From Crateriforma spongiae (GTDB taxonomy: Bacteria; Planctomycetota; Planctomycetia; Pirellulales; Pirellulaceae), in NCBI RefSeq assembly GCF_012290005.1, contig NZ_JAAXMS010000007.1:1-41990 (forward strand): 41,990 nt of DNA, given 5' to 3'. A program made the translations under genes and the position numbers. Below are positions 1 to 41,990 of the stretch, in pieces. The notes beneath the pieces were generated by a model. The model saw only the letters and a list, made by a program, of their open reading frames with translations. It was not told the DNA's origin and ran no database searches. Every line of letters starts with the position of its first letter. The first letter of the stretch is position 1.

Positions 1-362
1 ATCGTCCGCATCGATTCAACGAGCGTGCGTTGATCATCGTTGTACCCCTTGGGTGCCACCAAACATGCCCTGACACAAGTGTGTCTTTATGGGGAGGCCG
101 CGGGAGGAAGTCAAGAAAAATGTGGCGTGTAGGTTTTGGTCAAACGCTGGCGCGTTCGGCATCTGTGATGAGGTGAGTCCGCACGTTCTTATTGGCTGTC
201 GCTGAGCGAGGGTGCTTCACCTTCCCGCACCGTGGGAGGGTCGGAATCGAGGAACGAGATTCCGGGGAGGGGGCTCTTAGCCGGCGCGCCCTCCCCTCGC
301 TAAGGCTCGACCCTCCCGGAGGGAGGATGAAGCTGCGTTGCCGCGGCGTTGGTCCGCTTGGC
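1..362. other. Left-edge intergenic stretch
   Basis: No convincing gene is visible here. Open frames on both strands are short and have no recognisable family features. The stretch contains a cluster of G-rich inverted repeats (listed separately at 234-325) just downstream of the exchanger gene, which ends at 363 on the minus strand. The first 200 bases show nothing I can name. Confidence 0.6.
234..325. repeat. G-rich nested inverted repeats downstream of the exchanger gene
   Basis: GGGAGGGTCG (234-243) is matched exactly by its reverse complement CGACCCTCCC (308-317). Inside this pair, a G-run at 264-274 can pair with GCCCTCCCC near 289-297. A short hairpin, CCCTC-CCG-GAGGG, lies at 311-323. 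No T-run follows, so this is not a classical intrinsic terminator. It may be a dispersed intergenic repeat or a structured 3' end of the minus-strand transcript. Confidence 0.5.
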
Positions 363-1631
363 TTATTTGTAGGTCAGCCAGGACGAGATCGTTTCGGTCC
401 ACGCCCATCCGGACACGGTGCCGACGACGTACAACACGAACGTCGCGTATAGCGCCAACAACCAAGTCGCCTTGGGTCGGCCCATGCGGATCAGACGGGC
501 GCCGTCGTCGGCAGTCGTCCGGGGGCCGATGAAGTAAACCAGGAACGCGGCCGTCGTCAGGATCAGCAACAGTGACAAAATCTGCGACGTCGGTTGTGCG
601 ATTTCCGGAGGCATTTGGATCGGTCCAAAAGCCAACGTGTAAGCGAACAATGGCAACCCGAGTGCAAAACCGATGTCGAACACATTGCTGCCCAGGGCGT
701 TGGCCACCGCGTCGTCATAGTCGCCGTCGCGGGCATCACGGATCGACATCACGGTGTCGGGAACACTGGTCGCCATCGACGCAAAAATGACCGCCACGAA
801 CACCGACGCCATGCCCAAGCCCTGGAACTGAAACCCAAGAAGCGAGTACCCCGGATTGTCCACGTTGGCCGGGCCACTGCCCAGCCAATGGCAGGCCATC
901 ACCAAGACGTAACAGGCGACACCGATCACCGCGACGGACGTCAATAACATCGGCCAAGCGTTCCAGGTTTCGCTGTGGATCCGCTGGGTGTGCTTTTCGC
1001 GAATGAAGGCGCGTTCCAGATCCAACAGCGGTCCGCCGGAAATCCAGTAGAAGACTTTACCGATCCATCCGGCGGGTTGATCGTCGTCATCACCCTCAGC
1101 TTCGTCCGCGTCGGTTGCCGTGACGTTACCGCTTGGATTGCGACGCATCGATAACAGCATGTACGCCAGGTAAACCAGGTACATCAGGATCAGAATGCCG
1201 CCTTGCCACCAATCCAGTGTGGGGCGCGTCAACAGGATCAGAACCGCGACTTCGCAGATCAACAATGCCAATCCGTCACGCAGGATCACTTTGCTGTGAA
1301 CATCGATGGAGGTGACTTTTCGACCGGCGATCGTGGCACCGATGACCGAAAAAATGCACGCCGCGGGAATGATCATGCCGTTGAACAGGGCGCTGCCGGC
1401 GGTGGTTCCCAGCCCGATCGCAAAGCCTTCTTCGTCTTTCAGGAAGAACAATGCGATGAACGTGGTCAGCAATTCAGGGATGGAACTGCTGATCGCATTG
1501 ATGGTGCCGCCGCGGACGCCTTCGGAAAGGTTGCGTCCCAAGTATTCCGACGCGATTTCGAACCCGTCGCAGGCACGCCAGATGACCAGGCAGGTCAACA
1601 GAATCACCAACAGCGGAATGACAATGCCCAT
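363..1631 (-). CDS. Sodium/calcium exchanger-family (CaCA) membrane protein
   Basis: An integral membrane cation antiporter of the CaCA superfamily, expected to exchange Ca2+ or another cation for Na+ or H+ across the inner membrane. The two inverted alpha-repeats of the family are visible. Repeat 1 is at about residues 41-90, with SSIPELLTT carrying the acidic ion ligand E53 and GTTAGSALFNG after it. Repeat 2 is at about 282-330, with SMATSVPDTV (D292 in the acidic position) and NALGSNVFDIG. The halves are joined by a hydrophilic loop with an acidic run at about 174-185 (DADEAEGDDDDQ), a possible cytosolic regulatory segment. The 422-residue length is normal. The ATG start lies 84 bases downstream of the topoisomerase gene on the same strand, so co-transcription is possible. 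The ion specificity cannot be read from the sequence. Confidence 0.88.
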   Translation of the reverse strand: MGIVIPLLVILLTCLVIWRACDGFEIASEYLGRNLSEGVRGGTINAISSSIPELLTTFIALFFLKDEEGFAIGLGTTAGSALFNGMIIPAACIFSVIGATIAGRKVTSIDVHSKVILRDGLALLICEVAVLILLTRPTLDWWQGGILILMYLVYLAYMLLSMRRNPSGNVTATDADEAEGDDDDQPAGWIGKVFYWISGGPLLDLERAFIREKHTQRIHSETWNAWPMLLTSVAVIGVACYVLVMACHWLGSGPANVDNPGYSLLGFQFQGLGMASVFVAVIFASMATSVPDTVMSIRDARDGDYDDAVANALGSNVFDIGFALGLPLFAYTLAFGPIQMPPEIAQPTSQILSLLLILTTAAFLVYFIGPRTTADDGARLIRMGRPKATWLLALYATFVLYVVGTVSGWAWTETISSWLTYK

Positions 1632-1715
1632 GAAGTTCGTTCAGCGATGGTACGAAAAGAGAAACCGCCCACGCGACGTCCGCACGATATCGGCGGAAAC
1701 GATTGTCGGTAACAA

Positions 1716-4151
1716 TCAAGCGTCGGTGTCTTCTTCCAGTACGGGTGGTTGCACCGGAGCGGTGATGATTTCGGCGATCTGGCCGTTCTTTTGGATTTCG
1801 GTTCCACGCCCGCCGCGCGACGTGACGCGGTACTTCGCCGTGCTGATCGTTTTCTTGGCACCACGGTTGGTCACCACGGTCATCAAATCACGGTCCCCCG
1901 TGCTGGCCTTGAATCCCAGAACGCGGTCGTCTTTCGCCAAGCGGATCAACGTCACGCCTTTGCCGGGACCGGACAAGTAGTTGATTTCTTCGGCGTCACA
2001 GATCATCGCCCGGCATTGTTGTGTGACGGCCAAGACGACTTCGGTTCCGTCGACGACTTGGACATCGATGACGTCCGCACCGGCGGGGACTCGGGCGAAC
2101 CGGCGACCGGACCGCGTGGATGGTTCGACGAAGTTTTCCAAGCCGAATCGCAGGGCGAACCCGGCACTGGTGGCCGCCAGGGCGTGCGCCGCGGGACAGT
2201 AATCGGGATGCTTGGGGTCTTCTTTGACTTCCCCGATCATCCGCGGGTCAAAGGACACCGCGGCGACGATTCGTTCGCCGTCTTTCATCTTGAACAGCTT
2301 TTGGATCGGTTCACCGAATCCGGTGGACGCCGGGATGTCGATCAGTCGCGTGGTGTAACAAACGCCCATGGATGAAAACAGACCCAAGGTTGCACGCGTG
2401 CTGCCGCCCAGGACGGTCAGCACACTGTCGCCCTGGCGGACGCGACTTTTGGACGGGTCGGCGATCTGTTTTTGTCGTTTGATCCAACCGTCGCGGGTGA
2501 TCATCACGTGACAATCTTCGGCGACGATGAAATCTTCTTCGGTGTATTCGGCGACTTCGACGTCGGCGTCGATCCGCGTACGCCGTTTGGCGGCGTCATC
2601 GCTGGCGTGGTTCTTGATCAGTTCGTTGATCTCATCACGAATGATTTGCCAGCGGCCGGATTGATTGGTGTCGCGTGTGTCTTCCTTCAACAGTTTGCGG
2701 ATCTGGCGGGCGCGACGATTCTTGTCCTTCAGTTCGTCCAAGATCAGATTGATTTCCAACCGAGCAAGGCGATACAGCTTCAGTTCCAAAATCGCATCGG
2801 TCTGTTCCTCATCTAGTCCGCCTTTGGATGCGGGGAACCGCTTCATGATCTTTTGCGCCGCGTCGGCTTTGCCATCGCTGTTGCGGATGATCTTGATGAT
2901 CGTATCCAAGGCGTCGAAGATCAGCGCGAAGCCTTCCAGGATATGAATCCGTCGCTCCAAGGCTTTCAGTTCGTTGGTTAGCCGTTCGGTGACGACGTCC
3001 AAGCGGAACTTCAGGAAGTACCACAAGATCTCTTTCAACGACAGCTTGTCTGGTTGGCCGACTTCCGGGTTGGTGGTCGGGACCAGACAGGTCAAGTTGA
3101 CGTTGAAGTTGGATTGCAGTTGGGTGTGTTTGTAAAGGTACGCCAAGACCTTGTTTTCGTCGGCGTCCTTCTTCAATTGCAATTCAATGCAAATGTCGGC
3201 GGTCGACAGGTCACGCACCTCTTGGACCAACGGCAGCTTGCTGCTGTAGACCAGTTCGCCGATGCGTTCGACCAGGGTGGATTTATTGACACCGAACGGG
3301 ATCTCGGTGATCTGCAGGATCTTGCCGGCCTTGGTGGTCTTGGCCGGTGCGGCGACGCCGCGCAATTTGATGCTGCCGCCACCGGTCGCGTAGATCTCGC
3401 GCAGTTCTTCCTTGGTGTTGATGACTTGGCCGCCGGTTGGGAAATCCGGGCCTTGGATGGCATCGCGGGCGACCAGTTGGTAGTCCTTGATTTCCGGGTC
3501 TTTCAACAGTTTCAACAGCGCGCCGCAGACTTCTTTCAGGTTGTGCGGCGGGATGTTGGTGGCCATCCCCACGGCGATGCCCGTCGCGCCGTTGACCAAC
3601 AGGTTGGGCACGCGGCTGGGCAGGACGACGGGTTCTTCGCGGCTGCCGTCATAGTTGGGTTTGTAGGCGACGGTGCGGCTGGCCAAGTCCGCCAGGATTT
3701 CCGACGAAATCGCCGTCATGCGGCATTCGGTGTATCGCATCGCCGCGGCATTGTCGCCGTCGATGCTGCCGAAGTTGCCGCTGCCGTCGATCAGGGGGAC
3801 ACGCATCGCGAACGGCTGGGCCATGCGGACCAAGGCTTCGTAGATGCTGCTGTCGCCGTGGGGGTGAAAGTTACCCATCACGTCGCCGACGACTTTGGCG
3901 CATTTGCGGTGCTTGGCGGTCGAATTCAGCCCCTGTTGGCTCATCGTGTACAGGATCCGCCGCTGGACCGGTTTCAGCCCGTCGCGGACATCGGGCAGCG
4001 CCCGGCTGGTGATGACCGACAGACTGTAATTCAGATAGCGGGCTTGGGCCGCCTGTCGCAGCGGCGTGCCGATTTGTAGGTCGGCATCATCCGATGGGCC
4101 TTGCGCGGTCTGGCTGCGTTTGCTGTTGCGTTGAGATCGACGTTTCGCCAC
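1716..4151 (-). CDS. parC: DNA topoisomerase IV subunit A (ParC-type type IIA topoisomerase A subunit)
   Basis: The DNA-cleaving subunit of a type IIA topoisomerase, 811 residues. The quinolone-resistance region is [12 protein letters not shown], with S101 and E105 at the GyrA Ser83/Asp87 positions. The catalytic tyrosine is Y140 in MRYTECRM. The C-terminal beta-pinwheel starts at about residue 535. Its first blade has GWIKRQ followed by RQGDS, then a GFGEP segment, a pattern close to E. coli ParC (GWVR, AGDS, GQGEP). The GyrA-box (QRRGGKG) expected in blade 1 of gyrase is absent. A similar SRGGRG sits at about 778-783 in the last blade. I therefore prefer ParC over GyrA, but the partner B subunit is not in the window, so a gyrase role is not excluded. 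The start is GTG, with AGGAA about 11 bases upstream. Confidence 0.85.
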
Positions 4152-4609
4152 TCGCGAGGGTTCCTGACGGGCGTTGGGGGACGGTCGGTCCGCGGTCGGT
4201 CACAGATGCGGGAGATGTGAATCTGTGTCGTTTGCGGGATGGATGCGGTTTATAGCGGTCAGACCCGTTCCGGCGGAACCGCCGATCGGGCAAGTGGTCC
4301 GCGTTGCCCCGGCCGGTGGGTGTGGGCAAAGATCGACTGGCAGGGGGGATCACGCGGTCGAATCGGATTCATCGGCTGGGCGGGATTCAGTGCCTGGGGC
4401 GGGCCGCCGGGTTTTGTCGATCGCATCGTGCCCGGTTGTAAAGGTCATCGGCGTCACGCGTGATGTCCGAAACAGGTCGATAGTCCGAGACAGACCGGGT
4501 CCGATCGATGCCGCAGGAGGCGAGTGTCGGAAGCGGAGCACAGGCTGGTTTGGTGACCTTGGGCTGACAGTCCGTTTAGCGGTTACCGACAAGGAAGGAA
4601 AGACGAACG
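4152..4609. other. Divergent intergenic region without a recognised gene
   Basis: This 458-base gap separates the minus-strand parC start from the plus-strand secreted-protein gene and should hold both promoters. I found no convincing -35/-10 pair. A nine-base direct repeat CGGTCGGTC occurs at 4182-4190 and 4193-4201. The purine-rich AAGGAAGGAAAG at 4591-4602 is a clear ribosome-binding site for the gene starting at 4610. Open frames here have no family features. Confidence 0.6.
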
Positions 4610-5140
4610 ATGGAACGTTCTTGGAAGCATCTCGCTGCGGTCGGCGCGGCGATCGTCGGCTCGATCGGCTGGTCCGCGGTTGCCGTGGCCCAATCGTTTG
4701 ACGGCCAGATCATTAGCTCGCACGTGGTCAGCGACGAAGTCGTCGGCACCACCGGCTCGGTCGACGGCATGGTCGTCGATGGGGGCGTGGTCGATGGCGG
4801 AACAGTCGTCAACGGCTCGATGGCCGGCGGTTCGGTCGCCCAACGCCGCGACTATGGCCAACCCGACCTGTTTTACAACTACTACACCCAGGGCAACGCC
4901 AATTCGGCCAACGCCCAGATGTACGTGTCGCCCGTTCCGGTGCCCGCGTTTGTCGGACACACGTTCAACACGTATCAGCCGTGGTATCCCCATCATTACC
5001 TGTATTGGCATGTCGACCGTTACCACAACAACTATGACAACGGTCGCGGAATGAATCGCACCAAAGCGGTGTATTACAGCCCGCCCGTCCGCCAAGCGGC
5101 CAGTAACTTCTATTGGAACGTGCTGCGGATTCCCCGCTGA
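4610..5140 (+). CDS. Small secreted protein of unknown function, Tyr/His/Trp-rich C-terminal half
   Basis: I do not recognise a named family. The 176-residue product starts with a typical Sec signal peptide (MERSW, then a hydrophobic run; likely cleavage after the AVA at residue 27). A valine/glycine/aspartate low-complexity segment follows at about 39-78, with VVDGGVVDGG-type repeats. The rest is aromatic and polar (YNYYTQ, TYQPWYPHHYLYWH) and ends NFYWNVLRIPR. The protein is probably exported to the periplasm or cell surface. A strong purine-rich ribosome-binding site at 4591-4602 supports the start. A second, smaller secreted protein at 5341 on the same strand has a similar plan (signal peptide, Pro/Tyr/His-rich body, aromatic-basic C-terminus), so the two may be distant paralogues. 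Confidence 0.75.
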   Translation: MERSWKHLAAVGAAIVGSIGWSAVAVAQSFDGQIISSHVVSDEVVGTTGSVDGMVVDGGVVDGGTVVNGSMAGGSVAQRRDYGQPDLFYNYYTQGNANSANAQMYVSPVPVPAFVGHTFNTYQPWYPHHYLYWHVDRYHNNYDNGRGMNRTKAVYYSPPVRQAASNFYWNVLRIPR

Positions 5141-5340
5141 TGCCGACTTTTGGGTGACCCGGTTCCGAGGTGACCCGTTGCGATTGAGTTGTTCCGTGGT
5201 GGCGTCGTCTCGCGAAATCGGGGCGTCCTGCGACGGCGCGGATCGTGACGGCAGGTGCCCGTTGTTGGACCGCATCACCGACCCCAACTACTGTTCACTG
5301 AAAGAACCAATACCCACGTGATCTGATCGGGAACCGACCG

Positions 5341-5718
5341 ATGACCAAACGCATTCTTTTCGCCGTCGCCGTGTTGGGCGGTCTGTTCGCCACCAGCGGA
5401 TCCGCTCAAGCGGGTGATCCGTACGGCATGACGCACATTTGGAAGATGAACCAGGCGGCCAATCGCCCCTGGCACGGCGCGTATCAGTACCAGCAATACG
5501 GTCAACCGACCGCGCTGGTCGTTCCGCCGACCGCCCACATGCGTCAGACCTATTCATGGGGCGTCAGCCAAAACCTGATGTACCCGCTGAATCACCAGTT
5601 CGGACGTAGTGCCAGCTATCCTGGCGCCGCCGCGCCGGGCCAGTTTTTGAACACGCCCAATTGGCCCAGCCACACCGATCAGTTCGGCATCTACTACGTC
5701 CGCGGTCCGTGGCGCTAA
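5341..5718 (+). CDS. Small secreted protein of unknown function
   Basis: No named family recognised. The product has 125 residues with a clear Sec signal peptide (MTKR, hydrophobic core, AQA cleavage site, mature start near G25). The mature part is rich in Tyr, Gln, Pro, His and Trp, with no cysteines, and ends GIYYVRGPWR. Short resemblances to the 4610 product are a VVPP..H..QTY segment compared with VPVPAFVGH..NTY, and the aromatic-then-basic C-terminal end. It is followed by two hairpins (5740-5757 and 5786-5819) that probably end its transcript before the convergent SDR gene. Location outside the cytoplasm is inferred from the signal peptide only. Confidence 0.75.
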   Translation: MTKRILFAVAVLGGLFATSGSAQAGDPYGMTHIWKMNQAANRPWHGAYQYQQYGQPTALVVPPTAHMRQTYSWGVSQNLMYPLNHQFGRSASYPGAAAPGQFLNTPNWPSHTDQFGIYYVRGPWR

Positions 5719-5739
5719 GCCGTCCGAACCGTCGCCCTG

Positions 5740-5757
5740 CCGGTCGGTTGCGACCGG
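5740..5757 (+). terminator. Hairpin downstream of the secreted-protein gene
   Basis: CCGGTCG (5740-5746) and CGACCGG (5751-5757) form a perfect 7-bp stem with a 4-base loop, 21 bases after the stop codon at 5718. No T-tract follows, so this is a weak candidate alone. It may act with the next hairpin. Confidence 0.4.
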
Positions 5758-5785
5758 TCCAGTGGTGTGAATGACTTTCAACAGG

Positions 5786-5826
5786 CGAGCCGTGCCGGAA
5801 GAAATTCTGGGACGGCTCGTTTCGGT
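5786..5826 (+). terminator. Putative terminator between convergent genes
   Basis: CGAGCCGT (5786-5793) pairs perfectly with ACGGCTCG (5812-5819) around an 18-base loop, followed by TTTCGGTT. It lies between the end of the secreted-protein gene (5718) and the end of the minus-strand SDR gene (5843), where a terminator is expected. Confidence 0.5.
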
Positions 5827-5842
5827 TCATGCCGGTTGATCG

Positions 5843-6682
5843 TTATTCCGATGCTTGTTGGGCGGCTTCGATCCGATACATTTCGCGCCACGGCAATTGA
5901 ATGCCGCCGTCGATCGTCAGGGTGCTGCCGGTGACGTACTGGCTGTGCGGGTGGCACAGAAAGACCACCGCGTGTCCGATTTCGGCGGGTTCGCCCAGCC
6001 GTCCGGCCGGCAGCGTTTCGGCCTGCTGTTGAAGCGTTTCTTCGGTGAAGAACTTTCGTTCGCCCGGCGTATTGATCCAACCCGGATGGATCGTGTTGAC
6101 GCGAATGTTGTGGCTGATCAGTTCGACCGCCGCCGTCTTGGACATCTGGTCGTTGGCCGCCTTGGCCATGTTGTAGGCCATCGAACCGGGCATGCCGCTG
6201 TGGGCTTGGGGGCTGCTGATGACAACGATGTTGCCGCCCTGGCCACGTCGGACCATCGATATGGCCGCCGCGCGGGTCGTGTAAAACGCGCCCCACATGC
6301 TGACGTCGATGGTTTTTCGAAACCCGTCCAGGTCCGCTTCGATCATCGTTTGGCGATCGCTGTAGGCGGCGTTGCTGACGAAGATGTCCAGGTGGCCCAA
6401 GTGATCCAGCGATTGTTTGATCAGCGTTTCGGCACCTTCCTGACTGGCCAGGTCGGCGCCGACCGCATGAGCCGGGACGTCGTGACGCCGGCAGCCTTCA
6501 ATCGCTTCGGCGGCCTCGGACGCGTGCCGGTGATAGTGAACCACGCATTCGCACCCGGCGGCGGCCAGCTGCTGGACGATGCCCCGGCCGATCCCGCGGG
6601 ACGAACCGGTGACCAGTGCTTTCTTTCCCTCCAGCGGCCGTGCCGGGTCGATCGCAGGCAATTCGTAGGCGGGCGTGGGCAT
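5843..6682 (-). CDS. SDR-family NAD(P)-dependent oxidoreductase
   Basis: A classical short-chain dehydrogenase/reductase of 279 residues, the usual length. The Rossmann cofactor motif TGSSRGIG is at 25-32, the structural NAA at 104-106, the catalytic serine in VISSPQ (about 156-157), and the active-site Y170 and K174 in YNMAK. The C-terminal DGG motif (TIDGG) is also present. The frame stays open to 7267, but that extension overlaps the regulator gene and is not SDR-like; the ATG at 6680-6682, with AGGA upstream, begins the family homology. It points away from the BMC operon and shares its upstream region. It could act on a sugar, polyol or hydroxy-acid linked to that pathway, but the substrate cannot be read from the sequence. 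Confidence 0.9.
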   Translation of the reverse strand: MPTPAYELPAIDPARPLEGKKALVTGSSRGIGRGIVQQLAAAGCECVVHYHRHASEAAEAIEGCRRHDVPAHAVGADLASQEGAETLIKQSLDHLGHLDIFVSNAAYSDRQTMIEADLDGFRKTIDVSMWGAFYTTRAAAISMVRRGQGGNIVVISSPQAHSGMPGSMAYNMAKAANDQMSKTAAVELISHNIRVNTIHPGWINTPGERKFFTEETLQQQAETLPAGRLGEPAEIGHAVVFLCHPHSQYVTGSTLTIDGGIQLPWREMYRIEAAQQASE

Positions 6683-6953
6683 TTTGACAGAAATCCTGCA
6701 AGGCGGGTGATGGCGGCCGGGCGGGGAACAGTCCCGCGTCAAGTCCGAATTATGGCCTTTGCACAGCCTTCGCGACAGCGATCGAGACCCAGAATGCGGT
6801 GAAATGGCGACATGAGAATGGAAGGATTGTCGCACCTTGTGAAGGAAATCGTCAAAAATGAAAAAGTTTTGCCGTGAGCCTGTTGATCTGCTTCTTCGTT
6901 GGAAGCATTCTTTCACCTGAGGGCAGAAAACTTTCACCGGAGGTCCCGCCGTT
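6683..6953. promoter_or_regulatory. Divergent control region of the BMC locus and the SDR gene
   Basis: This 271-base region lies between the minus-strand SDR gene and the DeoR-type regulator that opens the BMC operon. It carries an exact direct repeat CTTTCACC at 6910-6917 and 6931-6938, whose copies start 21 bases (two helical turns) apart and end against the ribosome-binding site GGAGG (6939-6943). That placement would suit an autoregulatory operator. A third copy of the octamer lies at 8523-8530 before the first shell gene. The same octamer also occurs inside the hrpA coding region, so its presence alone is not diagnostic. I could not identify a convincing -35/-10 pair. Confidence 0.45.
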
Positions 6954-7745
6954 TTGGCCACCTTGTCCCAGAATCGCCGCGAAAAGCTTCGCCAGTTGGT
7001 CCAGACGCAGGGTTTTGTGTCGTTGGGCGACTTGGCGTCGACGCTGGAGGTCAGCGAATCGACGGTTCGTCGTGACTTGGAATCGCTGGAACAGGCGGGG
7101 CAGGCGCGTCGGACCCACGGCGGCGTTTTCTGGACCGGCGAAGGCGACAAGATGCCGGTCTTCGCCAACCGCCGGGATGACCGCTGGGCGGCCAAGCGGG
7201 CGATCGGCAAGTTGGCGTCAGAGATGATCGACGACGACGAAACTGTGCTGCTGGACGGTGGCAGCACGACCTACGAGATCGCCCGGCACCTGGTCGGACG
7301 ACCGTTGCAGGTGGTGACCAACAGTTTGCCGGTGGCTTACCTGCTTTCAGCCAGCGATTCGATCGACTTGATCATGATCGGCGGCTGTGTCCGGGGGCGT
7401 ACGGCGGTGGCCATCGGGCCATTGGCCGACTTGATGCTAGCGCAAATCAACGTCTCCAAGGCGTTCTTGTCGGTCGCCGGTGTGACCGAACGAGGCTACT
7501 TCAACAGCGACATGATGCTGGTCGAAAGCGAAAAACAAATGCTGAAGGCTGCCGACGAAGCGATCGTTGTGGCCGACAGCAGCAAGTTCGGTCGCGTCAG
7601 CCTGTCGCGGATGTGCGGATTACAGGACGTGGCCCGAGTGGTCACCGACGATGGCTTGAATTCACAGTGGAAAGGCTGGCTAAAAGCTGCCGGCGTCGAA
7701 CTAGCCTTGGCTAGTGGCGTTTCACGAAGCGGACAGGACGAATGA
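6954..7745 (+). CDS. DeoR/GlpR-family transcriptional regulator of the BMC locus
   Basis: A sugar-metabolism repressor-type protein of 263 residues. The N-terminal winged helix-turn-helix is at about residues 6-58 (REKLRQLV, then [24 protein letters not shown] and the THGG wing). The C-terminal phosphosugar-sensing domain has [15 protein letters not shown] and VVTNSLPVA. The start is TTG at 6954, chosen because GGAGG at 6939-6943 is ideally spaced 10 bases upstream. It is the first gene of the plus-strand BMC operon, and its stop overlaps the pduL start by four bases (ATGA), so the two are translationally coupled. By analogy with the family it should bind the upstream region and release it when a sugar phosphate accumulates. 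The actual effector is unknown. Confidence 0.93.
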
Positions 7746-8479
7746 ACAATCCAACAATCGATCGCAATCAAATCGAGTCGATGGTGCGGGCCGCGATTCG
7801 CGGTGCATCCGGAGCGACAGGTCAATGCACCGGAGCCGCCGTGGCGGAACAGCCGCCCGGTTGGGTCGACGGCAAGCCGAACCTGCGTGTCAGCATTTCC
7901 GCGCGGCACTGTCACTTGACCGACGAACATGTGGAAACCCTGTTCGGCCCCGGAAGTGTGCTGGAGCCTGAAAAGGATCTGTACCAAGACGGCTTTTATG
8001 CGGCCAAGCAGACCGTGATGGTCGTCGGCCCCCGCCGTCGCATGTTGCCCAACGTGCGTGTGCTGGGCCCAACGCGTGGTGCATCGCAAGTGGAATTGGC
8101 GTTCACGGATTCCATTTCGCTGGGCATCGACGCGCCGGTTCGCCATAGCGGCAAGATCGACGGCACGCCCGGTTGCGTGCTGGTCGGCCCCGCCGGCACG
8201 GTCCAGTTGGACCAGGGTGTCATTCGCGCGGCCCGTCACGTCCACATGAACTTTGCCGACGCCGATCATTTCGGTGTGCAAAACGGCGACATGATGCAAC
8301 TGATCGTCCGCAGCCCCGACTGTGGCGTCATCTTTGAAGACGTTCTGGTGCGGGCCGATGAGGCGGCCAAGCTGGAGGTCCACATCGATACCGATGAAGG
8401 CAATGCCTGTCATTTGGATGCGGCGACCGAAATCAAGCTCGTCCGCCAAGGCGGCGGTGCGTGTGGCTGCGGCGGCTGA
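7742..8479 (+). CDS. pduL: PduL-type phosphate acyltransferase of the microcompartment
   Basis: Converts acyl-CoA plus phosphate to acyl-phosphate plus CoA, recycling CoA inside the compartment. Both halves of the PduL fold show their histidine motifs: SARHCHLT (H56, H58) and ARHVHM (H166, H168), expected to bind the two metal ions. The [11 protein letters not shown] segment near the C-terminus is also typical. Residues 8-22 ([15 protein letters not shown]) form a probable amphipathic encapsulation helix, joined by a Gly/Ala-rich linker. An unusual GACGCGG tail ends the protein. It overlaps the regulator stop by four bases and is followed by a strong hairpin before the first shell gene. In this pathway the likely substrate is lactyl-CoA or propionyl-CoA; the choice is inference. 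Confidence 0.95.
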
Positions 8480-8497
8480 GGCCGGCCCGCGGCACCA

Positions 8498-8518
8498 TTG
8501 TCGATCCCCGATCGACAA
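8498..8518 (+). other. Intra-operon stem-loop upstream of the first BMC-H gene
   Basis: TTGTCGAT (8498-8505) and ATCGACAA (8511-8518) form a perfect 8-bp stem around CCCCG. A pyrimidine-rich stretch with TTTTT follows about 14 bases later (near 8532-8536), then the BMC-H1 start at 8572. It may be a partial terminator, an RNA-processing or mRNA-stabilising element, or a regulatory site. Confidence 0.5.
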
Positions 8519-8571
8519 CCATCTTTCACCCCTTTTTCCCTCTCGTTTCGTAAGTTCCTGAAGGCAACAAC

Positions 8572-8868
8572 ATGGCAAAAATCAGCGAAGCGCTCGGCAT
8601 GATTGAAACCAAGGGCTTTGTGTCCTTGGTCGAAGCCACCGACGCAATGATGAAGGCGGCCAACGTCCAATTCCTCGGCTGGGACAAGGTCGGTTCCGGC
8701 CTGGCCAGCGTGTTCGTCACCGGCGATGTCGCTGCGGTCAAAGCGGCCACCGATGCCGGTGCGAGTGCGGCCGGTCGCGTCGGCGAAGTCGTCAGCGTCC
8801 AAGTCATCCCTCGTCCGCATGAAGACCTGGAAAAGGTTTTGAAGCTGCCCGCCGCAGCGAAGAAGTGA
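8572..8868 (+). CDS. BMC-H shell protein 1 (hexameric Pfam00936 domain)
   Basis: A single-domain microcompartment shell protein of 98 residues that should form flat hexamers tiling the shell facets. The family hallmark near the N-terminus is [20 protein letters not shown], followed by KAANV. The pore loop is DKVGSGL (GSG at 41-43), close to the serine-lined pore of PduA-type hexamers, which suggests passage of small polar metabolites. The C-terminal [12 protein letters not shown] is also standard. It is separated from pduL by 92 bases and from the second BMC-H by 133 bases, the longest gap within the BMC operon. Both gaps contain hairpins, which may let this abundant protein be expressed above its neighbours. 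The ribosome-binding site is GAAGG. Confidence 0.97.
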
Positions 8869-8875
8869 TTGGAAC

Positions 8876-8900
8876 AACGCCGACGCTGATTGACGGCGTT
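8876..8900 (+). other. Intra-operon stem-loop downstream of the first BMC-H gene
   Basis: AACGCCG (8876-8882) and CGGCGTT (8894-8900) form a perfect 7-bp stem with an 11-base loop, seven bases after the BMC-H1 stop codon. With no T-run following, it is more likely a 3' stabiliser or attenuator than a full terminator, because the operon continues on the same strand. Confidence 0.45.
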
Positions 8901-9001
8901 CCGGCGGTTCACCACGGTTGCCCGGCCCTGTCACAGACGGCAAAGGCAACGCCCTGCCCTTTTCCTAGAACATTCACGCCAACAACAAATTCAGAATCAT
9001 C

Positions 9002-9271
9002 ATGAATGACGCTATCGGATTGATTGAAACTCGTGGGCTGATCGCCCTGGTCGAAGCCACCGACGCGATGGCCAAAGCCGCCAACGTCGAAATCACCAAA
9101 CGCATCGATTTGGGTGGCGGCTTGGTCACCACGGTCGTCAGCGGCGACGTCGGCAGCGTTCGCGCCGCGGTCGAAGCCGGTGCAACGGCCGCTTCGCAGA
9201 TCGGCGAATTGATCAGCAGCCACATCATTCCCCGGCCCAGCGCGGGGTTGACCGACGCTTTTTTCAAGTAG
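9002..9271 (+). CDS. BMC-H shell protein 2 (hexameric Pfam00936 domain)
   Basis: A second single-domain hexameric shell protein, 89 residues, homologous to BMC-H1. It shows [20 protein letters not shown] and KAANVEI. The pore loop reads DLGGGL (GGG at 38-40) where BMC-H1 has KVGSGL. The pore therefore loses a nearby lysine and has a glycine in place of the serine, so the two hexamers may differ in permeability. The C-terminus is a short SAGLTDAFFK tail. It is part of the same plus-strand operon, 116 bases before the kinase gene. Confidence 0.97.
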   Translation: MNDAIGLIETRGLIALVEATDAMAKAANVEITKRIDLGGGLVTTVVSGDVGSVRAAVEAGATAASQIGELISSHIIPRPSAGLTDAFFK

Positions 9272-9387
9272 GCCGGGGCGGTCGCGATTTTGAACCGACG
9301 ATTCGTGCCGGCATTCAAACACATGTCGATGCATCGGAGCCCGGTTCGCTCGGATCTTTCCAACATCCCATTGACGAGACGGTTCCT

Positions 9388-10581
9388 GTGCTTGTCCTTG
9401 TAGCCAACTTGGGTTCGACCAGTTTCAAGTATCGCCTGTTCAATATGGACAGCGGCGATTGCTTGGCCCGTGGTGCTGTTGAACGCATCGGTGACGATGA
9501 AAGTCGCTGTAGCGTGACGATCGGTGATTGGTCCGACACGATGGTCATGCCGGTGCCCGATCACGGCGTCGCGGTGGCCGCGTGTTTGCAGCAGTTGACC
9601 GATCCCCAGCACGGTGCGATTGCCGAAGCCGGGCAAGTGGCCGCGATCGGTTTCAAAGCCGTTCACGGCGGACGAATGTCGGGCACGTTCGTGGTCGATG
9701 ACGACGTTTTGGACGCGATGGCGGAAATGAACGCGGCGGCGCCCGCGCACAACCCGCCGTACATCGCGGCGATGAAGTTGTTGCGACAGCGGTTCCCCGA
9801 CCTGCCTTTGGTGGCGGCGTTTGAAACTGAGTTTCATCGCACGATTCCCGATTCCCGATCGACGTACGCGATTCCCAAACCATGGACCGATGAATTTCAG
9901 GTCCGGCGCTGGGGATTCCATGGTGCCAGTCACCAATACATCGCCGAGCGGATGGCGGAACTGTTGCAACGCGACGACGCGAAACTGATTTCCTGTCACC
10001 TGGGTGGAAGCAGCAGTTTGACGGCGATTCGTGCCGGCCAAAGCGTCATGACGACGATGGGCATGACGCCCCAAACGGGGCTGCCGCAAAACAATCGGGT
10101 CGGCGATTTCGATCCTTTTGCCCTGCCGCTGATCATGCAACGCACCGGCGATTCGCTGGACGTGACGCTGCAGCGGTTGGCCAGCGAAGGCGGATTGCTG
10201 GGCATCAGCGGACGCAGCGGTGACATTCGCGACTTGGAACAGGCGGCGGATGCCGGCGACACCGATTCGCAGTTGGCATTGGACGTTTACGTCGAAGAGA
10301 TTCGCCGGCACCTCGGCGGCATGATGGTCGCGCTGGGTGGCGTCGATGCGATCGTGTTCACCGGTGGGATCGGCGAAAACAGCCGACGCGTTCGTCGCGG
10401 TGTTTGTGCCGACTTGGAAAGCTTTGGCATCGTCTTGGATGACGCAATGAACGAATCGGCCGACGACGAAACTCAACTGAGTGCCGACGATTCGAAGACT
10501 CAGATTTGGACCGTTCCGACCAATGAAGAATGGATCGTCGCCAAACGTGCGATGAAAGCCTTGGGCCGTCACGCCACTTAA
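9388..10581 (+). CDS. ackA: Acetate kinase-family acyl-phosphate kinase
   Basis: Expected to turn an acyl-phosphate plus ADP into carboxylate plus ATP, the energy-yielding step after PduL. The 397-residue length and ASKHA-fold motifs fit acetate/propionate kinases: NLGSTSFK (N7), VHGG (93-95), HNPP, GFHGASH (H178), NNRVGDFDP (R237) and TNEE near the C-terminus. Compared with the Methanosarcina enzyme, the substrate arginine R91 appears as K90, the catalytic D148 as E146 (FETEFH), and the conserved HLGNG as HLGGS. These changes may mark a different acyl group such as lactyl-phosphate. The start is taken as GTG at 9388, which gives the family-typical N-terminus; no good ribosome-binding site is visible. 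No encapsulation helix is apparent. Confidence 0.92.
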   Translation: MLVLVANLGSTSFKYRLFNMDSGDCLARGAVERIGDDESRCSVTIGDWSDTMVMPVPDHGVAVAACLQQLTDPQHGAIAEAGQVAAIGFKAVHGGRMSGTFVVDDDVLDAMAEMNAAAPAHNPPYIAAMKLLRQRFPDLPLVAAFETEFHRTIPDSRSTYAIPKPWTDEFQVRRWGFHGASHQYIAERMAELLQRDDAKLISCHLGGSSSLTAIRAGQSVMTTMGMTPQTGLPQNNRVGDFDPFALPLIMQRTGDSLDVTLQRLASEGGLLGISGRSGDIRDLEQAADAGDTDSQLALDVYVEEIRRHLGGMMVALGGVDAIVFTGGIGENSRRVRRGVCADLESFGIVLDDAMNESADDETQLSADDSKTQIWTVPTNEEWIVAKRAMKALGRHAT

Positions 10582-10617
10582 CTGTTTCCTCCGTCCCCCG
10601 CATCCCCGTGTCACGGA

Positions 10618-10929
10618 ATGTTCATCGCCAAAGTCACCGGTTCGGTCGTCGCAACACAGAAGGTCGGTTCCATGACCGGCCACAAGTTGCTGGTCGTTGA
10701 ACCCTATCGATTGGAACCGGATCAGCGCAAGTCACTGATCACGACCGGCCGGACGTTCATTGCCGTCGACACGATCGGCGCCGGGGAGAACGATTTTGTG
10801 TTGATCACCCAAGGCAGCAGCGCACGTCTGACGCCGGAGACAAAAACTTTGCCCATCGACGCGGTCATCATCGGCATCGTCGACAAGGTGCACATCGACG
10901 ACCGCGAAGTCAGCGTTGATCGCGACTGA
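10618..10929 (+). CDS. BMC-P shell vertex protein 1 (EutN/CcmL family)
   Basis: A pentameric vertex protein of 103 residues that should cap the corners of the microcompartment shell. The EutN/CcmL pattern is clear: MFIAKVTGSVVATQK at the N-terminus, GHKLLVVEP, FIAVDTIGAGENDFVLITQGSSAR in the middle, and the closing PIDAVIIGIVDKV. It is the longest of the three BMC-P proteins in the locus and keeps the GAGENDxVL loop best. It lies 36 bases after the kinase gene and 70 bases before the aldehyde dehydrogenase on the same strand, so it belongs to the BMC operon. Confidence 0.95.
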   Translation: MFIAKVTGSVVATQKVGSMTGHKLLVVEPYRLEPDQRKSLITTGRTFIAVDTIGAGENDFVLITQGSSARLTPETKTLPIDAVIIGIVDKVHIDDREVSVDRD

Positions 10930-10999
10930 CGCGATCGGTCGCTGATGGCGGCGTTCTTGAACCCGACACCACCACGAAACCGAATCCCAAGTTCCTGAC

Positions 11000-12445
11000 A
11001 TGCAATTCGACGAAAACCTGATCCGCAACGTTGTGTCCCAGGTGCTGGCGGAGGTCGGCCCCATGCCGACCACCGATGGCAGAGTTGCCTTGCGACCCGA
11101 TTCTGCCCCGGCATCGGCGGGCCAGCACGGCATCTTTTACGACGCCGAATCGGCGGTCGCTGCCGCTCGCGAAGCTTTCGAACAACTGCGACGCGGGACA
11201 ATGGAAGACCGCAAGCAGATCATCGAAATCATTCGCCGGATCAGCATCGCCCAGTGCGAAGAACTGGGGCTGATGGAGATGGACGAAACCCAGGTGGGAC
11301 GTCCCGAGCACAAGATCGAAAAGCTTCGCACGCTGGGCGAACGATCGCCGGGTGTGGAGATGTTGGAAACCAAAGCTTTCAGCGGAGACCACGGGCTGGC
11401 AATCATCGAACGCGCCCCGTTCGGCGTCATCGCCGCAATTACTCCCGTCACTCACAGTTTGCCCACCATCACGGGCAACGCCGTCAGCATGATTGCCGGA
11501 GGCAACGCCGTGGTGGTCAACCCGCACCCGTCGGGCAAACGGGTTGCCGCCGAGGGCGTTCGACGATTCAACGAAGCGATCTATCGCGAAGTCGGCATCG
11601 ACAATTTGATTTGCGTCATCGCCGAACCGACGTTGGAATCGGCCGATGCGTTGTTCAAGCATCGTGATGTCGCATTGATCTGTGTCACCGGTGGGCCGGC
11701 CGTCGGACGTGCGGCCCTGAACAGCGGCAAACGGGCGATCGTCGCCGGACCGGGAAACCCGCCGGTGGTGATCGACGAAACCGCCGACTTGGACAATGCG
11801 GCCCGCTGCATCATTCAAGGGGCTTCCTACGACAACAACTTGCTGTGCATTGCGGAAAAGGAAGTCTTCGTCGTCGAAAGCGTTTTCGACGCGATGATGG
11901 AAGCGATGCGTCGTGCCGGTGCGGTTCAGCTGAACGCGGCACAAATCGATGCCTTGACCGCGAAGGCCATCACCACCGCCGGTGACGATCATCACCACGT
12001 CGCCGCCAAAGAATTGATCGGCAAGAACGCGAGTGTTTTGGCCGCCGCCGCGGGAGTCCAGGTTCCCGATTCGACCGAACTCGTCTTTGGCGAAACGGAT
12101 GAAAATCATCCCTTTGTCAGCGTCGAACAGATGATGCCGTTCGTGCCATTCGTCCGCGCCCGTGACGTGGACCACGCGATCGCCCTGGCCAAGCACTACG
12201 AACACGGCTTCCGTCACACCGCGATCATCCACAGTCGCAACGTTCGCAACATGACCAAGATGGGCCGCGAACTGGACACGACGTTGTACATCAAGAACGG
12301 CCCCAGCATGGCTTCGCTGGGATTGGGCGGTGAAGGCTACCTGTCGTTCAGCATCGCCGGTCCGACCGGCGAAGGCGTCACGAACCCGAACACGTTCACC
12401 CGCGAACGCCGCTGCAGCATGATCGACGAACTTCGCGTCATCTGA
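11000..12445 (+). CDS. CoA-acylating aldehyde dehydrogenase of the microcompartment (PduP/EutE type)
   Basis: Oxidises an aldehyde, probably lactaldehyde, with NAD+ and CoA to the acyl-CoA inside the shell. The 481-residue protein matches the PduP/EutE group. The catalytic cysteine is C283 in [11 protein letters not shown]; the cofactor region includes [16 protein letters not shown] (137-152), [11 protein letters not shown] and CVTGGPAVG. The first 20 residues ([16 protein letters not shown]) form a classic encapsulation peptide, with hydrophobics spaced three or four apart, joined by a linker rich in Pro, Ala and Ser. The gene sits between two BMC-P genes. Its product is made into acyl-phosphate by PduL. 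Lactaldehyde is inferred from the adjacent aldolase. Confidence 0.95.
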
Positions 12446-12482
12446 TCAAGCCGTTTCACGCCATCCTGAATTTACCACCAAT

Positions 12483-12740
12483 ATGCAAACCGCCAACGTT
12501 CTCGGATCGACCCACGCGACGATCAAGCATTCCAGCTTGACCGGTCGTCGTTTGGTCATCGTCCAGCCGTTGGGAGTGGGCGGCGACAGCGACGGCCCGC
12601 CGCTGTTGGTGGTCGATTCGTTGGGGACGCGCAAAGGCGATCGCGTGATCATTTGCAGCGACGGCAGCTATGCCCGCGAAGTGACCGGCCACGAACAGAC
12701 ACCGGCTCGCTGGACCGTGATGGGGATCTGCGATGACTGA
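12483..12740 (+). CDS. BMC-P shell vertex protein 2 (EutN/CcmL family)
   Basis: A compact pentameric vertex protein of 85 residues. It shows the family layout: ANVLGSTHATIKHSSLTGRRLVIVQPL, LLVVDSLGTRKGDRVIICSDGSYAR, and a terminal WTVMGICDD. It lacks the final extension seen in the first BMC-P. Its stop codon overlaps the next gene by eight bases (ATGACTGA at 12733-12740), so the two are translationally coupled. It is one of three BMC-P paralogues in this operon, as in other PVM-type loci. Confidence 0.93.
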   Translation: MQTANVLGSTHATIKHSSLTGRRLVIVQPLGVGGDSDGPPLLVVDSLGTRKGDRVIICSDGSYAREVTGHEQTPARWTVMGICDD

Positions 12741-13059
12741 TTCCCATGTCACCACGATCGACGAAGCCTTCATTCAACGGGTCGCCCAATTGGTGATTCG
12801 TCGTTTGGCCCAAATGCAATTGGCCAACATGACGGCGCCGGTTGCGGACGCGGCACGCCCCGCCCCGCCGCCACAAGCATCATGCGACGAAAAGGTCGTC
12901 ACCGATGAAGCGGTGGCCGGTCGACCGGTGGGAACCACATTGGTCATCCGAAGCGACGCGATCGTGACACCGCTGGCCAAAGACACCGCACGGCAACGTC
13001 AGATTCGGCTGGTCCGCGGCGACCAGCCCGACGGGAATAAAGCAAAGGCGACGTCATGA
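12733..13059 (+). CDS. Small BMC-associated protein with encapsulation-like helix and TP-x-A-x-D motif
   Basis: No named family is assigned. The 108-residue product has two parts joined by a Pro/Ala linker (about 34-50). Residues 9-29 (IDEAFIQRVAQLVIRRLAQM) form an amphipathic helix like the encapsulation peptides of the neighbouring enzymes. Residues 54-96 read KVVTDEAV..GTTLVIRSDAIVTPLAKD..R.RQIRLVRG. This resembles a small segment found in several BMC-linked proteins, for example the N-terminal part of EutT (G-x-x-I-x-L-P, then LTPSAR). The gene overlaps the preceding BMC-P by eight bases and the following BMC-P by four, so it is made together with two vertex proteins. A role as scaffold or cargo adaptor is a guess; no catalytic residues are evident. 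Confidence 0.85.
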   Translation: MTDSHVTTIDEAFIQRVAQLVIRRLAQMQLANMTAPVADAARPAPPPQASCDEKVVTDEAVAGRPVGTTLVIRSDAIVTPLAKDTARQRQIRLVRGDQPDGNKAKATS

Positions 13060-13334
13060 AGCTGGCACGAACCATCGGCACCGTCACGCTTTCGCGATCG
13101 CATCCGGCGATGAAGGCCGCACGGCTTCGCTGTGTGGAGATCGTCGATTCGGTCCAGCGAATCGAAACGCAGCCCCTGGGTGGCGACACCGTGGTGGCTT
13201 GGGATTTATGTGGCTGTGGCGACGGCGATTTGGTCGCCCTGGCCGAAGGCCCCGAAGCCGCCCAGCCGTTTCGGCCCGACGTCAAACCGCTGGACGCATC
13301 GATCGTCGCAATCCTGGACGAAGTCGATTTGTAA
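13056..13334 (+). CDS. BMC-P shell vertex protein 3 (EutN/CcmL family)
   Basis: The third pentameric vertex protein, 92 residues. Recognisable segments are LARTIGTVTLSRSHPAMKAARLRCVEIV, VAWDLCGCGDGDLVALAEGPEAA and LDASIVAILDEVDL. The loop carries a Cys-Gly-Cys pair (LCGCGDGD) not seen in the other two BMC-P proteins. Its ATG overlaps the stop of the previous small gene (ATGA at 13056-13059). It ends 63 bases before the aldolase gene. Having three different pentamers suggests heterogeneous vertices or specialised roles; the sequence does not show which. Confidence 0.92.
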   Translation: MKLARTIGTVTLSRSHPAMKAARLRCVEIVDSVQRIETQPLGGDTVVAWDLCGCGDGDLVALAEGPEAAQPFRPDVKPLDASIVAILDEVDL

Positions 13335-13397
13335 ACGCACACCAAGACCAATCAAGAATCACTGACCACTGAGTTTCACCAACCCCCGGCACCTGTC

Positions 13398-14261
13398 ATG
13401 CAAAACGTTCACAAAATCAAGCAAGACATTTGCGACATCGGTCGTCGCATCTACAACCGCCAATTCGCCGCGGCCAACGACGGCAACATCACGGTGCGTA
13501 TCAGCGAGAACGAAGTGCTGTGTACTCCGACCTTGCACTGCAAGGGCTTTTTGAAGCCCGATGACATTGCAACGGTCGACATGACAGGCAAGCAGATCTC
13601 TGGTCGCAAAAAGCGGTCCAGCGAAGCGTTGTTGCACATCGAGATCTATAAGAACCGCCCGGATATCAAGAGCGTTGTGCACTGTCACCCGCCACACGCC
13701 ACCGCGTTTGCCATCGCTCGCGAACCGATCCCACAGTGCATCTTGCCGGAAGTCGAAGTCTTCCTGGGTGACGTTCCGATCACCAAGTATGAAACGCCCG
13801 GTGGTCAAGAGTTTGCCGACACGATCATCCCGTTCGTTAGCAAGACCAACGTGATCATCTTGGCGAACCACGGCACGGTCAGCTACGGCGAAACGGTCGA
13901 ACAGGCGTACTGGTGGACGGAGATTCTGGATTCCTATTGCCGGATGTTGATGCTGGCCAAGCAACTGGGCAACGTTTCGTTCTTGACCGCCGGCAAGAGC
14001 CAAGAACTGTTGGATCTGAAGGGCAAATGGGGATTCTCCGATCCACGGAACACCGACGAGTACAAAGACTGTGACATCTGTGCCAATGACATCTTCCGTG
14101 AGTCGTGGGCGGCATCCGACGTCCAGCGTCGCGCGTTCCCCGCACCGCCGCCGATCAAGGAAACCACCAAGCAAGTCGCCGATGCCAACGGCATGGACGA
14201 AGACCAGTTGGTGCAACTGATCACCAACGAAGTTGTCCGCCAGTTGCAGTCGGCTTCCTAG
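13398..14261 (+). CDS. Class II aldolase/adducin-family lactaldehyde-forming aldolase of the microcompartment
   Basis: Predicted to cleave L-fuculose-1-phosphate and/or L-rhamnulose-1-phosphate into DHAP and L-lactaldehyde, the signature step of PVM-type compartments. The zinc ligands are H95 and H97 (VHCHPPHA) and H158 (LANHG), with catalytic E76 in RSSEALLH. All four are offset by three from E. coli FucA (E73, H92, H94, H155). NDGNITVR near the N-terminus is the phosphate-binding segment. The 287-residue chain has a C-terminal extension ending DEDQLVQLITNEVVRQLQSAS, an amphipathic helix typical of an encapsulation peptide. The extension before it holds three cysteines (C181, C225, C228). 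The gene sits between a BMC-P gene and the dehydrogenase. The upstream kinase and isomerase are not in the window. Confidence 0.93.
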   Translation: MQNVHKIKQDICDIGRRIYNRQFAAANDGNITVRISENEVLCTPTLHCKGFLKPDDIATVDMTGKQISGRKKRSSEALLHIEIYKNRPDIKSVVHCHPPHATAFAIAREPIPQCILPEVEVFLGDVPITKYETPGGQEFADTIIPFVSKTNVIILANHGTVSYGETVEQAYWWTEILDSYCRMLMLAKQLGNVSFLTAGKSQELLDLKGKWGFSDPRNTDEYKDCDICANDIFRESWAASDVQRRAFPAPPPIKETTKQVADANGMDEDQLVQLITNEVVRQLQSAS

Positions 14262-14389
14262 TCACATTCACGGTCCTGCCGCGCGGCCACCGGTTGCGTC
14301 GTGGCATCGTTCATCTGCCCGCGGCGGCGCACGCCATCCGCGGCCTCTGTCGAATCCATTCATCCCTTTGATTCCCCCACAGCGTATCC

Positions 14390-15325
14390 ATGAAAGTTTC
14401 GATTATCGGTGGCGGCGGTTTGGTCGGTTCCTGCGCCGCGTATGCTTTGCAATGCGGCGGCCTGGCCAGCGAAATCGCTTTGTTGGACGTCAACCAAGAA
14501 TTGGCGGTTGGTCAGGCGCTGGACCTGCAGCACGGCGGCCCTAGCGTGGCGGATCAACGGATCGCTGGCGGAGGCTACGAGCACATTCCCGACAGTGACA
14601 TCATCTGCATCACCGCGGGCTTGCGTCGAAAGCCCGACGAATCGCGTTTGGATCTGATCAATCGCAACACCGATTTGTTCGTTCAGATCGTTCGCGATGT
14701 GAAGGCGGCCGGTCCCAAGTCGTCGGCCATCGTGTTGGTCGTCAGCAATCCGGTGGACATCCTGACCTACGTCGCCGCCCAAATGCTGGACCTGCCCGAA
14801 TCACAAGTCATCGGGCTGGGCACGCAACTGGACACGATCCGATTCTGCAGTCTGATCGCAGAAGAATTGAACGCACCGCCGACCCAGACTCGGGCGCTGA
14901 TTTTGGGTGAACACGGCGAATCCATGGTGCCGATTTGGAGTAGTGCGACGATCGCCGGATTGCCGCTGGACAAGTACCCGGGGTGGAACCCCACGTTGGC
15001 GAACAAGTTGTTCACACGCACCCGGGGCAGCGGCGCGGAAGTGATCAAAAGAAAAGGTGGCGCGGGATTCGCAGTGGGGATTGCCATCCGTGACTGCATC
15101 GATGCGGTCATTTTGAATCAAAACCGCGTCATGCCGGTGAGCAGCATTCAAAATGGTTGTTACGGTATACGTGATGTCGCTCTTTCGGTGCCGACGGTCC
15201 TGGGACGTCAGGGTGTGGTCGATCGGATGGAGATCGATCTTTGGCCGAAAGAAGTCCAGGGCTTGCGACAAAGCGGCGCGTCATTAAGAAAGACGCTCGA
15301 ATTGGTGATGCAACGGGTAGCCTAG
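14390..15325 (+). CDS. Lactate/malate dehydrogenase-family NAD-dependent dehydrogenase of the BMC locus
   Basis: A 311-residue 2-hydroxyacid dehydrogenase of the LDH/MDH superfamily, last gene of the BMC operon. The NAD-binding GGGGLVG is at 7-13, and D33 ends beta-2, favouring NAD. Catalytic residues are R86 (R109 equivalent), N120, D148 and R151 in LDTIRF, and H175 in GEHGES. The substrate-selecting residue, Q102 in lactate dehydrogenases, aligns with R80 in AGLRRKPDESR, as in malate dehydrogenases. It is usually described as the enzyme that regenerates NAD+ for the aldehyde dehydrogenase or handles the lactate product. The arginine makes a dicarboxylate substrate such as oxaloacetate possible. 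No encapsulation helix is seen. The next gene is convergent. Confidence 0.9.
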   Translation: MKVSIIGGGGLVGSCAAYALQCGGLASEIALLDVNQELAVGQALDLQHGGPSVADQRIAGGGYEHIPDSDIICITAGLRRKPDESRLDLINRNTDLFVQIVRDVKAAGPKSSAIVLVVSNPVDILTYVAAQMLDLPESQVIGLGTQLDTIRFCSLIAEELNAPPTQTRALILGEHGESMVPIWSSATIAGLPLDKYPGWNPTLANKLFTRTRGSGAEVIKRKGGAGFAVGIAIRDCIDAVILNQNRVMPVSSIQNGCYGIRDVALSVPTVLGRQGVVDRMEIDLWPKEVQGLRQSGASLRKTLELVMQRVA

Positions 15326-15666
15326 GCAGTTTGGTGAACTAGGCTTGCATGGGTACACCGATGTACAGAAGTCCGTGCTTCGGGACGGGGTGCGCAGGAG
15401 TCTAGAGAGGATGCAATTAACGGCTGCGTTCCTGTTCTTTCCTCGCACTCCCTCCCGAAGCACGTACTTGGGCCGAACACCGTTCAGCGATTTTGTAGCC
15501 CTTCATCAAAAGAACGTTAAGGGTTAACGATCGGACTCTTCGGCTAACCGCAGCCCTTCGGAAATATCATGATTCGATGCGCCATCAAATGGAATGCGCA
15601 CGAAAGGGCTTGCGGGGATTTTTCTTCGTCCGCCATGCTGGCGGGCTTGTGGTGTCACCGATCCGA
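15326..15666. other. Convergent intergenic region after the BMC operon
   Basis: This 341-base gap lies between the dehydrogenase (plus) and ftsH (minus). A 60-codon frame at 15345-15527 has no family features and overlaps a large inverted repeat, so I do not call it a gene. Besides that repeat (listed separately), there is a small perfect palindrome CGTTAA-GGG-TTAACG at 15515-15529 and a CCGCC/GGCGG hairpin at 15630-15644. AGCCCTT (15552-15558) is complementary to AAGGGCT (15604-15610), which is followed by a short T-run near 15619-15623. Confidence 0.55.
15369..15469. repeat. Large imperfect inverted repeat, 26-base arms
   Basis: Bases 15369-15394 and 15444-15469 are reverse complements with 23 of 26 positions matching (uninterrupted core GTGCTTCGGGA at 15375-15385 and TCCCGAAGCAC at 15453-15463). 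The loop is 49 bases. It could fold into a roughly 100-base hairpin in RNA from either strand. Its position, 43 bases past the BMC operon and before a convergent gene, fits a bidirectional transcript end, a small fold-back element or a structured RNA. Confidence 0.65.
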
Positions 15667-17736
15667 TTAGATCTGGTTATCGCCGGTCGGTGCGATGTCG
15701 ACGCCGGGGTTGGCCGGGGCCAGCTTGGCTCGTGGCTTTTCGGCAACGGTGCCGGGCACCAACCACGGTCCGGTGGCGTTTTCTTTGATCAACCGGATCA
15801 GTTCTTCGTTGTCGATCGATTCGACTTCTAGCAATCGCTGGGTGACCGCTTCCAGGACTTCGCGGCGTTGTTCCAGGATATCACGGGTGTGTGAAAGTGC
15901 GTCTTCGATGATTCGCGAGACTTCCTTGTCGATCATCTTGGACATTTCATCGCTGTGGCTGGATTGATAGCCGTCGTTGCCGCCACCGGCCAGGAACGGT
16001 GACCGGGTGCTGCGTCGCAGGTTGATGCGTCCCAACCGGCTCATGCCGTAATCCATGACCATGCTGCGGGCGATTTCGGTGCAGCGTTCCAGGTCGTTTT
16101 GGGCGCCGGTGCTGATGTCTTGAAAGATCATTTCCTCGGTCAGTGTTCCGGCCAACAACACCCGCATCTGACTTTCCAATTCGCTCTTGGTCATCAGATA
16201 GCGTTCCGATTCGGGACGTTGCATCGTGTATCCCAGGGCGGCCAATCCGCGGGGGATGATACTGACCTTGTGAACCGGATCGGTGTTGGGCAACGCGGCG
16301 GCGACCAACGCGTGGCCGGCTTCGTGATAAGCGACGCGGATTTTTTCGTCCTCGTTCATCACCCGCTTCTTCTTTTCCAGTCCAGCGGTGACGCGTTCAA
16401 CAGCCTCGTTGAACTGTTCCAGTCCCACGGCCGACTTTCCGGCTCGGGCGGCCAGCAGCGCGGCTTCGTTGACCAGGTTGGCCAAGTCGGCACCGACGAA
16501 GCCTGGGGTGATCGACGCGATTTCTTTCAGTTCGACGCTGTCATCCAGGCGGACTGATTTGACATGGACTTTCAAGATTTCTTCGCGACCAGCGACGTCG
16601 GGGCGATCGACCAAGACGTGGCGGTCGAAACGGCCGGGACGCAACAGAGCCGGGTCCAAGGTTTCGGGCCGGTTGGTCGCCGCGACGACGATCACGCCGC
16701 TGTTGGAATCGAAGCCATCCATTTCGACCAGCAGCGCGTTTAGCGTCTGTTCGCGTTCATCGTGCCCGCCGACGATGTTTCCGCTGCGGCTTTTACCCAG
16801 GGCGTCCAATTCGTCGATGAAAATGATGCACGGCGCGCGGTTGGTGGCTTGGCTGAACATATCGCGGACGCGGGCGGCACCGACGCCGACGTACATTTCC
16901 ACGAAATCGCTGCCGGACAGGCTGAAGAACGGTGCTCCGGCTTCGCCCGCGATCGCCCGAGCCAACAGGGTTTTGCCGGTTCCGGGAGGCCCGACCAGCA
17001 GCACGCCTTTGGGAATGCGTCCGCCCAGGGCCTGGTATTTTTCGCTGTTCTTTAGAAAGTCGACGACCTCGCGGACTTCTTCGACGGCTTCGTCGATCCC
17101 CGCGACGTCTTCGAACGAAATCGGCAACTCTTCTTCGCCGTACAATTTGCCCTTGCTGCGTGAAAACTGCATCGGCGACCCCACCCCGCTGACGCGTCGC
17201 AGCATCATGATGCCCATCACGATGAGCACGCCCAGGATCAACAGTTGAGGCCACTGGTTTTCCAGGAAACGGCTGGGGCGTTCGGTCGTCCAAACGACGC
17301 CGCTGTCGTTCAGCAAGGAGATCAGTCGTGCCTGTTCTTCGTCGCTGTCCAGGGTCCGGTTGGTGACGAAGTCGACCCGCTTGGCTTGGCTTTGGGTATC
17401 ACTGCCGTCGGCACCCAGGGACCGGTACAGCACCGTGCCGGTGATTTCTTCGTCGGCCACGTTGATTTCACGCAGCTGGCTGTATTCGACCAAGTCGCCG
17501 CTGGGGCGTTTGGCTTGGATCGAAATCGGTCCATCCTGCGATTCCTGGCCGGCATCGACCGGCGGGGCGACTTGCTTGCTGAGCAGTTCCATCAGATCGC
17601 GATAACTCATCTGATGCTGCGAATTACCGAACAGCATCGCGCTCAGCAGGATGGCCCCGGTGACCGTCAGCAGAACCAGCCAGACGTTGGATTGGTTCTT
17701 GCGATCGTTCTTTCCGCGGCGTTTGTCGTCGGCCAT
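15667..17736 (-). CDS. ftsH: ATP-dependent zinc metalloprotease FtsH
   Basis: A membrane-anchored AAA+ protease that extracts and degrades membrane proteins and some cytosolic regulators. The 689-residue protein has the full FtsH order: transmembrane segment at about 18-36, a periplasmic domain, a second transmembrane segment at about 164-180, then the AAA domain with Walker A GPPGTGKT (249-256), Walker B IIFIDE (304-309) and the second region of homology RPGRFDR (366-372). The M41 peptidase domain has the zinc motif HEAGH (471-475). The periplasmic part is larger than in E. coli. It is divergent from dxr with a 318-base shared upstream region. The ATG start has no obvious ribosome-binding site, as is common in this group. 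Confidence 0.96.
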
Positions 17737-18054
17737 GGCGTGCTACTCTGGGGCGATGCGATCAAGAGGTTCAGAATCGGTGGAGACGCCGGGGGCGGCG
17801 GTCGGTCTTCATTTTGATCCGGCATTGTTTGCCTGGACGGCCCGATCGGCAAGCGATACCGCCGTCACGGATTTTTAGTGGACGGTCGTAGCGGTCTTGG
17901 CGATCGTTCATGATGGTGTCGGCAACTTCCGCGCCGCAAAGCGTTCGTTCACCGATCACGGCGAAAGTTTGCCCGGCGGTGGACGTTCGGTCGATCGGAA
18001 ACGACCGCGATCGCACTGCATTTTCAACCCGCCCAGACTTCCCCGTAAGGATCG
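17737..18054. other. Divergent intergenic region ftsH/dxr
   Basis: This 318-base spacer must carry promoters for ftsH (minus) and dxr (plus). I see no convincing promoter pair or operator. AAGGA at 18047-18051 precedes the dxr start by only three bases, a short spacing for a ribosome-binding site. No gene is visible. Confidence 0.55.
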
Positions 18055-19308
18055 ATGGCTTTTTCAGAACCTGATTCCGCCACGATGATCGACGCGACGC
18101 AATGCGAAGCCTCCGATCCGCCCGCCCGCCGGGTCTGCATCTTGGGGGCCACCGGCAGCATCGGCCGTTCCACCATGGAGGTCGTGGCTCATTTACGCAA
18201 AGTCGACCCGGAATACCGTTGGCAAGTCTGGGCGGCATCGGGTCATCGAAACCTGGACACCTTGGCCGAAGTCGCCTTGTCGGCCGATCCGGTGCCTCGC
18301 CGCCTGGTCGCCTCGTGTGCCCAGACGCACGCCCGTGTTAGTGGTAATGGCGAATCGCCGCTTGCACGATTCAGCGGTGAGATTCTGGCCGGCCCTGACG
18401 CATTGGTACGTGTCGCCACGGACCCCGAGGTGGACGTCTTGGTCGCGGCCATCGTCGGACGTGCGGGGCTGGAGAGCACTTTGGCGGCGGTCCAGGAAGG
18501 CAAGCGTGTTGCGTTGGCAAACAAGGAAACGCTGGTCGTCGCCGGGCCGATCGTTCGCCAAGCGGCCCAGAAAAGTGGAGCCGAATTGTTGCCGGTCGAC
18601 AGCGAACATTCCGCCTTGTTTCAATGCTTGGGAGACCGCCCCGACGACGTCGAAAAGCTGATCCTGACCGCCAGCGGTGGCCCTTTCCGCGACTGGTCGA
18701 TCGAACAAATGCGGCAGGCCAGTGTCCAGGCGGCACTGAATCATCCGACGTGGGACATGGGGGCCAAAATCACAATCGATTCGGCCACGATGATGAACAA
18801 GGCGTTGGAAATCATCGAAGCCCGGTGGTTGTTCGATGTGCCCGCCGAGACGATCGAAGTCGTGGTGCACCCCCAGTCGATCGTGCATTCGCTGGTGGAA
18901 TTTCGCGACCACAGCGTGATCAGCCAGTGGAGCCCACCGGATATGCGGCTGCCGATTCAGTACGCGCTGACCTATCCGCGTCGGTTGCCGGGCGTTGCCA
19001 AGCGTTGGAGCCGGCAACAACCCTGTCAGCTGGAGATGTTGCCGGCCGACCGAGAACGCTTCCCTGCTCTGGACTTGGGCTTCGAAGTCGCTCGGGTCGG
19101 GGGGACCGCCGGGGCGGTGGTCAATGCGGCCAATGAGGTGGCGGTCGGTCTGTTCTTGGACGGCCAAATTCGCTTTACTGACATCGTCAAGAGTTGTCAC
19201 CAAGTCCTTCAGCATCACCAGTTTGACGCGACGCCGACGCTGGCCGATCTGGTTCAAATCGACCAGTGGGCCCGTCAGGAAACGTTGCGGTTTGCCGATG
19301 GTCTGTGA
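18055..19308 (+). CDS. dxr: 1-deoxy-D-xylulose 5-phosphate reductoisomerase
   Basis: Converts DXP to 2-C-methyl-D-erythritol 4-phosphate with NADPH, the committed step of the MEP isoprenoid pathway, in the cytosol. Visible motifs: GATGSIG (31-37) for NADPH, ANKE (155-158), the metal site PVDSEHSA with D182 and E184, TASGGPFR (205-212), NHPTWDMGAKITIDSATMMNK (229-249) and HPQSIVHSLVEF. The 417-residue length is slightly above usual because of a short N-terminal extension. The start at 18055 is chosen because AAGGA is nearby; an internal ATG at 18085 is the alternative. The site-2 protease gene follows on the same strand, an arrangement common in bacteria, though here the gap is unusually long at about 450 bases. 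Confidence 0.97.
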   Translation: MAFSEPDSATMIDATQCEASDPPARRVCILGATGSIGRSTMEVVAHLRKVDPEYRWQVWAASGHRNLDTLAEVALSADPVPRRLVASCAQTHARVSGNGESPLARFSGEILAGPDALVRVATDPEVDVLVAAIVGRAGLESTLAAVQEGKRVALANKETLVVAGPIVRQAAQKSGAELLPVDSEHSALFQCLGDRPDDVEKLILTASGGPFRDWSIEQMRQASVQAALNHPTWDMGAKITIDSATMMNKALEIIEARWLFDVPAETIEVVVHPQSIVHSLVEFRDHSVISQWSPPDMRLPIQYALTYPRRLPGVAKRWSRQQPCQLEMLPADRERFPALDLGFEVARVGGTAGAVVNAANEVAVGLFLDGQIRFTDIVKSCHQVLQHHQFDATPTLADLVQIDQWARQETLRFADGL

Positions 19309-19756
19309 ATCGGATCAAGCGGTTGCCGGGCCGGTGGTTGGCGGGGGCCGGATCGACCGTGGGTGATTTCCGTTCCGAACAAGGGACGGATGCCGGAACC
19401 GTGGTTCGATTCGCCGACGTGGTTCCGCTGGCCCTGTGGTCCAAGCCGAAACCGCGGGGCCCGCAGCCCCGTAGTGACGAGGCCCTGACACACAATGCTT
19501 TGACACACGAATTGAATACCGTGAAACCAATCCCAGGAAATCGACCGGCCGTCGACGAAAGGACCGTGCAATCGGACTGTTCCCCCGCCGGGCAATGATG
19601 CGATTCGTCGTCCCGCCGCTATCGTGATTTCCGTTCCCATCCCCCCCACGATCCAAATGGATGCCCGTTTCCGGTCTGTCGCCGGCCTAGTGATTTGGCG
19701 ACAAGACGGACCGAAACGGATCCCGCCGTCGGCGATACCGCGGCACGGAGACTTTG
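19309..19756. other. Long gap between dxr and rseP
   Basis: A 448-base spacer between two genes that are often tightly linked. It holds a GC-rich hairpin CGGGGC-CCGCA-GCCCCG at 19455-19471, which may end the dxr transcript although no T-run follows. A direct repeat TGACACAC starts at 19486 and again at 19501, the second preceded by T to give TTGACA, a possible -35 element. No convincing -10 and no gene were found. Confidence 0.5.
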
Positions 19757-21919
19757 ATGTTTTCATTTACAGGAATAAGCGTGACCGAACTTTGCGATGC
19801 TTGGTCTTTGATGCTGGCTGCCGGCGAAGATCCCGGATTTGTGGCCGGTCTGTTGGCCCAGGTTTGGTTGTGGGTCAAAGTCGCGATCGGGATCGGGCTG
19901 GTGATCTTCGTGCACGAGCTTGGTCACTTTCTGGCGGCCAAGTTCTTTGGTGTGAAGTGCGAAAAGTTCTATGTCGGTTTTGACGTCCCGATTCAATTGG
20001 GACCGATCAAGTTGCCCCGAACGCTGGGCAAGTTCCAGTACGGTGAAACGGAGTACGGCATCGGAATCTTGCCGCTGGGCGGCTATGTCAAAATGTTGGG
20101 CCAGGATGACGATCCACGGAACGCGGAAAAGGAAGCCGAACGAATCAAAGTCGACGGCGATGATGAAGCGACCGAACCACAATTTGATCCCCGCAGTTAT
20201 CCGGCCAAGCCGGTTTGGCAGCGGATGATCATCATCAGTGCCGGCGTGATCGTGAACGTCATCACGGGCATCTTGTTTGCCGCGATGGCCTACGGCTTTG
20301 GTGTTCCCTACACGCCCGCGGTGGTCGGTGGCGTGACGCCCGGTGGCGCGGCCTGGACCGCGGGGGTTCGCCCCGGCGGTGAAGTGGTCGCGGTGGCGGA
20401 TTTGCGATCCGAAGACCAGCTGCATTTCAACGAAATGAAGTTGGAGATCATGGAACAATCGTTCGATGACCCCGATCAAGCCGTCGGCGTTCAGATCCGC
20501 TATGGCGATGACGTCAACGAATACAAGTTGGTGCCCCAACCCTACCCCGACGACCCCGACATGCGGATGATCGGGATCAGCAACGCATCGTCGGCTCAGT
20601 TGATGCCCGGCCAATCCGTCTATCCCGGTTCAGTCGCCGCCGACGTGATCGACGATGACTTGGCCGGCGCGACGGTCGTCGCAATCGATGGCCAGACTGT
20701 CGATTCGGAAAGCGTCGCTCCGGCGACCTTGATCGATCAATTGCTGCTGCGTCGCGCCGACCAGGACGTGAAGTTGACGTTGCAACCGGTCGGCGACGAT
20801 TCACCCCGCGATGTGGTTTTGGCTCCGCAACCGATGCGTGGGGTTGGCGTCTCGTTCCGTCCCGGGCCGATCACCGCGGTTCGAAAGGACAGCCCAGCGG
20901 AAAAGGCGGGCGTAAAAGTGGGCGACGTGATCACCGCGGTCGACGGGAACGAAAACGTCGACGCCTATGACTTGGTGTTGCGATCGTCCTTGGATTCGGT
21001 CATCGAAACGCCGATCAGTCTGACGGTGGTTCGCGGCCAGGGTGCCGCCGAAGAAACCTTGGAATTCGAATTGCAGGCCGACGCCGATGCGGCCGGTTTG
21101 TCACCCATTTCGCCGGCCGCCAGCGACATCGCCAGCGGATCGCTGGGCATTGCGTTTCGGCCACGCCCGTTCGTCGCATCGGCCGATCAAACGGATGCCG
21201 ATGAACAACTAAAACCGGGCGACGAATTGAAGGAGGTCCGTGTGCAGTGGGCCGATGGCAAGGTCCCTGAATCGGTTCAGCAACAGTTGTCCGACGAAGC
21301 GTTGTTGCGACTGACCGAAGGCTGGGAATTCGGTAGCCCCAGTTCGCTGAACAGTTTCGTCACCCTGGTCCAGTGGTTACCCGAAGGTACGCGTTTCCAA
21401 GCGTTCGCCAAAACCGCACAGGACAGCCGAGTCATTGAAACGGAATTGGTCGTCGGCCCCACCGATCTGTTTTGGCATGAACGCGGGTTGGTGTTTCAGC
21501 CCACCGCCGGTGTTCAACGTGCCCATGGTATCGCCAGCGCGTTTCAGTTAGGGCTGCGTGAAGGCGGTCGACGCTTGAAAGACGTGTTCGGTTTCCTGGG
21601 CTTGCTGGTGCAAGGCAAGGTCAAAGCAAAGTATGTCGGCGGTCCCATCCGTATCGTTCAGATGGCCGGTGCCCAGGCGGAACAAGGCATTTCCAAACAG
21701 CTGTTGTTCCTGACGATGCTAAGCATGAACTTGGCTATTCTGAACTTCCTGCCGATCCCCGCGCTTGATGGCGGCCACATGATGTTTTTGACGGCCGAAC
21801 TGATTCGCGGCAAACGTGTCGACGAACAGTTGGAAATGAAGCTGACTTTGGCCGGGGTCTTGGCGATCCTGGCATTGATGATATTTGTCTTTGCCAACGA
21901 CATCATCCAAAGCAGCTGA
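19757..21919 (+). CDS. rseP: RseP-type site-2 zinc protease with PDZ domains
   Basis: An intramembrane M50-family protease that in other bacteria cuts anti-sigma factors and signal-peptide remnants. The 720-residue product has the zinc motif HELGH (53-57) in the first membrane segment, a GGYVKMLG loop, a periplasmic region with two PDZ-like domains (about 195-290 and 360-440; the second has SPAEKAGVKVGDVITAVDG), and the C-terminal membrane part with NFLPIPALDGGH, carrying the third zinc ligand. It is longer than the usual 450 residues because of extra sequence at about 440-590. The ATG at 19757 is preferred over the adjacent TTG at 19754, because GGAG at 19747-19750 is well spaced. It lies downstream of dxr on the same strand. 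Confidence 0.95.
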   Translation: MFSFTGISVTELCDAWSLMLAAGEDPGFVAGLLAQVWLWVKVAIGIGLVIFVHELGHFLAAKFFGVKCEKFYVGFDVPIQLGPIKLPRTLGKFQYGETEYGIGILPLGGYVKMLGQDDDPRNAEKEAERIKVDGDDEATEPQFDPRSYPAKPVWQRMIIISAGVIVNVITGILFAAMAYGFGVPYTPAVVGGVTPGGAAWTAGVRPGGEVVAVADLRSEDQLHFNEMKLEIMEQSFDDPDQAVGVQIRYGDDVNEYKLVPQPYPDDPDMRMIGISNASSAQLMPGQSVYPGSVAADVIDDDLAGATVVAIDGQTVDSESVAPATLIDQLLLRRADQDVKLTLQPVGDDSPRDVVLAPQPMRGVGVSFRPGPITAVRKDSPAEKAGVKVGDVITAVDGNENVDAYDLVLRSSLDSVIETPISLTVVRGQGAAEETLEFELQADADAAGLSPISPAASDIASGSLGIAFRPRPFVASADQTDADEQLKPGDELKEVRVQWADGKVPESVQQQLSDEALLRLTEGWEFGSPSSLNSFVTLVQWLPEGTRFQAFAKTAQDSRVIETELVVGPTDLFWHERGLVFQPTAGVQRAHGIASAFQLGLREGGRRLKDVFGFLGLLVQGKVKAKYVGGPIRIVQMAGAQAEQGISKQLLFLTMLSMNLAILNFLPIPALDGGHMMFLTAELIRGKRVDEQLEMKLTLAGVLAILALMIFVFANDIIQSS

Positions 21920-21951
21920 TCGCAGGGCGGCAGAAATAGCCCCACGCAAAA

Positions 21952-21983
21952 GATCGGCCGCGCACCTGTCGTGGCGGCCGATC
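21952..21983. terminator. Strong bidirectional hairpin between rseP and the sulfatase gene
   Basis: GATCGGCCGC (21952-21961) and GCGGCCGATC (21974-21983) form a perfect 10-bp stem with a 12-base loop. It lies 32 bases after the rseP stop and 31 bases past the end of the convergent sulfatase gene, so it can serve both transcripts. There is no long T-run on either side. Confidence 0.6.
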
Positions 21984-22014
21984 CAATCCAGATGTTGACG
22001 AAATCGACGGTCGC

Positions 22015-23907
22015 TTACAGCTGATCGTTCAGATAGTCCAAGCGCCGCTGGGCTTGGTCCGATTTGCCGACTTTGTAACCCACCCGGAGCTTCGCGTCGG
22101 ATCCGTCTTGGCGATTCAGAAAGTCGCGAACGTAGACGGCTGTGTTCAGGATCGATGATGCTTCCGGGTTGTTGTCCGCCGACGCCAAAGCGTCACGCAG
22201 TGTCGGCCAGGGATTGAAATTGTCGTCGACGATGGCCAAAAATTCCGCGGCCCTTGTTTGCACCAGCGGCTGATCGGAATTCAGCAACGGTCGGGCGTCG
22301 TCGGCCAGCGATGACGCCGTCTTGCCGAACTGGGATGCCGCCGTCAGCGCCCAGTAAGCCTGCCATGGGTTGTCACCGGCCATGCGCTGCTCAAGCAACG
22401 GCTGTGCTTTGTCAAAGGGTTGCAGGGCCAAATTGGCGGTGTCCAACAACGACGCGATTTCCGACCGGTGTTCTTGGCCGAACGGAACCGGTGCGTCCAT
22501 CGCCTGTTCATACAAGACCGCTTCGGGCATCAGGCTCAGATCGGGCATCGATGTCAAACGCTGCATCAGTCGCGATCGCATTTCGGTCAGCTTGGTTTGG
22601 TGCTTCGGCGATGCAGCCAAGTTTTGGACCTCGTGCGGATCTTGGCTCAGGTCGAACAACAACTCTGCAGGTTTGGCAGCGAAAAACTGCGACTGGACAT
22701 CGTTCAGTTTTCCGGCCTGGTGCAATTGACGCCACTGGGTGAACGCCATTTGTTTGTAGCGATAGTTGTTTTGCAATCCGTCGGGAAGATAGCCTTCGAA
22801 GCAACGCATGTATTTCCAGTCGCCGACACGCAGCGTCCGCACCATTTCGTATTTTTCGTCAAAGCGGTCGGCGTAACCGAAGGCTTCGTCGCGCCGGTCG
22901 ACGGCGGCTGCATCAACATCCGGGCCCAAGAACGGTTTGCCGTCGATCGAATCGGGAACGTCGACGCCGGCCAATGCCAAGACCGTCGCGCCGAAATCGA
23001 CAAATTCGACAAAGCCGTCGGTGCGGGTGCCCATGGCGCGTCCGGCCATTGATTTGACGTTGTCACCGACACGAACCACCAGCGGCACATGTAGACCCGA
23101 TTCATAGGCATAGCCTTTGGAACGTGGCAGGACACCGCCGTGATCACCGAAGTAAAAGACGAAGGTGTTTTCCAGTTCTCCCGCCGTCTTCAATTCCTCC
23201 AGCACGCCACCGACAAGGTCGTCGATGATCATCATCCGGTCGTGATAACGGGCGCGGGTGTAGCGAAACAGGTCCGTGTCGGGAAAGTACGGTTGCAGGC
23301 GAACCGCGTCGGATGACGTCTGATTCGGCTTTTGCATGTCGGACTTGCTGAAGTGCAGGCGGCTTTCATGCGAATCCGTAAACGTCTGGACGTGAAAAAA
23401 GGGCGTCTGGGCGTTGGGGCGGTTCTTCCAACTGGCGTTGCGTCCCGATTGGTCCCACGGCTCGGCGCGTCGCTGGGCGTTGTAATCTTCTTTTGCGTTA
23501 TTGGTCGTGAAATAGCCCGCCGCACGCAAATAGGCAGGAAACATTTCGACGTCCGTCGGCAACTGTGCCAACTTGCTGCGGCGATGGTACTGCGTTCCGA
23601 TACGGGGGCCGTAACAGCACGTGATCAGCGTGGTTCTGGCGACGCTGCAAACCGGAGCGTTGGAAAACGCACGGTCGAACGTGATGCCATGCTGGGCCAT
23701 CGATTCGATGTGGGGGGCCGGTGCGCCGTCATCGTCGAAGTGCCGCAAGTAGTGTTTGGAGTTGTCCTCGGACATAATCCAAACGATGTTTGGGCGAGAC
23801 GATTCTGCCCCAGCGGGTCGCGACGTGATCCCCAGAGTGATCCATCCGCATGCAAGACAGACAGTCAAACGAGTCAGTGAGGCAACGATCCGAGATGAAC
23901 GATCCAT
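22015..23907 (-). CDS. Secreted sulfatase-family hydrolase with HEAT-like C-terminal region
   Basis: An exported member of the alkaline phosphatase/sulfatase superfamily, probably acting on sulfated polysaccharides, a gene group strongly expanded in Pirellulaceae. The 630-residue product starts with a signal peptide (MDRSSR, hydrophobic core, PAGA cleavage near 34). The catalytic domain begins RPNIVWIMSEDN (metal residues near D48). The formylglycine site is C87 in VCSVARTT, and a later metal motif is FYFGDHGG. The motif differs from the usual C-x-P/A-S-R, having V and A at the third and fourth positions. The last 160 residues look helical and HEAT-like (NPWQAYWALTAASQFG, LVQTRAAEFLAIVDD). 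The frame is open to 24021, but the signal peptide places the start at 23907. It is divergent from the peptidase gene. Confidence 0.9.
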   Translation of the reverse strand: MDRSSRIVASLTRLTVCLACGWITLGITSRPAGAESSRPNIVWIMSEDNSKHYLRHFDDDGAPAPHIESMAQHGITFDRAFSNAPVCSVARTTLITCCYGPRIGTQYHRRSKLAQLPTDVEMFPAYLRAAGYFTTNNAKEDYNAQRRAEPWDQSGRNASWKNRPNAQTPFFHVQTFTDSHESRLHFSKSDMQKPNQTSSDAVRLQPYFPDTDLFRYTRARYHDRMMIIDDLVGGVLEELKTAGELENTFVFYFGDHGGVLPRSKGYAYESGLHVPLVVRVGDNVKSMAGRAMGTRTDGFVEFVDFGATVLALAGVDVPDSIDGKPFLGPDVDAAAVDRRDEAFGYADRFDEKYEMVRTLRVGDWKYMRCFEGYLPDGLQNNYRYKQMAFTQWRQLHQAGKLNDVQSQFFAAKPAELLFDLSQDPHEVQNLAASPKHQTKLTEMRSRLMQRLTSMPDLSLMPEAVLYEQAMDAPVPFGQEHRSEIASLLDTANLALQPFDKAQPLLEQRMAGDNPWQAYWALTAASQFGKTASSLADDARPLLNSDQPLVQTRAAEFLAIVDDNFNPWPTLRDALASADNNPEASSILNTAVYVRDFLNRQDGSDAKLRVGYKVGKSDQAQRRLDYLNDQL

Positions 23908-23921
23908 GGTGTCGGTTGGTG

Positions 23922-26369
23922 ATGTTGGGTGAACGGGTGGCAAGACGGGGATGTCCGAAACGTCGGACGTATTGTAACTGTCGTTCCGAAACGACGTCGC
24001 GTCGAGCGATTTCGCGGTCACTCGGCCGCCGCGTTTGGCCGGCCGGAATGTCGATCGTCATGGTGCTGGCCACTGCTGGTGCCACCACGTCGATGGGCCA
24101 AGACGACCAGACCGCGGTGGAAGACAAGCAACAGCCACCGGAATTGTCGCTGCGCAGTCTGTTTCACCCCGACGATAAGCACGACTACGACGGCAAAATG
24201 CCCGTTTATCGTTGGGTCAAAGCGGGGCCCGGCACCGATAGCGACAGCCGTCTGATCGTTCGCCGCAAAGACGAATGGAAGATTTGTTCGGACGATGGGA
24301 CCGAATCACCGTGGGAATATCCCCAACGTTTGCGTGAACGAATCGCCCAGATCGATGCCGCCACCGACAAACAGATCGACTCCGCGGTCGACCAAGCCGT
24401 AAGGTCGACCTCCTATGTCGGCCAGACCGTCTTGGTGCGGGTCGGTGGATCGCTGGCCGTTGTGGATCCACAAGGCGAAACGCGTTTGCTGACTCGCGAT
24501 GCAACGTCTTGGAACGACGCAACATTGGATCAAAGTCATCGCCGTGTCGCTTTCACTCAGGATGGCGATTTGTTCGTCGTCGATGTGTCCAGTGGGCGAT
24601 CCCACCGGATGACCGACGACGCGTCGGAGACGATCTTAGATGGCCGATTGGATTGGACTTACCAAGAAGAGATCTTCGGTCGCGGGAACTATAAAGGGTT
24701 TCGGTTCAGTCCCGATGGAAATTGGCTGGCGATGTTGCGGATCCACATTGATTCGATCCAGCCCTACACGCTGGGCGATTCGCGGACCCAGCGCGGATCG
24801 GGTTTGGTCCGGCGGTACAGCAAAGCGGGTGATCCGATTCCCCATGCGGAGCTGTATCTGTGGGATTTGCGGGAAATGGATCGCGGGGTTTGGCCGCCGC
24901 CACGTTTGCTGGCCAAATCGACCGAGCAGGATCCTCAGATCATCACCGGCATGTGGTGGCACCCATATTCCCAGTGTTTCGTCTACAGCATTAGCAATCG
25001 GCTGCAGACGTGGCGCGAACTGCGGTATGTCGATCACCGGTACCTGTTCGGTGGGACCCAGAACCAGAAACGCTGGCTACGCGAAGAAAGCCCCGCGTGG
25101 GTTGAACCGCCGGAGAAGCCTGGGTTCCTGGCCGACGGCGGAATCATCTGGAAAAGCAATCTGCCCACCGGCAGGGCGCGTCTGTTTCGCCTGGCCTTGG
25201 GCGGCAAAACGGTGACGCCCCTGACGCCACAAGCAATGAACGTCAACGAATTCAAAGTGGATCCCAGCGGGCGTTCGTTGTGGTTGACCGCCGGTGAAGA
25301 CGGCGCGACTTGGCACCAGGATATCTATCACGCTGAATTGGCTTCGCGGGGCGATGCGGAAGATCCCAGCACGGGCCAGAGTTCTGACGATCAGGGGCCG
25401 ACGCCGCATCGCTTGACCGACGGTAACGGATGGTACGACTTCAAAGCGGATGCTCGGGGAAAACGCGTGGTCGTCAGGCACAGCACGGCCCAGCGTCCGG
25501 CGTCTTTATCGCTGTGGTCGCTGGCTGACACGGCCGGCCCGGTCACCAGGGTTACCTTGCACGAAAGCCAATTGAATTTGCCCGGCGATTGGATTCGTCC
25601 CGAGCTTTTTCAAATCGAAACCGACGATGGTGTGAAATTGCCGGCTCAGCTGAAACGTTCGCCCGCCGCGACGGATGCTCAGCCGGGACCGGTCGTCATC
25701 GAGGTTTATGGCGGCCCCAGGGCACCGATCGTTCGCGACCGATGGGCGGGCAATCGTTCGCTGTATCACGAATTGCTCGCTCGCGACGGCATCAGCGTGC
25801 TGATGGTCGACAACCGGGCCAGCGGTGGACGCGGGATTGCCGACACCTGGGCGGTCCGCGGCCGATTGGGCCAGGTCGAATTCGCCGACGTCCAGGCGGC
25901 GGTCGATTGGTTGAAGCAACAAGCGTGGGTGGATTCCGACCGTTTGGCGATTCGAGGCTGGAGTTTTGGAGGGTTTCTGACCCTGTACAGCATGATCCAC
26001 AGTTCGGATTTTGCCGCGGGAATCGCCGGTGGATCGGTAACCGATTGGCGTGAATACGATTCGTTTTACACCGAACGGTACATGGGGCTGCCGGACGAAA
26101 ACGACGACGGCTACACCCAGCACGGTTTGTTGGACAAAGCGGACCAGTTGACCGGCCGCGTGCTGCTGATTCACGGCGAGGTCGACGACAACGTGCATCC
26201 GTCGAACACCATGCGGATGGCTCACGCCCTACAAAAGGCGGGCAAACAGTTCGATTTGATGATCTACCCGGGGGCCGCACACAGCGTGCACGATCCCCAC
26301 CAAAGTTGGCACCTGAACCGGCTGACCGACGGGTTTTTGCGGCGACATTTGCGGCCCGGGCGGAAATGA
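23922..26369 (+). CDS. Dipeptidyl-peptidase IV-type S9 serine peptidase, probably exported
   Basis: A prolyl-oligopeptidase-family enzyme predicted to release N-terminal dipeptides. The N-terminal eight-bladed propeller carries YQEEIFGRG, the Glu-Glu motif that holds the substrate amino group in DPP-IV, and FRFSPDGNWLA. The C-terminal alpha/beta hydrolase has EVYGGPRAP, the nucleophile serine in GWSFGG (codon at 25962), the aspartate in EVDDNVHP and the histidine in GAAHSVHD. A hydrophobic segment (MSIVMVLATAGATTSMG) marks a signal peptide. The start is uncertain: 23922 keeps a long basic n-region, while ATG 24048 leaves 140 bases for divergent promoters with the sulfatase gene but has no basic residues before the hydrophobic core. 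Homology itself begins after about 24120. Confidence 0.9.
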   Translation: MLGERVARRGCPKRRTYCNCRSETTSRRAISRSLGRRVWPAGMSIVMVLATAGATTSMGQDDQTAVEDKQQPPELSLRSLFHPDDKHDYDGKMPVYRWVKAGPGTDSDSRLIVRRKDEWKICSDDGTESPWEYPQRLRERIAQIDAATDKQIDSAVDQAVRSTSYVGQTVLVRVGGSLAVVDPQGETRLLTRDATSWNDATLDQSHRRVAFTQDGDLFVVDVSSGRSHRMTDDASETILDGRLDWTYQEEIFGRGNYKGFRFSPDGNWLAMLRIHIDSIQPYTLGDSRTQRGSGLVRRYSKAGDPIPHAELYLWDLREMDRGVWPPPRLLAKSTEQDPQIITGMWWHPYSQCFVYSISNRLQTWRELRYVDHRYLFGGTQNQKRWLREESPAWVEPPEKPGFLADGGIIWKSNLPTGRARLFRLALGGKTVTPLTPQAMNVNEFKVDPSGRSLWLTAGEDGATWHQDIYHAELASRGDAEDPSTGQSSDDQGPTPHRLTDGNGWYDFKADARGKRVVVRHSTAQRPASLSLWSLADTAGPVTRVTLHESQLNLPGDWIRPELFQIETDDGVKLPAQLKRSPAATDAQPGPVVIEVYGGPRAPIVRDRWAGNRSLYHELLARDGISVLMVDNRASGGRGIADTWAVRGRLGQVEFADVQAAVDWLKQQAWVDSDRLAIRGWSFGGFLTLYSMIHSSDFAAGIAGGSVTDWREYDSFYTERYMGLPDENDDGYTQHGLLDKADQLTGRVLLIHGEVDDNVHPSNTMRMAHALQKAGKQFDLMIYPGAAHSVHDPHQSWHLNRLTDGFLRRHLRPGRK

Positions 26370-26493
26370 CGGCTCGGGGTATAAGACGAACGGCCCGATC
26401 GGCCAAAAATCGACCGCAAAGCCCTATCGGTCGACGCGACCGGTCGCTATCTTACGCGACTCGAAATTCAGCAAAATTGTGGAGTCAACGAAC

Positions 26494-26805
26494 ATGTACG
26501 CCATCTTTACCGACGGCGGCCGTCAATATCGCGTCGAACCCGGCATGGAATTGGACGTCGATTACCGTGAAATTGCCGAAGGCGAAACGCTGACCTTTGA
26601 CAAGGTGCTGGCCGTCGGCGGTGACGACGGGTTGAAGCTGGGCGCGCCGACGGTCGACGGTGCCAAAGTGACCGCTTCGGTCCTGGGAACGCACAAGGAC
26701 AAGAAGATCTACGTCCAAAAGTTCCGTCGTCGTAAGAACAGCCGTCGTCGTACCGGCCACCGCCAAGTTCACACGCGGATCAAGGTCGAAGAAATCTCCG
26801 CCTGA
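26494..26805 (+). CDS. rplU: 50S ribosomal protein L21
   Basis: A large-subunit ribosomal protein of 103 residues. The N-terminus MYAIFTDGGRQYRVEPG and the signature near the C-terminus (YVQKFRRRKNSRRRTGHRQ, then HTRIKV) are diagnostic. An upstream GTG at 26479 is in frame, but ATG 26494 matches the family N-terminus and has GGAG at 26481-26484, nine bases away. In most bacteria rpmA (L27) follows directly. Here the next gene is on the opposite strand and no L27 frame is seen, so rpmA must be elsewhere. Confidence 0.97.
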   Translation: MYAIFTDGGRQYRVEPGMELDVDYREIAEGETLTFDKVLAVGGDDGLKLGAPTVDGAKVTASVLGTHKDKKIYVQKFRRRKNSRRRTGHRQVHTRIKVEEISA

Positions 26806-26936
26806 TCGACCCTTCATGATTGCCGGGCCGGTCCACGCTGTGTTGGTCCCGCCCGGTGGTCAGACTCTTTGACGCCGTTGATTTTCCGGCGTTCTGGTTG
26901 CGTGGTGGGAATGGCTTTCTTGGCCCTTTCCCAGCC
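26806..26936. terminator. Convergent spacer with two hairpins after rplU
   Basis: ACGCCG (26872-26877) and CGGCGT (26887-26892) form a 6-bp stem with a 9-base loop. CCGGGC (26823-26828) can pair with GCCCGG (26851-26856). Both lie between the rplU stop and the end of the minus-strand PQQ-like gene, where transcript ends are expected. No long T-run is present, so the call is tentative. Confidence 0.4.
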
Positions 26937-28220
26937 CTAAGGTTTTTCGCTGATCGCGATCAGATATTCTTGGCGTTTGCCGTCCTCCTGGATGCCGCTG
27001 CGGATGTACAGCGTGTCGTCCACCGCGACCGGGCTGGCAAAGATCGATTCGCCGGTCTGGTTCTGGGCTCGCATTTCGAATCGATCTGGATTCGCCGCCA
27101 ACACGTACACCTCGCCCCGTTCGCTGGCCACCAGCAGTTCGTCCCCCACCAGCAATGGCGATGCACTGATGCCGCCGCCGAACAGTCGTTCTTTCCACAT
27201 CTCGCGGCCGTCGTGGGTCCGCCAGCAGTACGCCACGCCGCTGTCAGCGACCGCATAGACATAACCGTCGTTGGCCAGCAGCGATTGTTCGTAGCACATC
27301 ACGCGGTTGGACCACAGTTCGCGATGTTCGCCGGCGGCATTGATGCACCAGGTCCCCGGCGTCGGGTTGCCGCCGCTGACCAGCAAACGGCGATCGTCCC
27401 AAACGATCGTTCCGCAGATCGCTTCGGTCGTCGTTGGAACGCTCCACCGGCGTTGACCCGTGACCGGATCGTACGCATCCATCGTTTCGGCACCGGCGAT
27501 GACCAGCAAACGTTCGCCGGCGATCGGTGCGACGATGGCGGAAGCAAAGTTCAGGTTGATCGGGCGTTCGATCTTCCAGGCCGGTTTGCCCGTGTCCAAG
27601 TCCAAGGCGTAGATGCCGCTGGCGTCGCCATCGAATTCCGCGGCAACGATCAGCAATTCGCCTTCGATGATCGGGCTGGCACCGTAGCCGAATTCGAACG
27701 CTTGGGGTGCGAAATCGCAGACGCGGCGCTGCCAGACTTGTCGGCCTTGCAGCGTCACCGCCGTGACGTGGATCGCATTGCGATTGTGGAAGCTGACATA
27801 AATGTGCTGGCCGTCTGACGCGGGGCTGGGGGACGCACCAGAATTGTTCGAATGCATTTGGATCGGGCCGACGTTTCGGTGAATCGCCCACTTGTTCAGG
27901 ATCCTGCCCGTGTTGCGATCCAGTCGAACCAGGGCCTGGACATCAGCCGATGGGTCGTGGGTGGTCAGGTATATCCAGTCGCCGACAACGATCGGTGTGC
28001 TGTGTCCACGGCCGTCGATGGCGGTTTTCCATTGAATGTTCTGGCCCGTTTGGACGTTCCACCGCAGTGGCAAGGTCCAGTCCTGTTGCGCATGGTTATC
28101 GCTGGTCGGGCCACGCCACTGCAGCCAGTCGGTCGCCCGAGTGTCCGTCGCGAACAATCCACCCAGAATCGCCAGTCCCCACCCCAGCGCGGATGCGCCC
28201 CATCGAAAGTGCTTTTGCAT
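26937..28220 (-). CDS. Secreted PQQ-binding-like beta-propeller repeat protein
   Basis: A 427-residue exported beta-propeller protein of the PQQ-like repeat superfamily, common and numerous in Planctomycetes. A signal peptide (MQKHFRWG, hydrophobic core, TRA cleavage near 29) is followed by the typical WLQWRGPTSDN start of the mature protein. Blade-like repeats follow, with pattern A-hydrophobic-D-x-x-T-G-x-x-x-W (for example ALDLDTGKPAWKIE, AYDPVTGQRRWSVP, CWRTHDGREMWKE). No enzyme active site for a quinoprotein dehydrogenase is evident, so a structural or binding role is as likely as an enzymatic one. The frame begins at a GTG at 28223, but the adjacent ATG at 28220 with AGGTTGG upstream is preferred. 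Confidence 0.88.
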   Translation of the reverse strand: MQKHFRWGASALGWGLAILGGLFATDTRATDWLQWRGPTSDNHAQQDWTLPLRWNVQTGQNIQWKTAIDGRGHSTPIVVGDWIYLTTHDPSADVQALVRLDRNTGRILNKWAIHRNVGPIQMHSNNSGASPSPASDGQHIYVSFHNRNAIHVTAVTLQGRQVWQRRVCDFAPQAFEFGYGASPIIEGELLIVAAEFDGDASGIYALDLDTGKPAWKIERPINLNFASAIVAPIAGERLLVIAGAETMDAYDPVTGQRRWSVPTTTEAICGTIVWDDRRLLVSGGNPTPGTWCINAAGEHRELWSNRVMCYEQSLLANDGYVYAVADSGVAYCWRTHDGREMWKERLFGGGISASPLLVGDELLVASERGEVYVLAANPDRFEMRAQNQTGESIFASPVAVDDTLYIRSGIQEDGKRQEYLIAISEKP

Positions 28221-28394
28221 CACGCCAACCTGAACCCTGTGCCGAAGAGAAGTCGATAAGTCCTATCACGGTAGCGGACAATCAACTTCGGGAACAACAA
28301 GTGTCGGTTAGGTCGGATGGTCAGCCGGTCGGGGGAATCGGCGCAACCGCCTCGTTTCGTGACGGTTCGGGGGCCAATCAGCAAGAGCCGCCGC

Positions 28395-29969
28395 TTAGAA
28401 GAAGCGTTTCAGGTGTTCATCCGATGGTTTGGGCGTGACCAAAGAAACGACGATCATGGTGACCAGCGAACTGGCAACCATCACGACGACCGGCATGATT
28501 TCATACCGCTGATCGCCCAGCGGCAATTCGAGGTGGAATTCACGCAGACCGCCCGGCGTTTGCAGGCCGTTCCAGAACAGGATGCACCAGCTGATGATCG
28601 CCGCAAAGATGCCGCTGATGGCTCCCGCGGCGCTCAGGCCGCGCCAGTACAGGGCCGCGAAGACGATCGGGAATAGGGCGCTAAAACCGCTGAAGCACCA
28701 GACGCCGAGTGCGAACACGCTGGTCGGATTACCCAGACTTAACAAATACGTCACCGCAACGATCGCGATGATGAACACGCGTGTCAGGAACACTTGTTCC
28801 TTGTCGCTGACATCGCCCTTGTAATGACAGTAAACGTCGTTGCTAAAGATCGTGCCGATGCACAAAAACTGGCTGTCCAAACTGGACATGATCGCGGCCA
28901 GGATTCCCGCCGCCAGCAAACCGCCAAGCATCTGGCCGGTTTGGGTTTTCACCAGGAATGCCAGGATCGCGTTCGGGTTGCTTGGCAGCGGCGGTTTGGC
29001 GGGGATCAAATTGCCGGTCGCCCAGATTCCGACCAAGACGCAGGGGACCCAAACGATCATGATGAACAACGGGTGACAAACGACCGGCACCTTGAACGAA
29101 TTGGCGCTCTTGGCCGTCATCCAGTGCTGAAACAAGTGTGGGAACATGCCCACCGACAGTGGAATCAACAGGTACGTGAAGAACTTGGTCTGGCTCATCT
29201 CGATCCGCGTGACTTTATTCAGCGGAACCGATTCTCCCAGGGCCTGCAGGTTAGCCAAGAAGCTGTCCTGACCGCCCAGTCGGTTGGCGATGACGTAGAA
29301 CGTCACGACGCCCAAGACCATGAAAACCAGGGTTTGAAACGTGTTGGCCCAGGTGGTGCCACGCATGCCACCAAAGAACACGTAAACCAGCACGACCATG
29401 CAGATCACCAGTGACCCCAGCCACGGCGGAATTCCACCATGCAGGGCTCGATTGATTTCGCCGGACGCATCGGTCGCCGGGAACCATTCGGGTGAAAGAC
29501 CCGCGGTCAGCGATTGGACCACCGAACCGGCGCTGATCACACCGACCAGCAAATAGGGAATGATGAGTCCGACCAAGATCGGGAACAGCAACAGGCCGAC
29601 GAAATCGCTGTTCAAGCGATCGCGAAAGTATTCAATCTGGGTTGTGTAATTGTGCCGACGGGCCAGTTTCCAAACTTTCACCCCGATCAGAAAAAAGCAC
29701 AGCGAATGGACGATGCCGCTGCTGCTGGCCAGCATCCCATAAACGCCGATGCCCTCCTTGAAAGCTTCGCCGCTGCTGCCGACCAACGCGAACGCGGTCA
29801 TCGTGGTCCCGAACAGACTCATCAACAGCAAGAACGGGCCGATCGAATGGCTGGCGACCTGGTAATCTTCACGCGTGCCTTTGAACAGGCGGCTGGAGAA
29901 CACGCCCAGCAATAGCAGCAGACTCAGATAGCAGATGATGATGATCAGCTGAGGCAATCCCTGGTGCAT
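28395..29969 (-). CDS. Sodium:solute symporter (SSS/SLC5 family)
   Basis: A 524-residue inner-membrane transporter of the SSS family (LeuT-like fold, about 13 membrane segments). It would import a solute driven by the sodium gradient. Family features include the early SRLFKGTREDYQVASHSIGPFLL segment, the glycine-rich YVFFGGMRGTTWANTFQ region, and AAGILAAIMSSLDSQFLCIGTIFSNDVY with the serines expected near the second sodium site. Its ATG shares one base with the stop of the preceding small membrane protein (TGATG at 29967-29971), so the pair is translationally coupled. The solute cannot be deduced; such pairs are annotated variously as pantothenate, monocarboxylate or sugar symporters. Confidence 0.92.
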   Translation of the reverse strand: MHQGLPQLIIIICYLSLLLLLGVFSSRLFKGTREDYQVASHSIGPFLLLMSLFGTTMTAFALVGSSGEAFKEGIGVYGMLASSSGIVHSLCFFLIGVKVWKLARRHNYTTQIEYFRDRLNSDFVGLLLFPILVGLIIPYLLVGVISAGSVVQSLTAGLSPEWFPATDASGEINRALHGGIPPWLGSLVICMVVLVYVFFGGMRGTTWANTFQTLVFMVLGVVTFYVIANRLGGQDSFLANLQALGESVPLNKVTRIEMSQTKFFTYLLIPLSVGMFPHLFQHWMTAKSANSFKVPVVCHPLFIMIVWVPCVLVGIWATGNLIPAKPPLPSNPNAILAFLVKTQTGQMLGGLLAAGILAAIMSSLDSQFLCIGTIFSNDVYCHYKGDVSDKEQVFLTRVFIIAIVAVTYLLSLGNPTSVFALGVWCFSGFSALFPIVFAALYWRGLSAAGAISGIFAAIISWCILFWNGLQTPGGLREFHLELPLGDQRYEIMPVVVMVASSLVTMIVVSLVTPKPSDEHLKRFF

Positions 29970-30259
29970 CAGTGGGTTCCTCCGTCTTGATCCGTGTGGC
30001 CGGTCAATTCATCCGCATCATCCAGTGGCCAAGCGATCTTGGTTGCCAAAAACCAAGTCGCCGATGCCGCCATTGAAATGCAGGCGTGGTACAGCAATCC
30101 GATCGGCATGAACCCCAAAACCAACGTGTCGTCGTCCCAAAACCAATTGTCTTGATGGATGATCAACAGCAAAACCACCAGGGCTGCGATGATCCACGGG
30201 CCTTTGGACGTTGGTCCGGAAGAATCCGGGCCCGAAGGCTGAGGGGAAGAATCCGCCAT
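29969..30259 (-). CDS. Small membrane protein (DUF3311-like), partner of the sodium:solute symporter
   Basis: A 96-residue protein with a Ser/Pro/Gly-rich cytoplasmic N-terminus and two hydrophobic segments (WIIAALVVLLLIIHQ at about 22-36, and GFMPIGLLYHACISMAA in the middle), followed by WFLATKIAWP. The layout and its place directly before an SSS transporter match the DUF3311 proteins that accompany these symporters, probably as an accessory subunit. It overlaps the transporter gene by one base. The function of DUF3311 proteins is not well established, so the subunit role is inference. Confidence 0.8.
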   Translation of the reverse strand: MADSSPQPSGPDSSGPTSKGPWIIAALVVLLLIIHQDNWFWDDDTLVLGFMPIGLLYHACISMAASATWFLATKIAWPLDDADELTGHTDQDGGTH

Positions 30260-30353
30260 TGACTGACACCGTTGGGGATACCGGGGCGAGGGATGCAGAG
30301 GAAGGAACAGCAGTGTAGTTGAGTCGTCAGGGCGGCGAAATTAGGCTTCAGCG

Positions 30354-32153
30354 ATGCAGAATTGGGAATCCCTGTTGACCGTCGCCGTCGTGATCGGCTT
30401 GATGGCCGGTTTGGCGCTTCGCGTCGCCGCCGCCGAGTTGTTGGCGTTGGCTGCGTTGGCGGTCCTGGTCGTCGCGGGCAGTTTGGTTCCCGGCGCGGCC
30501 CTGCCCACCCCGGCCGAAGCTTTCCAGGGATTCGGCAGTGAAAGTCTGGTCACGATCGCGTTGCTGTTTGTGGTCGTGGCGGGACTGGAACTGACCGGCG
30601 GTGCGGAATTGGCGACCGGTTGGTTTCTGAACGGGGCACGAAAACCCGTCGACGCTCGGATGCGTTTGCTGGTTCCCGTCGCCGTGGTCAGCGGTTTTCT
30701 GAACAACACGCCGGTGGTTGCCGGCATGCTGCCAGTGGTCAATGACCTTTCGAAGAAGATTGGCGACAGCAGCAGCCGATTCTTGATGCCGATGTCCTAT
30801 GCCGCGATTCTGGGTGGGATGTGCACGCTGATCGGCACCAGCACCAACATGGTGATCCGCGATTTGTATGTCGGCCAAACCGGACAACCGTTGGGATTCT
30901 TCACGCCGGCTTGGATCGGTGTTCCCGCCACGGTGGTGGGACTGGTGTACTTAATCTTTGGCAGCCGACTGTTGCCCGACCGAAAGCCCGGCGTCAGCCT
31001 GGCCGATGACCCGCAGCAATACACCGTCGAAATGCAGGTCGAACGCGGCGGCAATTTGGTCGGCAAAACGATTGAACAGGCTGGATTGCGTCGGCTGCCC
31101 GGTTTGTACGTGGCGGAAATTCAGCGTGTCGATGAACAGGGCGAAAGCCGGATCGTCGCCGCACGGCCCGGCGAACGGTTGTGGGCCGACGACGTTTTGA
31201 TTTTGGTCGGTGCTTTGGAAAGCGTTGTTGATCTGAAAAAAATCCGCGGCCTGATCACGCCCGACGACCAGGCCCGCAAGCTACAGGTCCCCGCTTGGCG
31301 ACGGACGTTGGTCGAAGCGGTGGTCAGTCCGCGTTGCAGTTCGCTGGGGAAATCGATTCGCGAAAGTCGTTTCCGATCGCGCTACAACGCCGCCGTGGTT
31401 GCCGTCGCACGTGGCGGGAAGCGGGTGGAAGGCAAGCTGGGGGATATTCGCCTGGAAGTCGGCGACGTGCTGTTGCTGGAAGCTTCGCCGTCGTTTCTGC
31501 ATCGCCAACAGACTTCACGCGATTTTTATTTGGTCAGCCAGGTCGAACAGGGGGCCGTTCGGCGACCGGAACGTGCTTGGACTGCAATCACCATTGTCTT
31601 GCTGATGGTGTTTGCCGCCGCATTCACCGCGGTGCCAATTTCGGTGGCGGCTTTGGTGGCCGCGGTGGCCACCGTCGCCACGCGGTGTTGTCGGTCCGAT
31701 GAGGCCCGCCGCAGCGTGGATTGGGCCATCCTGATCGTGATCGGCGCGGCCATCGGCATCGGGTCGGCCCTAGAAAAAAGCGGGGCGGCCAAGGCGATCG
31801 CCGACGGTTTGCTGTCGTTGGCCGGCCGGCACCCTTATTATTGCTTGGCTGCGGTCTACTTGGCCACGATGATCTGCACCGAATTTGTGACCAATGTCGC
31901 CGCAGCCACGCTGATGTTCTACATCGCCACGCAGACAGCCGCGAACCTGAACGTCGACGAAACACCCTTTGTGATTGCCGTGATGATCGCCGCTTCCGCC
32001 AGCTTTCTGACCCCATTCGGTTATCAAACCAATGCGATGGTTTATGGCGTGGGCGGGTATCGGTTCGGCGACTACGTGCGGTTCGGTTTGCCGTTGACCC
32101 TGATCGTTTTTGCCGTTGCGATGGTGGTGATCCCCCGCGTGTTTCCGTTCTGA
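30354..32153 (+). CDS. SLC13/DASS-family anion transporter with two RCK-C (TrkA-C) domains
   Basis: A 599-residue inner-membrane permease of the divalent anion:sodium symporter type, probably for sulfate or dicarboxylates. The N-terminal membrane half contains the conserved FLNNTP (115-120) and GTSTN (161-165). The central soluble part (about 210-395) holds two TrkA-C/RCK-C domains (for example QVERGGNLVGKTIEQAGLR and SRFRSRYNAAVVAVARGGKR), which usually bind a regulatory ligand. The C-terminal membrane half has TEFVTNVAAATLM and TPFGYQTN, the mirrored anion-binding motif. It is divergent from the symporter pair and ends 33 bases before hrpA. The presence of many sulfatases in such organisms makes sulfate plausible, but the sequence does not prove it. 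Confidence 0.9.
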   Translation: MQNWESLLTVAVVIGLMAGLALRVAAAELLALAALAVLVVAGSLVPGAALPTPAEAFQGFGSESLVTIALLFVVVAGLELTGGAELATGWFLNGARKPVDARMRLLVPVAVVSGFLNNTPVVAGMLPVVNDLSKKIGDSSSRFLMPMSYAAILGGMCTLIGTSTNMVIRDLYVGQTGQPLGFFTPAWIGVPATVVGLVYLIFGSRLLPDRKPGVSLADDPQQYTVEMQVERGGNLVGKTIEQAGLRRLPGLYVAEIQRVDEQGESRIVAARPGERLWADDVLILVGALESVVDLKKIRGLITPDDQARKLQVPAWRRTLVEAVVSPRCSSLGKSIRESRFRSRYNAAVVAVARGGKRVEGKLGDIRLEVGDVLLLEASPSFLHRQQTSRDFYLVSQVEQGAVRRPERAWTAITIVLLMVFAAAFTAVPISVAALVAAVATVATRCCRSDEARRSVDWAILIVIGAAIGIGSALEKSGAAKAIADGLLSLAGRHPYYCLAAVYLATMICTEFVTNVAAATLMFYIATQTAANLNVDETPFVIAVMIAASASFLTPFGYQTNAMVYGVGGYRFGDYVRFGLPLTLIVFAVAMVVIPRVFPF

Positions 32154-32186
32154 TCGATTCAACGCCCCACCCGCCGTTTTCTTTCT

Positions 32187-35100
32187 GTGACGTTCAAACC
32201 CGAAAGCCCCAAGCTGGGCGCCGCAAAGACCGCGGAACCGAATGACGATGCGCCCGAGGTCCGTCGCGATCTGGGATCGATCCGTTTGGAAACGCCCGAT
32301 GAATTGCCCATCGCGCAGTATCGCGGGCAGATCATCGAACTGTTGCAGTCACGACAGGTCATCGTGGTCTGTGGGGAAACGGGCAGTGGGAAATCGACCC
32401 AGTTGCCCAAGTTTTGTGTCGAAGCCGGGCTCGGACAACGAGGACGCATCGGCCACACCCAACCACGACGGCTGGCGGCACGCAGCATCGCCGACCGTCT
32501 GAGCGAAGAATTGGGGGCCCAGCTTGGCAAGCAAGTGGGCTATCAGATCCGGTTCGGCGACAAAACTTCCGACGAAACGATCATCAAGCTGATGACCGAT
32601 GGGATTCTGTTGGCGGAAACGCAATCCGATCGACAACTGCGTCAATACGAAGCGATCATCATCGACGAGGCACACGAACGGTCGCTGAACATCGATTTCT
32701 TGTTGGGGTACCTGCGTCGGCTGATCGACCGACGCGATGATTTGAAACTGATCATTACCTCGGCAACCATCGACGCGGATCGATTCGCGCAACACTTCGC
32801 CGACGCCGATGGTCCGGCGCCGATTTTGAACGTCCAAGGTCGCGGCTATCCCGTTGAAATTCGCTACTTGCCTTGGGAACAGGTGAACGAAGACGACGCC
32901 AACCAAGACTTGGGGCAACATGTCATTGCGGCACTGGAAATGTTGTCACGATCCGGTGGCGGTGACACGCTGGTGTTTTTGCCGACCGAACGAGACATTC
33001 GCGAGGTGTCGCACCAAGTCGCCGGACACTATCGTCGTTTGGGACTGGCCCAGCGGTATGACCTGTTGCCGCTGTACGCGCGACTGCCGGCCGCACAGCA
33101 GCAACAGATCTTTCACCCCTCCGGTGCAAAGCGTCGTGTGATCTTTGCGACCAATGTTGCCGAGTCGTCGTTGACGGTGCCGGGCATCCACTTTGTCATC
33201 GATTCGGGCACCGCTCGGATCAGCCGTTACAGTCAGCGGACCAAGGTCCAGCGATTGCCGATCGAACCGATCAGCCGGGCCAGTGCCGATCAACGGGCCG
33301 GTCGCTGTGGCCGGATCGGCCCGGGGATCTGCATTCGGCTGTACAGCGAAGATGACTATGACAACCGTGATGCGTTCACGACCCCCGAAATTCGACGAAC
33401 CAATCTGGCGTCGGTTGTTCTGAAAACCAAAACCCTGCGGCTGGGCAATCTGGAAGACTTTCCGCTGTTGGACCCTCCCCGGCCCGATGCGATTCGACAA
33501 GGCATCCGTACGCTGCAAGAACTCAATGCGATTGATTCGTCTCAAGAATTGACCGACATCGGTTGGGAACTGGGACGGATGCCGGTGGACCCTCGCGTCG
33601 GACGCATTTTACTGGCCGCGACCCAATCCAGTGTCTTGCCGGAAGTCTTGCCGATCGTCGCGGCGATGGAGATTCAGGATCCTCGCGAACGTCCACCGGA
33701 AAAGCGGCAAGCCGCCGACGAGTGCCACGCCCAGTTTGCGGATCCCCAAAGTGATTTCTTGGCCGACCTGCGGCTTTGGAAACAGTTCGGTCAGTGGCGC
33801 GACAATCTCAGTCGCAATCAGTTGCAACGCACCCTGCGAAAGAATTTTCTTTCGCCATCGCGGATGCGCGAATGGGCCGACGTGTACCGACAATTGCGGG
33901 AAATGGCGTTGACGTTACAGAAACGCCAGGGCAACCGATCGTCGATCGGCAAGATTCGCTGGGATGACCATCCCGATCGCGTGATCGACGAGGATCGGTC
34001 CGCGGGGGTTCACCAAACGTTGCTGTCCGGTTTGCTATCGGGGGTGGCCAAAGTCGGGGACAAGAACGAATACACCGGCGCGGGCAACTTGAAATTGTTC
34101 TTGTGGCCGGGAAGCCATGTCTTCGACGCCAAACCGAAATGGATCATGGCCGCCGAATTGGTGGAAACATCGCGGCAATACGCTCGCATGGTTGCACGGA
34201 TCCAGCCCGTTTGGATCGAACAAGTCGGCGCACACTTGTTGAAGCATTCCTACAGCGATCCGCATTGGAGCCAGAAATCAAACGGGGCGTTCTGTTATCA
34301 GCAGTCCACGCTGTTCGGCTTGCCGATCGTCGTCCGCCGCCGCGTCCCGCTGCCACCGATCGACCGATCCACCGCTCGAGATTTGTTGATCCGCAACGGC
34401 TTGGTCGATGGTGAACTGACCACCAATGCATCCTTCGTCCGTCACAACCGACGTTTGTGTGATGCGATCGCGGTGTTGGCCGCCAAAACCCGACGCCGTG
34501 ATTTGGTCGTCGATCCGTTCGCGGTGCAATCTTTTTACGCGAGGGTTCTGCCGGACGACGTTTGTGACCGCGGACGTTTGGAGAAGCACGACCGTTTGAT
34601 GACGCCGCCGCAGTGGGCGTCGCAGCTAAAGAATTCCGAAGACGTTTCACGTTGGCTGCAGCAGGAACCACCCGCCGATCCGGATCACGAAACGGTGCAA
34701 CAGTGTCCGACGCCGTACATGCGGGTCAGCGACTTGGTTCAAAGCGAAAGCGAATTGATCACTCAGCAAGACTTTCCCGATCAATTGCAGGTTGGTGCCA
34801 CAACGCTGCCGTTGACCTATCGATTCTTGCCCGGTGACCAGCGGGACGGCGTCGCGGTGCGGGTTCATCAGGACGCCCTGCCCCAAATCAGCGATGACCG
34901 TTTGGGATGGCTCGTCCCCGGTTTGTTGCAGCCCAAGTTGATCGCGATGATCAAGTCTCTTCCCAAACGCATTCGGCGAAACTTGGTGCCCGCCGCCGAT
35001 ATCGCCAAACAGGTCGCCGACGAATTGATGCCGGTGTATGGCCAAACGCCATTCATGACGGCGGTTTGCCAAGCGTTTTCAAAGCACGCCGAAATGCCGG

Positions 35101-36146
35101 TCCAGCCCACGGATTTCCAGGCCGAGAAGCTGGACGGTCATCTGGATTTTTTAGTCGAAGTCGTCGATGACGATGGCAAACCGATCGCCGCCGACCGCAG
35201 CGCCGATCGGCTGCAACGTCAGATTTCGCCACGCGCCGCATCGCCGCAAGCGGCTGTGGAATCCGAACAGGAATCGGATTGGGCGCGGAAGTCGATGACC
35301 GTCTTTGACATTGAACAATTGCCCGTCGAAGTCATCCGGCGGCGTGGTGGCGTGCATGTGGCGCAGTATCCAGCCATCGTGGATCGTGGCGATCATGCCG
35401 CCACCGGCGTTTATCCCGATCGGCAAACCGCGATGCGGCAGCACGCCGGTGGATTGGTGCGTCTGTATGCCTTGGCCGAAAGAAAGGAGATCCGCAGCCA
35501 GGTGCGGTGGTTGCCCGCATTGGAAGACGCCAAATTGCGATTGGGTTCGCTGATTTCCGCCGACCAGATGGAATCACAATTAACAGACCTGATCGCCCGA
35601 GTCGCTTTTGTTGAAAGCCAAGCCGAAGTCCGCAGCCAAACCGAGTTTGATGCCAGGCGTCGTGATCGTGGCGAACGCATCGGTCGCGCCACCCAGCAGG
35701 TGGCGCCCTGGCTTGCCACGCTGTCGGAAGCCTATTTCGAAATCCGGCGTGAATTGGAATCAGCACCGACCAACCAGCAAGCGATGCTGAATGATGTTCG
35801 CAGTCAGTTACGCTGGCTTGCACCGGAGCGATTCATGGCCATCATTCCGTGGGCACATCTGCAGCACTATCCACGGTATTTTCGTGCGATCGCCTATCGG
35901 ATCGAAAAGAACCGCAGTGGTGCCGCCGCCCGTGATGACGAAGGGCGAAAAGTCGTCAGTGACTTGTGGGATCGGTGGTTGCAAACCCTGCCGCCGGAAC
36001 ACCAGCAGGCCGACTTGCACGTCGACAATGAATTTCGCTGGATGGTCGAAGAACTGCGGGTCAGTCTGTTCGCACAACCGCTGGGCACCGCGATTAAGAT
36101 TTCGCCGCAGCGTTGTGACAAATGGCTTCGCAAAACATCCGCCTAG
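32187..36146 (+). CDS. hrpA: ATP-dependent RNA helicase HrpA
   Basis: A 1319-residue DEAH-box helicase close in length to E. coli HrpA (1300). Motifs in order: Walker A GETGSGKST (63-71), TQPRRLAA (motif Ia), DEAH (160-163), SAT (192-194), NVAESSLTVPG and QRAGRCGR (about 367-374). The helicase-associated and OB-like domains follow, then a long C-terminal DUF3418-type region (from about 700). It should act on RNA or on ribosomes; in E. coli HrpA rescues collided ribosomes. The frame starts at GTG 32187, and there is no better in-frame ATG upstream of Walker A. It follows the SLC13 gene by 33 bases, so co-transcription is possible. Confidence 0.95.
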   Translation: MTFKPESPKLGAAKTAEPNDDAPEVRRDLGSIRLETPDELPIAQYRGQIIELLQSRQVIVVCGETGSGKSTQLPKFCVEAGLGQRGRIGHTQPRRLAARSIADRLSEELGAQLGKQVGYQIRFGDKTSDETIIKLMTDGILLAETQSDRQLRQYEAIIIDEAHERSLNIDFLLGYLRRLIDRRDDLKLIITSATIDADRFAQHFADADGPAPILNVQGRGYPVEIRYLPWEQVNEDDANQDLGQHVIAALEMLSRSGGGDTLVFLPTERDIREVSHQVAGHYRRLGLAQRYDLLPLYARLPAAQQQQIFHPSGAKRRVIFATNVAESSLTVPGIHFVIDSGTARISRYSQRTKVQRLPIEPISRASADQRAGRCGRIGPGICIRLYSEDDYDNRDAFTTPEIRRTNLASVVLKTKTLRLGNLEDFPLLDPPRPDAIRQGIRTLQELNAIDSSQELTDIGWELGRMPVDPRVGRILLAATQSSVLPEVLPIVAAMEIQDPRERPPEKRQAADECHAQFADPQSDFLADLRLWKQFGQWRDNLSRNQLQRTLRKNFLSPSRMREWADVYRQLREMALTLQKRQGNRSSIGKIRWDDHPDRVIDEDRSAGVHQTLLSGLLSGVAKVGDKNEYTGAGNLKLFLWPGSHVFDAKPKWIMAAELVETSRQYARMVARIQPVWIEQVGAHLLKHSYSDPHWSQKSNGAFCYQQSTLFGLPIVVRRRVPLPPIDRSTARDLLIRNGLVDGELTTNASFVRHNRRLCDAIAVLAAKTRRRDLVVDPFAVQSFYARVLPDDVCDRGRLEKHDRLMTPPQWASQLKNSEDVSRWLQQEPPADPDHETVQQCPTPYMRVSDLVQSESELITQQDFPDQLQVGATTLPLTYRFLPGDQRDGVAVRVHQDALPQISDDRLGWLVPGLLQPKLIAMIKSLPKRIRRNLVPAADIAKQVADELMPVYGQTPFMTAVCQAFSKHAEMPVQPTDFQAEKLDGHLDFLVEVVDDDGKPIAADRSADRLQRQISPRAASPQAAVESEQESDWARKSMTVFDIEQLPVEVIRRRGGVHVAQYPAIVDRGDHAATGVYPDRQTAMRQHAGGLVRLYALAERKEIRSQVRWLPALEDAKLRLGSLISADQMESQLTDLIARVAFVESQAEVRSQTEFDARRRDRGERIGRATQQVAPWLATLSEAYFEIRRELESAPTNQQAMLNDVRSQLRWLAPERFMAIIPWAHLQHYPRYFRAIAYRIEKNRSGAAARDDEGRKVVSDLWDRWLQTLPPEHQQADLHVDNEFRWMVEELRVSLFAQPLGTAIKISPQRCDKWLRKTSA

Positions 36147-36200
36147 ACTCGTCCCGCGATTTCTGGCGGCTCTACGGCGTTGGATTGTCGACGATGGATC

Positions 36201-37142
36201 TCAGTCATCGGACTGGATCTCCCCCGCGGCGATCGAGGCCATCGCTCGGTGGATCTCCAGGTCTCGTGAATAACTGATCAGCCGGACCGATCCGTCGGCA
36301 AACGCCGCGTTCCAGCCGGCGGGGTGCGCGCTGCCGAAATCATGACAGGAAAGGCAGTTGTCGGGTTTGTCACGGACGGGTTGTCGGGCGGCGTACCGCA
36401 CGTAGGAGTGTGCCGACGTCCGCATCTGGTTCCAGCCGACCATCGGGGATCGATCACCGAAATCGATTCCGCTGTGATATTCCAACAGATCCATCGCCTT
36501 TTCGCCCGCGTAGTACGTCTGGCTCAGGCCGTCCAAGACGTCTCGGAAACGGGTCCGTTTTCCCAACGTCCAAACACCCACTCGGATGTTGTCGATCAGT
36601 TTCTCGGATTCCCCGTTGGCGTCTGCGGCGCCCCCACACATGGCGTAATCGTTTCTCGCCGCGGCGGGCCCAAAACGTTGTTGATAGCGGGAGTCCAACG
36701 GATAGGCGGTCGCCGATCGCCGACTGGGACAGTGCAGCGTTTCGACTGCGATCTGGACCGAATCAATGATCTGGGCATCCGGACGGTCGATGGGACGTGT
36801 GTTCAGATCGCCCGTCAATTCGAACAAGTGATTCTGTTCCAACGAAGGCAACGATTGGCTGATCCAGTTAGCACCATCCAAATCCGGGTTGTACCGGTGT
36901 CGGTCCTGATAATCCACGAAGTACGGGGGGCGTTCCCCTGCGTAGCCCGGCAGATACCGAAATTGTGATTGGTAGTTATGCCCGGCCAGGACGATCTGTT
37001 TCAGATGGTTTTGGCACTGGACCAGTCGCGCCGCCTCACGGGCCGACTGGATGGCGGGCGACAGCAAGGCGACAAGCACACCAATGATGGCGATCACAAC
37101 CAGCAATTCGATCAGCGTGAATGCTTTGCGAGCGTTTTTCAT
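36201..37142 (-). CDS. DUF1559 domain-containing type II/IV prepilin-like protein
   Basis: A pseudopilin-like protein of 313 residues from a family greatly expanded in Planctomycetes. The N-terminus is a class III signal, MKNARKAFTLIELLVVIAII, with cleavage expected before F8 and the +5 glutamate at E12. A long helix, SAREAARLVQCQNHLKQI, follows. The C-terminal DUF1559 part ends with the typical H-x9-DG motif, here in AHPAGWNAAFADGSVRLIS, and CLSCHD resembles a small metal site. It would be processed by a prepilin peptidase and displayed at the cell envelope. Function in pili or secretion systems is inferred from the N-terminus only. It converges on hrpA and diverges from the signal peptidase gene. 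Confidence 0.93.
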   Translation of the reverse strand: MKNARKAFTLIELLVVIAIIGVLVALLSPAIQSAREAARLVQCQNHLKQIVLAGHNYQSQFRYLPGYAGERPPYFVDYQDRHRYNPDLDGANWISQSLPSLEQNHLFELTGDLNTRPIDRPDAQIIDSVQIAVETLHCPSRRSATAYPLDSRYQQRFGPAAARNDYAMCGGAADANGESEKLIDNIRVGVWTLGKRTRFRDVLDGLSQTYYAGEKAMDLLEYHSGIDFGDRSPMVGWNQMRTSAHSYVRYAARQPVRDKPDNCLSCHDFGSAHPAGWNAAFADGSVRLISYSRDLEIHRAMASIAAGEIQSDD

Positions 37143-37430
37143 GACTGTTCACCGCTCCAAGGTCCGACTCGACCCGGTCCCGTGTGGTCCAGGTCGGGTC
37201 GAGGAAATAGGGGGGCTGCGACCGGGGAAATCGTGGTCAGAATCCTTGCCAAGATTTTCGCCGTCGAATCGAAGTTCCGGCGGATGGGCAAAATGGCTAG
37301 GATTGACGCCGGTTATGCTCCGCCGGTGTGCTCGTTCCGCAGCGGGCCGACTGCAAATTTGTCCGTGGTTTCGGTCGCGTTATCAACCTTCAATTCCCGC
37401 AATTTTGTTTTTGAGCCTCGTGGCTGGTCT
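37143..37430. other. Divergent intergenic region, DUF1559 gene/lepB
   Basis: This 288-base spacer lies between the prepilin gene (minus) and the signal peptidase gene (plus). It should contain both promoters; I cannot pick a convincing pair. The lepB frame is open through this region back to 36969, but that part overlaps the prepilin gene and lacks signal peptidase features, so it is treated as noncoding. Confidence 0.5.
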
Positions 37431-39467
37431 ATGAATCGTCGAAACAAGAACCGCCCGTCCGGACAACGCGATGACCAAACCGGCGGAAATCAGCCCGATG
37501 GCAACGAAGCCGTAGGCGATGAGGTGAAGCTGAGCCCCGCGGCCGCGCGGGCACAGGAAATCCGCACAGGGGCCCAGCGTGAAACTGTCGAAGCTTTCGT
37601 CGTCGCATTCATTCTAGCGTTGCTGTTTCGTGCGTTTTTGGCCGAAGCATTCGTGATTCCCACCGGATCGATGGCTCCGACCCTGATGGGGGCGCACAAG
37701 GAAATCGATTGCGACCGGTGTGGCCAGAGGTTTCGGATCGGTGCCAGTTGGGAACAACGGGGACCTGTCACGGAAAACGTGGTCGTCGGCGGCGTGTGCC
37801 CGAATTGTCGTCATGCCAATTCGCTGGATCTGCGAAACGAGGCCAATGACGCGACTTTCAGCGGCGATCGGATTCTGGTCAGCAAGTTTTCCTATGCGCT
37901 AAGCGATCCGGAACGCTGGGACGTCATCGTGTTCAAGTTTCCGGGCAATCCGAAACAAAACTACATCAAACGGTTGGTGGGTTTGCCCGAGGAAACCGTG
38001 ACGCTGCGTCACGGTGACGTGTACGCACGGCCGACCGGATCACAGGACGCGGACCAGATTCTTCGCAAACCGGATCGGACGCTGTTGTCGATGCGGCACT
38101 TGGTTTACGACAGCGATCATCAGTCGCCGGAATTGATCCAAGCAGATTACCCTAGCCGGTTTCAACCCTGGCGTCCGGGGGCGACGCAGCCACCGCAAGA
38201 TTCCTGGCAGGTTTCGCGGGACGACGATGGCATGACGGCACGTTTGGATACGGCACCCGCGTCGGGAACCCAGTGGCTGCGCTACTACCATCGCTGGCCA
38301 TCGCAATCGCAGTGGGACCAAGCCGATCAGGGGCTTAGCCTGGCATCGGTCGATCCCTATAGCAGCCGGGCGATCACGGATTTCTATCAATACAATTCGT
38401 TTGCCATTGTCGAAGCGGGAGCGATCTATAACACCAAGCCTGCGACGTTCCGCGGAAACGGCCTGTCACGCATGTTGGGTGGCGGTTATGGCGGCGGCGA
38501 ATTTCGCGATGACTTTCAATCCGGCGGCGATTTGGAACAGTTCAGTCGCTGCCAATTCGGCACCTATCAAACCGGCACCGACGGCATGCACTGGGTCGGT
38601 GATCTGATGATCCAGACCGACATCGAAACCGATGCTGATGCGAAGACGGCCACCTTGGAATTGGTCGAAAGCGGTGTCCAGTTTCGATGCGACATCGATC
38701 TGTCCGATGGGACGGCCAAACTGTCGATCCTTCGCGATGGACAATCGTTCGCTTTTGATGACGACGTTGCGACGCCGTCCGCTTCGACCGACGTTCGCGC
38801 CGGCGGCCGACACCAAATTCGATTCAGCAATTTTGATGACCAACTGTTGTTGTGGGTCGACGGGGACTTGGTTTCCTTTGATTCGCCGACCAGCTATGCG
38901 GGATTGTCGATTGTTCCGTTTGACCAACGACGTCCGCGATTCGATGGCCCCGGGAATCCGCTGGACGCCGCGCCCGCGGCGATCGGTGTCGATGGGGCGG
39001 CAACGGTCCACCAAGTTCGCATTGATCGCGACAAATACTATGTGGCAACGACCGACAGTCGTGGCGGCGTCCACGATTACGACTTGCGTTTGGTCAGCGA
39101 AGTCGGCGGCGCGATGGACATGTCGGGCTGGGGACCGCAGTTGCAGGCCCGGTTGGCCGATCGTGAAAGCTGGGAAACCTTGTCCATTTGGAACGCACGA
39201 CGAAGTGCCGAATTCGTCATGGAAAAAGACCAGTTCTTTCCCATGGGTGACAACAGCCCGGAAAGTCTGGACGCGCGGTGCTGGGCTGGCACGAAAGAAT
39301 TCGGTCAGCCTCGCAGCGTGGACGAAGACGCTTACTTGTATTCCGAAGCCCACTACGTGCCTCGCGACTTGTTGGTCGGCAAAGCATTGTTGGTCTTTTG
39401 GCCACACCCGTGGAACCGCCCCATTCCGTTCACGCCAAATTTCAAACGCATGAAATTGATCCGCTAG
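37431..39467 (+). CDS. lepB: Signal peptidase I with zinc-ribbon-like and large internal insertions
   Basis: Leader peptidase that cuts signal peptides at the outer face of the inner membrane. At 678 residues it is about twice the usual length. A membrane segment (about 53-72) leads into the catalytic serine S80 in IPTGSMAPTL; the general-base lysine K180 is in NYIKRLVGLP; box E is GDNSPESLDAR (606-616). Two insertions interrupt the fold. CDRCGQRF and CPNCRH (C94, C97, C123, C126) look like a zinc ribbon between the serine and GDRILV. A roughly 400-residue segment (about 200-600) between the lysine box and box E contains a beta-sandwich/LamG-like stretch (DDFQSGGD, then QIRFSNFDDQLLLWVDGDLV). 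ATG 37431 is chosen over the longer open frame. It lies 35 bases before lptB. Confidence 0.9.
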   Translation: MNRRNKNRPSGQRDDQTGGNQPDGNEAVGDEVKLSPAAARAQEIRTGAQRETVEAFVVAFILALLFRAFLAEAFVIPTGSMAPTLMGAHKEIDCDRCGQRFRIGASWEQRGPVTENVVVGGVCPNCRHANSLDLRNEANDATFSGDRILVSKFSYALSDPERWDVIVFKFPGNPKQNYIKRLVGLPEETVTLRHGDVYARPTGSQDADQILRKPDRTLLSMRHLVYDSDHQSPELIQADYPSRFQPWRPGATQPPQDSWQVSRDDDGMTARLDTAPASGTQWLRYYHRWPSQSQWDQADQGLSLASVDPYSSRAITDFYQYNSFAIVEAGAIYNTKPATFRGNGLSRMLGGGYGGGEFRDDFQSGGDLEQFSRCQFGTYQTGTDGMHWVGDLMIQTDIETDADAKTATLELVESGVQFRCDIDLSDGTAKLSILRDGQSFAFDDDVATPSASTDVRAGGRHQIRFSNFDDQLLLWVDGDLVSFDSPTSYAGLSIVPFDQRRPRFDGPGNPLDAAPAAIGVDGAATVHQVRIDRDKYYVATTDSRGGVHDYDLRLVSEVGGAMDMSGWGPQLQARLADRESWETLSIWNARRSAEFVMEKDQFFPMGDNSPESLDARCWAGTKEFGQPRSVDEDAYLYSEAHYVPRDLLVGKALLVFWPHPWNRPIPFTPNFKRMKLIR

Positions 39468-39502
39468 CCGCATTGCCGCGGCGCGGGAAGGAATCCGCAT
39501 TG

Positions 39503-40471
39503 ATGAACGTTTTTCAATCAGTCGATCAAGCGATGGATCGTGAATCGATGGTCTTGCAGGCGGTCGATCTGCAGAAGACCTATGGCCGAAGGCGTGTGGT
39601 CGACGGCGTGAATCTGCAAGTCGGCCAGGCCGAAATCGTCGGTCTGCTGGGACCCAACGGTGCCGGCAAATCGACCAGTTTTCGGATGATCTGTGGCATG
39701 GTCGAACCGGATCGTGGCAACGTGTATCTGGGCGGTCAGGACGTGACCGATTGGCCGATGTTCCGCCGCGCGCGTGACGGGCGCATGGGCTATCTGCCCC
39801 AAGAACCCAGCGTTTTTAAAAAGCTGACGGTCGAACAGAACATCTCGTCGTTGTTGGAATTGTTGGGCGCGGATCGGGCCACGCGTCGCCAACGCACCGA
39901 TGAATTGCTGCAGGAATTCAACATCACCCACATCCGCAAAAGCAAAGCGGCGGGGCTGTCCGGTGGCGAACGTCGACGTTTGGAGATTGCCCGTTGTTTG
40001 GTTTCGGATCCGACCATCGTGATGTTGGACGAACCGTTTGCCGGAATCGACCCTGTCACCGTTCAGTCGATCCAGGGTGTGATTCGTCAGTTGCGAGATT
40101 CCGGGATCAGCGTCTTGATCACCGACCACGCGGCGCGGGAAATCTTAAGCGTTGTGGATCGATGCTATGTGATTTACAAGGGCCAAGTGTTGATCGACGG
40201 ATCGCCCGATGAGGTCAAGCGGCATCCCAAGGTCCGCGAAGAATATTTGGGTGATTTGGATGGGTCCGCCAGCAACGCGGCCACTGTCCTGGGCGACGCC
40301 AGTCCGCTTGCGAACGCTTCGGAGGCTCCGGTTGCACAAGAAGCATGGACGCCGGCGGCCTTTGATGATCCGGATGCCTCACCGTCGGTCCAGCGTGTCG
40401 ATGGCGGACACCCAACGACCACGCCCGCGGCACGTCAGGCAAGACGATTGCGGCGTGTTACCGATGTGTGA
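39503..40471 (+). CDS. lptB: LptB-type lipopolysaccharide-export ABC ATPase with C-terminal extension
   Basis: The ATPase that, with LptF and LptG, drives LPS extraction from the inner membrane. The 322-residue chain has Walker A GPNGAGKST (50-58), the Q-loop YLPQE (Q100), PSVFKKLTVEQN typical of LptB, the signature LSGGE (152-156), Walker B IVMLDEPF (E177) and the switch histidine H209. Homology ends near residue 250 (REEYLGD). The last 70 or so residues are Ala/Pro/Asp-rich, ending in an Arg-rich QARRLRR, and look disordered; LptB proteins normally stop at about 240. The start is fixed by GGAAGGA at 39486-39492, 10 bases before ATG 39503. It is downstream of lepB in the same direction. LptC, LptA, LptF and LptG are not in the window. 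Confidence 0.93.
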   Translation: MNVFQSVDQAMDRESMVLQAVDLQKTYGRRRVVDGVNLQVGQAEIVGLLGPNGAGKSTSFRMICGMVEPDRGNVYLGGQDVTDWPMFRRARDGRMGYLPQEPSVFKKLTVEQNISSLLELLGADRATRRQRTDELLQEFNITHIRKSKAAGLSGGERRRLEIARCLVSDPTIVMLDEPFAGIDPVTVQSIQGVIRQLRDSGISVLITDHAAREILSVVDRCYVIYKGQVLIDGSPDEVKRHPKVREEYLGDLDGSASNAATVLGDASPLANASEAPVAQEAWTPAAFDDPDASPSVQRVDGGHPTTTPAARQARRLRRVTDV

Positions 40472-40567
40472 CCTGTCGATCAAACGGTGCGCGAAGATTG
40501 GGCTGTTCGCGGTCCCCGGTGGACTTCTTGGTCAGACATTCAAAGTCTTGTGATTGGACGTGGTCCG

Positions 40568-41716
40568 CTAGATACGCGCGACGTATTGACTGCTAAGCCG
40601 ACGGATCAAACGACGCATTTCTAAAACGCTGATCGTACTAATGACTCGGTGCGCCGGTAAACCACTTTGCGCGATGACCGTGTCGATGGAGGTGCTCTCC
40701 GGTGCAATCGCCTGTAGCACGGAACGTTCGATGTCATTCAGCTGCAATTCCGCCCCACTGCGGATCGTCGTTTGTTCGTCGGTGGTCACGGGGTTGGACA
40801 TGGGGCCGATCGCTTCCAACACGTCGTCAACGGTTTGCACCAAAACCGCCCCATCGCGGATCAATTGATTGCATCCACGCGAGGTGCGACTGGTTACCGG
40901 ACCCGGAAGGGCCAAGACGTCGCGGTTCAGTTCGTACGCCTGGCGTGCGGTGATCAAGGATCCGCTGCGGTCCGGGGCTTCGATCACCAAAGTGGCCAAT
41001 GACATGGCGGCGATCAGCCGATTCCGCTGGGGGAAATGACCGCTGCGTGGTTTGGCATAAGGCGGCTGTTCGCTGATGACCGCGCCGCTTTGGCTGCACC
41101 GGTCGGCCAAGGGTTTGTTTTCGGCAGGGTAAACTTCGCCCAGACCGCCGCCCAAGACTGCCATGGTTCGGCCGCCTCCGTCCAAACAGCCACGGTGGGC
41201 CGCGGTGTCGATGCCACGCGCCAATCCGCTGACCACGGTGATGCCCGCTTTGGCCAACCCGTAAGCCAAACGCTCGGCTTGTTTCAACCCATACGTTGTC
41301 GCATGCCGCGTCCCCACGATCGCAACCGAAAGCTGGTCCTGGTCCACCCAATCGCCTCGCAGGAACAACAGCGGCGGGGCATCGTCCAAGTCCTTCAACC
41401 CCATCGGGTAATCGGCATCGGTGTCGCGGACCAGACGAACGCCTTGGTCATCGCACCACCGCAGCACTTCGTCCGCGCAAACGTGATCGCCGGCCGTACG
41501 AATCGTGTGGACCAGCTTGCGTCCAACATTGGGGACGCAAGCCAATGCTTCCCCGTCCGCCGAGAGGACTTTGGTGGCGGTGCCGAAACGTTCCAATAAT
41601 CGCGCCAATGTCCGTGGTCCCAGGCCGGGCAACAGCACCAGTTGCAACAGATCACGCAAAGATGCACTGGCGGGGGCTGCCGGCGATTGATCCGTATCGA
41701 CTATTGATTCATCCAT
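40568..41716 (-). CDS. dprA: DNA-processing protein DprA (Smf)
   Basis: A single-strand-DNA binding protein that loads RecA onto incoming DNA during natural transformation; it is also found in bacteria not known to be competent. At 382 residues it has a helix-hairpin-helix start (PGLGPRTLARLLERFG, about 30-45), the Rossmann-like core with VGTRHAT (134-140), SGLARGID (163-170), VYPAEN and FPQRNR (228-233), and a C-terminal winged helix (about 330-382) typical of longer DprA proteins. It converges with lptB, leaving 96 bases between them. A 231-base spacer with a small hairpin separates it from the next upstream gene on the same strand. Confidence 0.95.
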   Translation of the reverse strand: MDESIVDTDQSPAAPASASLRDLLQLVLLPGLGPRTLARLLERFGTATKVLSADGEALACVPNVGRKLVHTIRTAGDHVCADEVLRWCDDQGVRLVRDTDADYPMGLKDLDDAPPLLFLRGDWVDQDQLSVAIVGTRHATTYGLKQAERLAYGLAKAGITVVSGLARGIDTAAHRGCLDGGGRTMAVLGGGLGEVYPAENKPLADRCSQSGAVISEQPPYAKPRSGHFPQRNRLIAAMSLATLVIEAPDRSGSLITARQAYELNRDVLALPGPVTSRTSRGCNQLIRDGAVLVQTVDDVLEAIGPMSNPVTTDEQTTIRSGAELQLNDIERSVLQAIAPESTSIDTVIAQSGLPAHRVISTISVLEMRRLIRRLSSQYVARI

Positions 41717-41795
41717 CGAACGTGCATTCCTTTCGGCGTGTCAGACCCGCGACATGCCATCGCCCAGTGACGGCACTTCGATTGCCAACCGCGAT

Positions 41796-41820
41796 CTTAC
41801 CCCAAACACGGTGGGGTGAG
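41796..41820. other. Hairpin in the spacer upstream of dprA
   Basis: An 8-bp stem can form between CTTACCCC (41796-41803) and GGGGTGAG (41813-41820), with one G-T wobble and a 9-base loop. It lies between the end of the minus-strand gene at the right edge and dprA. It may end the upstream transcript or act in the dprA leader. No T-run is present. Confidence 0.4.
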
Positions 41821-41947
41821 TGAGCCGTCGGGCTGTGCCGGCACAATGATTCGTAGGGATCTTTGGGCGGGACTTTCATGACGGTGTTTCGCGAAATCGC
41901 GGTCGCTATCACCCCATGACACGCGCGATCGCGTGCCGCGGTCCGCA

Positions 41948-41990
41948 TCAATCATCGATCGGGATGTCGACCAGCAACTGCATCACGACC
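41948..41990 (-). CDS. C-terminal tail of a gene cut by the right edge
   Basis: Reading the minus strand inwards from the right edge, one frame gives VVMQLLVDIPIDD and then TGA (41948-41950). The residue mix is protein-like and the position fits a gene ending before dprA on the same strand. Only 13 residues are visible, so neither identity nor reality can be shown from this window. Confidence 0.35.
   Translation of the reverse strand, partial: VVMQLLVDIPIDD

Follow-up and report, generated by a model that had tools for sequence, protein, structure and literature searches.

The twelve open reading frames that lie in one direction on contig NZ_JAAXMS010000007.1 of Crateriforma spongiae raise the question of which organelle they encode, which sugars it would break down and how its NADH would be re-oxidised. 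The window, i.e. the whole stretch of DNA analysed, comprises 41,990 nucleotides, of which the operon occupies positions 6954-15325. It had been described from the sequence as a complete PVM-type operon of twelve co-directional genes, and this description was borne out, as the frames are open at that place and on that strand and eleven of the twelve proteins passed their Pfam cut-off, the exception being a small protein of 108 amino acids (Table 1). We conclude, with a probability of roughly 0.85, that the operon codes for a PVM-type (Planctomycetes/Verrucomicrobia) metabolosome for L-fucose and L-rhamnose breakdown. This type of organelle is already known from related bacteria, and the operon is an ordinary one for its group.

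Table 1. Features of the pvm operon and its upstream neighbourhood (positions in the window)
Feature	Position	Strand	Matches and remarks
SDR-family oxidoreductase, divergent neighbour	5843..6682	-	PF13561/PF00106
Candidate operator upstream of deoR	6908..6935	+	TTCTTTC-N7-G-NN-AGAAA-N-CTTTC; inferred
DeoR-family regulator (PvmA homologue)	6954..7745	+	PF08220, PF00455
PduL phosphotransacylase	7742..8479	+	PF06130, NF011652; encapsulation-peptide-like N-terminal helix; Phe85 at Gln77 position
BMC-H shell protein 1	8572..8868	+	PF00936, 95 bits
BMC-H shell protein 2	9002..9271	+	PF00936, 92.6 bits
Acetate-kinase family enzyme (AckA)	9388..10581	+	PF00871; TIGR00016 352 bits, over cut-off
BMC-P shell pentamer 1	10618..10929	+	PF03319
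CoA-acylating aldehyde dehydrogenase (AldDH)	11000..12445	+	PF00171; NF011927 629 bits; encapsulation-peptide-like N-terminal segment
BMC-P shell pentamer 2	12483..12740	+	PF03319
Small protein, short form, 108 aa	12733..13059	+	weak PDU_like/PduM tail match
BMC-P shell pentamer 3	13056..13334	+	PF03319
Class II aldolase (signature enzyme)	13398..14261	+	PF00596, 165 bits; encapsulation-peptide-like C-terminal helix
LDH/MDH-family 2-hydroxyacid dehydrogenase	14390..15325	+	PF00056/PF02866; Arg80 at specificity position 102

The PVM core, as defined in the passages available from PMC4207490, is complete by profile matches (AldDH, PduL, acetate-kinase homologue, DeoR regulator and LDH/MDH homologue), and the signature class II aldolase lies within the shell operon, which holds three BMC-P genes against two BMC-H genes. 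The placement of Phe85 of PduL at the position of Gln77 is given in agreement by the alignment to 5cuo and by the published Tyr of the Planctopirus limnophila PduL. The equivalent column contains F58, Y5, H1 and A1 in 65 rows including the window; for this and the other conserved columns of PduL, AldDH and the aldolase, only orthologues with a query coverage of at least 60% were counted. In excerpts of the literature, Tyr or Phe at this position is described as a mark of PVM PduLs, and the residue is linked to lactyl-CoA. The comparisons made here draw on portions of PMC4207490, PMC11958385, PMC4784909, PMC8857213, PMC8217296 and PMC3268733, and further of PMC4109310, PMC11596606, PMC8706344, PMC12078418, PMC12628686 and PMC3035269.

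The gene order is shared with 80 related loci, without rearrangement wherever it could be read. Of these loci, 53 are complete, 22 end at a contig edge and five have no dehydrogenase match past the aldolase, and the host names of all 80 are planctomycete. The AldDH of the window is 70-84% identical to those of other planctomycete pvm operons. As the order recurs in 80 loci, 53 of them complete, chance or mis-annotation was ruled out. The operon could also be a decayed, non-working relic, as its small protein is without a domain found in most relatives, but this is very improbable, since all twelve frames are open, Cys283 of AldDH (81/81 rows) and E76, H95, H97 and H158 of the aldolase (75/75 rows) are invariant, and the whole set is found in order at other short-form loci as well. 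The four aldolase positions are, by analogy with E. coli FucA, presumably zinc ligands. The divergent SDR gene stays in place in 14 of the 54 loci where the upstream sequence extends over 2 kb or more, and is probably not part of the organelle.

The PVM BMC of Planctopirus (Planctomyces) limnophila, whose pvm operon is said to have been characterised by Erbilgin et al. in 2014, is reportedly required for growth on L-fucose and L-rhamnose, and polyhedral bodies have reportedly been seen. The original prediction that the gene set matches this published type stands for twelve genes, which have the same order and direction in both species, together with the aromatic residue at the Gln77 position of PduL and the Arg102 of the dehydrogenase. 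It does not extend to a thirteenth P. limnophila gene, which lies between BMC-P1 and AldDH and encodes a protein of 171 amino acids, judged by eye to be membrane-like, so that the match is 12/13, nor to the small protein, which has 286 amino acids in P. limnophila and is short in the window. There is no room for a 171-aa gene in the window or in the 79 loci with a measured gap. The BMC-H2 frame of P. limnophila also has a longer N-terminus. This species is open to genetic manipulation (PMC11958385). Other planctomycete pvm operons (Stieleria, Rhodopirellula, Rubripirellula, Neorhodopirellula and others) have the same order as the window wherever readable, but mostly a long small protein, and many genomes of relatives hold extra BMC domains; the genome studied here has neither.

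The small protein of the window is a short form, and the long form of most relatives has an RpiB-fold domain. The short form has an N-terminal amphipathic helix and a VTPxxxDE-type motif, the RpiB-like domain being absent, and its sole match, to the tail of PduM/PDU_like, stayed under the cut-off (23.5 vs 27 bits). Long forms (at least 195 aa) are present at 55 of 74 readable loci, a few frames being uncertain; the count covers loci with both BMC-P2 and BMC-P3 hits, L023, L062 and L068 having been dropped because of their order. After removal of L081 (mis-called frame) and of L035 and L065 (> 290 aa), 52 long forms were retained and 35 of them aligned. PF02502 was matched with E up to 0.1 in 12 of the 35. 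The L070 long form scored 20.7 bits (cut-off 24.7) and has the RpiB fold (TM 0.80 against 2vvr, normalised by target length). A CGTG-type motif, which we take to be the catalytic motif of RpiB, was not seen by eye in the alignment of the 35 long forms. SPU loci, described in the excerpts as combining a DeoC aldolase with an RpiB isomerase, likewise have an RpiB-fold protein beside the aldolase, a parallel that exists only for long-form relatives; unlike in SPU loci, the domain in pvm loci is divergent and forms part of the small protein, and the window has no such domain. GRM5/fucosome-type loci, as far as the excerpts describe them, share the class II aldolase, the DeoR regulator and a deoxy-sugar substrate with the window, but use a glycyl radical enzyme and a route through propanediol; a profile search of the twelve operon genes gave no glycyl radical enzyme match.

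A whole-genome PF00936 search, a check suggested together with the original prediction, covered all contigs of the 97.8% complete genome and gave two matches, both of them the BMC-H genes of this operon. The genome therefore contains no BMC-T gene, which rules out a copy hidden elsewhere, and the predicted shell of hexamers and pentamers only holds genome-wide by gene content. Two BMC domain matches are likewise the total in a congeneric genome assembled as a single contig. More than two matches were found in 73 of the 130 BMC-positive genomes of the family, and four of the seven second BMC loci fetched from relatives contain a two-domain, stand-alone BMC-T gene.

The isomerase and kinase that would feed the aldolase had been expected elsewhere in the genome, and this is where they were found. 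The genome profile search for FucI, RhaA and FGGY kinases gave no match within the window, excluding such genes there, and located all matches on other contigs. The L-fucose isomerase (NF008220, 1010 bits, over the cut-off) adjoins two alpha-L-fucosidase genes, and two L-rhamnose isomerases scored 692 and 687 bits, also over the cut-off; the neighbours of the isomerase genes comprise the two alpha-L-fucosidases, an alpha-L-rhamnosidase and sulfatases. A rhamnulokinase-like kinase matches TIGR02627 with 470.8 bits, below the cut-off of 527.95. Besides a fifth, weak FGGY match there are four strong ones, to which this kinase belongs, and none of the four is a FucK equivalog; GlpK-type and XylB-type kinases (L115, L116) were set aside as neither rhamnulokinase nor fuculokinase, as was a ribulokinase (L103). 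LUD domains of LutB/LutC-like genes are also present; with 438.8 bits, the LutB-like gene falls short of its cut-off of 444.8.

These genes bear on the identity of the substrate. The aldolase matches FucA structures, its best listed NCBIfam match is 3-oxo-tetronate 4-phosphate decarboxylase with FucA behind it, and it passes no equivalog cut-off among the matches listed. Class II aldolases are generally promiscuous, as stated in the available part of PMC4207490, and the enzyme might act mainly on another sugar phosphate, such as pentulose-1-phosphate or 5-deoxyribulose-1-phosphate, so that the organelle would handle glycolaldehyde or acetaldehyde. In agreement with this, FucI, RhaA and RhaI are all missing from 13 of 22 BMC-positive relatives. 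At least one of the three genes occurs in 9/22 BMC-positive vs 6/19 BMC-negative genomes (Fisher p 0.75; 41 family genomes, FucI/RhaI matches with E above 1e-10 scored as absent, some BMC-negative genomes such as G105, G121 and G132 being fragmented or incomplete). As the isomerases are not significantly more common with BMC genes, gene content alone does not prove the sugars. However, a profile search of the P. limnophila genome found neither FucI nor RhaA, and the literature excerpts report that the BMC of this species degrades fucose and rhamnose and that its regulator/promoter pair responds to rhamnose; the absence of both genes is therefore no evidence against a deoxy-sugar substrate. In contrast to P. 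limnophila, the C. spongiae genome has both FucI and RhaA, near fucosidases and a rhamnosidase, and its PduL carries the residue associated with lactyl-CoA in those excerpts. A different main substrate is thus improbable, and L-fucose and L-rhamnose are retained as the likely sugars.

The half-sites of the candidate operator are conserved in an alignment of 28 regions upstream of deoR. At up to two mismatches its pattern has this single match in the genome, while the reversed control gave none in forward and one in reverse orientation. As the same search found no second site in the genome, fucI and rhaA cannot be linked to the same regulator. Promoter and terminator scans gave sites no more numerous than in shuffled sequences. 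In a ranking by amphipathic moment, encapsulation tails did not stand out among ordinary helices (AldDH N-terminus 0.159, AckA C-terminus 0.029, LDH C-terminus 0.024).

According to the pathway proposed from these data, enzymes whose genes lie outside the window would isomerise and phosphorylate L-fucose and L-rhamnose, and the aldolase, entering the shell by its C-terminal tail, would cleave the ketose-1-phosphate to dihydroxyacetone phosphate and L-lactaldehyde. The shell of two BMC-H and three BMC-P proteins, devoid of BMC-T, would retain the lactaldehyde, which AldDH would convert to lactyl-CoA and PduL to lactyl-phosphate, thereby recycling CoA. By homology, the acetate-kinase homologue would then yield lactate and ATP, and lactate would be oxidised outside the organelle, probably by a LutB/LutC-type complex. 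DeoR, acting at a single operator upstream, would keep the operon repressed as long as neither the sugar nor an early intermediate is available. NAD+ would be regenerated by the last enzyme, probably through reduction of oxaloacetate to malate; with no evident encapsulation tail, this enzyme may work in the cytosol.

The identification of this last enzyme as an LDH/MDH homologue is upheld by its family matches and can be refined. Its Arg80 at specificity position 102 is conserved in 66/66 rows, in 48/48 of a second, overlapping set, and in the P. limnophila enzyme. The 66-row set is without matches of fewer than 200 residues (the second match of L033, and L038) and without 14 matchless loci (nine cut off, and L027, L082, L039, L063 and L065); in the second set, L119 is the window itself, and L145/L149 and L108/L117 each represent one gene. 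The second L033 match, a 36-residue piece, was rejected as a gene copy. GEHG occurs in 66/66 rows and an LDTIR-type motif with minor variants; we take these to be the catalytic His and Arg motifs. The enzyme thus has, at the sequence level, the Arg102 and catalytic His and Arg residues of LDH-like malate dehydrogenases and not the Gln102 of LDH proper. That Arg102 marks MDH and Gln102 LDH is a superfamily rule given in PMC4109310. As all pvm rows read have Arg at this position, the terminal dehydrogenase looks malate-type, and not like the LDH it is often called. According to passages of PMC3268733, a clostridial Arg102-type enzyme predicted to be an LDH proved to be the main MDH, the specificities overlapping.

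We tentatively propose, at somewhat less than even odds, that this enzyme is a malate dehydrogenase dedicated to PVM organelles, which re-oxidises the NADH formed by AldDH as it turns oxaloacetate into malate, a role that the accepted scheme gives to a lactate or alcohol dehydrogenase. It is rather unlikely that, in the same organelle, the last enzyme is a true LDH acting on lactate and pyruvate, or turns lactaldehyde into 1,2-propanediol and so recycles NAD+. It does score closer to LDH models (TIGR01771 278 bits vs MalateDH_bact 213) and is 38-40% identical to two Gln102 LDH-like paralogues in other planctomycetes vs 31-33% to housekeeping MDH. Moreover, as far as the excerpts go, one paper names a pvm-locus enzyme L-lactate dehydrogenase, Axen et al. 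predicted the alcohol dehydrogenase role, and a review gives lactate and 1,2-propanediol as P. limnophila products. Against an LDH, however, position 102 is Arg and not Gln in every pvm row, P. limnophila included, and the same genome has LutB/LutC-like genes for lactate. The dehydrogenase is missing at L027 and L082 despite more than 7 kb beyond the aldolase, and had no match in the 1.0-1.3 kb beyond it at L039, L063 and L065, which are doubtful cases. It is thus not universal, and in its absence other ways of regenerating NAD+ apparently suffice.

BMC domains occur in 130 of the 149 genomes of the family, so that such genes belong to the standard equipment of Pirellulaceae and the system is less surprising than first rated. 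The operon exposes two gaps in the accepted scheme. One is the identity of the isomerase that supplies the pathway in P. limnophila and in the many relatives devoid of FucI and RhaA, and the other is the reaction that turns NADH back into NAD+, the enzyme looking malate-type. Natural variants for probing the functions of the parts are available in relatives, namely their varying small protein and their stand-alone BMC-T gene. If the malate reading is correct, the terminal enzyme would be a paralogue linked to the BMC and retained in addition to the housekeeping MDH, and the malate step would tie the organelle to the TCA cycle, a departure from the accepted metabolosome scheme.

The twelve plus-strand ORFs of the pvm operon lie in a window of 41,990 bases at the start of contig 7, from a source genome of 6.87 Mb that is 97.8% complete. 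In 5' to 3' order they encode a DeoR regulator, PduL, BMC-H1, BMC-H2, an acetate-kinase homologue (AckA), BMC-P1, an aldehyde dehydrogenase (AldDH), BMC-P2, a small protein, BMC-P3, a class II aldolase and an LDH/MDH homologue. Eleven of the 12 scored above the curated Pfam cut-off for their families in a profile search, and overlaps of 4-8 bases in three gene pairs (deoR/pduL, BMC-P2/small gene and small gene/BMC-P3) resemble those of a coupled operon. AldDH was used as a query against 84,980 species genomes, and the best 80 of the 167 relatives detected were analysed; the nearest named ones among these were Stieleria, Rhodopirellula, Rubripirellula and Neorhodopirellula, which suggests that the source genome belongs to the Pirellulaceae. 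Wherever they were readable in the 80 loci, eleven genes keep the order and direction of the window, the fast-evolving small gene being left out of this comparison. The operon is complete in 53 of the 80 loci, 22 end at a contig or stretch edge, and five show no dehydrogenase match past the aldolase. BMC domains occur in 130 of 149 genomes of the family, and the five loci taken whole around the BMC-H pair of BMC-positive family genomes (L092-L096) are pvm operons. The twelve ORFs, the 11 Pfam matches and the conserved order in relatives bear out the identification as a PVM-type microcompartment operon, and the window holds a properly built representative of this BMC family. The original prediction was correct on its identity and on what should be sought, and overrated its novelty.

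Coordinates of the features in the window and in the loci of relatives (L numbers)
Feature	Position	Strand	Remark
pvm operon	window 6954-15325	+	twelve ORFs
Small protein gene	window 12733-13059	+	short form
LDH/MDH homologue	window 14390-15325	+	last gene
Candidate operator	window 6908-6935		upstream of deoR; half-site alignment
SDR oxidoreductase	window 5843-6682	-	divergent, adjoins deoR
Stand-alone BMC-T	L085:8081-8737		two-domain ORF, tblastn
Stand-alone BMC-T	L086:8166-8867		two-domain ORF, tblastn
Stand-alone BMC-T	L088:8136-8900		two-domain ORF, tblastn
Stand-alone BMC-T	L091:7818-8525		two-domain ORF, tblastn
Extra BMC-H-like match	L032:17145		downstream of operon; 51% identity
Distant AldDH-like match	L041:15968; L043:15096		downstream of operon; 22-23%
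Dehydrogenase-like fragment	L033:6658		downstream of operon; 36 residues
Extra gene of P. limnophila	L172:8236-8751	reverse complement	lies after BMC-P1 and before AldDH; 171 aa, by eye membrane-like

The last gene is predicted to encode a malate-type dehydrogenase. According to PMC4109310, position 102 separates the two canonical types of the LDH/MDH superfamily, being Arg in malate dehydrogenases and Gln in lactate dehydrogenases. Arg80 of the window enzyme stands in the column where the LDH 1a5z has its Gln, and Arg occupies position 102 in all 66 rows from the window and 65 loci of the best 80 relatives, as well as in P. limnophila and one relative. The same holds for 48 of 48 rows of a class-wide set, which overlaps the former, includes the window and contains one gene twice; an aldolase match was present on the fetched stretch for 47 of these rows. 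Two non-pvm paralogues from two other planctomycete genomes carry Gln at this position and resemble true LDHs. Arg is also found there in housekeeping MDHs, which are however only 31-33% identical to the pvm enzyme; the window's genome encodes a single housekeeping MDH besides the pvm one, and each of the five BMC-negative genomes examined has a single member of the LDH/MDH family. A lactate or alcohol dehydrogenase function is the alternative: the overall sequence is closer to LDH than to MDH models, the gene was predicted by Axen et al. to supply alcohol-dehydrogenase function, and another paper names such a gene L-lactate dehydrogenase. The top PDB match, 1y6j, is named LDH and also has Arg at position 102. 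A C. cellulolyticum enzyme with Arg there, first predicted to be an LDH, turned out to be the main MDH according to PMC3268733, which also reports overlapping specificity. Two loci count against the malate-type reading, as L027 and L082 extend 7.7 and 8.2 kb past the aldolase with no dehydrogenase gene there, which makes its absence from these loci real; in L039, L063 and L065, which also lack a match, just 1.0-1.3 kb remain and the absence is doubtful. Among the literature matches listed, a search that did not extend to the original Erbilgin paper, none remarked on the Arg of the pvm dehydrogenase.

As predicted, the sugar isomerases are encoded outside the window: an L-fucose isomerase scores 1009.6 bits with NF008220 (cut-off 775), and a pair of L-rhamnose isomerases score 691.7 and 686.6 bits (cut-off 572). 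FucI adjoins two alpha-L-fucosidases with sulfatases nearby, one RhaA is one ORF away from an alpha-L-rhamnosidase, and the other has sulfatases and an AraC-type regulator in its vicinity. The kinase, also expected elsewhere, was recovered in part, as a rhamnulokinase-like FGGY enzyme below its family cut-off (TIGR02627, 470.8 bits; cut-off 527.95), which might serve both sugars; no dedicated fuculokinase was found among the four strong FGGY kinases of the genome, the other three scoring as glycerol kinase, xylulokinase and ribulokinase. The genome also contains a LutB-like gene for lactate use (438.8 bits; cut-off 444.8) with an adjacent LUD-domain gene. In 41 family genomes picked by BMC status, with FucI counted from strong matches only, FucI, RhaA or RhaI was present in 9 of the 22 genomes with BMC domains and 6 of the 19 without (Fisher p 0.75), all three being missing in 13 of the 22. 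P. limnophila, reported to use both fucose and rhamnose, gave no match to PF02952 or PF06134 in searches for FucI and RhaA, the latter of which did detect another genome's match at E 1.4e-210. An isomerase of another kind should therefore exist in this species, and the absence of FucI and RhaA is no argument against the fucose/rhamnose reading. No paper on this isomerase gap in P. limnophila and relatives was found among the literature matches listed.

In the alignment of PduL with 5cuo, the Gln that follows the conserved Gln-Pro-Gly is replaced by Phe85 in the window's protein. The PduL structure paper gives Tyr as the P. limnophila counterpart of R. palustris Gln77 and reports Tyr or Phe for the majority of PVM PduLs, which it ties to lactyl-CoA. 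P. limnophila PduL has Tyr at exactly the Phe85 column, which supports its equivalence to Gln77; the column reads F 58, Y 5, H 1 and A 1 across 65 rows. AldDH Cys283 (81/81 rows) and aldolase E76, H95, H97 and H158 (75/75 rows), the presumed zinc ligands as in FucA, are invariant. Helical tails resembling encapsulation peptides are present and recur in relatives; PduL, AldDH and the small protein carry theirs at the N-terminus, the aldolase at the C-terminus. Their hydrophobic moments do not set them all apart, as the AldDH tail ranks 0.159, which is not exceptional, and the C-termini of AckA (0.029) and LDH (0.024) equal the better tails; encapsulation of these four proteins is thus putative.

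The small protein had no family match above cut-off, only sub-threshold ones to the tail of PduM and to PDU_like. Its predicted length in 74 loci is bimodal, with 19 at most 145 aa and 55 at 195-382 aa, some starts being uncertain and a few frames mis-called. The long form, to which P. limnophila belongs (286 aa), has an added C-terminal domain that the window's protein lacks and that is shortened in several of its close relatives. Of 35 long forms, 12 match PF02502 (LacAB/RpiB) at E up to 0.1, with a lowest value of 7.7e-5, and the predicted model of the L070 protein (mean pLDDT 86.8) matched E. coli RpiB with a TM-score of 0.80 by target length (E 1.2e-7), so that the domain is, as modelled, a divergent RpiB fold. 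The catalytic residues of RpiB were not visible in the alignment of the 35 long forms, and the domain is therefore probably not an isomerase.

The predicted lack of BMC-T held for the whole genome, in which PF00936 has no match besides the operon's own two BMC-H; the single-contig genome of the same genus (G011) likewise has two matches. At least three BMC domain matches occur in 73 of the 130 BMC-positive family genomes. Of seven second BMC loci fetched, four contain a two-domain ORF and three a single domain at the tblastn threshold used. The BMC-T gene of relatives stands alone, away from the pvm operon.

Upstream of deoR, 28 aligned regions share conserved half-sites of the type TTTCTNTCA and TGANAGAAA. 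The candidate operator is the sole site in the window's genome within two mismatches; as the pattern was built from this very site and a reversed control gave one match, its specificity is modest. The homologous P. limnophila regulator/promoter pair is reported to respond to rhamnose, the regulator being a likely repressor. Of the 54 loci that have 2 kb or more of upstream sequence, 14 keep the SDR gene in its position, and each of these belongs to the closest relatives; the gene's nearest models are broad glucose 1-dehydrogenase/FabG ones, all below cut-off among the matches listed. Room for the extra P. limnophila gene was found in none of the 79 loci, from the best 80, with this gap measured. 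It is the malate-type dehydrogenase, the isomerase of P. limnophila and its relatives, and the variable accessory parts that are worth following up.
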